A stretch of DNA of 48,616 bases from Gemmatimonadaceae bacterium (GCA_025930755.1 JAICOJ010000015.1:1-48616); one strand, 5' to 3'. Counted from the stretch's first letter, positions 1-48,616 are shown. Numbers and translations are program-made. The notes: generated by a model not told the origin, from the letters alone.

Positions 1-1
1 G

Positions 2-262
2 ATCGACCAGGCGTCAGCGGACATCGTCCGCACCGCCGAAAAGACGGGCGCACAGGTATCGGGGCCGATTCCGCTCCCGACGAAGACGAAGCGCTGGACG
101 GTGCTCCGCTCGCCGCACGTGGACAAGAAGTCGCGCGAGCAGTTCGAGCTCAAGACGCACAAGCGCGTCATCGACATTCTCGATTCGCGCGCGCAGACGG
201 TGGACGCGTTGACGAAGCTGGATCTGCCCGCTGGCGTGGACGTCGAGATCAAGGTCGAGTGA
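2..262 (+). CDS. rpsJ: 30S ribosomal protein S10 (5'-truncated)
   Basis: The window opens inside this gene; 86 codons remain in frame, ending at TGA 260-262. S10 binds the head of the small subunit and, as NusE, takes part in antitermination. The visible part holds the family core: [20 protein letters not shown] followed by the K-S-R-E-Q-F-E loop and the C-terminal strand ending in D-V-E-I-K-V-E. Roughly the first 15-20 residues lie upstream of the window. It is the first gene of the S10 operon here, 4 nt before rplC, as in most bacteria. Identification is secure from sequence and order; the start cannot be seen. Confidence 0.97.
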
Positions 263-266
263 GCTC

Positions 267-950
267 ATGATCGGAATCATTGGCAAGAAGCTGGGGATGA
301 CCCAGATCTTCAACGAGGCGGGGCAGCAGATTCCCGTGACGGTCGTCGAGGCGCCGCCGAATCCGGTGGTGTTCGTGAACGAGAAGGAGCGGATGGGATA
401 CGCGTCCGTGCAGCTCGGGTACGGGCAGCAGCGCATGCGTCGCGCGTCGAAGTCCAACGAACGCACGCCGCGCGGGCGTCGCGCGTCGAAAGCCGAGGTG
501 GGGCATGCGGCGAAGGCCGGCCTCGAGGCGCCGCCGGCGGTGCTTCGCAGCTTTCGCATCGATGACGCGCCCGGGAAGAAGCCGGAGATCCCGTCGTACA
601 AGGTGGGCGACGTGGTGAAGGTCGACATCTTCGCGCCCGGCGAGAAGGTGAAGGTCACCGGGACGTCGAAAGGGCGTGGGTTTCAGGGCGTCGTCAAGCG
701 GTACGGAATCGGTGGTGGGCCGAACACGCACGGCAACACGAAGCACCGCCGGCCCGGCTCGATCGGCCCCGGTACCGACCCGTCGCGCGTGATCAAGGGC
801 AAGAAGATGCCCGGACACTACGGCGCCGCGCGGCACACGGAGACGAATCTCCGCGTCGAAAAGATCGACGTGGAGCGGAACCTCATCTACATCCGCGGCG
901 CGGTGGCCGGTCCCACGAACGGGATCCTCCTCGTCCGCAAGCAAGGCTGA
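267..950 (+). CDS. rplC: 50S ribosomal protein L3
   Basis: 227 residues starting MIGIIGKKLGMTQIF, the standard L3 N-terminus. L3 is an early-assembly 23S rRNA-binding protein whose long loop reaches towards the peptidyl transferase centre. The loop is visible as GGPNTHGNTKHRRPGSIG, close to the usual bacterial motif. The region around residues 55-95 (rich in R, K, A) is somewhat longer than in E. coli L3 (209 aa). It starts 4 nt after rpsJ and ends 4 nt before rplD, so it is part of the same transcript. No anomaly in frame or key residues. Confidence 0.98.
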   Translation: MIGIIGKKLGMTQIFNEAGQQIPVTVVEAPPNPVVFVNEKERMGYASVQLGYGQQRMRRASKSNERTPRGRRASKAEVGHAAKAGLEAPPAVLRSFRIDDAPGKKPEIPSYKVGDVVKVDIFAPGEKVKVTGTSKGRGFQGVVKRYGIGGGPNTHGNTKHRRPGSIGPGTDPSRVIKGKKMPGHYGAARHTETNLRVEKIDVERNLIYIRGAVAGPTNGILLVRKQG

Positions 951-954
951 GCGC

Positions 955-1824
955 ATGGCTGAGACCGAGACATTGAACGCCGCCGCGTACACGGCGTTAG
1001 GGACCGAGCGGGAGCGCGTGGCGCTGCCCGAGGAGATGTTCGACGGGACCGTGAACATGCCCGTGCTGCACCAGGCGGTGAAGGCGTTCCTCGCCAACCA
1101 GCGCCAGGGGACCGCGGCGACGAAGATCCGGAAGTACGTGGTCGGCGGCAACCAGAAGCCCTGGAAGCAGAAGGGCACCGGTCGCGCCCGTCAGGGCTCG
1201 ATTCGCGCGCCGCATTGGGTCGGGGGCGGTACGGTCTTCGGGCCGCAGCCCCGCAGCTACCGGCAGGACGTGCCGCGCCAGGTGAAGGCGCTCGCGCGCA
1301 AGAGTGCGCTGAACGCGCGCGCGCGGGAGGAATCGCTCTTCGTCGTCGATCGCTTCACGCTCGATGCGCCGAAGACCAAGCGCATCGTGGCGCTGCTCGA
1401 CCGGCTCGACCTGGTCGGCCGGAAGGTGCTCATTCTGACGAATGGCCTCAATCAGAACGTGTATCTGAGCGCGCGGAATCTTCAGGACGTTCAGGTGATG
1501 CCGTACGGCGACGTGTCCGCCTATCACGTGCTGTGGTCGGATGTCGTGCTCGTCGAGGCCGGAGCGTTAGGCCAGGAGCTCGAGCCGGTGGAAGAGACGG
1601 AGCCGACGGAGCGCCCGCGCCGGAGCGCCAGGAAGCCGCGCCGCGCGAAGGCCGCCGGCGAGGCGACGGCCGCACCGAGGAAGAAGGGCGCGCGGAAGAC
1701 GGCGAAGCCGGCGGCGCGCAAGGCCTCGGCCAAGAAGCCCGCGCGGAAGGCGGCTGGCAAGCCCGCGGCGCGGAAGAAGGCCGCGCCGAAGAAGAAGGGC
1801 GGCGACAAGAAGAAGGGGAAGTAA
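955..1824 (+). CDS. rplD: 50S ribosomal protein L4 with long basic C-terminal tail
   Basis: 289 residues, against about 200 for the usual L4. Residues 1-207 are a normal L4: the KPWKQKGTGRARQGSIRAPH loop that lines the exit tunnel is intact at about residues 60-85, and the C-terminal core ends in the V-L-W-S-D-V-V-L-V-E segment. Residues 208-289 form an extra low-complexity tail dominated by K, A, R and P, resembling a histone H1 or AlgP-type tail. L4 also regulates its own operon in E. coli; nothing here shows that. The tail is in frame and followed 3 nt later by rplW, so it is not a frameshift artefact. Confidence 0.97.
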   Translation: MAETETLNAAAYTALGTERERVALPEEMFDGTVNMPVLHQAVKAFLANQRQGTAATKIRKYVVGGNQKPWKQKGTGRARQGSIRAPHWVGGGTVFGPQPRSYRQDVPRQVKALARKSALNARAREESLFVVDRFTLDAPKTKRIVALLDRLDLVGRKVLILTNGLNQNVYLSARNLQDVQVMPYGDVSAYHVLWSDVVLVEAGALGQELEPVEETEPTERPRRSARKPRRAKAAGEATAAPRKKGARKTAKPAARKASAKKPARKAAGKPAARKKAAPKKKGGDKKKGK

Positions 1825-1827
1825 GCG

Positions 1828-2118
1828 ATGCCGACCATTCATGAGATCGTGGTCCGTCCGGTGATCACGGAAAAGAGCTCGGCTGCGTTCCACGAGCGGC
1901 AGGAGTACACGTTCGAGGTGCATCCCAAGGCGACGAAGCCCGCGATCAAGCAGGCGATCGAGGCGCTGTTCGGGGTCCACGTCGAGGGGGTGTGGACGTC
2001 GAACCGGCGCGGCAAAACCCGACGGGTGGGCAAGAGCGTCGGCACGCGCAACAACTGGAAAAAGGCGATCGTGCGTCTCCGCGAAGGAGAAACGATCGAG
2101 GAAATCTTCGAGGGCTGA
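1828..2118 (+). CDS. rplW: 50S ribosomal protein L23
   Basis: 96 residues, normal family length. L23 sits at the mouth of the peptide exit tunnel and docks trigger factor and SRP. The family start (IVVRPVITEKS), the Y-T-F-E-V motif and the conserved N-R-R-G-K-T-R-R-V-G loop are visible. It lies 3 nt after rplD and 3 nt before rplB, in canonical S10-operon order. Confidence 0.98.
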   Translation: MPTIHEIVVRPVITEKSSAAFHERQEYTFEVHPKATKPAIKQAIEALFGVHVEGVWTSNRRGKTRRVGKSVGTRNNWKKAIVRLREGETIEEIFEG

Positions 2119-2121
2119 CGG

Positions 2122-2955
2122 ATGCCAACGCGTCAATTCAAGCCGGTCACGAGCGGGTCGCGCTTTCGCTCGGTCTCCGATTTCGCGGAGATCACACGCT
2201 CGACGCCGGAGAAGTCGCTGACCGAGCCGCTCAAGAAGTCGGGTGGCCGCGACAACCACGGTCACATCTCGATGCGGCGGCGGGGTGGTGGACACAAGCG
2301 CAAGTATCGCGTGATCGACTTCAAGCGGAACAAGCACGGCGTTGCGGCGGTGGTGCGGGAGATCGAGTACGATCCCAACCGGTCGGCGCGCATCGCGCTC
2401 GTCGAGTACAGCGATGGCGAGAAGCGCTACATCCTGCACCCCAAGGGGCTGGCGGTCGGCGATTCGGTGTCGTCGGGTCCGGGCGCGGACATTCGGACGG
2501 GGAACGCGATCCCGCTTCGGGAGATTCCGCTCGGGACGGCCGTGCATAACGTCGAGCTTCGCATCGGGCGCGGCGGGCAGCTGGCGCGCTCGGCGGGGAC
2601 GAGCCTCCAGGTCGTGGCGAAGGAAGGCGAGTACGTCACGCTGAAGATGCCGTCGACGGAAGTACGCCTGGTGCACGGCAACTGCCTCGCCACGATCGGC
2701 GAGGTGGGGAACGCCGAGCACGAGCTCCAGTCGCACGGGAAGGCGGGCAAGACGCGCTGGCTCGGACGGCGTCCGAAGGTCCGCGGTGAGGTAATGAATC
2801 CGGTCGATCACCCCCACGGCGGCCGGACGCGTGGCGGACGCAACGTCGTCAGCCCGTGGGGCAAGAAGGAAGGGGTGAAGACGCGGAACAAGAAGAAGTC
2901 GTCGCAGCGCCTGATCGTGCGCGGACGCAAGCGGGGGAAGGCGACTACAAGCTAA
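2122..2955 (+). CDS. rplB: 50S ribosomal protein L2
   Basis: 277 residues, the normal length for L2, which binds domain IV of 23S rRNA and is needed for subunit joining and peptidyl transfer. The signature [12 protein letters not shown] with the functional histidine is present near residue 230, and the N-terminal [20 protein letters not shown] block is intact. The C-terminus ends in a basic R-G-R-K-R-G-K-A sequence. The stop codon is followed directly by a 25-bp inverted repeat separating it from rpsS, the first sizeable gap in the operon (about 115 nt). Confidence 0.98.
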
Positions 2956-2956
2956 C

Positions 2957-3036
2957 CGCGAACTGCGAACTGCGAACTGCGAAGACAACAAACCGCAGCG
3001 CTCGCAGCTCGCAGTTCGCAGTTCGCAGTTCGCAGC
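2957..3036. repeat. Inverted repeat, word AACTGCG, between rplB and rpsS
   Basis: The left arm (2958-2982) holds three copies of the 7-mer GCGAACT plus GCGA. The right arm (3009-3033) is its perfect reverse complement: 25 paired bases with a spacer of about 26 nt. RNA from either strand would form a long stable hairpin. No U-tract follows, so it is not a classical intrinsic terminator, and it lies inside an operon that must be read through. It is one of the word-built hairpins described under findings. Confidence 0.9.
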
Positions 3037-3070
3037 ATACACTGATCTTTCCTAATCGAGATCTCTGCTC

Positions 3071-3412
3071 ATGGGACGCAGCGTAAAGAAGGGCCCGTTC
3101 ATTCAAGAGTCGCTCATGAAGCGCGTGCGCTCGATGAATGACCGGAACGAGAAGCGGGTGATGAAGACCTGGTCGCGCGCGAGCACGATCACGCCGGATT
3201 TCGTGGGGCACACCTTCGCGGTGCATAACGGGAACAAGTTCATCCCGGTGTATGTCACCGAGAACATGGTGGGCCACCGGCTGGGCGAGTTCGCGCCCAC
3301 GCGCCTGTTCCGCGGGCACACCGGCGCCAACAAGGTGGACAAGAAGGCGACGCCGTCGGCGACGCCGGCTGTGCCGGCGCCCGGAGGCAAGGGAGGAGGC
3401 AAACCCGCATGA
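3071..3412 (+). CDS. rpsS: 30S ribosomal protein S19
   Basis: 113 residues. S19 sits in the 30S head near the decoding site. The first 90 residues are standard ([11 protein letters not shown] start, [14 protein letters not shown] and the [12 protein letters not shown] motif). Residues about 90-113 are an extra tail rich in A, P, G and K. The start is the only ATG consistent with the family N-terminus. It follows the rplB/rpsS inverted repeat, has no strong Shine-Dalgarno, and overlaps rplV by 4 nt. Confidence 0.97.
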
Positions 3413-3768
3413 CCGACGTACGAGCCTTTCAGCGGACGACGCGACAGTCGCCCTACAAGATGCGGCTGGTCATCGACCAGATCCGCGGCAAGGACGTGAA
3501 CGAGGCGCTGGCCTTGTTGGCGTTCTCGAAGAAGCACGCCGCCAAGCAGATCGAGAAGACGCTCAAGTCCGCCGTGGCGAACGCGGAATTCAAGGCGCGC
3601 GAGTCGGGCGAGCCGCTCGATACCGACCGCCTGTACGTCAAGCACGCGATAGTCAACGAGGGGCCGAAGCTCAAGCGCTTCATGCCGGCGGCGATGGGCC
3701 GCGCGACCCCCATTCAGAAGCGGACGAGCCACGTGGAAATCGTGGTCGCCGAGCGAGGCGAACGCTAA
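3409..3768 (+). CDS. rplV: 50S ribosomal protein L22
   Basis: 119 residues, normal length. L22 contacts all 23S rRNA domains, and its beta-hairpin lines the exit tunnel. The N-terminal [13 protein letters not shown] segment and the hairpin tip sequence around [11 protein letters not shown] (residues 96-106) are clear. It overlaps rpsS by 4 nt at the start and rpsC by 1 nt at the end, which suggests coupled translation. Confidence 0.98.
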
Positions 3769-4427
3769 TGGGTCAGAAGACGCATCCGATCGGGTTCCGG
3801 CTGGGAATCACCAAGCTGCACAAGTCACGCTGGTACGCCAATCGTGAGTTCCCCGCGCTGCTCAAGGAAGACGAGCTCCTGCGCAAGTATCTCAAGGCGC
3901 GCCTCGGTCACGCGGCGATCGCGGACATCCAGATCGAGCGCAAGCCCGGCAAGGTGGTGGTGACGATCCACACCGGCCGTCCTGGCGTCGTGATCGGAAA
4001 GAAGGGTGCCGAGGTGGACAAGCTGCGCGATGAGCTGGCGAAGCTCAGCGGCAAGGAAGTCGGCATCAACGTCGAAGAGATCAAGCGCCCGGAGCTCGAT
4101 GCGCAGCTCGTCGCGGATCAGGTGGCCGCGCAGCTCGCGCAGCGCATCTCGTTCCGTCGCGCGATGAAGCGCGCGGTGCAGAGCGCGATGCGGATGGGTG
4201 CGCAGGGGATCAAGATCAAGACGGGTGGGCGCCTGGGTGGCGCCGAGATCGCGCGCGTCGAAGGCTACCACGAGGGCCGGGTTCCGCTTCACACGCTCCG
4301 CGCGGACATCGATTACGCGACGTCCACCGCCAAGACCACCTTCGGCACCATTGGGGTGAAGGTGTGGATCTTCAAGGGTGAAGTCGTGGAAGATCGCCGC
4401 GGCAACACGTACTCGACGGGCCTCTGA
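3768..4427 (+). CDS. rpsC: 30S ribosomal protein S3
   Basis: 219 residues. S3 is part of the mRNA entry tunnel with S4 and S5 and has helicase-related basic residues. The start [13 protein letters not shown] is diagnostic; its ATG shares one base with the rplV stop (TAATG). The KH domain [10 protein letters not shown] loop is visible near residue 75, and the C-terminal domain contains [17 protein letters not shown]. Length is normal and no extension is present. Confidence 0.98.
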
Positions 4428-4437
4428 GGATCGACCG

Positions 4438-4869
4438 ATGCTGAGTCCGAAGCGCGTCAAGTTTCGCAAGATGTTCAAGGGGCGCACGCGGGGGATGGCG
4501 ACGCGCGGCGCCGAAATCTCGTTCGGGCATTATGGGCTGCAGGCGGTCGAGCCCGGGTGGGTCTCCAACCGGCAGATCGAGGCGGCGCGTGTCGCCCTCA
4601 CGAGGCACATCAAGCGCGGGGGGAAGGTGTGGATCCGCATCTTTCCCGACAAGCCGATCACGAAGAAGCCCGCCGAGACCCGGATGGGCAAGGGGAAGGG
4701 ATCGCCGGAAGGATGGGTGGCAGTCGTGAAGCCCGGGCGCGTGATGTTCGAGCTCGAGGGTGTGGACCGGAAGACGGCCGAGATCGCGATGGCGCTCGCG
4801 GCCGCGAAGCTGGGGGTGAAGTCCAAGTTCGTCGTTCGCGAGGAGGCGCACACCGATGCAGGCCACTGA
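4438..4869 (+). CDS. rplP: 50S ribosomal protein L16
   Basis: 143 residues from ATG 4438 ([19 protein letters not shown]), the normal family start; a longer in-frame reading beginning at 4378 would overlap rpsC by 50 nt and is not credible. L16 helps organise the A site of the 50S subunit. Core motifs such as F-G-H-Y-G-L-Q-A and [12 protein letters not shown] are intact. It overlaps rpmC by 14 nt. Confidence 0.97.
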
Positions 4870-5155
4870 GATACGCGAGCTCAACGATCAGGAGCTTCGG
4901 GACCGGATCGCCGAGCTTCGGGAGGAGCGCTTCCGACTCCGCCTGCGGGCGGCGACGCAACCGCTCGAGCAGCCGCACCGGCTGCGTGATCTCCGCAAGG
5001 ACATCGCGCGCATGATGACGGTGCTGACGGCACGGCAGAAGGGCATCACCGCACCGGCACCATCGGGGGGGTCGACGGAAACCAAGGCTCCGAAGACGAA
5101 GCGTGCAACCAAGACGACGAAGACGAAGCGGGCGACTGCCCGCCGTGGCCGCTAG
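4856..5155 (+). CDS. rpmC: 50S ribosomal protein L29 with C-terminal tail
   Basis: 99 residues against about 65 for most L29. Residues 1-64 form the two-helix L29 fold: [12 protein letters not shown], then [11 protein letters not shown] and the [12 protein letters not shown] segment. Residues 65-99 are a T/K/A/P-rich tail ending in A-R-R-G-R, similar in style to the L4 tail. L29 lies near the exit tunnel next to L23. The gene overlaps rplP by 14 nt. Confidence 0.95.
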
Positions 5156-5173
5156 TCAGGAGCGATCAGGGAC

Positions 5174-5458
5174 ATGGCCGAGATGATGAAGACCGAGAGC
5201 ACCTCGACGCGCGGCACGCGGAAATCCCGCATCGGCATCGTGGTGAGCGACAAGATGCAGAAGACGGTGGTCGTCGCGATCGAGCGTCGGTTTCCGCACC
5301 CGCTGTACGGGAAAATGGTGACCCGGACGAAGCGGCTGAAGGCGCACGACGAGGAGAACTCCGCCAAGACCGGCGACCGCGTGCGCATCATGGAAACCCG
5401 GCCGCTGTCCAAGGACAAGCGGTGGCGCGTCGTCGAGATCATCGAGCGCGCGCGGTAA
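5174..5458 (+). CDS. rpsQ: 30S ribosomal protein S17
   Basis: 94 residues. S17 is a primary 16S rRNA-binding protein with an OB fold. The motif [16 protein letters not shown] followed by the [10 protein letters not shown] segment identifies it. About 14 extra N-terminal residues ([14 protein letters not shown]) precede the core; an internal ATG at codon 4 or 5 is a possible alternative start. It is 18 nt after rpmC and 12 nt before rplN. Confidence 0.97.
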
Positions 5459-5470
5459 GGGAGACGAGCC

Positions 5471-5839
5471 ATGATTCAGCAGGAATCGGTAGTCAAAGTC
5501 GCGGACAACTCGGGTGCCAAACGCGCCCTGGTCATCCGCGTGCTGGGAGGAACGCGCCGGCGCTACGCCGGCCTCGGCGATCAGGTGATCGTCGCGGTCA
5601 AGGATGCGCTTCCCAACGGGACCGTGAAAAAGTCCGATGTCGCGCGCGCGGTCGTCGTGCGCACGGCGAAGGAGACGCGCCGCAAGGATGGCAGCTACAT
5701 CCGGTTCGACGAGAACGCGGTCGTCATCATCAACGAGGCGGGCGAGCCGCGCGCGACGCGCATCTTCGGTCCCGTGGCGCGCGAGCTCCGCGAGAAGAAG
5801 TTCATGAAGATCGTCTCGCTCGCGCCGGAGGTGCTCTAG
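5471..5839 (+). CDS. rplN: 50S ribosomal protein L14
   Basis: 122 residues, exactly the family length. L14 forms an intersubunit bridge with 16S rRNA. It starts MIQQES and continues [10 protein letters not shown], both typical; the conserved [11 protein letters not shown] block and the C-terminal I-V-S-L-A-P-E-V-L are intact. It is separated from rplX by a single base. Confidence 0.98.
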
Positions 5840-5840
5840 C

Positions 5841-6239
5841 ATGCGGATCCTGAGATATCGAAAGGCGGAGCGGCTGAAGAATCGCCGCCGCCACGAGCAG
5901 AATGCGGAGCGGATGAAGCTGCATGTCACGCGCGGCGATACCGTCCGCGTCATGCGCGGTGACGACAAGGGGAAGGAAGGGAAGGTCCTGCGCGTGTACC
6001 CGAAGACGGGGCGCATCACGATCGAGGGTGTGAACATCGTGAAGAAGCACCGCAAGGCCCGGCGCGAGAACGAGCAGAGCGGGATCATCGATTTCCCGGC
6101 GCCGGTCCATGCGTCCAACGTCATGCTGATCGATCCGAAGTCGGGGGCGCCGACGCGGGTACGCGCGCGCATCGATGACGACGGAACGAAGGAGCGCATT
6201 AGCGTGAAGAGCGGGGATGCGATTCCCCGCACGCGCTGA
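5841..6239 (+). CDS. rplX: 50S ribosomal protein L24
   Basis: 132 residues from ATG 5841, one base after the rplN stop. L24 initiates 50S assembly and has a KOW motif, seen here as R-G-D-T-V-R-V-M-R-G-D-D-K-G-K-E-G-K-V. The KOW domain begins only at residue 30; a second ATG at 5913 (MKLHV) would give a 108-residue protein of typical length. The first 24 residues are strongly basic and could be either a real extension or untranslated. The gene identity is certain; the start is not. Confidence 0.95.
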   Translation: MRILRYRKAERLKNRRRHEQNAERMKLHVTRGDTVRVMRGDDKGKEGKVLRVYPKTGRITIEGVNIVKKHRKARRENEQSGIIDFPAPVHASNVMLIDPKSGAPTRVRARIDDDGTKERISVKSGDAIPRTR

Positions 6240-6250
6240 GAGAGGAAGCA

Positions 6251-6901
6251 ATGGCTACCAAGGAAAAGAAGCAGAAGAAGGCCGACACGCAGGTCGTCGA
6301 GAAGCCGCACCGTGGCGTCGACACGCCCGCGCCCAAGCCGCGCCTCAAGGAGTACTACGAGACGACGCTGCGGCAGCGCCTCATGCAGCAGTTCGGCTAC
6401 ACGAACACCCACGAGATTCCGAAGCTCGAGAAGATCGTCGTGAACGTGGGACTGGGCGAGGCGGTGAAACAGCCCAAGCTGCTCGACAGCGTCGTCACCG
6501 AGCTCGGCTTGATCACGGGCCAACGGGCGGTGCGCACCCGCGCGAAGAAGTCGATCTCGAACTTCGGGCTGCGCGAGGGCCAGGAGATCGGCGCGAGCGT
6601 GACGCTGCGCGGCGCGCGGATGTGGGAGTTCCTCGATCGCCTGCTGAACGTCGCGATGCCACGGATCCGTGACTTCCGCGGCGTGAACACGCGGTCGTTC
6701 GACGGTCGCGGGAACTTCTCCCTCGGCCTCAAGGAGCAGGTGATCTTCCCCGAGATCAACTACGACCAGGTCGAGCAGGTGCACGGGCTGGACATCACGT
6801 TCGTGACGAGCACGCCGCGGGACGATCAAGCCTTTGCGTTGCTGCGGGAGTTGGGAATGCCGTTCCGCGGGGATGACAAACCGATCGTCGTCAATGCGTA
6901 A
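6251..6901 (+). CDS. rplE: 50S ribosomal protein L5
   Basis: 216 residues, about 35 longer than typical because of an N-terminal K/P-rich leader (residues 1-33) before L-K-E-Y-Y-E. L5 binds 5S rRNA in the central protuberance. The I-V-V-N-V-G-L-G-E-A motif, the G-Q-R-A-V-R-T-R-A-K-K-S-I-S-N-F segment and the C-terminal G-L-D-I-T-F-V-T-S-T are all present. It is followed by a gap of about 120 nt holding an imperfect inverted repeat before rpsN. Confidence 0.97.
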   Translation: MATKEKKQKKADTQVVEKPHRGVDTPAPKPRLKEYYETTLRQRLMQQFGYTNTHEIPKLEKIVVNVGLGEAVKQPKLLDSVVTELGLITGQRAVRTRAKKSISNFGLREGQEIGASVTLRGARMWEFLDRLLNVAMPRIRDFRGVNTRSFDGRGNFSLGLKEQVIFPEINYDQVEQVHGLDITFVTSTPRDDQAFALLRELGMPFRGDDKPIVVNA

Positions 6902-6909
6902 CGGCAACG

Positions 6910-6988
6910 ATGACAGAGTCGAGAAGACAGAGTTCAGAAGTCAGCAGGGCATTCTGACATCTGCATTCCGTCTTCTGAACCCTGTCAT
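6910..6988. repeat. Imperfect inverted repeat between rplE and rpsN
   Basis: ATGACAG (6910-6916) pairs with CTGTCAT (6982-6988), and GTTCAGAAG (6932-6940) with CTTCTGAAC (6972-6980). The words TCAGAAG and GACAGAG recur in variant form within the left half, and the right half carries the reverse complement of similar words. The architecture matches the other word-built hairpins but is more degenerate. No U-tract is seen. Confidence 0.65.
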
Positions 6989-7023
6989 GTTTGCAGTTCA
7001 CTTGAATACACAGAGGGCTCAGA

Positions 7024-7209
7024 ATGGCTCGTAAGGCCATGGTGGAGAAAGCGAAGCGCAAGCCGAAGTTCGGCGTGCGGCAGCACAACCGCTGTCAGCG
7101 CTGCGGGCGCTCGCGCGCGTATCTGCGGAAGTTCGGCCTCTGCCGCATCTGCTTCCGCGACCTGGCATTGTCCGGGATGATTCCCGGAGTCAGGAAGGCC
7201 AGCTGGTAA
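7024..7209 (+). CDS. rpsN: 30S ribosomal protein S14, zinc-binding type
   Basis: 61 residues, the short form of S14. Two CxxC pairs (C24-x2-C27 in N-R-C-Q-R-C-G, and C40-x2-C43 in L-C-R-I-C-F-R) make the zinc knuckle of the ancestral C+ type. S14 sits in the 30S head next to S3 and S19. The gene is flanked on both sides by inverted-repeat elements, which isolates it from rplE and rpsH by about 120 and 155 nt. The C-terminal [11 protein letters not shown] is typical. Confidence 0.97.
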
Positions 7210-7210
7210 C

Positions 7211-7290
7211 GGAACGAGGAACGAGGACCGAGGAAGCGGCGCTCGAGATCTCGAGCGGAGCGTTTCACGCCACCTCCTCATTCCTCGTTC
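7211..7290. repeat. Inverted repeat, word GAACGAG, between rpsN and rpsH
   Basis: GAACGAGGAACGAGGA (7212-7227) pairs with its reverse complement at 7275-7290 with one C/T difference that would be a G-U pair in RNA. The spacer contains the perfect 18-nt palindrome CGCTCGAGATCTCGAGCG at 7240-7257. The same word builds the elements downstream of secY and infA. Confidence 0.85.
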
Positions 7291-7364
7291 AGCACGATTC
7301 ACTTTGAACTTCCGCGCGTCTTTCCAGGCACGGAGAAGATACGGCGGGAAAGGAACTCTGTAGA

Positions 7365-7766
7365 ATGTCAATGACTGATCCGATCGCCGACATGCTCACG
7401 CGCATCCGCAATGCGTGCGGCTCGAAGCATCGCCGCGTGGACATGCCGGCATCGAAGATGAAGGTGGAAATCGCGAAGATCCTCATGGACAACGCGTACA
7501 TCAAGGACTTCAAGGTGCTCGACACCGAGGAAGGCCGGAAGCTCCTGCGCGTGTACCTCAAGTACGCGGCGGGCGAGCAGCCGGTCATCCGCGAGCTCAA
7601 GCGTGTGTCGACGCCGGGGCTTCGCCGCTATGTCGGCGTGAGCGAGATCCCGCGCATCCGCAACGGCCTCGGCATGGCGATCCTCAGCACCTCGCAGGGG
7701 CTGATGACCGATCGCCAGGCTCGTCAGGCGCGCACCGGCGGCGAGCTGCTCGCCGTGGTCTGGTAG
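7365..7766 (+). CDS. rpsH: 30S ribosomal protein S8
   Basis: 133 residues ([17 protein letters not shown] start; ATG 7371 is an alternative two codons later). S8 is a primary binder of 16S rRNA helix 21 and, in E. coli, the translational repressor of the spc operon. The C-terminal [16 protein letters not shown] block is intact, as is [10 protein letters not shown]. It is preceded by about 155 nt carrying the GAACGAG inverted repeat and lies 9 nt before rplF. Confidence 0.98.
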
Positions 7767-7775
7767 GAGGGCCCG

Positions 7776-8315
7776 ATGTCGCGAATCGGAAAGAAGCCCA
7801 TTCCCGTGCCGAAGAACGTGACGGCGACGATCGATGGGCAGACGGTGAAGGTGAAGGGCCCCAAGGGGGAGCTCGAGCGGCGCCTGCACCCTTCCATGGC
7901 GATCGCGATGGAGGATGGGAACATCACCGTCGCACGCCCCTCGGATGAGCCGGGCCACCGCGCGCTGCACGGCCTCACGCGGACGCTCGTCGCCAACATG
8001 GTGGACGGCGTCACCAAGGGCTACTCGAAGCAGCTCGAGATCGTCGGCGTCGGCTACAAGGCGGAAGCCCGACCGTACGGGCTGCAGCTGGCGCTCGGGT
8101 TTTCGCACCCGGTGGAGTACCGCGCCCCGAAGGGGATCAAGCTGACGGCACCGCAGCCGACGCAAGTCATCATCGAAGGCGCGGACAAGGAGCTCGTCGG
8201 GCAGGTGGCGGCAGAGCTGCGAAGCCTGCGCCCGCCGGAGCCATACAAGGGGAAGGGCATCAAGTATCAGGGCGAGCAGATCCGCCGGAAGGCGGGCAAG
8301 GCGGGAGCCAAGTAA
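7776..8315 (+). CDS. rplF: 50S ribosomal protein L6
   Basis: 179 residues, normal length. L6 binds the sarcin-ricin loop region near the factor-binding centre. It starts MSRIGKKPI and holds the [10 protein letters not shown] motif; the second domain ends in [10 protein letters not shown], the family signature. Its stop overlaps the rplR start by one base (TAATG). Confidence 0.98.
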
Positions 8316-8674
8316 TGAGACCGATTCACAAGCCGAAGACGCGCGCCGAGAAGCGTCACCAGCGGCATTTGCGCGTGCGCAAGAAGGTGACGGGCACGGC
8401 GGAGCGTCCCCGTCTCGTCGTGTACCGTTCGATCAAGCACATCTACGCGCAGCTCGTCGACGATGGCGCCCAGCGGACGATTCTGACCGTCTCCGACAGC
8501 GGCGTCGCCGAGGGGAAGAAGACGGAGAAATCCGCCGAGGTCGGCAAGCGACTGGCCGCGAAGGCCAAGGACGCGGGGATCACGAAGGTCGTCTTCGACC
8601 GCGCTGGATACCGATATCACGGCCGCGTGAAGGCAGTGGCCGATGGCGCCCGTGAGGGCGGACTGGAGTTCTGA
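8315..8674 (+). CDS. rplR: 50S ribosomal protein L18
   Basis: 119 residues, normal length. L18 carries 5S rRNA into the central protuberance. The [14 protein letters not shown] motif, R-P-R-L-V-V-Y-R-S and the C-terminal [14 protein letters not shown] are typical. Start and stop overlap or abut rplF and rpsE. Confidence 0.98.
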
Positions 8675-8675
8675 C

Positions 8676-9470
8676 ATGGCTGAGAACCAGCAGGGCGGCG
8701 AAGGCGGCGGACAGACGTCGCAGCCGCAGCGCGGCGGTGGTGGCGGCGGCGGTACTCGTGGCGGGCCTCGTGGACGCGGCGGGCCCGGTGGTGGCCGTGG
8801 CGGCCGCGGCGGCGGTGGCGGGGGTGGCCGCGGCGGCGGACCTGGGGGTCCGGGTGGCGGCCGCGGCGGACGTGGCGGCGGGGACGGTCGCGGCGGACGG
8901 GACGGTGGTCGTGGTCGCGGTGATGGGCGTGGCGGTCCAGGCGGAGAGCGCGAAGGCAGCGATCTCATCGAGAACGTCATTGCCATCAACCGCGTCGCCA
9001 AGGTCGTGAAAGGTGGCCGGCGGTTCTCCTTCAACGCTCTCGTCGCCGTTGGCAACGGGCAGGGGGAGGTCGGCGTGGCTACCGGCAAGGCCAACGAAGT
9101 GTCCGAGGCCGTTCGCAAGGCGGTCGACGCTGCGCGTCGTCATCGCGTCCGTGTACCTTTGACCGGAGGAACGATTCCTCACGAGGTCGTTGGCCAACAT
9201 GGCGCGGGGCGGGTACTCATGAAGCCAGCGGCACCAGGCGCCGGTGTGATCGCCGGCGGGGCGGTGCGCGCGGTGCTGGAGTGCGCGGGCGTCCAGGACA
9301 TTCTCACGAAGAGCCTGGGCTCGACGAATCCGCACAACATGGTGCGCGCGGCTCTCGATGGACTCAGCCAGCTGACGACGATCGAGCAGATTGCTCGCGA
9401 ACGTGGCGTGGAGATGTCGAGCATCCCGTATCGGTCGCGCGCCAAGGGGAAGGAGGTCGTACATGGCTAG
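8676..9470 (+). CDS. rpsE: 30S ribosomal protein S5 with RGG-rich N-terminal domain
   Basis: 264 residues from ATG 8676 ([11 protein letters not shown]), one base after the rplR stop. Bacterial S5 is usually near 165 residues. The core begins near residue 95 ([23 protein letters not shown]) and is complete, with the G-T-I-P-H-E-V-V-G segment and the C-terminal R-A-K-G-K-E-V-V. Residues about 12-92 are almost only G and R, with a few P and D, in RGG, GRGG and RGGG units. S5 works in the mRNA entry channel and decoding fidelity. The extension is in frame, without a stop, in a gene that overlaps rpmD, so it is most likely translated. Confidence 0.95.
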
Positions 9471-9717
9471 GACGTTCGTCTGGCACCGCACACGTGGCCC
9501 GAAGAAGACGGAGCCCGTCGGCGCGCCGACCAAGGGTCGCGTGCTCATCGAGCAGGTGCGGAGCGGGATCGGGCATCCGAAGAAGCTGCGCGCCACGCTC
9601 GATGCGCTCGGCCTGCGCCACCATCAGGATGTCGTCGTGAAGCAGGATTCCGCATCGCTTCGCGGCATGATCAAGCACGTGCGCCACCTGGTGAAGGTGA
9701 CGCCGGTGAAGGAGTGA
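9463..9717 (+). CDS. rpmD: 50S ribosomal protein L30
   Basis: 84 residues from ATG 9463, which overlaps the rpsE stop by 8 nt; the upstream in-frame ATG at 9391 is inside rpsE and unlikely. The L30 core is [23 protein letters not shown], followed by [10 protein letters not shown]. About 20 N-terminal residues precede it, so the protein is longer than the common 60-residue form. It lies between rpsE and rplO in canonical order. Confidence 0.93.
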
Positions 9718-9721
9718 AATC

Positions 9722-10189
9722 GTGAGCAAGCCGAGCAGAGTCGGACTGGACAACCTGAGTCCAGCGCGGGGCTCCCACCGGGACCGCAAGCGCATTGGGC
9801 GGGGCCCGGGCTCCGGAACGGGTAAGACCTCCGGTAAGGGTCACAAGGGCAGCAAGGCGCGCGCAGGGCATGGTGGCCCGGGCGGCGGCAAGCCGCACTT
9901 CGAGGGCGGACAAATGCCGCTCACGCGTCGGCTGCCGAAGCGCGGGTTCACGAACGAGTTCCGCGTCGAGCACCAGGTGGTTACCCTGGAGGCGTTGAAC
10001 CGCTGGCCCGAGGGGACCGAGGTAACGCAGGAAGCGCTTGCCGAGAAGGGCTGGGTCCATCGCCGAAAGGGTCCGGCGAAGGTGCTGGCCAACGGCAAGC
10101 TGACGCGTCCCGTGACCGTGCGTGGCATCAAGATGAGCGCGGCGGCTCGGGAGCAGATTCTCGCGGCGGGAGGCCGCGTCGAGGCGTAA
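9722..10189 (+). CDS. rplO: 50S ribosomal protein L15
   Basis: 155 residues with a GTG start at 9722. L15 is a late-assembly protein with a long glycine-rich N-terminal extension that penetrates the 50S. The motif R-I-G-R-G-P-G-S-G-T-G-K-T-S-G-K-G-H-K-G and the F-E-G-G-Q-M-P-L-T-R-R-L-P-K-R-G-F segment are diagnostic. It lies 4 nt after rpmD and 2 nt before secY. Confidence 0.98.
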   Translation: MSKPSRVGLDNLSPARGSHRDRKRIGRGPGSGTGKTSGKGHKGSKARAGHGGPGGGKPHFEGGQMPLTRRLPKRGFTNEFRVEHQVVTLEALNRWPEGTEVTQEALAEKGWVHRRKGPAKVLANGKLTRPVTVRGIKMSAAAREQILAAGGRVEA

Positions 10190-10191
10190 CC

Positions 10192-11574
10192 ATGGCGCAG
10201 ACCAATCCCGCCGCGGCCGTCGGCAATCTGTTCCGCACGCCGGAGCTGAAGCAGAAGATCCTCTTCACGCTGCTCTGTCTCCTGATCTACCGCGTCGGTG
10301 CGCACGTCACCGCGCCGGGCATCGATGTCGTCGCGCTGCGCGATTTCTTCGCGGCGCAGGGACAGGGCGGGCTGCTCGGCCTCTACGACCTGTTCGTCGG
10401 CGGTGGCCTGTCGCGCGCGACGCTCTTCGCGCTCGGCATCATGCCCTACATCTCGTCGAGCATTCTCTTCCAGCTGGCGGGGGCGGTCATCCCCACCGTG
10501 GAAAAGATGCAGAAGGACGAGGAGGGGCGAAAGAAGATCACGCAGTGGACTCGTTATGGGACGGTCATCATCGCGATGATCCAGGGCTACGGCTTCGCCC
10601 TGTTCACCGAGTCGCTGCAGGGCGCCGTGCGCTTCCCGGGCTTCGCGCATCAGCTTCAGATGACGCTCTTCCTGACGACAGGCGCCATCTTCGTGATGTG
10701 GCTCGGCGAGCAGATCACGGAGCGCGGCATCGGAAACGGCGCGAGCCTGCTGATCTTCTTCTCGATCGTCGAGCGCATCTGGCCCGGCATCTTCCAGACG
10801 TTGAACTTCGTCACGACGGGGGCGCTGGCGCCGCTCAAGCTGGTCGTGCTCATCGTGATGATGGTTCTCGTCGTCGCGGCGACGGTCGCCATCACGGTGG
10901 CCGCGCGTCGGGTGCAGATCCAGATCCCGCAGCGGGCGATGGGACGCGGGCGCATGCGAGAAGCGGCGCGCAACTTCATTCCGCTGCGCATGAACGCCGC
11001 CAACGTGATGCCGATCATCTTCGCGCAGTCGCTCATCGTCGTGCCCGGCACGATCGCGCAATTCAGCGGGAATCCCCGGCTGCAGACGATGGCGGAGTAC
11101 TTCAATCCCGGAACGCCGCTCTACTTCCTGCTGTCGGCGATCCTGATCCTCTTCTTCACGTACTTCTATACGTCGATCATCTTCAACCCGATCGACATCG
11201 CGGAGAACCTGAAGAAGCAGGGCGGGTTCATTCCCGGGGTGAAGCCGGGCGCCAAAACGGCCGAGTACATCGACCACGTCGTCAGTCGCATTACGCTCCC
11301 GGGCGCGGTCTTCCTGACGCTCGTGGCGCTGCTGCCCATCTGGATCGCGGGGCTGTTCAATGTGCCGTTCCAGTTCGGGGGAACCTCGCTGCTGATCGTG
11401 GTGGGCGTGGGCCTCGACACGGTGCAGAAGTTCCAGGAGGCGCTGCTTCTGCGGAAGTACGACAGCTTCATGAAGAAGGGTGGACGGGTGCGGTTCCGTG
11501 GCCGTGGCGCGCCGGCGATGAGCTTCATCGGTGGGTTGGTGATCGCCGGCGTCGCGGGCTCCCTGTTTGTCTGA
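10192..11574 (+). CDS. secY: Protein translocase subunit SecY
   Basis: 460 residues, inner membrane. SecY forms the protein-conducting channel with SecE and SecG. The N-terminal L-I-Y-R-V-G-A-H-V-T-A-P-G-I-D helix, the plug region G-G-G-L-S-R-A-T-L-F-A-L-G-I-M-P-Y-I-S-S-S-I, the E-Q-I-T-E-R-G-I-G-N-G motif and the cytosolic loop I-P-Q-R-A-M-G-R-G-R are visible, with about ten hydrophobic segments. It is 2 nt after rplO and is followed by an 85-nt gap holding a strong inverted repeat before adk. Confidence 0.98.
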   Translation: MAQTNPAAAVGNLFRTPELKQKILFTLLCLLIYRVGAHVTAPGIDVVALRDFFAAQGQGGLLGLYDLFVGGGLSRATLFALGIMPYISSSILFQLAGAVIPTVEKMQKDEEGRKKITQWTRYGTVIIAMIQGYGFALFTESLQGAVRFPGFAHQLQMTLFLTTGAIFVMWLGEQITERGIGNGASLLIFFSIVERIWPGIFQTLNFVTTGALAPLKLVVLIVMMVLVVAATVAITVAARRVQIQIPQRAMGRGRMREAARNFIPLRMNAANVMPIIFAQSLIVVPGTIAQFSGNPRLQTMAEYFNPGTPLYFLLSAILILFFTYFYTSIIFNPIDIAENLKKQGGFIPGVKPGAKTAEYIDHVVSRITLPGAVFLTLVALLPIWIAGLFNVPFQFGGTSLLIVVGVGLDTVQKFQEALLLRKYDSFMKKGGRVRFRGRGAPAMSFIGGLVIAGVAGSLFV

Positions 11575-11594
11575 TAGTCGCGTGACCTTGAAGG

Positions 11595-11658
11595 AGAACG
11601 AGGAACGAGGAATGAGGAATGCGCGCCAATTCCTCGTTCCTCGTTCCTCGTTCGTTCC
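11595..11658. repeat. Inverted repeat, word GAACGAG, between secY and adk
   Basis: Left arm 11596-11620 (three GAAYGAG words plus GAAT) pairs with right arm 11629-11653 over 25 positions with a single C/T difference, leaving an 8-nt loop. A further GTTCC follows, and the adk ATG is at 11659, so the hairpin covers the position where a ribosome binding site would be. No Shine-Dalgarno is visible for adk. It is the tightest and longest element of this word family in the window. Confidence 0.92.
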
Positions 11659-12294
11659 ATGATCATCGTCCTCCTGGGACCGCCGGGCGCCGGCAAGGGC
11701 ACCCAGGCCGAGCCGGTTGCGCAGCGCCTCGGGATTCCAAAGATTGCAACCGGGGACGTGCTGCGCGCTGCCGTCCGGGAAGGCACCCCGATGGGGAAGG
11801 CCGCGCAGGGCTACATGGATCGGGGTGAGCTCGTTCCCGATGCCGTCATTCTTGGCATCATGAAGGAAACGTTCACGCGCCCGGAGATGGCGCGCGGCGT
11901 CATTCTCGATGGTGTCGTGCGCACAGTTCCTCAGGCGGAGGGGCTGGAGCGCGTGCTCGGCGAGTTGGGCCGCCAGGTTGATGCAGTCCTCCTGTTCGAG
12001 GTACCAGACGACGAGCTCGTTCGCCGGCTCTCGGGCCGCACGATCTGCGATCGTTGCCAGACGCCCTTCACGGGGCGCGAGCCGGGCACGCCATGCCCCA
12101 AGTGTGGCGGCACACTCGTGAGGCGGAAAGACGACGATCCGGACGCCGTACGCCGTCGCCTCCGTGTCTATCGTGACCAGACCGCTCCCGTCATCGACTG
12201 GTACCGTACGAACGGAACGCCACTCCTGGCCGTGGACGCCGTCGGCTCGCCGGCAGACGTCACCGAGCGGGTCGTACGCGCGCTCCCGAAATGA
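11659..12294 (+). CDS. adk: Adenylate kinase, zinc-LID type
   Basis: 211 residues; catalyses ATP + AMP to 2 ADP in the cytoplasm. The P-loop GPPGAGKGTQ is at residues 7-16. The LID carries two CxxC pairs (C-D-R-C and C-P-K-C, about residues 131-155) that bind zinc in long-form adenylate kinases. The usual L-D-G-F-P-R-T motif is here L-D-G-V-V-R-T: the catalytic arginine is kept but the Phe-Pro pair is lost. It overlaps map by 4 nt. Placement between secY and map is common. Confidence 0.96.
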   Translation: MIIVLLGPPGAGKGTQAEPVAQRLGIPKIATGDVLRAAVREGTPMGKAAQGYMDRGELVPDAVILGIMKETFTRPEMARGVILDGVVRTVPQAEGLERVLGELGRQVDAVLLFEVPDDELVRRLSGRTICDRCQTPFTGREPGTPCPKCGGTLVRRKDDDPDAVRRRLRVYRDQTAPVIDWYRTNGTPLLAVDAVGSPADVTERVVRALPK

Positions 12295-13046
12295 TTCAGT
12301 TGAAATCGCCGCGAGAGATCGACGTCATGGCCGAGGGTGGGCGCATTCTCGCGGAGACCGTCGCGATGCTCGCCGAGGCGGTCAAGCCGGGAATGACGAC
12401 GGCCGATCTCGATCGTCTCGCCGAGGACTTCATTCGCTCGCACGAGGGGGCAGTGCCGGCGTTCAAGGGACTCTACGATTTCCCGGCGAGCGTCTGCACG
12501 TCCATCAACGACGAGATCGTGCATGGCATTCCGTCGCGGACGCGGCAGCTCGTTGAAGGGGACCTCGTGTCGATCGACGTCGGCGTACGGTACAAGGGGT
12601 ATTACACCGATTCTGCGACGACCGTCGCCGTCGGCGAGGTGGACGAGACCTCGCAGCGGCTGCTCGACGTCACGCAGCGGGCACTCGAGGCGGGGATTGC
12701 GGCGGCACAGCTCGGGAACCACATCGGCGACATTGGCGCCGCGGTACAGGGCGTGGTCGAGGAGGCGGGCTTCAGTGTCGTGCGCGACCTCGTCGGGCAC
12801 GGGATCGGCGTGGCGTTTCACGAGGAGCCGCAGGTTCCCAACTACGGCAAGCCGAAGCGCCGGGAGCGTTTGACCGTGGGGCTGACGATCGCCATTGAGC
12901 CGATGGTGAACGCGGGCTCCGCGAAGACGCGCACGATGCCGGACCGCTGGACGATCAAGACGATCGACGGCTCCCGATCGGCGCATTTCGAGCACACGGT
13001 GGCGATCACCGAGCACGGCCCGCGCGTGCTGACGCGGCGAGCCTAG
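12291..13046 (+). CDS. map: Methionine aminopeptidase, type I
   Basis: 251 residues; removes the N-terminal methionine from new proteins. The metal ligands of the pita-bread fold are visible in D-V-G-V-R-Y, Y-T-D-S-A-T-T, G-H-G-I-G-V-A-F-H-E-E-P, E-P-M-V and F-E-H-T-V-A-I-T-E. The substrate-pocket histidine lies in N-D-E-I-V-H-G-I-P. It overlaps adk by 4 nt (ATGA) and precedes infA by 21 nt. No N-terminal SH3-binding extension is present. Confidence 0.97.
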   Translation: MIQLKSPREIDVMAEGGRILAETVAMLAEAVKPGMTTADLDRLAEDFIRSHEGAVPAFKGLYDFPASVCTSINDEIVHGIPSRTRQLVEGDLVSIDVGVRYKGYYTDSATTVAVGEVDETSQRLLDVTQRALEAGIAAAQLGNHIGDIGAAVQGVVEEAGFSVVRDLVGHGIGVAFHEEPQVPNYGKPKRRERLTVGLTIAIEPMVNAGSAKTRTMPDRWTIKTIDGSRSAHFEHTVAITEHGPRVLTRRA

Positions 13047-13067
13047 CTCAGTCAGAGGAGACTGCGT

Positions 13068-13286
13068 TTGGCCAAAGATGGGGTCATTCAGGTCACGGGC
13101 ACGATCATCGAGCCGCTTCCGAACGCGATGTTCCGGGTGGAGCTGGAGAACGGGCACGAGGTGCTCGCCTACATCTCGGGGAAGATACGCACGAACTTCA
13201 TCAAGATCCTGCCGGGCGACAAAGTGGCCGTGGAGCTGAGTCCCTACGATTTGTCGCGAGGGCGGATTACGTATCGGTACAAGTAG
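13068..13286 (+). CDS. infA: Translation initiation factor IF-1
   Basis: 72 residues, normal length, OB fold. The start codon is TTG at 13068 preceded by AGAGGAG (13054-13060), a good ribosome binding site. The sequence matches IF-1 throughout ([39 protein letters not shown]). It is the last gene of the ribosomal cluster: rpmJ and the alpha-operon genes that normally follow are absent. Confidence 0.97.
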
Positions 13287-13290
13287 GACA

Positions 13291-13368
13291 CGAACGAGGA
13301 ACGAGGCAGTGCGTGGACGGCTCGTGCGTCGAGAGCCTCCCGGCCGCTTCCTCGTTCCTCGTTCGTTC
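13291..13368. repeat. Inverted repeat, word GAACGAG, between infA and ftcD
   Basis: CGAACGAGGAACGAGG (13291-13306) is perfectly complementary to 13350-13365, with a 43-nt GC-rich spacer. It lies between the convergent ends of infA and ftcD, a position suited to bidirectional termination or 3'-end protection. Same word as the elements at 7211 and 11595. Confidence 0.9.
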
Positions 13369-14910
13369 TCAGCCTTTCGTAATCTCCCGCTCCACCAGCT
13401 CCACGACGCTGGCGGCTCGCTGCGACGTGTGGGACGCGAGTCGCTGCGCCTCCGCGGCCAGCGCGGCGCCGACTGAGCGATCGGGGAGCGCGGCGACGTT
13501 GATGCGGACGTTGTAGGCTGCGCCGCGGCAGGCAGCATCAGCGAGCAGAGCGGCGACCCCCGCATCGGAGACGGCGTTCGTGTTGCCGCGCGCCGCCACG
13601 GCCGCAGCGATCTCGGTGACGTCGCCGCACAGCCGCGACGTTTCCAGCGGGACTTCGGCGGCCCCGAGGAGCGCCTTCTCGATCGCCCGCTGCCGTGAGG
13701 CGGCAGCGGCGGCTGGCTCCTTCGGCATCTTGTAGGCCTCCGACACCGCCCCGTACGCCCGGGCGTCCGCCTCCACCAGCGCGGCGAGCCGGGAGCCTAA
13801 CGATGCGGCACGCGCGCCGAGCTCGCGCATCTCCGCCTCGACCGCAGCGTATTTCTTTCTTCCCACGGTGAGTCCCGCGACCATCTGTCCGAGCGCGGCG
13901 GCGAGCGCCCCGACGTGCGCGACGACGGAGCCGCCTCCGGGGGTGGGACTCGAGGACGCGACGGAGGCGACGAAGCCTGACAGGCGGTCTCCTCCTTCGG
14001 TCCAGTGCGACGTGGCCGCGCGCACCTTTCGCTCGAGCACCTGATCGACCGTGAATCGGTCGAGCTGGAGGTGGCGGACCGCGGCGTCGAACAGCGCGCG
14101 CTCCGGCACCAGGCCAACGATCTCGCTCCAGGTGGGGGCCACCCCATGGGCCGTGGCCTCCATTTTCACCGCGTCGAATGCCCGGTGCATCGGCGTCTGA
14201 TCGATGTCGACGAGATTCATCGAGACCTGCGCCTGCCCATCCACCTCGAGCCCGAGCCCCTTCACGTACTTGAGTCCGCCTGACGAGCCGCGCACCGCCT
14301 TCGCGACCTTCTTCGCCACGGCGAGATGCTCCTTGCCGCCCAGATACACGTTGTACGCGACGAGAAAGGGGCGCGCGCCGATTGCCACGGCGCCGGCGGT
14401 CGGGTGCACGCGGGCGGGCCCGAAGTCGGGGGCCCGCGCCGGATCGTCGGGGATCGAGTCGCGCAGTCCCTCGAACTCACCGCGGCGAACGTCGGCGAGG
14501 TTCTCGCGCTCCGGGCGCGTCGCGGCGCGCTCGTACAGATAGACCGGGATGTCGAGCTCACGGCCGACGCGCTCGCCCAGCGCTCGAGCGAGCGCGATGC
14601 ACTCCTCCATGGTCGTCCCCTCGAGCGGCACGAACGGAACGACATCGGCGGCGCCCATCCGCGGGTGCTCGCCCGAGTGTCTGGTGAGGTCGATGAGATC
14701 GCGGGCCTTCGCGATCCCCGCGAACGCGGCCTCGACGGCCGTCTCTGCCGAGGCCACGAACGTGATTACGGTGCGGTTGTGCGAGGTGTCGGACGACACG
14801 TCGAGCACCGCCGTCCGCTCGATCGCAGCCATCGCCTCGCGGATCGCGGCGATCACCTGCGGGCGGCGGCCTTCACTGAAATTGGGGACGCATTCCACGA
14901 GTCGGGTCAT
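13369..14910 (-). CDS. ftcD: Bifunctional glutamate formimidoyltransferase / formimidoyl-THF cyclodeaminase
   Basis: 513 residues. It transfers the formimino group of N-formimino-glutamate (from histidine breakdown) to tetrahydrofolate, then releases ammonia to give methenyl-THF. The N-terminal transferase domain (about residues 1-300) has V-E-C-V-P-N-F-S-E-G and S-G-E-H-P-R-M-G-A-A-D-V-V-P-F with the catalytic histidine. The cyclodeaminase domain (about 310-513) shows S-S-S-P-T-P-G-G-G-S-V-V-A-H-V-G. The architecture matches the fused enzyme of animals and many bacteria. No hut genes are near. It is transcribed towards infA. Confidence 0.95.
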   Translation of the reverse strand: MTRLVECVPNFSEGRRPQVIAAIREAMAAIERTAVLDVSSDTSHNRTVITFVASAETAVEAAFAGIAKARDLIDLTRHSGEHPRMGAADVVPFVPLEGTTMEECIALARALGERVGRELDIPVYLYERAATRPERENLADVRRGEFEGLRDSIPDDPARAPDFGPARVHPTAGAVAIGARPFLVAYNVYLGGKEHLAVAKKVAKAVRGSSGGLKYVKGLGLEVDGQAQVSMNLVDIDQTPMHRAFDAVKMEATAHGVAPTWSEIVGLVPERALFDAAVRHLQLDRFTVDQVLERKVRAATSHWTEGGDRLSGFVASVASSSPTPGGGSVVAHVGALAAALGQMVAGLTVGRKKYAAVEAEMRELGARAASLGSRLAALVEADARAYGAVSEAYKMPKEPAAAAASRQRAIEKALLGAAEVPLETSRLCGDVTEIAAAVAARGNTNAVSDAGVAALLADAACRGAAYNVRINVAALPDRSVGAALAAEAQRLASHTSQRAASVVELVEREITKG

Positions 14911-14922
14911 GATTCTCCAAAC

Positions 14923-14994
14923 GTCGTCGAGGTCGGCGAGGGTGTCGAAGCAAACGAGGCGACCGCACCTCGATCCCCTCGACGACCTCGATCG
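14923..14994. repeat. Possible inverted repeat, word TCGAGG, upstream of ftcD
   Basis: GTCGTCGAGG (14923-14932) is the exact complement of CCTCGACGAC (14977-14986), with further TCGAGG-like words on the left and TCGATC/CCTCG words on the right. It occupies the 99-nt gap between ftcD and the inositol-monophosphatase-family gene. Arms are shorter and less regular than in the other elements, and the GC-rich context makes chance more likely. Confidence 0.5.
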
Positions 14995-15009
14995 CCATCA
15001 TCAGCCCCG

Positions 15010-15831
15010 CTACACATCGCGCAGGACCTTCAACAGCCACTCGTGCATCCACGGATTCCCGGCGAGGGCGCCGGATCGGGAGAGGGGAAGGCCCGCGCCG
15101 GTGAGATCCGTGATCACACCGCCGGCCTCCCGGATCAGTAGCGCCCCGGCCGCGACATCCCACGGCTCGAGGCTGTGTTCCCAGAACGCGTCGAAGCGGC
15201 CGGTGGCGACGGCACAGAGGTCGAGCGCGGCGGCGCCGGCACGGCGGATGCCCGCCGTCGACTGCATGATCACGGGAAGCTCGCGGACATATCGATCGAT
15301 CTGCTCCGGATACTTGAACGGAAATCCGGTCCCGATGAGCGCGCGCGCAGGCTCGCGCACATCGCTCACGTGAATCGGGCGGCCGTCGAGCGTCGCACCC
15401 TGGCCGACGACGGCGACCCAGCTCGAGTGAGTCGGCACGTTCACCACCGTACCGACGACCGTGTCGCGATCGACGAGCACGGCCACCGAGACGGCGTACT
15501 CGGGATAGTCGTGGAGGAAGTTCGTCGTACCATCGAGCGGATCGACCAGGAACGTGATCCCGGAGCCGGCGGCATCACCTGGCGTGAGCTCCTCGCCGAT
15601 CACCCGCGCGTCAGGGAGCGCGCGCGCGACAATCTCTTGAATGCGCTCCTCAGCGGCGGTGTCCACGATGCTGACGTAGTCCGAGCGCCCCTTGGGCTGC
15701 CACTCGACGGTTGCTCCCGCGCCACGATGCGACCGCACGATGCTCGCAGCACCGTGGGCCGCGGCGACGGCGACATCACGCAACATCTCGAGGTCGCGCG
15801 CCGTCGCTTGCAGCGCATTAGGGGCACTCAT
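15010..15831 (-). CDS. Inositol monophosphatase family protein
   Basis: 273 residues, Mg-dependent, lithium-sensitive phosphatase fold. The metal-binding signature D-P-L-D-G-T-T-N-F (about residues 97-105), the G-E-E-L-T-P-G-D motif and the C-terminal E-P-W-D-V-A-A-G-A are complete. Substrates in this family include inositol phosphate, histidinol phosphate and 3'-phosphoadenosine phosphate; the sequence does not decide between them. The first ATG is only 11 nt from the trpS ATG on the other strand; a second start at codon 16 (15786) would leave room for a promoter and the N-terminal helix still begins normally there. Confidence 0.9.
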   Translation of the reverse strand: MSAPNALQATARDLEMLRDVAVAAAHGAASIVRSHRGAGATVEWQPKGRSDYVSIVDTAAEERIQEIVARALPDARVIGEELTPGDAAGSGITFLVDPLDGTTNFLHDYPEYAVSVAVLVDRDTVVGTVVNVPTHSSWVAVVGQGATLDGRPIHVSDVREPARALIGTGFPFKYPEQIDRYVRELPVIMQSTAGIRRAGAAALDLCAVATGRFDAFWEHSLEPWDVAAGALLIREAGGVITDLTGAGLPLSRSGALAGNPWMHEWLLKVLRDV

Positions 15832-15842
15832 AGCTTGCCGTG

Positions 15843-16823
15843 ATGCCTCGGATCTTCAGCGGAATTCAACCATCGGGCGAGTTGCACGTTGGCAACTACC
15901 TCGGAGCGGTCAAGAACTGGGTCGAGCTCCAGCATAGCTACGACTGCATCTTCTGCATCGTCGACTACCACGCGATCATCGGCGCCTATGAGCCGGACGA
16001 CCTCAGGCGACGAACCGCGGACATGGCGGTGTCGCTGCTCGCGGCCGGCCTCGATCCGGACAAATGTACCGTGTTCGTCCAGTCCCATGTCCCGGAGCAC
16101 ACGGAGCTCGCGTGGATTCTCAATACCATCACCCCCATCGGTGAGCTGGAGCGGCAAACGCAATTCAAGGACAAGGCCCAACGTCAGGAAAGCGTCGTCG
16201 CCGGCCTGTTGAATTACCCGGTGCTTCAGGCCGCCGACATCCTGCTCTACCGCGCCGACGGTGTGCCAGTGGGCGAGGATCAGGTACAGCATCTCGAGCT
16301 TTCGCGCGAGATCGCGCGCAAATGGAACGCGCGGTTCGCCAGGGGCGAGGATTTCTTCCCCGAGCCGAAGCCGCTGCTGACCGCAACCCGGCGTGTCATG
16401 GGGCTCGATGGTCAGGCAAAGATGTCCAAGTCGATGGGAAACACCGTGGGGCTTCTCGAGCCGTTCGACGCGGTGTGGGAGAAGCTGCGCCCCGCGGTCA
16501 CCGATCCGAAGCGAGTGAGACGGACGGACCCGGGAACGCCCGAGGTGTGCAACATCTACCACCTGCACAAGGCGTTCAATCCGCCGGAGACGGTGGAGCA
16601 CGTCGCGACGATGTGCTCGACGGCCGGCTGGGGCTGCATCGACTGCAAGAAAGTGCTGCTGGAGGGAATGAAGCGCGAGCTCGGGCCGATCCATGAGCGC
16701 GCGCGTGAGCTCAGCGCGCATCCGGATCGTGTTCGTGACGCGCTGGCCACGGGCGCCGACCGTTGTCGCGCGCTCGCCCGCGAGACGATGGGTTACGTGC
16801 GGGAGAGGATGGGGCTGGTGTAG
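15843..16823 (+). CDS. trpS: Tryptophanyl-tRNA synthetase
   Basis: 326 residues; class Ic synthetase charging tRNA-Trp. The HIGH-like motif appears as P-S-G-E-L-H-V-G-N-Y and the KMSKS motif is exact (A-K-M-S-K-S-M-G-N, near residue 195). The start MPRIFSGIQPSG at 15843 is the family start; a GTG lies one codon upstream. Length is normal. It is divergent from the inositol-monophosphatase-family gene with almost no intergenic space. Confidence 0.97.
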   Translation: MPRIFSGIQPSGELHVGNYLGAVKNWVELQHSYDCIFCIVDYHAIIGAYEPDDLRRRTADMAVSLLAAGLDPDKCTVFVQSHVPEHTELAWILNTITPIGELERQTQFKDKAQRQESVVAGLLNYPVLQAADILLYRADGVPVGEDQVQHLELSREIARKWNARFARGEDFFPEPKPLLTATRRVMGLDGQAKMSKSMGNTVGLLEPFDAVWEKLRPAVTDPKRVRRTDPGTPEVCNIYHLHKAFNPPETVEHVATMCSTAGWGCIDCKKVLLEGMKRELGPIHERARELSAHPDRVRDALATGADRCRALARETMGYVRERMGLV

Positions 16824-16825
16824 GC

Positions 16826-16857
16826 GATTGCGGAATACGGATTGCGGATTGCGAACG
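16826..16857. repeat. Possible half-element, word GATTGCGGA
   Basis: After the trpS stop the words GATTGCGGAA, TACGGATTGCGGA and TTGCGAACG follow each other, giving three imperfect copies of GATTGCGGA. No complementary arm is seen in the 55 nt before the next gene. It looks like one arm of a word-built hairpin whose partner is missing. Confidence 0.45.
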
Positions 16858-16911
16858 ACGAGGGATGGACTCACGTTCCACTCGCGTTCTGCACCCTGTC
16901 GAGGTTTCCAA

Positions 16912-17175
16912 ATGCCGATGGATCCGAATGGCCCGCGCGGTGTGCTCACGCTGCTCTGTCTTACGTGCGGCAATCGCAAATACTACGACGACACACCGCC
17001 CAACCGGGTGAAATGCGAGAAGTGCGGGAACACGGTGTTCCGCAATTTCTTTTCTCCCACGGAAGCCGATGAGGCGACCATCGAGCAGCTGGAGGAGACG
17101 CGTCGTCAGATCGCGCTCGACGATGTCTCTCCCGACACGACGCCCGACGACATCTCCGAGCTGAACAACCCGTAA
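16912..17175 (+). CDS. Small zinc-ribbon protein
   Basis: 87 residues from ATG 16912 (a second ATG follows two codons later). Two cysteine pairs, C-L-T-C (about residues 17-20) and C-E-K-C (about 35-38), spaced by 14 residues, make a zinc ribbon. The C-terminal half is acidic and probably helical (E-A-T-I-E-Q-L-E-E-T-R-R-Q-I). I do not recognise a named family. It sits between trpS and an MgtC-family gene on the same strand. A nucleic-acid or protein contact role is possible but not shown. Confidence 0.8.
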   Translation: MPMDPNGPRGVLTLLCLTCGNRKYYDDTPPNRVKCEKCGNTVFRNFFSPTEADEATIEQLEETRRQIALDDVSPDTTPDDISELNNP

Positions 17176-17188
17176 TCATCGCCTGGAG

Positions 17189-17908
17189 GTGGCTCGCATC
17201 GACACGTACACGATCCTGGCACCCGTGGCGTTGCTCCAGCTGGTGCCATGGCTGGAGCCGCTTCCTTTCGACCTGCTTGGCCGCCTCGCGCTCGCCGTTC
17301 TCCTGGGCGGCATCGTCGGTGTCGAGCGCGAGCTGTCGGGGAAGCCCGCCGGGCTTCGCACCAATATCCTCATCTGCCTCGGATCCGCGCTGCTCATGGA
17401 TCTTTCGATCACCATCGGAATGACGGATGGTGACGGGCGCGTCGGCGACCCGGCGCGCATCGCCGCCCAGGTCGTGACCGGCGTCGGCTTTCTGGGTGCC
17501 GGCACGATCATGCAGGCACGTGGCGAAGTCGTCGGGCTCACGACCGCGGCGACGATCTGGGTCGTGGCGGCGATTGGCCTCGCGGTCGGCGCTGGCCACC
17601 GCGCCGAGGCGGTGGCGGCGGCGCTTCTCGTCACGCTCGTGCTCACGGCCCTCGGCTGGCTCGAGCGGTGGATGCTCTCATTTCGGCGAGTCGTGAATGG
17701 CACGGTTCGACTGCGGCGGGACGCGCGCTTCGAGGAGATCACGCCGATCTTCCGCGGGTCGCACATCGCCATCCAGTCGAAGAAGGTAATGGAGGAAGAC
17801 GAAGGGCTCGTCTATCGTCTGCAGCTCGTGGGGCCCAGTCGCCAATACGATCGCCTGGCGGAAGAGCTCATGCATCGCCCGGAAGTCATCAGCGTCGAGT
17901 TCGACTGA
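17189..17908 (+). CDS. MgtC/SapB family membrane protein
   Basis: 239 residues with a GTG start at 17189, behind a GGAGG-like site. The first 150 residues have four to five membrane segments and the MgtC signatures: G-G-I-V-G-V-E-R-E-L-S-G-K-P-A-G-L-R-T followed by G-V-G-F-L-G-A-G-T-I. The C-terminal 80 residues are soluble, as in MgtC with its ACT-like domain. In pathogens MgtC adjusts ATP synthase and survival under low magnesium; in free-living bacteria the role is unclear. It is followed 3 nt later by a dehydrogenase gene. Confidence 0.9.
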   Translation: MARIDTYTILAPVALLQLVPWLEPLPFDLLGRLALAVLLGGIVGVERELSGKPAGLRTNILICLGSALLMDLSITIGMTDGDGRVGDPARIAAQVVTGVGFLGAGTIMQARGEVVGLTTAATIWVVAAIGLAVGAGHRAEAVAAALLVTLVLTALGWLERWMLSFRRVVNGTVRLRRDARFEEITPIFRGSHIAIQSKKVMEEDEGLVYRLQLVGPSRQYDRLAEELMHRPEVISVEFD

Positions 17909-17911
17909 TCG

Positions 17912-18973
17912 GTGTCGGACGCAGAGCGCATCCCGCACGCGCAGGGACGCCTCGTCGTCGACCTGCGGGCGGTCTCGCGCGCATGGACGCTGACGGACGA
18001 AGCCGCCAGCGTCATTCGCTCCTCGGCGCCGCCAGGCTGGACGGCGTACCTCGTGGCATCCCCCACGATCTCCGACGGCGACGGAAATGCGTCGCCCAGC
18101 GCCGAAGTGATGCGGGAGATCGCCAACGCCGATGCGTACGTGGGCTTCGGCATGCCGCGGGTCCTCTTTCTCGCTGCGCCGCGATTGCGGTGGATCCACT
18201 CGGCGGCGGCGGGCGTTGGAAGCCTGCTCTTCCCGGAGCTGGCCGGGAGCGACGTTCTGCTGACGAACTCGGCGGGTGTGCACGCCGTTCCCATGGCGGA
18301 GCATGTGTTAGGCGGGATTCTGTTCCTGCTTCGCCAGTTCGATGTGGCGGTGGCACAGCAACGCGAGCGGATATGGAATCGCGACGCCTTCGTCGGCGAG
18401 AGCACGCGGATCCGCGAGCTGGGAGAGTGCCGGGCGCTGATCGTGGGCGCCGGCGGCATCGGCACGGAGATCGCCCGTCGCCTCTCGGCGCTCGGCGCGG
18501 CGTGCACCGGGGTCCGGCGTCGTCCGGACCGCGGTGTCCCCGAGGGGTTCAGGGCGGTCTTCGGGGTCGATGCGCTCGATTCGCTGCTGCCGAGTGCCGA
18601 CATCCTCATCGTTGCGGCGCCCGCGACGGGCGCAACACGCGGTCTGGTGACGGCAGAGCGGCTCGACCATCTTCCTCGGGGCGCAATCGTCGTCAACATC
18701 GCACGCGGCTCATTGCTCGATGAACGCGCCCTGGCGGTCCGCCTGCGGGATGGGCGCGTTGGCGGCGCGGTGCTCGATGTCTTCGAGCGTGAGCCGCTGC
18801 CGCCGGAGAGCGATCTGTGGAACGTCCCACGGTTGTTGCTCACGCCGCACGTGTCGGCTACATCGCCGCGCGGCTATTGGCGGCGTGAGCTGGAGCTGTT
18901 TACCGACAACTGGGCGCGCTTCGCGGCGGGACGTCCGCTGAGGAACGTCGTGGACAAATCGGCTGGCTACTGA
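17912..18973 (+). CDS. D-2-hydroxyacid dehydrogenase family protein
   Basis: 353 residues, GTG start. The NAD-binding motif G-A-G-G-I-G-T-E-I-A is near residue 178, and the catalytic triad is visible as R in N-I-A-R-G-S-L, E in F-E-R-E-P-L and H in L-T-P-H-V-S. It therefore should reduce a 2-oxoacid or oxidise a D-2-hydroxyacid. The C-terminal region resembles glyoxylate/hydroxypyruvate reductase relatives, but the substrate cannot be read. It lies 3 nt after the MgtC-family gene and 15 nt before the pilT-like gene. Confidence 0.9.
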   Translation: MSDAERIPHAQGRLVVDLRAVSRAWTLTDEAASVIRSSAPPGWTAYLVASPTISDGDGNASPSAEVMREIANADAYVGFGMPRVLFLAAPRLRWIHSAAAGVGSLLFPELAGSDVLLTNSAGVHAVPMAEHVLGGILFLLRQFDVAVAQQRERIWNRDAFVGESTRIRELGECRALIVGAGGIGTEIARRLSALGAACTGVRRRPDRGVPEGFRAVFGVDALDSLLPSADILIVAAPATGATRGLVTAERLDHLPRGAIVVNIARGSLLDERALAVRLRDGRVGGAVLDVFEREPLPPESDLWNVPRLLLTPHVSATSPRGYWRRELELFTDNWARFAAGRPLRNVVDKSAGY

Positions 18974-18988
18974 CTGAATGGCGAGGCA

Positions 18989-20062
18989 ATGGAGAAGATC
19001 ATAAAGGCGGCGGTGGAGCGAGGCGCGTCGGATCTGCACATCAAGGCGGGGGATGTCTTTCGCGCGCGCATCGATGGGCGATTGGTTCCGCTCACCAAGC
19101 AGGCCCTGACTCCGGATCAGACGAAAGCGATCGCGTTGCGGCTCATCCCCAACGAGGACGACCGCAAGAAGATCGACCGCATCACCGACTACGATTGCTC
19201 GTGGGGCATGGCCGGCGTCGGACGCTTTCGCGTCAACATTCTCCGGCAGCGCTCGAGCTTCATGATCGTGATGCGCGTGATTCCGTTCGAGGTGCCGACA
19301 TTCGACGGGCTCTCGCTTCCGCCCGTTCTCGCGCGCATCGCGCTGGCGGAGCGCGGGCTCGTTTTGGTCACGGGTGTCACGGGGTCGGGAAAGTCGAGTA
19401 CGATGGCCGCGCTCGTGAATTACATGAACGCCAACATGAGCAAGCACATCGTCACGCTGGAGAACCCGATCGAGTTTCTGCACCGCGACATTCAGTGTTC
19501 CGTCAGCCAACGCGAGATCGGCGTCGACACGGAGAGCTTCCGGACCGGGCTGCGCGCGGCGCTACGCCAGGATCCCGACGTGGTCATGGTCGGAGAAATG
19601 CGCGACGCCGAGACGATCGATACCGCCATGAAGGCGGCGGAGACGGGGCATCTCGTGTTGAGCACGCTGCACACCCCGGATGCGCACACGACGATCACGC
19701 GCATTTTGGCGATGTTCCCGCCGGAGGAGCAGGGAATCACCCGTGTACGCCTCGCCGAGTCCTTGCACGCCGTCGTGTCGCAGCGGCTGTTGCCGCGTGC
19801 GGACGGCAAGGGACGCGTCGTGGCCGCCGAAATCATGATTGCGACGCCGTTGGTGCGCGACCTCATCATGGATGAGCAGCGCACCAGCGAGCTTCGCGAC
19901 GTCATCGCCGAGGGACGCGACCAGTACGGCATGCAGACATTCGACCAGCATCTCGCCGACCTCGTGGGACAGGGGGCGGTGACGTACGAGGTCGCGCATG
20001 CTGCGGCCTCCCGCCCAAGCGATTTCGCCCTGACCGTCCGCACCTTCAGCGAAACGCGATGA
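18989..20062 (+). CDS. Type IV pilus retraction ATPase, PilT/PilU family
   Basis: 357 residues, hexameric secretion-type ATPase. It opens with A-S-D-L-H-I-K-A-G, typical of PilT, and has Walker A G-V-T-G-S-G-K-S-S (residues 129-137), the Asp box, Walker B in R-Q-D-P-D-V-V-M-V-G-E-M-R-D and the His box in S-T-L-H-T. The C-terminal part has M-Q-T-F-D-Q-H-L-A-D-L-V, which recalls PilU, and the PilT motif A-I-R-N-L-I-R-E is not exact. No other pilus gene is in the window. It overlaps the next gene by 4 nt. Confidence 0.9.
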   Translation: MEKIIKAAVERGASDLHIKAGDVFRARIDGRLVPLTKQALTPDQTKAIALRLIPNEDDRKKIDRITDYDCSWGMAGVGRFRVNILRQRSSFMIVMRVIPFEVPTFDGLSLPPVLARIALAERGLVLVTGVTGSGKSSTMAALVNYMNANMSKHIVTLENPIEFLHRDIQCSVSQREIGVDTESFRTGLRAALRQDPDVVMVGEMRDAETIDTAMKAAETGHLVLSTLHTPDAHTTITRILAMFPPEEQGITRVRLAESLHAVVSQRLLPRADGKGRVVAAEIMIATPLVRDLIMDEQRTSELRDVIAEGRDQYGMQTFDQHLADLVGQGAVTYEVAHAAASRPSDFALTVRTFSETR

Positions 20063-20961
20063 CGAAAGTCCTCGGCGGCGTCATGGGGCCGGTCGTCACC
20101 ACCTTCGACGAAACCACCGGCGACCTTGCGGCTGTGCCGTTTCGCGCGAACATACGCGCGCATCTCGATGCAGGCCTGGCGGGAGTCGTCGTGGCTGGCT
20201 CAACGGGTGAAGCCGCATTACTCGAGGAGCACGAGCGGCACCGTCTTCTCGAATGGGCGCGCGCCATCGTGCCTGACGATCGGTGGCTCATTGCCGGCGT
20301 CGGCGCGGAATCCACGCGCCTGACGATCCGTCGCGCCCGTGAGGCGGCCGAGCGTGGCGCGGAGGCCGCGCTCGTGGTGGCTCCGCACTATTACGGGGCG
20401 CAGATGACGCCCGAAGCGCTGGCCGCCCATTTCCGGCAGGTGGCGGACGAAAGTCCGGTGCCCATCATCCTCTACAACATTCCCAAGTACACCCATTTTC
20501 CACTCGCGGCGGGGCTGGTGCGGGAGCTCGCGACGCATGGGAACGTGGTTGGCATCAAGGACAGCTCGGGCGATCTGACGCAGCTCGGCGGCTATCTCGA
20601 CGCCCAGACCGAGCGGTTTACGGTGCTGACCGGAAGCGGCGCTGGCCTGTATTCGGCGCTCGAGATGGGAGCGCGAGGAGGCATTCTGGCCGTCGGGTTG
20701 TTCGCGGCCCCCGTCGCCGTCTCGATCTGTCGGACCTTCGCCAGTGGCGACACGGCCGCAGCGGGCCGCGCCCAGGAGCGGCTGGTCCCGCTCGCTCGAA
20801 GCGTGGTCGGCGAACTCGGCGTCGCCGGGGTGAAGGCCGCGCTCGATCTCGTGGGCCTAACGGGTGGCCCGGTGCGAGCCCCGCTGCTGCCGCTCCGCGG
20901 ACCGGGGCGGGAGCGGGTCGCCGAGCTCCTCCGCACCGCCGGGCTGTCGCGCGCTGCCTGA
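20059..20961 (+). CDS. Dihydrodipicolinate synthase / N-acetylneuraminate lyase family protein
   Basis: 300 residues, TIM barrel, class I aldolase. The pyruvate-binding motif appears as G-S-T-G-E, the catalytic tyrosine as L-Y-N-I-P (Y139) and the Schiff-base lysine as V-G-I-K-D-S-S-G-D (K167). All are needed for DapA-type chemistry. The family also covers KDG, hydroxyproline and neuraminate pathway enzymes, and the C-terminal region is not decisive, so lysine biosynthesis is only one option. It overlaps the pilT-like gene by 4 nt and precedes the M28-like gene by 3 nt. Confidence 0.9.
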   Translation: MTKVLGGVMGPVVTTFDETTGDLAAVPFRANIRAHLDAGLAGVVVAGSTGEAALLEEHERHRLLEWARAIVPDDRWLIAGVGAESTRLTIRRAREAAERGAEAALVVAPHYYGAQMTPEALAAHFRQVADESPVPIILYNIPKYTHFPLAAGLVRELATHGNVVGIKDSSGDLTQLGGYLDAQTERFTVLTGSGAGLYSALEMGARGGILAVGLFAAPVAVSICRTFASGDTAAAGRAQERLVPLARSVVGELGVAGVKAALDLVGLTGGPVRAPLLPLRGPGRERVAELLRTAGLSRAA

Positions 20962-20964
20962 CGA

Positions 20965-22065
20965 GTGAGCGCGCGCCCTGTCGACAGGGCCGCTGCGCGC
21001 CGGCACCTGGAGGTGCTGGCTCGTGCGCCACGTCCCGCCGGCGGACCGGAGGAGGCCCGCGCGCGCGCCTATTGCGCCGACGTACTGGGCGCCTGCGGTC
21101 TCGCCGTCGTGGAAGAGCCATTTTCGTATTCCGCAGTGCCCGGCCGAATGGCGACACCGCTGCTGGGCGCGGTCGCTGGCGCGCTGTTCGCGGCGGTGGG
21201 CCATCTGGGATGGCGGAACGAGCCGGCGCTCGCGCTGACGGTGCTGGTGGGCGGGGCAGCGATCCTCGGAGGCGTCGCGTGGTGGATCAAACGCTTCGGC
21301 GTGCTCGGTCTGCCCTGGTTGCGTGCGCAGTCGAGTAACCTGGTCGCGAGTCGGGGGAATCCGTCGGTCTGGCTCGTCGCGCACCTGGATTCGAAGTCGC
21401 AGCCGATAGCGATTGTCGTGCGCGCGCTCGGTGTGATCGGACTCATCGTGACCGCCCTGGCGGCGGCGGTCGCGGGGGCAGTACACGTCGCCGGGGCTGA
21501 CGTCCGCTGGGCATGGCCCTGGATCACAGCACTCGGAGTGCTTGCATCACTTCCTGTTGCGGCGAGCGTGGTTCGCTCGCGGTCCCCGGGCGCGTTGGAC
21601 GACGCCTCGGGCGTCAGCACCGTCCTCATGGTGGCGCAGTCGTTGCCACAACAGCTGGCGCTCGGCGTCGTCCTGACGAGTGCGGAGGAGCTGGGGCTGG
21701 CCGGGGCGCGCGCGTGGGTCCGCGGCCGGGGCGCCGCTCATGCCATCAACGTCGACGGAGTCGACGACGAGGGAGCGCTGCGATTGACGTGGACGAGGCG
21801 GCGCCCAACGAGCCTTCTCGAGCTGCTCACCGTGCGCGCTGGGGAAGCGGGAGTGCCGGCGAGCGTGGGCCGATTGATTCCCGGCGTACTGCTGGACGGC
21901 GTTGCGCTTGCGGATGCGGGATGGGAGGTGGTCACGGTGAGCCGAGGGACGCTGCGGACGGTTGCTCGCATCCACACGCCTCGCGATTCGCTCGAGCAGT
22001 TGCGTGGCGAAGGCATCGCCCTCACGGCGTCGATCATTCTCGCCGCGATCACGACCAGCGCCTGA
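20965..22065 (+). CDS. Membrane-embedded M28-like zinc peptidase
   Basis: 366 residues, GTG start. Zinc ligand candidates of the M28 aminopeptidase fold are all visible: A-H-L-D-S, A-L-D-D-A-S-G, T-S-A-E-E-L-G, the aspartate in N-V-D-G, and the late histidine in R-I-H-T-P-R-D-S. Two hydrophobic pairs interrupt the chain: about residues 55-105, before the first histidine, and about 146-195, between the first histidine and D-D-A-S-G. The active site should thus sit next to the membrane. I know no named member with this layout; substrate unknown. No signal peptide is needed. Confidence 0.8.
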   Translation: MSARPVDRAAARRHLEVLARAPRPAGGPEEARARAYCADVLGACGLAVVEEPFSYSAVPGRMATPLLGAVAGALFAAVGHLGWRNEPALALTVLVGGAAILGGVAWWIKRFGVLGLPWLRAQSSNLVASRGNPSVWLVAHLDSKSQPIAIVVRALGVIGLIVTALAAAVAGAVHVAGADVRWAWPWITALGVLASLPVAASVVRSRSPGALDDASGVSTVLMVAQSLPQQLALGVVLTSAEELGLAGARAWVRGRGAAHAINVDGVDDEGALRLTWTRRRPTSLLELLTVRAGEAGVPASVGRLIPGVLLDGVALADAGWEVVTVSRGTLRTVARIHTPRDSLEQLRGEGIALTASIILAAITTSA

Positions 22066-22083
22066 CGAGAGTCAGAGGGCCGA

Positions 22084-22569
22084 ATGGAAGAGCTACTGCT
22101 CGCGATCGCGTTGGTGGTTGGACTCCTGCTGATCCCGCTCGGCCTGCCTGGCCTTTGGCTCATGGTCGGCTCCGCGCTGCTGTACAGCTACGCGAAGCCC
22201 GGCATCTCGATCTGGACCATCGGGGCGCTTACGGTCCTCGCCCTCATTGCCGAGCTTATCGAGTTCGTTCTGTCGGCACGGTATACGCGCAAGTATGGTG
22301 GGTCGCGACGTGCGGGATGGGGCGCTATTATAGGCGGGGTGGTCGGTGCGTTCGTCTGGACCCCCTTGCCCGTGATCGGCCCGATGATTGGCGCGTTCGC
22401 GGGCGCTTTTGTCGGTGCCTGGGTCGCTGAGATGACGCGCAGCGCCGAGGTTCGCGGCGCCACGCGTGTCGCGACCGGCGCATTGATCGGGCGGATCGTC
22501 GCGGTCGCGATGAAAGTCGGGATTGGGCTCGTGCTCGCGGTGTGGATACTCCTCGCGTTATGGATTTGA
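22084..22569 (+). CDS. DUF456 family membrane protein
   Basis: 161 residues, mostly hydrophobic, with about four membrane segments and small-residue-rich helices (G-A-I-I-G-G-V-V-G-A-F-V, then I-G-P-M-I-G-A-F-A-G-A-F-V-G-A). The order P-L-G-L-P-G-L-W near the start and the glycine zipper pattern fit DUF456, a family of unknown function. It starts 18 nt after the peptidase gene and ends 26 nt before gvpF, so it could be cotranscribed with either. Confidence 0.75.
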   Translation: MEELLLAIALVVGLLLIPLGLPGLWLMVGSALLYSYAKPGISIWTIGALTVLALIAELIEFVLSARYTRKYGGSRRAGWGAIIGGVVGAFVWTPLPVIGPMIGAFAGAFVGAWVAEMTRSAEVRGATRVATGALIGRIVAVAMKVGIGLVLAVWILLALWI

Positions 22570-22595
22570 GCGGATCGGCGGAATCAGGAGCGCGC

Positions 22596-23447
22596 ATGAT
22601 GGACGGGATGGTCTCGGGAGAGGGCCGCACAGTGGAAGCCGACTCGCGTCGCGGCGACGACGCGGTGGGGAAGGGCGGTGAGACGCGCGGCGAGGGAGGG
22701 AAGTACGTGTACTGCATCATCCGCCTCGACAGCGCGCGCGACTTCGGCCCGATTGGCATCGGCGACGGCGCAAACCGCGTGTACACGGTGCACTACAAGG
22801 ATCTCAGCGCCGTGGTGAGCGACACGCCGATCGTGATCTACGATCCCACGCGCGAGAACGTGCTGGCGCACGAGTTCGTGAACGAGACGGTGATGCGGGA
22901 GCACACCGTGATTCCGATGTCCTTTGGCACGGTGTTTCGCTCCGAAGACGACGTCGGCGAGCTGCTGCGGTCGACCTATCAGGCGTTCAGCGATGTGCTC
23001 GACAAGATGCAGGACAAGATCGAGTTCGGGCTCAAGGTCCTCTGGGATCGGGACAAGGTCATCGCGGATCTGGAGCGCTCGAACGACGAGATCCGGCGGC
23101 TCAAGGACGAGATCACGCGCAACACGCAGAGCTCGACATACTTCGCACGCATGCAGCTCGGCAGACTGGTGGAGGGCGCGCTCGAGGACACCGGCAACTC
23201 CTTCGTGTCCGACATCCATGAGACCTTGAAGGAGGTCGCCGTCGCGAGCCGCAGCAACAAGCCGATCGGAGACCGCATGATCATGAACGCCGCCTTTCTC
23301 GTCGAGCGCCATCGCGAAAAGGATTTCGACGAGAAGGTGCGCGAGGTGTCGCGGAAGTACGAGGACCTGCTGACGTTCAAGTACACGGGGCCGTGGCCGC
23401 CGTACAATTTCGTGAATATCAAGCTCAAGCTCGAGAAGGCGGAATAG
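22596..23447 (+). CDS. gvpF: Gas vesicle protein GvpF (GvpF/L family)
   Basis: 283 residues from ATG 22596, chosen because AGGAG at 22586-22590 is at ideal distance; earlier in-frame starts at 22542 and 22560 overlap the previous gene. GvpF is a minor protein that binds GvpA and helps nucleate the vesicle. The core begins at residue 36 (K-Y-V-Y-C-I-I-R) after a hydrophilic leader, and ends with the family signature T-G-P-W-P-P-Y-N-F-V. The middle has a long helical region (E-R-S-N-D-E-I-R-R-L-K-D-E-I). It opens the gas vesicle cluster, with a 124-nt gap before gvpG. Confidence 0.95.
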   Translation: MMDGMVSGEGRTVEADSRRGDDAVGKGGETRGEGGKYVYCIIRLDSARDFGPIGIGDGANRVYTVHYKDLSAVVSDTPIVIYDPTRENVLAHEFVNETVMREHTVIPMSFGTVFRSEDDVGELLRSTYQAFSDVLDKMQDKIEFGLKVLWDRDKVIADLERSNDEIRRLKDEITRNTQSSTYFARMQLGRLVEGALEDTGNSFVSDIHETLKEVAVASRSNKPIGDRMIMNAAFLVERHREKDFDEKVREVSRKYEDLLTFKYTGPWPPYNFVNIKLKLEKAE

Positions 23448-23452
23448 CAACA

Positions 23453-23567
23453 AGGAGTCAGGGGTCAGGGGTCGGGGGTTACAGGGTCGAGGATCGAGGG
23501 AACAACTCGCTACCCTGACACCTCAACCCTTGACCCCCTGATCCCTGACTCCTGACTCCTGACCCCT
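23453..23567. repeat. Inverted repeat, word GTCAGGG, between gvpF and gvpG
   Basis: The left arm has AGGAGTCAGGGGTCAGGGGTC (23453-23473, three GTC words) and the right arm has GATCCCTGACTCCTGACTCC followed by TGACCCCT, ending near 23567. The arms pair with small offsets, since the right arm carries one more word. An inner pair (ACAGGGT 23481-23487 with ACCCTGA 23512-23518) extends the stem. It ends about 5 nt before the gvpG start and leaves no visible Shine-Dalgarno. The same word builds the element at 48441. Confidence 0.88.
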
Positions 23568-23571
23568 CGTC

Positions 23572-23877
23572 ATGGGCCTCCTGTCGAAGATCCTCTTCTT
23601 CCCGGTCACCGGTCCCGTCGCGGGCATTCGGTGGTCGCTCGAGCAGGTGCAGACCGCGGTCGAGACCGAGCTCACCGATGACTCCCGGATCAAGCAGGAG
23701 CTCATGGAGCTGCAAATGCTCGTCGAGCTCGGTGACATCGATGATGCCGAATACGTCCGTCGCGAAGCGCTCCTGATGCAGCAGCTGCGCGAGGTTCGCT
23801 CGTGGCGTGAGCACTTCGGCATGTCGGCGCCGGGCGGGCCGGTCCGTGTCGCGCGCGGAGCTTCCGCGGAGGAGTGA
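23572..23877 (+). CDS. gvpG: Gas vesicle protein GvpG
   Basis: 101 residues. GvpG is a small, mostly helical accessory protein needed for vesicle assembly. The start M-G-L-L-S-K-I-L-F-F-P-V-T-G-P-V-A-G is the family signature, and E-L-M-E-L-Q-M-L-V-E-L-G-D-I-D-D-A-E-Y matches the conserved second half. The last 15 residues (A-P-G-G-P-V...) are variable. It follows the GTCAGGG inverted repeat and overlaps the ArsA-like gene by 4 nt. Confidence 0.95.
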   Translation: MGLLSKILFFPVTGPVAGIRWSLEQVQTAVETELTDDSRIKQELMELQMLVELGDIDDAEYVRREALLMQQLREVRSWREHFGMSAPGGPVRVARGASAEE

Positions 23878-25748
23878 GTCGGCTCGACCCGCTGCTCGCG
23901 TCGCTGCCGCGATGGATCCTGGTAGCGGGCAAGGGCGGAGTCGGTAAGACCACCTGCGCGGCCGCTCTCGCCGCGCGGAGCGCAGGCCTCGGCCGGCACA
24001 CGCTCCTACTCTCGACGGACCCCGCCCGATCGCTGGGCGCGGCGTTAGGCACGGCCGTTGGTCCGACGCCGGGCGCCGTCGCCGGGCGCGAGCGGCTGTT
24101 CGCCATGCAGCTCGAGGCGCAGCATGAACGTGACGCGTTTCTTCAGCGGTGGCGGTCGGTTCTGATCGCCATTCTCGACCGGGGCACGTACCTGAACCCG
24201 GAGGAGCTGGCCGGGTTCGTCGATGATGCGCTGCCGGGAGCCGACGAGGCGATGGCCGTGCTGGCGCTCCTCGAGCTCGAGCGCGATCCCCGATGGGACC
24301 GGATCGTCGTCGACACTGCGCCCACGGGCCACACGCTCCGGCTCCTCGCGCTGCCAGAGACCTTTCGCGCTGTGATCGCGCTGCTCGAGACCATGCAGCA
24401 GAAGCACCGATTCATGGTACAGACGCTGGCTCGCCGATACCGCGCGGACGATGCCGACGCGTTCCTTGCCGACATGCGAGAGCGAGTGGACGCGCTGAGC
24501 GCAACGCTTGCCGACGAGCAGCGGACCGCCGTCGCGCTCGTGACCCAGCTCGAGCCGATGATCGTCGCGGAGACGGTGCGCTACGCCCAATCGTTACGGC
24601 AGCTATCGATTCGCGTGGGCGCGCTCATTCTGAATGCGGTGCCCGAACCCGGCGGGACGGGCCACAACGAGCTGACGGATACGCTCGCCCGCGTTGCGCC
24701 TCACGCACTCCGGTTGACCGTTGCACGCCGTCCCCGATCCCCGAGTGGCCTCCAGGAGATCGAGGCGCTGTTCGACGGCGCCGAGAGAAAGACGGGTGAT
24801 GCCGTGGCGATCACCGGCAGGATCATCGATACACCGCACACGGCGGTGCACACGGCGGTCGCACGCCTGGTGCGCCCCCTGACGATCGTCGCCGGGAAGG
24901 GCGGGGTCGGGAAGACGACCGTCGCCTGCGCCCTCGCCGTGTCGGTGGCTCGCCCGGAGGAGCCCGTGTTGGTCGTGTCCTCTGACCCCGCGCCCTCCGT
25001 CGCGGACGCGCTCGGGCAGCACGTCCCCGATGCAGATGTGGAGGTCGACGGGGCACCAGGGTGTCGAGCTCGGCAGATGGATGCGACGGTGGCGTTCGAG
25101 CGGTTTCGCGCGAGCTACGCCGACCGTGTCGACGCGATGTTCGACCGCCTGATGACGGGCGCGCTCGATCTGGCGCACGATCGGGCGGTCGCGCGCGACC
25201 TCCTTGCCCTCGCGCCCCCGGGCATCGATGAGCTGTATGCGCTCATCACGTTAGGCGAGCTGCTGGCCGAAGGCCGGTATGCGCGCGTCATCGTCGATCC
25301 GGCACCGACCGGCCACTTGCTCCGCCTGTTGGAGATGCCCACGCTCGCGCTCTCGTGGTCGCATCGGCTCATGCGGCTGATGCTGGAGTACAAGGAAGTG
25401 GCCGGGCTCGGAGATGCGGCGCGGGAGATGCTCGATTTCGCCAAACGCACACGCGCGGTGCGGGAGCTCATGGCCGATCCCGATCGGGCATCGATTCTGG
25501 TCGTCGCCAACGATGAGCCGCTCGTCCGCGATGAGAGCGTCCGGCTGATCGATGCGTGCCGCTCACGCGGCATCGCCGTCGGCGGGCTCATCTGGAATCG
25601 GAGTACCTTCGCGGTCTCTCCCCTTTCCGGGGAGGGCACCCCTCGGCAGTTTCTAGCTCCCCGGGCCTCGCCTGCACCTCAGGGGGCACCGGCGCTTCGA
25701 CGCTGGTGCACCACCTGGCGACCGATCGACGAGGATACTGTTGCCTGA
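23874..25748 (+). CDS. ArsA/Get3-like tandem ATPase within the gas vesicle operon
   Basis: 624 residues, GTG start, overlapping gvpG by 4 nt and gvpL by 8 nt. It is a fused duplicate of the ArsA/Get3 deviant-Walker ATPase. Half one has GKGGVGKTT at residues 19-27 and D-T-A-P-T-G-H-T-L-R-L at about 147; half two has GKGGVGKTT at 341-349 and D-P-A-P-T-G-H-L-L-R-L at about 475. Both nucleotide sites look intact. The cysteines are few and do not form the metal-binding triad expected in arsenite pumps or the CxxC of Get3. Neither arsB, arsD nor arsR is near. Its place suggests an assembly or targeting ATPase for gas vesicles; that is inferred from position. Confidence 0.85.
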   Translation: MSRLDPLLASLPRWILVAGKGGVGKTTCAAALAARSAGLGRHTLLLSTDPARSLGAALGTAVGPTPGAVAGRERLFAMQLEAQHERDAFLQRWRSVLIAILDRGTYLNPEELAGFVDDALPGADEAMAVLALLELERDPRWDRIVVDTAPTGHTLRLLALPETFRAVIALLETMQQKHRFMVQTLARRYRADDADAFLADMRERVDALSATLADEQRTAVALVTQLEPMIVAETVRYAQSLRQLSIRVGALILNAVPEPGGTGHNELTDTLARVAPHALRLTVARRPRSPSGLQEIEALFDGAERKTGDAVAITGRIIDTPHTAVHTAVARLVRPLTIVAGKGGVGKTTVACALAVSVARPEEPVLVVSSDPAPSVADALGQHVPDADVEVDGAPGCRARQMDATVAFERFRASYADRVDAMFDRLMTGALDLAHDRAVARDLLALAPPGIDELYALITLGELLAEGRYARVIVDPAPTGHLLRLLEMPTLALSWSHRLMRLMLEYKEVAGLGDAAREMLDFAKRTRAVRELMADPDRASILVVANDEPLVRDESVRLIDACRSRGIAVGGLIWNRSTFAVSPLSGEGTPRQFLAPRASPAPQGAPALRRWCTTWRPIDEDTVA

Positions 25749-26553
25749 TCTCGTTCTCTATGCCTACGCTGTGACACCAGCGTCCCTCGATGCCTCGGGG
25801 GCGCCCGCCGGCGTCGACGACGCGGCGGTCGGAACGGTGATCGAGGGTGACATGGCGGCACTCGTCTCGAGCGTGGACATGGGGGCATATGCGCCGGACC
25901 GTGTCGAGCTCCTCACGGAGGAGGTAGGGTGGGTGGCGCCGCGGGCGTCCGCGCACGATGCGGTCGTCACGTGGGCGGGGGACCGCGGCGCGGTGATCCC
26001 CCTCCCGATCTTCACGCTCTTTCGCGATGAATCGCGTGTCCGGGAGATGCTGCGCGAGCGGGCGCCGGAGCTGCGGGCAACGTTCGAGCGGGTGGGCATG
26101 GGCGAAGAATATGGTCTTCGCATCTTTCGGCTCGACGAGGTGCTCGCGCGCGGCATCGGCGCCCTGAGTCCCAGCGTCGAGGCGCTCGAGCGTCAGGCGC
26201 GCGACGCAACGCCGGGCCAGCGCTATTTACTTCAGCGCAAGCTCGAGGCGGAGCGACGCAATGAGCTCAAGCGGGTTGCGGCCGAGGTCGCTCGCGAATC
26301 GTTCGACACGCTGGCCCCGCTCGCGCTCGAGGCGGTGCGCGAGCCGCTCCCCGCGAAAGGGCGCGATGATGCACCTGGCGTTGCCATCCTCAACGCGTTC
26401 TTTCTCGTGAAGCGCGGCGCACTGGCTCCCTTCCAACAGTCGCTGACGGCGATCGTTCGGGAGCACCAGCCTCACGGCTTCAGGTTCGACTTTACGGGGC
26501 CGTGGCCGCCCTATCACTTTGTGCGCGCGGGCGCTGATGCGGGGGCTCCATGA
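25741..26553 (+). CDS. gvpL: Gas vesicle protein GvpL (GvpF/L family)
   Basis: 270 residues from TTG 25741 (M-P-D-L-V-L-Y-A-Y-A-V-T-P), overlapping the ATPase stop by 8 nt. The GvpF/L family fold is shown by the Y-A-Y-A-V start, V-I-P-L-P-I-F-T-L-F in place of the V-I-P-M-S-F-G motif, and the C-terminal T-G-P-W-P-P-Y-H-F-V. GvpL is a minor assembly protein. It is named by order: F-G-L-S-K-J is the order in the Bacillus megaterium cluster. It overlaps gvpS by 4 nt. Confidence 0.92.
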   Translation: MPDLVLYAYAVTPASLDASGAPAGVDDAAVGTVIEGDMAALVSSVDMGAYAPDRVELLTEEVGWVAPRASAHDAVVTWAGDRGAVIPLPIFTLFRDESRVREMLRERAPELRATFERVGMGEEYGLRIFRLDEVLARGIGALSPSVEALERQARDATPGQRYLLQRKLEAERRNELKRVAAEVARESFDTLAPLALEAVREPLPAKGRDDAPGVAILNAFFLVKRGALAPFQQSLTAIVREHQPHGFRFDFTGPWPPYHFVRAGADAGAP

Positions 26554-26807
26554 CCGGCGCCCCGCTGGATCCCGCGGACGACGATGCGCTCGTGCTGAGC
26601 GACCTGTTGAGCCACGTGCTCGACAAGGGGGTCGTGATCACGGGCGACGTGATCATCTCGATCGCTGGTATCGATCTCATTTCGGTCAGCTTGTCGGTGC
26701 TCATCAGCGCTCTGGAGACCCTGGAGCGCAGGAGCGTCGGCGTCAGCGGACGGCTCTCACACCCGCTTGGCGATCTATCTCTACTGCATCCTCCGCGCGA
26801 CGCGTGA
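26550..26807 (+). CDS. gvpS: GvpA-family minor shell protein, GvpS/GvpM-like
   Basis: 85 residues. The GvpA fold is clear: D-L-L-S-H-V-L-D-K-G-V-V-I-T-G-D-V-I-I-S-I-A-G-I-D-L-I (about residues 18-44), then the second helix L-I-S-A-L-E-T-L-E. The phrase G-D-V-I-I-S-I-A-G-I-D-L is what I associate with GvpS/GvpM rather than GvpA, and its place after gvpL and before gvpK fits gvpS. The last 41 nt overlap the next gene, so the C-terminal S-G-R-L-S-H-P tail shares DNA with it. Confidence 0.85.
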   Translation: MTGAPLDPADDDALVLSDLLSHVLDKGVVITGDVIISIAGIDLISVSLSVLISALETLERRSVGVSGRLSHPLGDLSLLHPPRDA

Positions 26808-27471
26808 GCCGCCGCTCAACCTGCTGGGGATCGACGGCACGCCGGTGCGTGGCGTCGACCTGGACGGACTGGGCGCATGGGTCAGCGAGATGGCGTCGAT
26901 GACCGTCGTGCCGTCGCCGGAGCGCGCGAAGGAGCACGATCGGGTGGTGCGCGCCGCGCTGGAAGACGAGACACCGCTTCCCGCGCGGTTCGGCCAGGTC
27001 GTCGCGAGCGAAGACGAGCTTCGCGCCATTCTGTCGGAGCGCCGCTCCATTCTGGAGTCGGCGCTCGACCGGGTGGCGGGGGCCGTCGAGATGACGGTGC
27101 GGATGCTCGTACCGGCGCCGCGGCGCGCCCCGCTCGACACCTCGGTCGCCGGTGCAACGGGCGCGGCGAGTGGACGTCGATATCTGGAGCGCGTTGCCGC
27201 CGTCCAGCGCGAGGAACGAAACCTGCTGGCAACTGCGGGGATACTTCGCGATCGGGTGGCCTCCGCCGTGGGAGACCTCGTTCGCGCCCAGTCGTTCGCC
27301 GGGGCGGTGGCGGGATCGAGTCTGGCCACGCTGTCGCACCTGGTCCCGCGTGAGAGAATCGAAGCATACCGGAGAGCGCTTCAGACACTCCGGGAGCAAG
27401 ACCCTGCGCTCACCATCATGGTATCAGGGCCGTGGGCGCCCTATAGCTTCACCGAGGGCATCGGCACGTGA
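26767..27471 (+). CDS. Third GvpF/L-family gas vesicle protein
   Basis: 234 residues from TTG 26767 (M-A-I-Y-L-Y-C-I-L-R), overlapping gvpS by 41 nt; no closer ATG or GTG precedes the family start. The core is that of GvpF/L: P-L-P-A-R-F-G-Q-V-V in the V-I-P-M-S-F-G-T position and a C-terminal S-G-P-W-A-P-Y-S-F. The helical middle is shorter than in the other two copies. A GvpF/L gene between gvpS and gvpK is absent from the Bacillus megaterium order, so this is an extra paralogue. It overlaps gvpK by 4 nt. Confidence 0.9.
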   Translation: MAIYLYCILRATREPPLNLLGIDGTPVRGVDLDGLGAWVSEMASMTVVPSPERAKEHDRVVRAALEDETPLPARFGQVVASEDELRAILSERRSILESALDRVAGAVEMTVRMLVPAPRRAPLDTSVAGATGAASGRRYLERVAAVQREERNLLATAGILRDRVASAVGDLVRAQSFAGAVAGSSLATLSHLVPRERIEAYRRALQTLREQDPALTIMVSGPWAPYSFTEGIGT

Positions 27472-27815
27472 GCAAGGACCGCGTGACGGAGGTGACGCCC
27501 GGGGCCGCAGCCGAATTCGAGCGCGAGCTGCACGAGATCGCCCGGTCGTTGCCCGAGCGGATCGACGCGGATCCGGAGCACGTCGAGCAGGGATTGGCGA
27601 AGCTCGTATTGACGTTGATCGAAGTGTTGCGCAAAGTCCTCGAACACCAGGCCGTCCGACGAATGGACGGCGGGTCGCTGACCGACGAGGAGGTCGAGCG
27701 TCTCGGTTTGGCGCTGCTGCGGCTGAGCGAGCGCATGAATGAGCTGAAGCGGCTTTTCAACCTCGACGATGAGGACCTGGAGATCGACCTCGGGCCGCTC
27801 GGACGGCTGCGCTAA
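27468..27815 (+). CDS. gvpK: Gas vesicle protein GvpK
   Basis: 115 residues, GTG start at 27468, overlapping the previous stop by 4 nt. GvpK is a small accessory protein of vesicle assembly. The signature Q-G-L-A-K-L-V-L-T-L-I-E-V-L-R-K-V-L-E-H-Q-A-V-R-R-M is exact for the family, with L-T-D-E-E-V-E-R-L-G and the L-F-N-L-D-D-E-D-L C-terminus also typical. It is followed by a 35-nt gap before gvpJ. Confidence 0.95.
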   Translation: MSKDRVTEVTPGAAAEFERELHEIARSLPERIDADPEHVEQGLAKLVLTLIEVLRKVLEHQAVRRMDGGSLTDEEVERLGLALLRLSERMNELKRLFNLDDEDLEIDLGPLGRLR

Positions 27816-27850
27816 CCGCGGGGAGACCCGCCGACCGGAGCAGAACGCCT

Positions 27851-28192
27851 TTGCCTGATTACATCGCGCCCACGCGCAGTCACGGCCTGGTCGACATTCT
27901 CGACCGGGTGCTGGACAAGGGACTCGTGATCGCGGGTGACATCAAGATCAACCTCGCCAACGTGGAGCTGCTCACCATCCAGGTGAGGCTCCTCGTCTGC
28001 TCGATCGACAAGGCAGCGTCGATCGGCATGAACTGGTGGCAGCACGACCCTCGCCTTACGACGCGGGCCGCCGACGCTGGCGCGCTGGGCTCGGGGGACG
28101 TCGAGAAGCGGCTGGAGCGCATCGAGCAGCAGCTGCGGCAGCTCACCGAGCGGAGCGGCGCCAAGCGCCGACCGTCCACTTCAACGGAGTAA
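27851..28192 (+). CDS. gvpJ: Gas vesicle protein GvpJ (GvpA family)
   Basis: 113 residues, TTG start at 27851 with GGAG about 12 nt upstream. The GvpA core ([28 protein letters not shown]) and the following S-I-D-K-A-A-S-I-G-M-N-W-W-Q-H-D-P match GvpJ, whose W-W-x-x-D-P motif sets it apart from GvpA. The C-terminal 45 residues hold a short coiled-coil (E-K-R-L-E-R-I-E-Q-Q-L-R-Q-L). GvpJ is thought to help initiate the cone tips. It ends 6 nt before gvpA. Confidence 0.93.
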   Translation: MPDYIAPTRSHGLVDILDRVLDKGLVIAGDIKINLANVELLTIQVRLLVCSIDKAASIGMNWWQHDPRLTTRAADAGALGSGDVEKRLERIEQQLRQLTERSGAKRRPSTSTE

Positions 28193-28198
28193 CGGCGA

Positions 28199-28513
28199 AT
28201 GGCAGTCGAACGTGCCCCCGGTGGCAGTTCCCTCATTGACGTTCTCGATCGCGTCCTCGACAAGGGCATCGTGATCGACGCATGGGTCCGCGTGTCCCTG
28301 GTCGGCATCGACCTGGTGACCGTCGAAGCACGCATCGTGGTGGCTTCGATCGACACGTACCTGCGCTTCTCCGAGGCGGTGGGCATCACGGCGCCCTCGG
28401 CACGACCGCGCGAGCTGTCGGCGGGCGGCGAGGCGGAGCTCGATCGCGTGATGCGCGAGAACGCGGACCTCAAGCGCCGACTCGAAGAGGTCAGTCGTCG
28501 CGATCGCTCCTGA
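28199..28513 (+). CDS. gvpA: Major gas vesicle wall protein GvpA
   Basis: 104 residues. GvpA polymerises into the ribbed gas-permeable shell. The core [27 protein letters not shown] (about residues 10-36) and [15 protein letters not shown] are nearly canonical. Unlike the roughly 70-residue cyanobacterial protein, it has a 35-residue C-terminal extension with a heptad-like segment ([18 protein letters not shown]). It is last among the gvp genes rather than first, with GGAG 10 nt before the ATG, and a histidine kinase gene starts 6 nt later. Confidence 0.95.
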
Positions 28514-28519
28514 CGTCCG

Positions 28520-30814
28520 ATGCGGGTCCCGCGGAATGCCGCCGAAGCTCCGGCGCGGTTGACCGGGGACGACCTGAACGGGCTGCTGACGTCGCTGGCG
28601 CGGGCGCAGTCGTGGACCGATGCAGCGCACATGCTCCTCCGCCAACTTGCCCAGACGGCCGGGGCGCGTCGTGCGCTGCTGCTGATGATCGACGGCGCCG
28701 CCCACCAGCTGAAAGTGACGCACGTGGTGGGCGCGCCGGAAACGCTCGGCACGGACGCGCTGATTCAGCTCGACGAGAACGATCATCCGCTCGTCGTCTC
28801 GGCCATGTCGCTCGAGGCGGTGGCCTGCCGAGATGCCGTCCTCGAGCACGATGGCATCCCGTTCCGGCCGTGGGCGGCGATACCCATCCCGCAGCCGCTG
28901 CACCGCGACTCGCTCCCGCGCGCCCGCAACGGCGAGCTCGCCTTCACCGGGCGATTCCGCGATTGCGGAGTGATGCCGGTGGGAACGGAACGCCGCCGCC
29001 GCGTCGGCCTCTCTCCCTTCGCCGTCGCCGTTCTCGAGTCGAGCATCGATCTGGAGACCGTCGAAGCACTGGCCGAGATGGCGAGTGTCGCCGGTCCGAT
29101 CGTCTCGCACATCTTCAGCGTCGAGGAGCAGCGACGGTACGCCGAACAGCTCGACCGGCAAACGAATCTGCTCACGGCCATCATCAACGCGTTGCCCGAT
29201 CCGATCGTCATCACCGATACGGCGAACGCGATCGTCGTGCTCAACAAGCGGGCGGAGCAGCTCCTCGGCATGCGGCCCGATGATTCGGAGGGACGCCGGC
29301 GCGCCGTCGAAATCAACAACCTGCTCTACAGCTCCTTCCTCGCGAAGGCGATATCGCCGGGTGGCCTGGGGGCCGGAGCGCGGGAGCTCAATCTCGTCGA
29401 TCCCACCGAAGGGACGGACCTCCTGTTCGAGGTGTTGGCGCACCCGCTTCCGGTGGAGATGGCACGGCGCGGCTCCACGCTCTCGGTGCTGCGCGATGTG
29501 ACCGATCTCAAGCAGGCCGCGCACCAGCTGCAGCGGCAATTCCATCGCGAGCGCCTCGCCGAGCAGCAGGCCTCCCGCGAGCGCGATCGTCTCGGGCTCA
29601 TACTCCAGAACGTCGCCGATCCGATTCTCGTCACCGACGGAAAATCGAACATCATCCTGATGAATCGCCAGGCGGAGGAGCTCTTCGAGCTCACCGACGC
29701 CACCCGCCGCGATCAGACCATCATTCAACGGGTGCGCAACAACGACACGAAGGTCACCTCGTTCATCTCCGACTTCGCGCTCACGAACGACCGCGCCCGG
29801 CGGGCGCAGGTGTCGCTCGTTCGACCCTCGACGGGCGCGGCACTGCCCATGGAGATGGTGTCGGGAAAGATCTTCGACGAGCGCGGCGAGCCCATGGCGA
29901 TCGTGTCGGTGCTGCACGATCGGACGAAGGAGGTCGAGAACGAGCGGCTCTACGAGGAGCTGAAGCGCTTCAGCGCCGAGCTCGAGGATCGGGTGCGGGA
30001 GGCAACGCGCGATCTCGAGGAGCGCAATCTGCGCCTTCAGTGGCAGTCGCAGGAGCTCGAGAAGGCCTATCGGCTCAAGAGCGAGTTCCTCGCCAATATG
30101 TCGCACGAGCTGCGAACCCCGATCAACGCGCTGATCGGCTATGCCTCGCTCATGCTCGACCGTATCTACGGCGATTTGACCGCGAAGCAGGAGGAAGGGC
30201 TGCACCGCATTCAGGTCTCGTCGCAGCATTTGCTGGCGCTCATCAACGACATTCTCGATCTGGCGAAGATCGAGGCCGGGAAGATGCCGGTCCACCTCGA
30301 GCGCCTCTCGCTCAACGACCTCCTGCAGGACGTCGCGGCACAGATGGAGCCGCTGGTGCGACGAAAGGGCCTCGACTTCAACGTGCAGCTGCCGGCAGAG
30401 CCGGTACAGATGGAAACCGATCGCACGAAGGTGCGGCAGATCGTGCTCAACCTCGTCTCGAACGCGGTGAAGTTCACGGCACGCGGGTCGGTGTCGATCG
30501 CGGCGAGGACGGACGGCCGGGATGTGCGCATCGCGGTGAGCGACACGGGTATCGGGATCCGGCCGCAGGACCTCGAGGTGATCTTCGAGGAGTTCCGACA
30601 GGTGGACCAGTCGCGCACGCGTGAGTACGGCGGGACCGGACTGGGCCTGAGCATCACGCGAAAGCTCATCGCGCTTCTCGGCGGGGACATCGCGGTGACC
30701 AGTCAATACGGCCGCGGCAGCACGTTCACGGTGACACTGCCGCTGACAAGCGAGACGCTCACGAGCGACGAGCAGGTGACGCGCGTGGCCTTGGCGCCGC
30801 CACCGCGGACGTAG
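28520..30814 (+). CDS. Soluble GAF/PAS sensor histidine kinase linked to the gvp operon
   Basis: 764 residues, no membrane segment or signal peptide. Residues about 15-200 look GAF-like. Two PAS domains follow (one beginning I-I-N-A-L-P-D-P-I-V-I-T-D, about 220-335; one beginning I-L-Q-N-V-A-D-P-I-L-V-T-D, about 360-475), then a coiled coil, a HisKA domain with phospho-histidine H529 (S-H-E-L-R-T-P-I-N) and a HATPase domain with N-L-V-S-N-A-V-K-F, D-T-G-I-G-I and G-G-T-G-L-G-L boxes. All kinase motifs are intact. It starts 6 nt after gvpA, so it is probably cotranscribed. No partner regulator is adjacent. Confidence 0.92.
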   Translation: MRVPRNAAEAPARLTGDDLNGLLTSLARAQSWTDAAHMLLRQLAQTAGARRALLLMIDGAAHQLKVTHVVGAPETLGTDALIQLDENDHPLVVSAMSLEAVACRDAVLEHDGIPFRPWAAIPIPQPLHRDSLPRARNGELAFTGRFRDCGVMPVGTERRRRVGLSPFAVAVLESSIDLETVEALAEMASVAGPIVSHIFSVEEQRRYAEQLDRQTNLLTAIINALPDPIVITDTANAIVVLNKRAEQLLGMRPDDSEGRRRAVEINNLLYSSFLAKAISPGGLGAGARELNLVDPTEGTDLLFEVLAHPLPVEMARRGSTLSVLRDVTDLKQAAHQLQRQFHRERLAEQQASRERDRLGLILQNVADPILVTDGKSNIILMNRQAEELFELTDATRRDQTIIQRVRNNDTKVTSFISDFALTNDRARRAQVSLVRPSTGAALPMEMVSGKIFDERGEPMAIVSVLHDRTKEVENERLYEELKRFSAELEDRVREATRDLEERNLRLQWQSQELEKAYRLKSEFLANMSHELRTPINALIGYASLMLDRIYGDLTAKQEEGLHRIQVSSQHLLALINDILDLAKIEAGKMPVHLERLSLNDLLQDVAAQMEPLVRRKGLDFNVQLPAEPVQMETDRTKVRQIVLNLVSNAVKFTARGSVSIAARTDGRDVRIAVSDTGIGIRPQDLEVIFEEFRQVDQSRTREYGGTGLGLSITRKLIALLGGDIAVTSQYGRGSTFTVTLPLTSETLTSDEQVTRVALAPPPRT

Positions 30815-30821
30815 AAAATAC

Positions 30822-30903
30822 GGGCGCTGAAAAGCGCTGGGCGCGGGGTTAGCGCGGAAACCAACAGCGCTTTGTCCAGCGCTCCCAGCGCTTTTTCAGC
30901 GCC
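30822..30903. repeat. Inverted repeat, word GCGCTGAAAAGCGCTGG, between kinase and purA
   Basis: GGCGCTGAAAAGCGCTGGG (30823-30841) pairs with CCCAGCGCTTTTTCAGCGCC (30884-30903) with one bulged base. Additional AGCGC words lie inside both halves (AGCGCGG at 30851, AGCGCT at 30866 and 30878). The element follows the kinase stop by 8 nt and could end that transcript. It has a run of five T in the right arm but none after the stem. Confidence 0.85.
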
Positions 30904-30948
30904 TTCGTCTTTTGCGCTCCACTCCCCGCAGTGACTAGCTTTCCCTCC

Positions 30949-32229
30949 ATGTTCGACCAGCACATCCGCACACTCGTCGTCGTCGGCGCCCAATGGGGAG
31001 ACGAAGGCAAAGGGAAGCTCGTCGACGTCATCGCGGAGGGCGCTGACTGGGTCGTGCGATACCAGGGCGGCGCGAACGCCGGTCATACCGTCGCGATCGG
31101 CGGGCGCTCGTTCGTGCTGCATCAGATTCCGAGCGGGATCCTGCATCCCGGCGTTCGCTGCGCGATCGGCAACGGGGTAGTCCTCGATCCTGACACGCTG
31201 TTCGAGGAGATCGAGGAGCTGATCGCCGACGGTGTGGATGTCTCCGGCCGGCTCTACGTCAGCGACCGTGCGCATCTCGTGATGCCCTATCACAAGCTTC
31301 TCGACGGAGAGAGTGCGGCCAGCAAGCAGATCGGCACGACCGGACGCGGGATCGGGCCCGCGTACGAGGACAAAGTCGCGCGCCGCGGCGTCCGCGTGCT
31401 CGACCTGCGTCACCCCGAGCGGCTGCGCTCACTCGTCGAGAGTGGAATCGCCCACGCCAACACGCAGCTCGCGGCTTTTGGCTCGTCTCAACGCGCCGAT
31501 GTCGAGTCGACGGTCGATTTGCTCGAGCGTTTGGCGCCCCGGCTCCTCGAGCTCGCCGACGACATCGGCCTCGTCGTCTCGCGCGCGCGGAAGTCCGGCG
31601 CCGCGGTACTGCTCGAGGGGGCGCAGGGCTCGCTCCTCGACGTCGATCATGGCACGTACCCGTTCGTGACGTCGAGCAACACGACCTCGGGAGGCGCTGT
31701 CACCGGCGCGGGGCTCGCGCCGACGTCGATCGACGCGGTGCTCGGCGTCGTGAAGGCCTACACCACTCGCGTCGGCAACGGTCCGCTGCCCACCGAGCTC
31801 GACGAGCCGCTCGCCAGCGAGGTGCGCAGGCTCGGCAATGAATACGGCGCGACGACCGGGCGGCCGAGGCGCTGCGGTTGGTTCGACGCCGTCGTCGTGC
31901 GCTATGCGTCACGCATCAACGGCCTCACCGGGCTGGCCGTGACCAAGCTGGACGTTCTCGATACCCTCGACCGTTTGGGCCTCTGCACCGGGTACGAGCT
32001 GGACGGTGAGACGTTCACGGAGTTCCCGGGCGACCTGGTGACGCTCGATGCGGTGAAGCCCCGCTACGAGTGGATGGAGGGCTGGCAAAAACCGACGACG
32101 GAAGCGCGTCGCATGGAGGACCTCCCCTCGCAGGCCCGCCGGTACCTCGATCGCATTCAGGAGCTCGCGGAGACGAGGATCGCGTACATCAGCGTGGGAA
32201 CGCGGCGGGATCAAATCATTGGACTTTGA
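30949..32229 (+). CDS. purA: Adenylosuccinate synthetase
   Basis: 426 residues from ATG 30949; a GTG six codons earlier is also in frame. It joins IMP and aspartate with GTP to adenylosuccinate in AMP synthesis. The P-loop-like G-A-Q-W-G-D-E-G-K-G-K, the N-A-G-H-T-V segment, G-T-T-G-R-G-I-G-P-A-Y and the late G-A-T-T-G-R-P-R-R-C-G-W-F-D motif are all intact. It overlaps the ypdA-like gene by 11 nt. Confidence 0.97.
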   Translation: MFDQHIRTLVVVGAQWGDEGKGKLVDVIAEGADWVVRYQGGANAGHTVAIGGRSFVLHQIPSGILHPGVRCAIGNGVVLDPDTLFEEIEELIADGVDVSGRLYVSDRAHLVMPYHKLLDGESAASKQIGTTGRGIGPAYEDKVARRGVRVLDLRHPERLRSLVESGIAHANTQLAAFGSSQRADVESTVDLLERLAPRLLELADDIGLVVSRARKSGAAVLLEGAQGSLLDVDHGTYPFVTSSNTTSGGAVTGAGLAPTSIDAVLGVVKAYTTRVGNGPLPTELDEPLASEVRRLGNEYGATTGRPRRCGWFDAVVVRYASRINGLTGLAVTKLDVLDTLDRLGLCTGYELDGETFTEFPGDLVTLDAVKPRYEWMEGWQKPTTEARRMEDLPSQARRYLDRIQELAETRIAYISVGTRRDQIIGL

Positions 32230-33238
32230 GACGGACGTCGTCGTCGTCGGCGCTGGCCCGTGTGGCCTTGCCGCCGCGATCGCCATCGAACGCGCGGGAT
32301 GGCGCGCGCTGATCATTGAGGCGTCGTGTGTCGTCTCATCGATCGCCGGCTACCCCACGTACCTCACCTTCTTCTCGACCGCGGAGCGCATCGAGATCGG
32401 CGGAATGCCGTTCGTCATCGCCACCGAGAAGCCGACGCGCCGCGATGCACTGGCGTACTATCGCGAGGTGGTGGAGCGACACGGGTTGATCGTGCGCCAG
32501 TACGAGCGCGTCGAGCACCTCGAAACGGCGCGGGAAGGCTTCATCGTCCACTCACGGCCGCGCGGACAGGAAGTGCGCACGACCCGAGCGCGCGCCATCG
32601 TCATCGCGACGGGCTACTTCGACTCGCCGAACTATCTCGGCGTCCCCGGGGAAGACCTCCCGCACGTCACGCACCGGTATCGCGAGGGACATGAAGCGTT
32701 CATGCGCGACGCCATCGTCGTGGGCGGCAAGAATTCCGCGGCGGAAGCGGCGCTGGACCTGTACCGGAGCGGTGCGCGCGTGACGATGGTGTACCATGGC
32801 GAAGGGTTGTCGCCGAGCGTGAAGCCGTGGGTCGCACCAGACCTTCAGAATCGGATCACCGAGGGGCACATCGCCACGCGATGGCGCTCGCGGGTGGTCG
32901 CCATCGAGCCCGCGGCCGTAGTGCTCGACACGCCGCACGGCGCCGAGCGCCTGGCGGCCGACCACGTCTACCTGCTGACGGGGTACACGCCGGAGCATGA
33001 GCTCCTCCACGCCATCGGCGCCACGGTCGAGCGCGCCACCGGGATTCCTGTGCACGACCCGGCCACCATGGAGACGGACGTCCCGGGGGTGTTCATCGCT
33101 GGGGTGATCAGCGCCGGCAACGACGCGAACAAGGTTTTCATTGAGAATGGGCGGGGCCACGGGGAGCTCATCGCGCGACGGCTCACCGCCATGTGGAGCG
33201 ACCCCGCCGCGTCGCACGAGGCACACGCCGGCCGCTAG
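32219..33238 (+). CDS. ypdA: YpdA-like FAD/NAD(P)-dependent oxidoreductase (putative bacillithiol disulfide reductase)
   Basis: 339 residues, TTG start at 32219 overlapping the purA stop. YpdA reduces oxidised bacillithiol with NADPH. The FAD motif [14 protein letters not shown] (G-x-G-x-x-G plus the conserved cysteine C14 within it) is followed by [16 protein letters not shown], the YpdA hallmark. The NADPH motif [12 protein letters not shown] is near residue 168. It lacks the CxxC of thioredoxin reductases, as expected. The family call is strong; use of bacillithiol by this organism is inferred. Confidence 0.88.
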
Positions 33239-33270
33239 CCCATGCGAGCGGGCGTCGTCATCTTTCGCAA

Positions 33271-34632
33271 ATGTCCTCGATCAGCACCTTCCCCGATGTG
33301 ATGGAAAAGCTCGTGTCGCTCGCCAAGCGGCGCGGGTTCATCTTCCAGTCTTCCGAGATCTACGGCGGCACCGGCTCGGTGTGGGACTACGGCCCGCTCG
33401 GAGTCGAGCTGAAGAAGAACCTCAAGGACCGGTGGTGGAACGCCATGGTCCGGATGCGGGATGACATCGAGGGGCTCGACGCCGCGATCCTCATGCATCC
33501 ACGGGTGTGGGAAGCCAGCGGGCACGTCGCCGGGTTCACCGATCCCCTCGTCGATTGCCGCAACTGCAAGCGGCGCTTCCGGGCCGACGATCCGAAGATC
33601 AAGGGCACGCCCGGGACGCCGGACGCCCAGTGTCCCGCCTGTGGAATGAAGGGCACGCTGTCGGAGGCGCGCCTTTTCAACCTCATGTTCCGGACGTTCA
33701 TGGGGCCGGTGGAGGACACGGCGTCGGTCGTGTACCTCCGACCGGAGACGGCGCAGGGCATCTACGTGAACTTCCTGAACGTGCAGCAGTCCACCCGGCA
33801 GAAGGTGCCGTTCGGGATCGCGCAGATCGGAAAGGCGTTCCGGAACGAGATCACACCGGGGAACTTCATCTTCCGCACACGCGAGTTCGAGCAGATGGAG
33901 ATGCAGTTCTTCGTCGATCCGGCGGCAAACCACATGGAATGGTTCGAGTACTGGAAGGCGCAGCGCATGGAATGGCATCGCATGCTCGGCCTGCGCGAGG
34001 AGCGGCTCCAGTTCCATCAACACGATCCGCAGGAGCTCGCGCATTACGCCCGCGCGGCCTTCGACATCCAGTTCGACTTCGGCGGCACGCTGGGCTTTCA
34101 GGAGATCGAGGGCGTTCACCATCGCGGCGACTTCGACCTGGGGCGTCACCAGGAATACTCCGGGAAGAAGCTCGAGTACTTCGATCAGCCTAACAACCGG
34201 CGGTACGTGCCGTTCGTCATCGAGACGTCGGTCGGCGCCGATCGCACGCTGCTCGCCGTCCTCGTCAATGCGTACCGTGAGGAGCAGGTCGCGGGAGAGG
34301 AGGAGGGAAGAACCGTCCTGGCGATTCATCCGTCGCTGGCGCCGGTGAAGGCAGGCGTCTTCCCCCTCGTGAAGAAAGACGGAATGCCGGAGATGGCGAT
34401 GCGCCTGGCCAATGAGTTGCGACGGCACTTCCCCGTGTTCTACGATGAATCGGGGGCGATTGGCCGGCGGTATCGGCGCCAGGACGAGGTGGGAACGCCG
34501 TTCGGCGTGACGATCGACGGACAATCCACGACGGACCAGACGGTGACCGTCCGCGATCGCGACACACTCCAACAAGAGCGGGTCGATATTTCGCGCGTCG
34601 CCGGTGTGCTACGCGAGCGGCTCGCCGCGTGA
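33271..34632 (+). CDS. glyS: Glycyl-tRNA synthetase, single-chain (alpha2) type
   Basis: 453 residues from ATG 33271 ([11 protein letters not shown]). It charges tRNA-Gly and belongs to class II. Diagnostic parts are [14 protein letters not shown], motif 2 around [21 protein letters not shown], the class II motif 3 arginine near the C-terminal domain, and a zinc-like pair C-R-N-C and C-P-A-C at about residues 95-130. The C-terminal anticodon-binding domain ends in a hydrophilic helix. It overlaps the next gene by 4 nt. Confidence 0.96.
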
Positions 34633-36152
34633 CAGCCTTGTCGCTCGATCGGCTGCGCCTGGATGGGCAGCGCTTCATGGAAGAGGTCTCGCGTGAATAC
34701 TTCCTCGCGCACGCGGGGCTCAAAGCTACCGCGGACCTGCAGACGATCTACGAGCGTCATGCCGCGATCCTCGGCGAGGATGCACTGGCCCTCGTGCGTG
34801 AGGAATTCCGTGGTGCGGCGCCCGGATCGGATGCCCACCGCTCGGCGCGTCTGATGCTCGAGTGGCTCACCGATTCCGTCGCCAGCCGCGCCCTCGCTGC
34901 CCTCGACGAGCGGGAGATCGAGTGGGAGGGGAGCGCGGTCGTTCGGCTCGACGACGGCCGCGAGCTGCCGTATCAGCGCGCCGCGATCGATATCGGCAAC
35001 ACCGCCAATCGCGACGAGCGCATGAGGATCGAGCGCGCGCGCGCGCGTGTCGTCGAAGCCGAGCTCGCTCCGCTTCGCCGGGAGCGGTTCCAGCGCGAGA
35101 AGGAGCTCATCGAAGGGATGGAGATCGCGCCGACGTTCAACGCCACGTTCGAGGCATTGAGCGGCGTGGATCTGACGGGACTCGTCCGCGAGTGTGACCA
35201 GTTCCTGCGTGACACGCAGTCGATGTGGGACGACGTATACGCGGAGACGGTGCGCAGCAAGCTGCGCATGGATCCGGCGGACGCCACGCGCGCCGACGCA
35301 TTGCACCTCCTGCGTGCACAGGAGTTCGACGCGCACTTCCCCAGCGCGTCGATGGAGCTCTCGATCAGGCGCCAGGCCTCCGAGATGGGCATCGATCCGG
35401 ACGCGGGTGGTCGGATCATTTTCGACACCGGCGAGCGTGAGGGAAAGCGAGCCAGGGCCTTTTGCGCGCCGGTGCGTGTCCCCGATGAGGTGTATCTCGT
35501 GCTGCGCCCGCACGGCGGGCAGGCGGACTACCGCACGCTGCTGCACGAGCTGGGACATGCGCTGCACTTCGCGTACACGCGTGCCGACTACCCCTTCGAG
35601 TGGCGGTGGCTCGGCGACAACTCAGTGACCGAGGGGTATGCCATGCTCCTCGATCATCTCATGCACGACGCGGGATGGCTCGCGCGGTACACGGAGCTGG
35701 GGCGGCGTCATGCACCGACGTTTCTCCGCACGGTGGGATTCGAGGAGCTGCACTTCCTGCGGCGATACTGCGCGAAGCTCATGTACGAGGTCACGCTGTA
35801 CGGCGGTGACGTCGGCTGGGATTCGCTCCCGGATCTGTACGTCGATCGCCTGACGAGCGCGACGACCTTCCGATACGATCCGGCCGACGCGTTCGTGGAT
35901 GTCGACCCGCGATTCTACGCCGCGCGGTACTTGCGTGCGTGGCAGCTGCAGGCGCTCCTCACGGAGACGCTCGTCGAGCGCTTCAACGAGGATTGGTGGC
36001 GCAATCCCCACGCAGGACCCTGGGTGATCGACACGCTCTTCGGTGAGGGGCAACGGGAGCTGGCGGGCGAGCTCGGGGAAAGGGCCACGGGTCGAGCGCT
36101 GTCGTTCGCTCCCCTCGTGCGCGCCATCGAGGACCTGCTCGTCACCTCGTGA
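34629..36152 (+). CDS. Putative gluzincin metallopeptidase (M3-like)
   Basis: 507 residues, GTG start at 34629 (GTGA overlap with glyS). The zinc motif H-E-L-G-H is at residues 306-310 and the third ligand is probably E335 in S-V-T-E-G-Y-A-M, 25 residues after the last histidine, the spacing of M3-type gluzincins. The N-terminal 300 residues are helical and show no similarity I recognise. There is no signal peptide, so it should be cytoplasmic. It resembles oligopeptidases in layout, but the family is not certain. Confidence 0.75.
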
Positions 36153-36161
36153 GCGACCCGT

Positions 36162-37613
36162 ATGCGCCGACCGCGACCCCGGATCCTGCTGACGGGCATC
36201 GTCATCGTGCTCGCCACCCCGTTCGCCATGGCGCGCGCGCAGCACGCTAACGCGCGCGCGGGCCTCGCGCGCCAACCGGACTGGAGCGCCGTCCGCGACG
36301 AGACGGTGCGTCATCTGCGCCGGCTGATCCAGCTCAACACGGTGAATCCGCCGGGGAATGAGATCACGGTCGCGCGCTACCTCGACAGTACGCTGCGTGC
36401 CGCCGGCATCGAGACGCACCTGTTCGAGCCATCGCCGGGGCGAGCGGCGCTCGTGGCGCGACTCAAGGGGAACGGCTCGAAACAGCCGGTGCTGTTGATG
36501 GCGCACATGGACGTCGTCGGCGTCGAGGCCGACCAATGGACGGTCGACCCCTTCGCCGGGGTCGAGAAGGACGGCTACGTGTACGGGCGAGGGGCGATCG
36601 ACGACAAGGGGATGCTCGCCGCAAACCTCGTCACGATGCTGCTGCTCAAGCGCAACGTGATCGACGCTGGCGGAGCGCTGCAGCGCGACGTCGTTCTCGT
36701 CGCCAACTCGGATGAGGAGGCGGGGGGCGAGTGGGGAATGGGGTGGCTGATCGCCAACAAGCCCGATCTCATTCGCGCCGAGTTCGCGCTCAACGAGGGT
36801 GGGCGCACGCGCGTGGTGAATGGGCGACCGCTGTACGTCGCCGTGCAGAACACCGAGAAGGTCGCGCACAACGTACGCGTGATCGCGACGGGAGCCGGCG
36901 GCCACGCCTCCGTTCCGCTCCCCGGCAACGCGATCAGCCGCCTGGCCAGAGCCATGGCCAGGATCGGCGAGCACGAGGAGCCGGTACGCATCAACCCGAC
37001 GACGCGCGTTTTCTTCTCCGAGCTGAGTAAGGTGTGGCCAAATGCCGCCGAGCGTCGTGCCATGGGCGATGTGGCGTCACGCGATGGCCGCCGCGTGGCC
37101 CGTGGCGCGCGCGTGCTCTCGGCGATCCCGATCTACAATGCCGTGTTGCGCAACGGCATTTCGCCGACGCTGATCGATGGCGGGATTCGCACGAACGTGA
37201 TTCCGACGGAAGCGACGGCCAACCTCAACATTCGTACGCTCCCCGGGGAGTCGATCGATTCCGTGGTGGCGCGGCTACGGCGCGTCGTCGGCGACAAGCA
37301 GGTGACCTTCGAGGTCAGCCGCGACACGATCGATGCGCCAGCGTCATCGTTCCGCTCGCCGATGTTCAGCGCGATCGCCGACGCGGTGCGATCGGTCGAT
37401 TCGAGCGTCGCGGTGGTACCGTACATGAGTACCGGCGCAACCGACAGCGCGCGACTCCGCGCGTGGGGTGTGCAGACGTACGGTGTGCTTCCGTTTCCCC
37501 TCGCTCAGGAAGACGAGGAGCGAATGCACGGGAACGACGAGCGCGTGCCCGTGGAGAGTCTCCTCTTCGGGACGAAGGTCATTTACCTGACGGCGATCAA
37601 TGTCGCGGGCTGA
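36162..37613 (+). CDS. Secreted M20-family metallopeptidase
   Basis: 483 residues with a signal peptide (residues 1-26: basic R-R-P-R-P-R, hydrophobic core, A-R-A before Q). The M20 di-zinc site is visible: M-A-H-M-D-V-V, G-R-G-A-I-D-D-K-G, N-S-D-E-E-A-G-G and the final histidine in M-H-G-N-D-E-R. The G-G-H-A-S-V-P segment starts the dimerisation domain. It probably cleaves dipeptides or N-acyl amino acids in the periplasm. It starts 9 nt after the previous gene and is followed by a GGTCCTCAG inverted repeat. Confidence 0.9.
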   Translation: MRRPRPRILLTGIVIVLATPFAMARAQHANARAGLARQPDWSAVRDETVRHLRRLIQLNTVNPPGNEITVARYLDSTLRAAGIETHLFEPSPGRAALVARLKGNGSKQPVLLMAHMDVVGVEADQWTVDPFAGVEKDGYVYGRGAIDDKGMLAANLVTMLLLKRNVIDAGGALQRDVVLVANSDEEAGGEWGMGWLIANKPDLIRAEFALNEGGRTRVVNGRPLYVAVQNTEKVAHNVRVIATGAGGHASVPLPGNAISRLARAMARIGEHEEPVRINPTTRVFFSELSKVWPNAAERRAMGDVASRDGRRVARGARVLSAIPIYNAVLRNGISPTLIDGGIRTNVIPTEATANLNIRTLPGESIDSVVARLRRVVGDKQVTFEVSRDTIDAPASSFRSPMFSAIADAVRSVDSSVAVVPYMSTGATDSARLRAWGVQTYGVLPFPLAQEDEERMHGNDERVPVESLLFGTKVIYLTAINVAG

Positions 37614-37616
37614 ACT

Positions 37617-37713
37617 GTCAGGGTCCTCAGGGTCCTCAGGGTCCTCAGGGTGCGAAACCCTGAGGACCTCGCACCTCGAGGACCCTGAGGACCCCGAAGA
37701 CCCTGAGCACCCT
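37617..37713. repeat. Inverted repeat, word GGTCCTCAG, after the M20 gene
   Basis: The left arm (37619-37651) is CAGGGTCCT repeated, with three GGTCCTCAG words. The right half (37657-37713) carries ACCCTGAGGA, then AGGACCCTGAGGACCC, then AGACCCTGAGCACCCT, i.e. four complementary words with small changes. More than one pairing is possible, including a short hairpin at 37642-37667 (CCTCAGGGTG, ACCCTGAGG). It fills the gap to the receiver-domain gene, ending 8 nt before its ATG. Confidence 0.9.
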
Positions 37714-37721
37714 CGCTGCCA

Positions 37722-38111
37722 ATGACTGAGCGCCAGCCCCAACCCGTCCTCGTCATCATCTCCGACCTGATCTTCCGCTCGAAGATCGACGACGCCGCAC
37801 GCCGCGCGGGCGTTCCGCTTCGCGTCGCCAAGAGTCCCGAGCAGCTCGAGCGTCACCTCGGCAACGCGACACCGGCCGTCGTGCTGATGGATCTCGAGAT
37901 GGAGGGCGCCGACACATCGGCGATGTTGGCACGGCTGCGCGCGCACCCCGAGGCGGCCACGGTCCCTGTCATCGGCTTCGCGGGCCACACCAACGTCGCG
38001 GTCATCCACGCTGCCCGTGCGGACGGGGTGCAGGTGATGGCACGATCGGCGTTCGTGGCGCAGCTGCCGGCGATGATGGACCGGATCGCGGCGCATGCGG
38101 GCGGCTCTTGA
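37722..38111 (+). CDS. Degenerate receiver-domain protein
   Basis: 129 residues, a single CheY-like domain. The phosphorylatable aspartate is kept (D57 in V-V-L-M-D-L-E-M-E-G-A-D), but only one acidic residue (D15) replaces the usual N-terminal pair, the conserved T/S is replaced within I-G-F-A-G-H-T, and the conserved lysine is R in V-M-A-R-S-A-F. It has no output domain. It may act as a partner-binding or phosphate-sink protein rather than a typical switch. It lies 301 nt upstream of a histidine kinase on the same strand. Confidence 0.8.
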   Translation: MTERQPQPVLVIISDLIFRSKIDDAARRAGVPLRVAKSPEQLERHLGNATPAVVLMDLEMEGADTSAMLARLRAHPEAATVPVIGFAGHTNVAVIHAARADGVQVMARSAFVAQLPAMMDRIAAHAGGS

Positions 38112-38412
38112 CGGCTCATGGAAACCGCAGGTGGCCGCAGAAGGCCGTAACAGCTTCAATTGAAAAAAGCGGTTGTCACGGATAAACGCGGACACCAGCC
38201 ACGGATCGCTCGGCATATGGACTGAGGCTTAGTGAGCTTCGTCTCGCACGCAGTTGTCCATCTCAGGGAAGTATCGGTGCGTTTTTGTGAGAATCCGTGC
38301 GAACGCTTTTGGAGTTGCAGTTTTTGCGGCATTGCGGCCATCCGCGGTTCCCCGGTCCCTGGGCACGAGACTCTACTAGCCGCCGACGCGGCGCCGCCGG
38401 TAGATTTCGAGC
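38112..38412. repeat. 301-nt intergenic region with long degenerate inverted repeat
   Basis: GGAAACCGCAGGTGGCCGCA (38120-38139) is complementary at 17 of 20 positions to 38333-38352. Between them CACGGATAAACGCGGAC-type words on the left (38178-38192, 38200-38206) face GTGCGTTTTTGTGAGAATCCGTGC on the right (38277-38300), which again reads as inverted CACGGAT/AACGC words. The palindrome TTCAATTGAA is at 38155-38164. The region thus folds as a roughly 230-nt imperfect hairpin. No promoter could be called with confidence for the downstream kinase, and no ORF is credible here. Confidence 0.7.
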
Positions 38413-39759
38413 GTGAACGCCACCCGCGTCCGCATCCCCGTCGACACTGAAGACACCGCCATCCGCGAGCTGGTCGCGGTGCGCGAGATCGTTCACGCCT
38501 TCCTCACTGCCGATCGGCCGGAAGAGGTGTTTCAGTTCGCGCTCGAGCGCGTAAGTCCGCTGGTGGGGGCTTCTTTCGCATCGGTGTACCTCGTCGAGCG
38601 GGGGGAAGAGGTCATGCGTCTCGCCGCCGCGTATAACTGGCCCGAGCGGTTTCGCCCATTTCTCGGCCAAATGCGTGTGCGACTCGGGCGTGGACCGAGC
38701 GGCGAAGCAGCGAGCGAGCGGCGAGTGGTGCAGGTGCCCGATGTATTTGCCGACAAGTCGCTCACGGACTGGCAGGAGGCCGCGTCGGAGATGGGGTTTC
38801 GCGCGATCATCGCGCTCCCCCTCCAGACCCGCACCGGCGTGCTTGGTGCGGTCGCGTTCTACTTCGCAGCGACGGAAGGATTCGATCGCGTCGAGCGCGG
38901 GCTGCTCCGCATCGTTTCCGATCAGATGGCGGCCACGGCCGAGAAGGCATCGCTCATCGAGGAGCTCCGCCGCGCGAACGCAGCTCTCGTGGAATCGAAC
39001 GCGGAGCTGGAGCGGCAGTACGTCGCGGCGCTCGAGGCGCGGCGTCTCAAGGATGAGTTCCTCGCCAACATGTCGCACGAGCTCCGCACACCCCTCACGG
39101 CCGTCCTGGGATACACATACCTCATCCAGGAAGGGCTTGCCGGGCCGCTCACCGACGAGCAGCGCACCACGCTGGGACAGGTGACCTCATCGAGCGAACG
39201 GCTCCTGACGCTGATCGACGATCTGCTCGATCTCACCACGCTGAAGCGCGGAGAGGTCACGCTGCACATCGAGAGCTTCGATCCGATGACCGCGCTGCAC
39301 GAAGCCGTCGCGTCTGCGCGCGGGCGTCAGAAGGACGTCGAGCTGCACATCGCCCCTGTCTCCGACACGCCGTTGCGGATGCAGAGCGACCGGCGAAAGG
39401 TCGTAAGAATTCTGGCAAATCTGCTGAGCAACGCTTTCAAGTTCACGCCGCGCGGGGAAATTCGGGCCTCGGTCGCGATTCACGATGGGATGGTCCGCTT
39501 CACCGTGCAGGACACCGGCATCGGCATCGCGCCCGAAGCACAGGATGTGATCTTCGACGAGTTCCGGCAGGTGGATGGCTCGGTGACGCGCCGCTATGGA
39601 GGGTCGGGACTCGGCCTCGCGCTGTCGCGCCGTCTCGCCCGGCTCCTCGGCGGAGATATCACCCTGCGTTCAGCGCCGGCGGAAGGGTCGACGTTCATCG
39701 TCGAGCTGCCGGTCGAGTACGTCCCTGACGCGTCACGTGAGGCATTGGCGTTGTCATGA
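38413..39759 (+). CDS. GAF-domain sensor histidine kinase
   Basis: 448 residues, GTG start, no membrane segment. A GAF domain spans about residues 25-175 (V-G-A-S-F-A-S-V-Y-L-V through A-I-I-A-L-P-L-Q). A short coiled coil leads to HisKA with H222 (S-H-E-L-R-T-P-L-T) and the HATPase boxes N-L-L-S-N-A-F-K-F, D-T-G-I-G-I-A and G-G-S-G-L-G-L. All kinase motifs are intact. Signal unknown. It lies between the degenerate receiver gene and the MoxR operon, with 52 nt before the next gene. Confidence 0.92.
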   Translation: MNATRVRIPVDTEDTAIRELVAVREIVHAFLTADRPEEVFQFALERVSPLVGASFASVYLVERGEEVMRLAAAYNWPERFRPFLGQMRVRLGRGPSGEAASERRVVQVPDVFADKSLTDWQEAASEMGFRAIIALPLQTRTGVLGAVAFYFAATEGFDRVERGLLRIVSDQMAATAEKASLIEELRRANAALVESNAELERQYVAALEARRLKDEFLANMSHELRTPLTAVLGYTYLIQEGLAGPLTDEQRTTLGQVTSSSERLLTLIDDLLDLTTLKRGEVTLHIESFDPMTALHEAVASARGRQKDVELHIAPVSDTPLRMQSDRRKVVRILANLLSNAFKFTPRGEIRASVAIHDGMVRFTVQDTGIGIAPEAQDVIFDEFRQVDGSVTRRYGGSGLGLALSRRLARLLGGDITLRSAPAEGSTFIVELPVEYVPDASREALALS

Positions 39760-39811
39760 CGTCTTCCGAAGCTTGCCTCCTGGCTCTCACTCAACGGCAG
39801 ACACCAGAGCG

Positions 39812-40093
39812 ATGATTCTCGAGTACGAAACGAGCCTCCCGCCCGCTGAAGTTCTCGCGAAGGCGAAGTCCTTCTTCGCCCGGCGGAATCCGATCTACGC
39901 GGCCTTTCTCGAGAAGGAGGGCGACACCTTCATGAGCTTTCGCGGGCAGGGAGGCGAGGAGCTCGTGATCGGCGTGGCGGCGGTCGAAGGTGGCACCGCC
40001 GTGCGCGCGTCGACGTATCTGTTCGACATGCAGGCGCAACGGTTCTTCGCCATGTTGCCGCCGCTGCCCACGGCGAAGGCGGCGATCGCGTGA
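39812..40093 (+). CDS. Small protein of unknown function, first gene of the MoxR operon
   Basis: 93 residues from ATG 39812; a much longer in-frame reading back to 39596 lies within the kinase gene and is rejected. Predicted as helix (P-P-A-E-V-L-A-K-A-K-S-F-F-A) followed by strands (T-F-M-S-F-R-G, E-L-V-I-G-V-A-A-V, A-V-R-A-S-T-Y-L-F-D). No membrane segment, cysteines or known motif. It overlaps the ubiquitin-like gene by 4 nt, so a shared role with it and the MoxR ATPase is likely. I do not recognise the family. Confidence 0.75.
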   Translation: MILEYETSLPPAEVLAKAKSFFARRNPIYAAFLEKEGDTFMSFRGQGGEELVIGVAAVEGGTAVRASTYLFDMQAQRFFAMLPPLPTAKAAIA

Positions 40094-40413
40094 CGGCGCC
40101 GTTCGTCACCCGCTTGCGCACGCGCCGCGACGCGGTGCACGTCGGTCGCAAGGACGGCAGGGCCCTCACGCTGCGGGTCGAGGTCCCCGAGCTGTGGGAT
40201 GTGATTCGCGTGGTCGCAGCGCCGGACGCGACTGTCGACGAGGTCAAGACCGCCGCGCTGCGCGCGCTCAACGCGCGTGCGAATCCCGCTGCGTACGTCA
40301 TCAAGCTGCGCGGGTTCGAGGTGCTCGATGAGCGGGCCTCGGTGGAGGATGCCGGGGCGATCGACGGCTCGATCTTCCTCCTGACCCACCGGCGTCGGCG
40401 CCCCGTGCGGTGA
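40090..40413 (+). CDS. Ubiquitin-fold-like small protein upstream of moxR
   Basis: 107 residues, GTG start, overlapping both neighbours by 4 nt. After a basic 20-residue start the order is strand-turn-strand-helix-strand-strand: L-R-V-E-V, V-I-R-V-V-A-A-P-D-A-T-V-D-E-V-K-T-A-A-L-R-A-L, Y-V-I-K-L-R-G, then F-E-V-L-D-E-R-A-S-V-E-D-A-G-A-I-D-G-S-I-F-L-L. This is the pattern of ubiquitin-like beta-grasp proteins, including the conserved 'D-E at start of last hairpin, D-G-S before the last strand'. It ends T-H-R-R-R-R-P-V-R, with no C-terminal Gly-Gly, so conjugation is unlikely. The fold call is from pattern reading, not a search. Confidence 0.7.
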   Translation: MTAPFVTRLRTRRDAVHVGRKDGRALTLRVEVPELWDVIRVVAAPDATVDEVKTAALRALNARANPAAYVIKLRGFEVLDERASVEDAGAIDGSIFLLTHRRRRPVR

Positions 40414-41441
40414 GTACTGTCGCCCAGCGTCGGGATCGGCCCGCGGATGCCGATCGCGAGGCGGTCGTCGCGTCCATCGCGCGCCTCCGCGACGAGGTCG
40501 CGCGTCGCATCGTCGGGCAGCACGCGGTCCTCGACGAGATCCTCATGGCGATCATGGCGGGTGGTCATGCGCTCCTGGTCGGGGTCCCGGGGCTCGCGAA
40601 GACCCTGATGATCCGATCGATCGCCGAGGCGATGCGCCTCGACTTTCATCGCATCCAGTTCACGCCCGATCTCGTTCCGAGTGACATCACCGGAACGGAG
40701 ATCATGGAAGAAGACAGCGCGACCGGCGCTCGCTCGTTCCGCTTCGTCCACGGGCCCATCTTCGCCAACATCGTGCTCGCCGACGAGATCAATCGCACGC
40801 CTCCACGCACACAGGCGGCGCTGCTCGAGGCAATGCAGGAGCACAGCGTCACCGCGGCCGGCGAAACGATGCGGCTACCCGAGCCGTTTTTCGTGCTCGC
40901 CACGCAGAATCCGATCGAGCAGGAGGGTACGTACCCTCTGCCCGAAGCGCAGCTCGACCGGTTTCTCTTCGACATCCGCATCGGATATCCGGCCGAGGAT
41001 GACGAAGTCGCGATTCTTCGCACGACGACCGGGAACGCGCCACCGCCGCTCGCGGCAGTGCTCGACGGCGAGGGAACGATCGCGGTGCAGCGGCTCGTGC
41101 GTGAGGTAGCCGCGTCCGACCCCGCGTTGCGGTACGCGGCGGCGCTTGCGCGCGCGACGCGACCGGACGATCCGACCGCTTCCGATCTCGTGAAGCGGGC
41201 CGTGCGCTGGGGCGCCGGACCGCGTGCGGGCCAGGCGCTCATCCTGGGCGCCAAGGCGCACGCGCTCCTCGCCGGGCGCGCGGCTGTCGCGCCTGACGAC
41301 ATTCGCCGCGTCGCCCGCCCGGTGTTGCGGCACCGCGTGCTTCCCTCGTTCGCGGGAGAGGCGGAAGGAATTACCGCCGAGCGCGTGATCGACGAGGTGC
41401 TCGCCGACGTCTCGCCACCGCGGAGCCAGGTTCCGCTCTGA
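40410..41441 (+). CDS. MoxR-family AAA+ ATPase
   Basis: 343 residues, GTG start. MoxR ATPases act as chaperones with vWA partners. Walker A is G-V-P-G-L-A-K-T (residues 58-65), typical of the family, Walker B is V-L-A-D-E-I-N-R-T, and sensor 1 is in L-A-T-Q-N-P-I-E-Q-E-G-T-Y-P-L-P-E-A-Q-L-D-R-F. The lid domain is complete. It is one base before the DUF58 gene, the usual partner. Confidence 0.95.
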   Translation: MSTVAQRRDRPADADREAVVASIARLRDEVARRIVGQHAVLDEILMAIMAGGHALLVGVPGLAKTLMIRSIAEAMRLDFHRIQFTPDLVPSDITGTEIMEEDSATGARSFRFVHGPIFANIVLADEINRTPPRTQAALLEAMQEHSVTAAGETMRLPEPFFVLATQNPIEQEGTYPLPEAQLDRFLFDIRIGYPAEDDEVAILRTTTGNAPPPLAAVLDGEGTIAVQRLVREVAASDPALRYAAALARATRPDDPTASDLVKRAVRWGAGPRAGQALILGAKAHALLAGRAAVAPDDIRRVARPVLRHRVLPSFAGEAEGITAERVIDEVLADVSPPRSQVPL

Positions 41442-41442
41442 C

Positions 41443-42324
41443 ATGAGCGGGGCGGCAGGCTACGGAGCGCTGCTCGATGCCCTGCGCGGAGTGACGTGGC
41501 CGGCTCGCCGCGCTGCGCGGGGGAGCACCAGCGGCACGCATCGGTCGCGGCTCCGTGGTGTCTCACCCGAGTTCACGGAGTATCGGCCCTATCGACAGGG
41601 TGACGATCCGCGCCGGCTCGACTGGCGCCTCCTCGCGCGTACCAATCGGGCATACCTGCGCATCACCAGCGATCGCGCCACACTCTCGACCCTCATTCTG
41701 GTGGATGCGTCCGCGTCGATGGCGTTCCCGGAGAGATCGGCAGGCAAGTGGAGCCACGCCCGACGACTGGCGATCGGGCTCACCAGTATTGCGCACGCGA
41801 GCGGCGATCCCGTCGCGGTCGCGGTCGTGACGCCGCATGGCACCGTGCGTACGGCGCCCCGCACGCGCCGCGGCGTGGTCACGGAGTGTGCGCGAGTGCT
41901 GGATGCGGCGACACCACAGGGTCGCGTCGATCTTGCAGCCGCGATGCACGAACCGCATTCGGCGCGTCGGCTGGTCGTGATCTCGGACTTCCTGGGCGAT
42001 GCCGCGGTCCTGCTCAGGCCCGCGCGCGCGCTCCTCGGCGAGGGCGGCGAAGTGATCGCGATTCACGTCGTCGCGCGGGAGGAGCTGTCGCCCTCCGCGG
42101 ACGCGGTGCTGGCGACGGATCCGGAGGAGACCGACATCAAGCGCGCACTCACGCCGGACACCGCCAGCACGTACCTGCGCCAGTTCGCCGAGTGGCGAGA
42201 ATGGCTTGCGCGTGAGTGGCGCGCCGCGGGCGCCCAGTACGAGATGACCGTGACCGACGAGCCCGCCGATCGTGTCGTCCGTCGCATCGCGCGCGGCGAG
42301 CGAGAAGGGGAGCGAGCCTCATGA
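41443..42324 (+). CDS. DUF58 domain protein (vWA-like partner of MoxR)
   Basis: 293 residues. The DUF58 signature F-T-E-Y-R-P-Y-R-Q-G-D-D-P-R-R-L-D-W-R-L-L-A-R-T is at about residues 45-68, followed by the MIDAS-like V-D-A-S-A-S-M near residue 87. No membrane segment is obvious. In MoxR clusters this protein is thought to be the substrate adaptor. It lies one base after moxR and overlaps the next gene by 4 nt. Confidence 0.92.
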   Translation: MSGAAGYGALLDALRGVTWPARRAARGSTSGTHRSRLRGVSPEFTEYRPYRQGDDPRRLDWRLLARTNRAYLRITSDRATLSTLILVDASASMAFPERSAGKWSHARRLAIGLTSIAHASGDPVAVAVVTPHGTVRTAPRTRRGVVTECARVLDAATPQGRVDLAAAMHEPHSARRLVVISDFLGDAAVLLRPARALLGEGGEVIAIHVVAREELSPSADAVLATDPEETDIKRALTPDTASTYLRQFAEWREWLAREWRAAGAQYEMTVTDEPADRVVRRIARGEREGERAS

Positions 42325-43574
42325 CATTCCTCGCGCCGCTCTTTCTCGCCGCCGGCGCCGCGGTGATCGGTGGCATCGTCCTTCTGCATTTCCTGGCGCG
42401 CCGACGGCCGCGTGCGGCGGTTCTGCCTACGGCGCGCTTCGTTCCCGACCGGCCGGCGCGCTGGCCGTCGCCGTCGCCCCGGCCCACCGACTGGCTGCTG
42501 CTCGGACTTCGGGTCCTCGCGGTCGGCGCCGTCGCGGCGGCGTTCGCGGGGCCGGTGCGCGAGGCGGATCGAGCCGTCACGAGGCGCATCGTCCTGGTGG
42601 ATGGATCTCGCGCGATCGCCGATGAGCGCACCGTGCGCGACTCCGTGCTCTCGGTCGTTCGCGAAGGCGACATTGTCATCGCCTTCGACACGGCGGTGCG
42701 CATGATCGCGAGTCACGTGCGCGACACCGCCGCCACGCTCACGCGGTCCGCCGCGCCAGCCTCGCTCAGCGCGGCGTTGGTCGCCGCCGAGCGAGCGGCT
42801 GGTTTGCTGCGAGACGGGGCCGATTCCATTGAGCTCACCATTGTGTCGCCGTTCGCGACCGAAGGGTGGGACGGAGCGACGGAGACGTTGCGCACGCGAT
42901 GGCATGGACGCGCCCGTCTTATCACGCTTCCCCTCGCCGTCGGCGATACGGCGGAGCGCACGATCGACGTGCGAGCGCCTCGGTCCGACCCAGTGGGCGC
43001 GGCCGCCGCGCCCCTGCCGAGCGAGGGGGAGGCCCGAACGCGGATCGTACGGAGCGTTCCGTCCGCGCAGGACTCCGCGTGGGCTGCCGAGCGGGATCGC
43101 GTGCTCGTGCATTGGGCGAGAGCGCGTGACGGCGATTCGCTCACGGCCGAGGGGGTTGCCGCCAACGATGTCGTGATGGTCGCGCCACTCGTCAGGCGGA
43201 CACTCGAGCTGAACGGCGCCCGCATCCTGGCGCGGTTCGCCGATGGAGCGCCGGCGATCCTCGAGCGAGAGCTCGGCGAGGGGTGTCTCCGCGAGGTCGC
43301 ATTCGATTTTCCGGGGAGCGGCGACGTGGCGTTGCGTGAGAGTGCGCGCAGGCTCGTTGCTGTTCTGGCAGCGGCGTGCGAGGGGAGGGGATCGCGGAGC
43401 GTGCTCACCGCGACGCAGTTGAATGCGCTGCGCGGTGCTGGGCCGCTGCTCGCGACGGCGGCGATTCCTCGGTCGGGGCGTGCGCGCAGTGACGCAACGC
43501 CGTGGCTCCTCATGGCGGGCGCGTTGCTCCTCCTTCTCGAGCTCGGCGTGCGGGGGCGCCAGGCCTCGGTATGA
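42321..43574 (+). CDS. BatA-like membrane protein with N-terminal double helix
   Basis: 417 residues from ATG 42321, which overlaps the DUF58 stop. The first 75 residues match the BatA aerotolerance N-terminal domain (F-L-A-P-L-F-L-A-A-G-A-A-V-I-G-G-I-V-L-L-H, then R-P-T-D-W-L-L-L-G-L-R-V-L). The vWA-like part has V-D-G-S-R-A-I, which breaks the D-x-S-x-S metal motif. A hydrophobic segment closes the C-terminus (L-L-M-A-G-A-L-L-L-L-L-E-L). It overlaps the next gene by 4 nt. Likely anchors the complex to the membrane. Confidence 0.85.
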   Translation: MTFLAPLFLAAGAAVIGGIVLLHFLARRRPRAAVLPTARFVPDRPARWPSPSPRPTDWLLLGLRVLAVGAVAAAFAGPVREADRAVTRRIVLVDGSRAIADERTVRDSVLSVVREGDIVIAFDTAVRMIASHVRDTAATLTRSAAPASLSAALVAAERAAGLLRDGADSIELTIVSPFATEGWDGATETLRTRWHGRARLITLPLAVGDTAERTIDVRAPRSDPVGAAAAPLPSEGEARTRIVRSVPSAQDSAWAAERDRVLVHWARARDGDSLTAEGVAANDVVMVAPLVRRTLELNGARILARFADGAPAILERELGEGCLREVAFDFPGSGDVALRESARRLVAVLAAACEGRGSRSVLTATQLNALRGAGPLLATAAIPRSGRARSDATPWLLMAGALLLLLELGVRGRQASV

Positions 43575-45631
43575 CGCCGCATCAGCGCGTCCGCCGTACT
43601 CGCGCGGTGCTCATCGCCGCCGTCGTCCTCCGCGCGATCGTGTGGGCAGGGGCTGCGGGCCTGGCGGTCATCGGCATCGCGGCGTTGCTCGATCTGGTCC
43701 TCGATCTCCCGCGCGTGGTACGGCGGCTCGCCGTTCCGGTCGCGGTGGCGACGGCGGCTGTCGTATCGCTCGTGCTCCTTTGGCGCGGGCGACGAACGCG
43801 CTCACTCGCTGCGACTGCGTTATGGATCGAGGAGCACGTGCCGGCGCTTCAGTACGCTCTCGTCACGTCGCTCGAACAGGATGCGGAACGCTCGTCACCC
43901 CTGCTTGCGCGCGAGGTCGACCGGCACCGGTGGGAGACGGCGATCCTGCCTCGGGCGGTCACGCGCGCGGCCATCCCCGCGCTGGTGGCGCTCGCCGTCG
44001 CGACCGCGATGCTGCTCGCGTTGCCTGGCGGCGTCGTCGCCCGCGTGCGCGCACCGCGCGCCGGAGATGCGCTCGAACGCCCGGCGATCGCGCGTCCACC
44101 CGCGGCAAGCCGTCTCTCGCCGTTGGTCGCGCGCATCATCCCACCCCCCTATGCGGGTCTCGCCACGACGAGCCTCGAGGAGCCACACACCATCGAAGCG
44201 CTCGTGGGGAGTCGCATCGAGCTCGAGGGACGCGGCGAGAATGACGGAATCACCGCCACGGTCGGCGGCGTCGACCTCTCCCCCACCGCACGCGGCTCGC
44301 GGTGGCAGCTCGCCTTGACCATGCCCGCCACGTCGAGCGCACTGCGGCTGCGTGATCGCGACTTCGACCGCTTCATTGTTCTCGATGCGCGGCCCGACTC
44401 GGCGCCGGTCGTCGCGATGTTGGCGCCGACGCGCGATACGATCCTGCGCACACCGGCCGGTCGCATCGCCGTACGCGGGGAAGCGCGTGACGGGCTCGGG
44501 CTCGCGTCCAGCTGGCTCGAATACATCGTGAGCAGTGGACAGGGGGAGAGCTTTCGCTTCCGGTCGGGCGTGCTTGCTCGACGAGATCATGGTGGCGCGC
44601 GGCAGGCCACGATCGAGACGGCGGTCGCCATCGAGTCCCTCGGGCTCATGCCGGGCGACGTCGTCCACATGCGGCTGGTCGCGCGCGATCGCAATCCCGC
44701 CCGCGATGCCGGAACCGGCGCCTCGGAGACGCGCGTCGTCAGGATCGCGCGGCTGGGCGAGTACGACTCCGTCGCCGTCGAAGGCGCACCGCCGCCGGAC
44801 GCGGACACCGCGGCCATCAGCCAACGGATGCTCATCCTGCTGACGGAGGCCCTCGTGAGCCGCGAGCCGCGGTTGTCCCGTGACACGCTGGTGCGGGAAT
44901 CGCGCGCCATTGGAGACGATCAGTCACGACTCCGGCGCCGTGTCGGCGAGATCATCTTCAGCCGCCTAACGGGCGAGGAAGGCGCGGAGCATTCGCACGA
45001 GGAAGAGGAGCGCCGAGGCGCCATGACCGCCGAGGAGCTGCTGAAGGCCGCCCAGGAGGCGACGGAGCATGGGGCGGGGGAGGTGCTGGATTTCGCGGAA
45101 GGAGAAAGCCCGGTCGTCGCGATCAATCGGCCGCTGCTCGAGGCGTACAACGCCATGTGGTCCGCGGCCTCCGAGCTCAACATCGGCGCGCCGCGCCGTG
45201 CGTTGCCCCACATGTACGTCGCCCTGGCCGCCATCGAGCGTGCCCGTCAGGCCGAACGGGTGTATCTGCGCGGGCGGCCGGCCGCGGTCGTGGTGGATGT
45301 CAATCGCGCCCGGCTCGCGGGCAAGCGCGACTCCCTGCCGCCGGCGACGCGGGCACCGGTCGCCGCGCCGGGGCGGGTGACGCCAGCCGAGCGCTTCGCG
45401 CGGGCGTCGGCGCTCATCGCACAGGACCGGCAGGCGGCGGTCGATTCGCTCATGCTCCTGCGCATCGAGGTGCTCGACACGTCGCCTGCGGGAGCGACAG
45501 CGTTAGGCGCCGTCATTGCATCGCTGCGCGAGGGGCGTGACGTGACCGGAGCTCTCGCCCGCGCGCGACACGTCCTCGCCGGGGCGCCGAGAAGCGACAG
45601 CGTGATGCGGCCATGGGGAGGGGCGTGGTGA
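43571..45631 (+). CDS. Large membrane protein, DUF4175-like
   Basis: 686 residues from ATG 43571. Three hydrophobic segments near the N-terminus (about 12-40, 52-78 and 135-155) are followed by a long extracytoplasmic part with strands and, from about residue 420, charged helical stretches (E-E-G-A-E-H-S-H-E-E-E-E-R-R-G). The layout resembles DUF4175 proteins often found with MoxR/DUF58 genes. It overlaps neighbours by 4 nt at both ends. Function unknown. Confidence 0.8.
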   Translation: MTPHQRVRRTRAVLIAAVVLRAIVWAGAAGLAVIGIAALLDLVLDLPRVVRRLAVPVAVATAAVVSLVLLWRGRRTRSLAATALWIEEHVPALQYALVTSLEQDAERSSPLLAREVDRHRWETAILPRAVTRAAIPALVALAVATAMLLALPGGVVARVRAPRAGDALERPAIARPPAASRLSPLVARIIPPPYAGLATTSLEEPHTIEALVGSRIELEGRGENDGITATVGGVDLSPTARGSRWQLALTMPATSSALRLRDRDFDRFIVLDARPDSAPVVAMLAPTRDTILRTPAGRIAVRGEARDGLGLASSWLEYIVSSGQGESFRFRSGVLARRDHGGARQATIETAVAIESLGLMPGDVVHMRLVARDRNPARDAGTGASETRVVRIARLGEYDSVAVEGAPPPDADTAAISQRMLILLTEALVSREPRLSRDTLVRESRAIGDDQSRLRRRVGEIIFSRLTGEEGAEHSHEEEERRGAMTAEELLKAAQEATEHGAGEVLDFAEGESPVVAINRPLLEAYNAMWSAASELNIGAPRRALPHMYVALAAIERARQAERVYLRGRPAAVVVDVNRARLAGKRDSLPPATRAPVAAPGRVTPAERFARASALIAQDRQAAVDSLMLLRIEVLDTSPAGATALGAVIASLREGRDVTGALARARHVLAGAPRSDSVMRPWGGAW

Positions 45632-46239
45632 GCGAGTTCGTCTTCGCCACAGCGCAATACGAGTCGGGCGACTGGGATAGCGCCCCGCTCGTCCCGGCGA
45701 ACGTCATCGATTCGATCGCTCGCTACACCTCGATCGATGTCGCCCCCACCGGCGCCATCGTCGCACTGTCGTCGCGCGATGTCTTTCGGCATCCGCTGCT
45801 GTACCTCACCGGCCACCTGCCCGTGCGGTTCACGGCGGCCGAGCGCACCAACGTCGCGGAGTTCGTTCGTCGCGGCGGCTTCCTGTTCGTGGATGATCAC
45901 AACCACGATATCGACGGCGCCTTTCACAAGACGGTGACCGAGGAGATCGCCCGGACGGTCGGCCCGTTGGTCGAGCTGCCCAACGACCACGTGCTCTATC
46001 GCGCGTTCTTTCATTTTGCCGACGGCCCCCCGACCACGAGCCACGAGCTCAACGGCTGGGGGGACAACCTGGTGCACAAACACCTTCACGGAGTGATCCG
46101 GGACGGCCGCATCGCGGTGCTGTACAGCAACAAGGACTATTCGTCGGAGTGGGGATACCATCCCGACAACAAGCGCTTTCTCGCCGTGGACAACACGAAG
46201 TTCGCCGTGAACGTGGTCGTGTATGCCCTCACGCGGTAG
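45628..46239 (+). CDS. DUF4159 domain protein
   Basis: 203 residues from GTG 45628 (GTGA overlap with the previous gene; GGGGAGGGG lies just upstream). An earlier ATG at 45613 is also in frame. DUF4159 is indicated by F-A-T-A-Q-Y-E-S-G-D-W, R-R-G-G-F-L-F-V-D-D-H-N-H-D-I and the late Y-S-N-K-D-Y-S-S-E-W-G. The fold is probably like class I glutamine amidotransferases, without a catalytic triad that I can see. It overlaps the next gene by 17 nt. Confidence 0.85.
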   Translation: MSEFVFATAQYESGDWDSAPLVPANVIDSIARYTSIDVAPTGAIVALSSRDVFRHPLLYLTGHLPVRFTAAERTNVAEFVRRGGFLFVDDHNHDIDGAFHKTVTEEIARTVGPLVELPNDHVLYRAFFHFADGPPTTSHELNGWGDNLVHKHLHGVIRDGRIAVLYSNKDYSSEWGYHPDNKRFLAVDNTKFAVNVVVYALTR

Positions 46240-47515
46240 CCCGGCGCGCGTCGCGATCGAGCGCGGCCTTCGCGCGCTGTCCCTGCTGACACTCGCCGCG
46301 GCGGCGTGGATCGCGTGGCGTCCGCCGGCGGAGCGAGAGGCGGAGAGTGCGGCGCCCGCCGATCTCACCGAAGCCCTCCCCCGGTGGACGATCGCGCCCC
46401 CGCGGCGCATCCACGCCGCGCTCGACGCTGCGCCTCCCCAGGAATCGCGCGACTGGCTTCGCGCGATTCGGCGGGCGGGAACCCCCGTCACGTGGGCCGG
46501 TGAGGACATCCCCGCGCTCGCGGTCGAGGTCGCGCCGATCGCCAACCCCCGCGGCGGAACGATGCTCTGGGTGGCCGCGCCGTCAGGCGCGCGGGTGGCC
46601 CTCGCTGACGCCCTCGCTTCGATCGACACCGTGGTCGCCGCCGCCGGCGGAGCGAGGGTGTTGGCACCGAGTACCGCGGGGGCGGTCACTGCCTCGGTCG
46701 GCGCGCAAATGGCGGCTGCGCGCGCGCGGGACACGCTCCTCCTCCGCCGCGTTCTCGTTCTCGGGCGTGCGACGTGGGAGACAAAGTTCATCGTCGCGGC
46801 ACTCGAGGAAGCCGGGTGGCTGGTCGATGCGCGTCTCGCGGTTGCGCCTGGCGTCGACGTCACGCAGGGTGGCGTACGTTCGCCCGACACGGCGCGCCAT
46901 GCAGCGGTCGTCGTGGTCGATGCGCCATCCGCCAGCACCGCCTCCGCAGTCGCTCGTTATGTCCGGTCCGGGGGGGGAGCGATTCTTTCCGGCGCGAGTG
47001 CGAATGCGTCGTCGCTGGCCGACATCGCCATCGGCCGCGCCGGAGCGAGAGTCCGAGCGTCGTCGGTCGCCTTCGCTGACGACGCTCCTCGGCGAGCACT
47101 CGGGTTTCTCGCGATCGCCCCGCTCGGCGAGGCGATCGTGCTCGAGGAGCGCGACGGCCGCGTCGCCGCCGCGGCACGACGCGTGGAGATCGGACGCGTG
47201 GTTCAACTCGGCTACGACGAGACCTGGCGGTGGCGACTCGCGGGGGGCGCGGGTGCGGTCGATGCGCATCGGACCTGGTGGAGCGGGCTCGTCTCGAGCG
47301 TGGCGCATCGCGCCGCCGTGCCGATATCTCGGGACGCGCGCGACGAAGACGCACCACTCGCTCGCCTCGTCGATGCGCTGGGCCCCCCGAGCCCGGCCAG
47401 CGGTGACATGGTGGCTCGGGCGCGGTGGCTGCCATCGCCAGCTCTCCTCTTCGCGCTCGTGAGTATGCTGGTGCTCGCGGAGCTCGCCTCGCGCCGCCTG
47501 CGAGGCGCGCCATGA
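46223..47515 (+). CDS. Membrane-anchored protein of the MoxR operon, amidotransferase-like fold
   Basis: 430 residues with a hydrophobic segment at about 16-33 and another near the C-terminus (L-L-F-A-L-V-S-M-L-V-L-A-E-L). The large middle region carries two Rossmann-like parts (V-L-V-L-G-R-A-T-W-E-T-K-F-I-V-A-A-L-E-E-A-G-W; A-A-V-V-V-V-D-A-P-S-A) and G-R-V-V-Q-L-G-Y-D-E-T-W-R-W-R-L, a sentence common in amidotransferase-like domains of BatA-type proteins. No catalytic Cys-His-Glu set was found. It overlaps the DUF4159 gene by 17 nt and the deacetylase gene by 4 nt. Confidence 0.8.
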   Translation: MPSRGSPARVAIERGLRALSLLTLAAAAWIAWRPPAEREAESAAPADLTEALPRWTIAPPRRIHAALDAAPPQESRDWLRAIRRAGTPVTWAGEDIPALAVEVAPIANPRGGTMLWVAAPSGARVALADALASIDTVVAAAGGARVLAPSTAGAVTASVGAQMAAARARDTLLLRRVLVLGRATWETKFIVAALEEAGWLVDARLAVAPGVDVTQGGVRSPDTARHAAVVVVDAPSASTASAVARYVRSGGGAILSGASANASSLADIAIGRAGARVRASSVAFADDAPRRALGFLAIAPLGEAIVLEERDGRVAAAARRVEIGRVVQLGYDETWRWRLAGGAGAVDAHRTWWSGLVSSVAHRAAVPISRDARDEDAPLARLVDALGPPSPASGDMVARARWLPSPALLFALVSMLVLAELASRRLRGAP

Positions 47516-48438
47516 GCGTCGCGTTCATCTCGCACTCGGACTGCGGGCGTCACGATACCGGGTGGGGTCATCCCGAGCACGTCGGTCGCATTCGGGCGAT
47601 CACGAAGGCACTTCGCGAGCATCCCGACGTGCTGACGGCCCTCGAGCACGTCGAGGCGCGTCACGCGACCGAGGACGAGATCGCGCTCATGCATGCCCGC
47701 GCGTACATCGACCAGGTCCGGCAGATCGCACGGGCCGGTGGCGGCCATCTCGACGCCGATACCATCGCGAGCGAGGGCTCGTGGGACGCGGCCCGCGCCG
47801 GCGCGGGCGCGTTACTCGATGCCGTCGACGTCGCGACGAGCGGCCACGGCAAGCGGGCGTTTTGCGCGGTGCGTCCGCCAGGCCACCATGCCCTCGCCGA
47901 TCGCGCGATGGGATTCTGCCTCTTCGGCAACGTCGCGATTGCCGCACGGTACGCGCAGCGGCGCCACGATCTGCGTCGCGTGCTGATCGTGGACTGGGAC
48001 GTCCATCACGGCAACGGGACCCAGGCCCTCGTCGAGAGCGACGCGAACATTCATTTCGTGTCGATGCACCAGTGGCCCTGGTATCCGGGAACGGGCCCCG
48101 CCGACGACCGTGGTCCGCATCGGAACGTGTGGAACGTGCCGATGGCGCCCGCGCTCCCGCCCGAGCGATACGTCGAGGCGATCACGCGGGCGATCGATGA
48201 CGCCACGAGCGGATTTACGCCGGACATCGTTCTGATCTCCGCCGGGTTCGACTCGCTCCGCGGCGATCCGCTCGGCGCATTCACTCTCGAGATCGAGCAC
48301 GTCGCGGCGATGACGCGGCAGCTGGTCGAGCGCGCGACCGACTGGTGTGCGGGCCGGGTCGTCAGCGCCCTGGAGGGCGGCTATGCCACCGATCGCCTCG
48401 GCGAGGCGTGCGTCGAGCACATGAGGGCAATGCTTTGA
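47512..48438 (+). CDS. Histone deacetylase superfamily protein
   Basis: 308 residues from ATG 47512. Zinc-dependent amide hydrolases of this family remove acetyl groups from lysine or polyamines; the AcuC and acetylpolyamine branches are the common bacterial ones. The catalytic histidine pair is in R-P-P-G-H-H-A, the zinc ligands in D-W-D-V-H-H-G-N-G and G-F-D-S-L-R-G-D-P-L-G, and E-G-G-Y closes the active site. All are intact. The substrate is not known. It is the last gene of the operon, followed by a GTCAGGG inverted repeat. Confidence 0.93.
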   Translation: MSVAFISHSDCGRHDTGWGHPEHVGRIRAITKALREHPDVLTALEHVEARHATEDEIALMHARAYIDQVRQIARAGGGHLDADTIASEGSWDAARAGAGALLDAVDVATSGHGKRAFCAVRPPGHHALADRAMGFCLFGNVAIAARYAQRRHDLRRVLIVDWDVHHGNGTQALVESDANIHFVSMHQWPWYPGTGPADDRGPHRNVWNVPMAPALPPERYVEAITRAIDDATSGFTPDIVLISAGFDSLRGDPLGAFTLEIEHVAAMTRQLVERATDWCAGRVVSALEGGYATDRLGEACVEHMRAML

Positions 48439-48440
48439 GG

Positions 48441-48563
48441 GCAGGAGTCAGGGGTCAGGGGTCAGGAGTCAGGGGTCAGGGATGGAAAGGCGCGGCAGCC
48501 AAGCTGCCGCGCTCCTCTGATGGGGCCGCGCCGCCGTTGCATCCCTGACCCCTGACCCCTAGC
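48441..48563. repeat. Inverted repeat, word GTCAGGG, after the deacetylase gene
   Basis: The left arm (48441-48483) has five GTCAGGG/GTCAGGAGTC words; the right arm ATCCCTGACCCCTGACCCCT (48541-48560) pairs with the last three of them. The loop holds a perfect 10-bp hairpin, GCGCGGCAGC (48490-48499) with GCTGCCGCGC (48503-48512), around CAA. It begins 2 nt after the stop codon and lies between convergent genes if the minus-strand fragment at the end is real. Confidence 0.9.
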
Positions 48564-48565
48564 AC

Positions 48566-48616
48566 CTACTCGTATACCGCGATTGCGCGCGGGGCGCCGG
48601 CGCGCCCCCCGCAGGC
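48566..48616 (-). CDS. Possible C-terminal end of a minus-strand gene (partial)
   Basis: Read from the window end on the minus strand, 16 codons encode A-C-G-G-R-A-G-A-P-R-A-I-A-V-Y-E and then TAG at 48566-48568. The open frame reaches the window end, the stop lies at the outer edge of the inverted repeat as other genes here do, and the residues look like a normal C-terminus. A short open frame in GC-rich DNA can be chance, so this is a weak call. Confidence 0.35.
   Translation of the reverse strand, partial: ACGGRAGAPRAIAVYE

Follow-up and report, generated by a model that had tools for sequence, protein, structure and literature searches.

Among the closest described relatives of the protein analysed here are the two-domain ArsA homologues that Castillo and Saier reported in 2010 from gas vesicle (gvp) operons of four phyla (PMC2963123). 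These homologues fell outside the arsenite cluster and lacked the arsenite cysteines, and they were proposed to energise a step of biogenesis distinct from that served by GvpN (PMC2963123). A 2017 study of co-evolving cyanobacterial genes likewise clustered ArsA with eight gas vesicle proteins (PMC5464585), and in Nodularia the ArsA gene nsp15480, listed under arsenic, comes after the gvp genes nsp15380-15470 in locus-tag order (PMC3610870). We found no functional test of the gvp-operon ATPase in the literature and, among openly licensed papers, none that treats gas vesicles and Get3 together; the gvp linkage is already known, and within that literature the Get3 reading appears unpublished. 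The original prediction had known of no characterised role for this family in gas vesicle formation, which stands as far as functional tests go and needs correcting for the association and the energising role published in 2010.

On the gas vesicle side, GvpA, GvpJ, and GvpM are prone to aggregation if each is produced on its own; GvpF binds GvpA, GvpL binds GvpJ and GvpM, and both GvpF and GvpG are proposed GvpA chaperones (PMC9501494, PMC11445434). Without the ATPase, gvpA together with gvpNJKFGWV is enough for A. flos-aquae gas vesicles to form in mammalian cells, and when 15 clusters were tried in E. coli, just a few gave detectable gas vesicles (PMC10344784). On the ATPase side, Chlamydomonas ArsA1 (CrArsA1) is a CXXC-less pseudodimer that carries chloroplast tail-anchored (TA) proteins (PMC11170914), and Get3 homologues, unlike ArsA, retain a hydrophobic Get3-motif/TRC40 insert (PMC10248533).

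The window, as we call the whole stretch of DNA that was analysed, comprises 48,616 nucleotides from a Gemmatimonadaceae bacterium (GCA_025930755.1, JAICOJ010000015.1:1-48616). It carries a tightly packed gvp operon, followed by a kinase gene:

22542 to 23447, plus strand: GvpF/L-family protein, first of three (PF06386, E=1.4e-78)
23572 to 23877, plus strand: GvpG (PF05120, E=2.1e-20)
23874 to 25748, plus strand: tandem Get3/ArsA-type ATPase, 624 aa (PF02374 twice; TIGR00345 above cut-off; AlphaFold mean pLDDT 84.5)
25741 to 26553, plus strand: GvpF/L-family protein, second (PF06386, E=4.9e-54)
26550 to 26807, plus strand: GvpA-family minor protein, GvpM-like (PF00741, E=1.7e-13; best NCBIfam model GvpM, below cut-off)
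26767 to 27471, plus strand: GvpF/L-family protein, third (PF06386, E=6.8e-46)
27468 to 27815, plus strand: GvpK (PF05121, E=1.2e-32)
27851 to 28192, plus strand: GvpA-family protein, GvpJ-like (PF00741, E=1.3e-16; best NCBIfam model GvpJ, below cut-off)
28199 to 28513, plus strand: GvpA, the major shell protein (PRK09371/NF006874, 113.9 bits against a cut-off of 100)
28520 to 30814, plus strand: PAS histidine kinase directly 3' of gvpA (HisKA, HATPase_c, PAS)

Upstream of the ATPase gene the order is GvpF/L, GvpG, and downstream it is GvpL/F, GvpM-like, GvpL/F, GvpK, GvpJ-like, GvpA. The ATPase ORF starts with GTG and shares 4 nt (23874-23877) with gvpG and 8 nt (25741-25748) with the gvpL/F gene that follows; together with the full gvp neighbourhood, these overlaps bear out the operon membership that had been predicted. 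The genome has three PF00741 genes, all of them in this operon, and no ars gene was found among the operon's genes. The window gene is a real member of the published but neglected gvp-ArsA association. It resembles clusters 4 and 6 of Castillo and Saier, which are two-domain proteins of about 600-650 aa encoded in gvp operons and lacking the arsenite cysteines. Their analysis drew on a handful of genomes and proposed no Get3-like chaperone role for gas vesicles, whereas here the trees below favour a duplication separate from the one in arsenite ArsA, and the gene order in the window is gvpG-ATPase-gvpL.

Several other features of the region were recorded. The listed start of the first gvpF/L ORF is probably too early, because it overlaps the preceding ORF (22542-22569) and the Pfam match begins only at residue 53. 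The PAS histidine kinase (28520-30814, ~765 aa), possibly a regulator of gas vesicle expression, has a relative at the same site in nearly all gvp clusters of the window's phylum, with or without the ATPase, and further relatives in three myxobacterial-type gvp loci (L040, L051, and L212). Heptamer arrays (about TCAGGGG) in palindromic layout occur at 23456-23564, between gvpF and gvpG, where the hairpin is very stable (-80.4 kcal/mol, z -8.3), and at 48446-48557, close to the window end. With ten matches observed against 0.25 expected, these palindromes look like a dispersed palindromic repeat family.

The ATPase itself matches Pfam ArsA_ATPase twice (E=5.4e-91 for the whole protein) and scores 300 bits against the NCBIfam GET3/ArsA/TRC40 subfamily model (TIGR00345, cut-off 135). 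Its landmarks are as follows:

23928 to 23951, plus strand: N-half deviant Walker A, GKGGVGKT, residues 19-26 (translation and alignment)
24312 to 24332, plus strand: N-half switch II, DTAPTGH, residues 147-153 (invariant in the alignment)
24333 to 24512, plus strand: N-half helical segment from switch II to the L.D motif, 60 residues (domain alignment)
24792 to 24848, plus strand: low-confidence linker between the halves, residues 307-325 (pLDDT < 50)
24894 to 24917, plus strand: C-half deviant Walker A, GKGGVGKT, residues 341-348 (alignment)
25296 to 25316, plus strand: C-half switch II, DPAPTGH, residues 475-481 (alignment)
25317 to 25475, plus strand: C-half helical segment, 53 residues (domain alignment)

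Both halves also keep the signature lysine of the P-loop and a switch-I aspartate (D49 in the N half, D371 in the C half). This gvp-operon protein has two complete ATPase sites, in agreement with the two complete deviant-Walker halves (GKGGVGKT, switch-I Asp, and D[T/P]APTGH in each) that were originally described. The AlphaFold model (mean pLDDT 84.5, pTM 0.80) places helices at residues 151-186 and 193-213 of the N half, and the N-half helical segment occupies the position where the client-binding helices of Get3 lie. A C-terminal frameshift, considered for the odd last 40 residues, was ruled out by the pattern 'G..ALR.W...W', which is conserved among relatives.

Routine annotation would make this protein an arsenite-pump ATPase. 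Arsenite-pump ArsA (E. coli, L. ferriphilum) does share its tandem ATPase halves and overall fold, and the top Foldseek matches are arsenite ArsA structures, which rank by E-value above Get3 and CrArsA1. Because of that ranking, overall fold cannot separate the families; arsenite ArsA and Get3 have a common fold, and the fold search was useless as a family discriminator. By sequence, the closest solved protein is 5zme, Chlamydomonas ArsA1 (E=7.6e-92). The arsenite-pump reading is hardly credible given the remaining evidence: the protein scores 180.8 bits with the arsenite-ArsA equivalog TIGR04291, far below its cut-off of 650, it belongs to a separate clade, and its operon holds no ars gene. 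We take the metalloid-site cysteines of R773 ArsA to be C113 and C422, which correspond to C115 and C423 of our reference, an E. coli plasmid copy, and the third metalloid cysteine of arsenite-pump ArsA to be C172; the plasmid reference has only C28, C115, and C423, leaving two arsenite-site cysteines mappable. In the alignment, C115 is replaced by V and C423 by G in the window ATPase, and none of the 42 gvp doubles has a cysteine at either mappable position. Judged at these two cysteines, the arsenite site is absent, a difference from pump ArsA, where the arsenite cysteines are present. A plasmid-borne arsenic gene was also ruled out, all plasmid matches being below 60% identity; the top-listed ones were mostly arsenite ArsA, with the exception of one gvp plasmid of Nostoc. 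The Get3-like rather than arsenite-pump character put forward for this protein is where its sequence points.

A second difference from the arsenite pumps lies in the client-type helical segment, measured from switch II as far as the L.D motif. In every gvp lineage it is 60 residues long in N halves and single-domain proteins, and 53 in C halves; the N and C halves of arsenite-type ArsA have 46 and 34. The count of V/I/L/M/F in this segment is ~21 per gvp half and ~11 in the arsenite type. Relative to arsenite ArsA, each half thus has a lengthened, hydrophobic, client-type helical segment. The same stretch spans 64-69 residues in CrArsA1 and archaeal Get3 (67-69 in archaeal Get3), so that the gvp segment is intermediate in length, shorter than that of true Get3, and Get3-like in hydrophobic count.

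The zinc motif connects the family to Get3, although it was not found in the window ATPase itself. The CxxC is intact at the Get3 zinc position in the gvp-linked singles L149 (CPFC), L193 (CQFC), and L207 (CEFC), that of L149 aligning with the motif of archaeal Get3 3ug6 and 3zq6, and five fused proteins of myxobacterial or Thiohalocapsa type (L040, L049, L051, L212, and L213) carry it twice, once per half. In ten Chlorobi-type singles the motif has decayed to one remaining cysteine, as in SGFC; it is missing from all 15 doubles of the window's phylum, and the 22 cyanobacterial doubles yield one isolated match. The original prediction had the cysteines for arsenite and zinc both lacking. This is correct for the window protein (V and G at the two mappable arsenite positions, no CxxC), but loss of the CxxC is not a trait of the family. 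The motif is also absent from the reported CXXC-less TA binders (PMC11170914). The gvp ATPase resembles archaeal and eukaryotic Get3 (TRC40) in its deviant Walker A, switch motifs, and client-segment position, and in the zinc CxxC kept by some gvp-linked relatives, and differs in that Get3 is a homodimer with a longer segment (67-69 in the archaeal proteins) and membrane-protein clients, whereas the window protein is a fused tandem without CxxC. Chlamydomonas ArsA1 (5zme/5zmf) is likewise a single-chain Get3-type pseudodimer with no CxxC and a client-type segment longer than that of arsenite ArsA; it differs in carrying chloroplast tail-anchored proteins.

Trees of single ATPase domains (quick trees with SH-aLRT support only) united the gvp-linked N halves, C halves, and singles of five phyla in one clade (SH-aLRT 99.9%), apart from arsenite ArsA and Get3d. 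Support was 98.3% with archaeal Get3 and CrArsA1 references, whose rows came from printed search alignments, and 97.4% with Get3d-like rows; the rows do not include the sequences of Castillo and Saier themselves. Single-domain gvp-linked relatives exist in Chlorobi and at L149. Forcing the N halves together, as a duplication common with arsenite ArsA would have it, costs 126 log-likelihood units and is rejected (AU p=1.6e-5), whereas the same constraint on the C halves is not (AU p=0.12). A duplication of the gvp ATPase separate from that of arsenite ArsA is therefore favoured, not proved. A clade of all gvp ATPases plus CrArsA1 is compatible with the data (p=0.67), and derivation of the algal ArsA1 from cyanobacterial gvp copies, with CrArsA1 joined to the cyanobacterial copies alone, was rejected (p=0.017).

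If the ATPase were mostly beside ars genes in relatives, with gvp linkage confined to this genome, the proposed role would fail; we found gvp-linked copies in five phyla, forming a clade of their own. In the window's phylum, every strong ATPase relative in 395 genomes belongs to a gvp cluster, the usual gene order being F-G-ATPase-L-GvpM-L-K. Throughout the survey, loci were called by HMMs built from the window's own Gvp proteins, by which small genes may be missed, and fragmented assemblies lower the counts. GvpK occurs in 39 of these 395 genomes. The ATPase is in the cluster in 18 of the 39 (17 double or fragment, one single), and in the other 21 the whole genome yields nothing at E<=1e-25. 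One short possible fragment, in G346, shows 57% identity. The genomes without ATPase include close relatives with otherwise similar clusters (L133 and L143). Elsewhere, Myxococcota and Thiohalocapsa have double ATPases, the phylum of Chlorobiaceae has a single-domain ATPase adjoining a GvpA-family gene, with GvpN present in most loci, and four other proteobacterial gas vesicle genomes yielded no ATPase.

The cyanobacteria bear on whether the protein might be a bacterial chaperone of Get3 type that serves membrane proteins or aggregation-prone ones in general and has by chance been kept in gvp operons. GvpK is found in 31 of 194 cyanobacterial genomes; among these, a double ATPase lies near gvpK in 21, lies elsewhere in eight, and was not found in two. 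In the tree, the cyanobacterial copies form one clade irrespective of linkage to gvp, with several unlinked copies placed among linked ones, and the eight genomes with gvp-unlinked orthologues leave room for a gas-vesicle-independent role. Linkage across five phyla argues the other way, as do the exclusively gvp-linked strong relatives in the window's phylum, where no copy occurs elsewhere when the cluster is without the ATPase, and the 2017 grouping of ArsA with gas vesicle proteins (PMC5464585); we consider a general chaperone unlikely. In five of the eight genomes, neither gvpA nor gvpN was seen near gvpK. Gvp-type double ATPase orthologues away from gvp genes are those of Lyngbya (L041) and of L236-L243, also cyanobacterial; the Lyngbya protein is counted in the gvp clade, with no gvp gene within 10 kb and GvpN in its genome. 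Six cyanobacterial loci (L178, L180, L183, L184, L191, and L223) hold gvpK, some with gvpF and gvpG, and no gvpA or gvpN was detected in them (~30 kb each side for five); either they are remnants, or these genes serve some purpose other than gas vesicles.

The survey also speaks to whether the ATPase replaces GvpN for wall growth in lineages that lack gvpN. GvpN is an AAA+ protein and the window protein a deviant-Walker ArsA/Get3 one, the likeness being that the ATPase, too, is encoded in gas vesicle clusters. No GvpN (TIGR02640) above cut-off was found genome-wide in the window genome, nor any match within the ATPase ORF, and the GvpN model is absent from the best 25 NCBIfam matches of the window ATPase. 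All 39 gas vesicle genomes of the phylum sample lack GvpN above cut-off, as do the L040 and L051 genomes, which encode myxobacterial-type doubles, throughout; none was seen at L212 in the stretch examined around the locus. However, the proposed link to gvpN absence is unsupported on two counts: GvpN is missing in the window's phylum (0/39) whether or not the ATPase is present, leaving 21 genomes with neither, and in cyanobacteria the ATPase goes with GvpN, being in the cluster at 21 of 24 GvpN-positive and none of seven GvpN-negative loci (Fisher p=4.6e-5, kinship ignored). Both proteins also occur together in Chlorobi, Thiohalocapsa, and the myxobacterial locus L213, and in Myxococcota the association of the ATPase with GvpN absence is not significant (Fisher p=0.52). 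Substitution for GvpN is rejected as a general rule, given the co-occurrence in several phyla and the 21 genomes with neither, and we regard it as quite improbable even for lineages without gvpN.

Alternatively, the ATPase could power or regulate the assembly machinery—the GvpF/L/G/K scaffold, nucleation, or a MinD/ParA-like positioning—without holding shell helices. In the window its gene lies between gvpG and gvpL/F; across the window's phylum it tracks the module of GvpM-like and third GvpL genes, occurring in 13 of 17 clusters with this module and none of 11 compact ones (p=6.7e-5); and an energising role is all that Castillo and Saier proposed (PMC2963123). However, the compact clusters possibly amount to one or two clades, in which case one or two loss events would be enough to produce the correlation. 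The long hydrophobic segment of each half, together with the zinc motif of relatives, also argues for client handling in the manner of Get3. We consider a role confined to the machinery fairly unlikely. The compact clusters themselves (L120-L147, e.g., L120, L121, and L124) contain two GvpF/L genes, GvpG, GvpK, and two GvpA-family genes, and their genomes have neither GvpN above cut-off nor the ATPase.

The reading that we prefer, at roughly even chances, is that the protein is an ATP-gated Get3-type chaperone that hands GvpA-family helices to the gas vesicle wall. It would be a single-chain pseudodimer of two Get3-type domains specialised for gas vesicle assembly. When closed with ATP bound, the two halves would together form one groove holding the hydrophobic helices of GvpA-family proteins (GvpA or GvpJ/GvpM), which the groove might take from, or pass to, the neighbouring GvpG and GvpF/L; hydrolysis would then open the groove and release the subunit at the growing wall. 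The position of the gene between gvpG and gvpL and the Get3-type pseudodimer fit such a relay step. The covalent tandem may stand in for the zinc-bridged homodimer that classical Get3 forms; loss of the CxxC in this lineage would then be understandable. We counted in favour of the chaperone the single gvp clade, the N-half test, the CxxC in relatives, the long hydrophobic segment, the 5zme match, and the published aggregation of GvpA-family proteins with GvpF and GvpG as proposed chaperones; against it stand the A. flos-aquae gas vesicles made in mammalian cells without the ATPase, the 21 of 39 gas vesicle genomes of the window's phylum without a copy, the eight unlinked cyanobacterial copies, the Foldseek ranking, the C-half result (p=0.12), and a segment shorter than that of true Get3. 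Because clusters without the ATPase exist and published gas vesicles form without it, the protein must be an accessory efficiency factor and not a core part. The fuller proposal of a dedicated Get3-type targeting ATPase, with gas vesicle shell proteins as clients, a separately duplicated pseudodimer, and GET-like delivery to a protein shell rather than a membrane, we hold more tentatively, at somewhat less than even.

Finally, gas vesicles serve as acoustic reporters, and the solubility and insertion of their very hydrophobic shell protein is an unsolved problem. An overlooked ATPase, routinely annotated as an arsenic pump and lying outside the published Anabaena construct, is a candidate assembly factor. 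New here are a gvp ATPase clade over five phyla, the CxxC in relatives, the lengthened segment, and CrArsA1 as the best solved match. If the proposal is true, the Get3 family would have been recruited to a client destination other than the membrane, and tandem Get3-type proteins would have arisen more than once.
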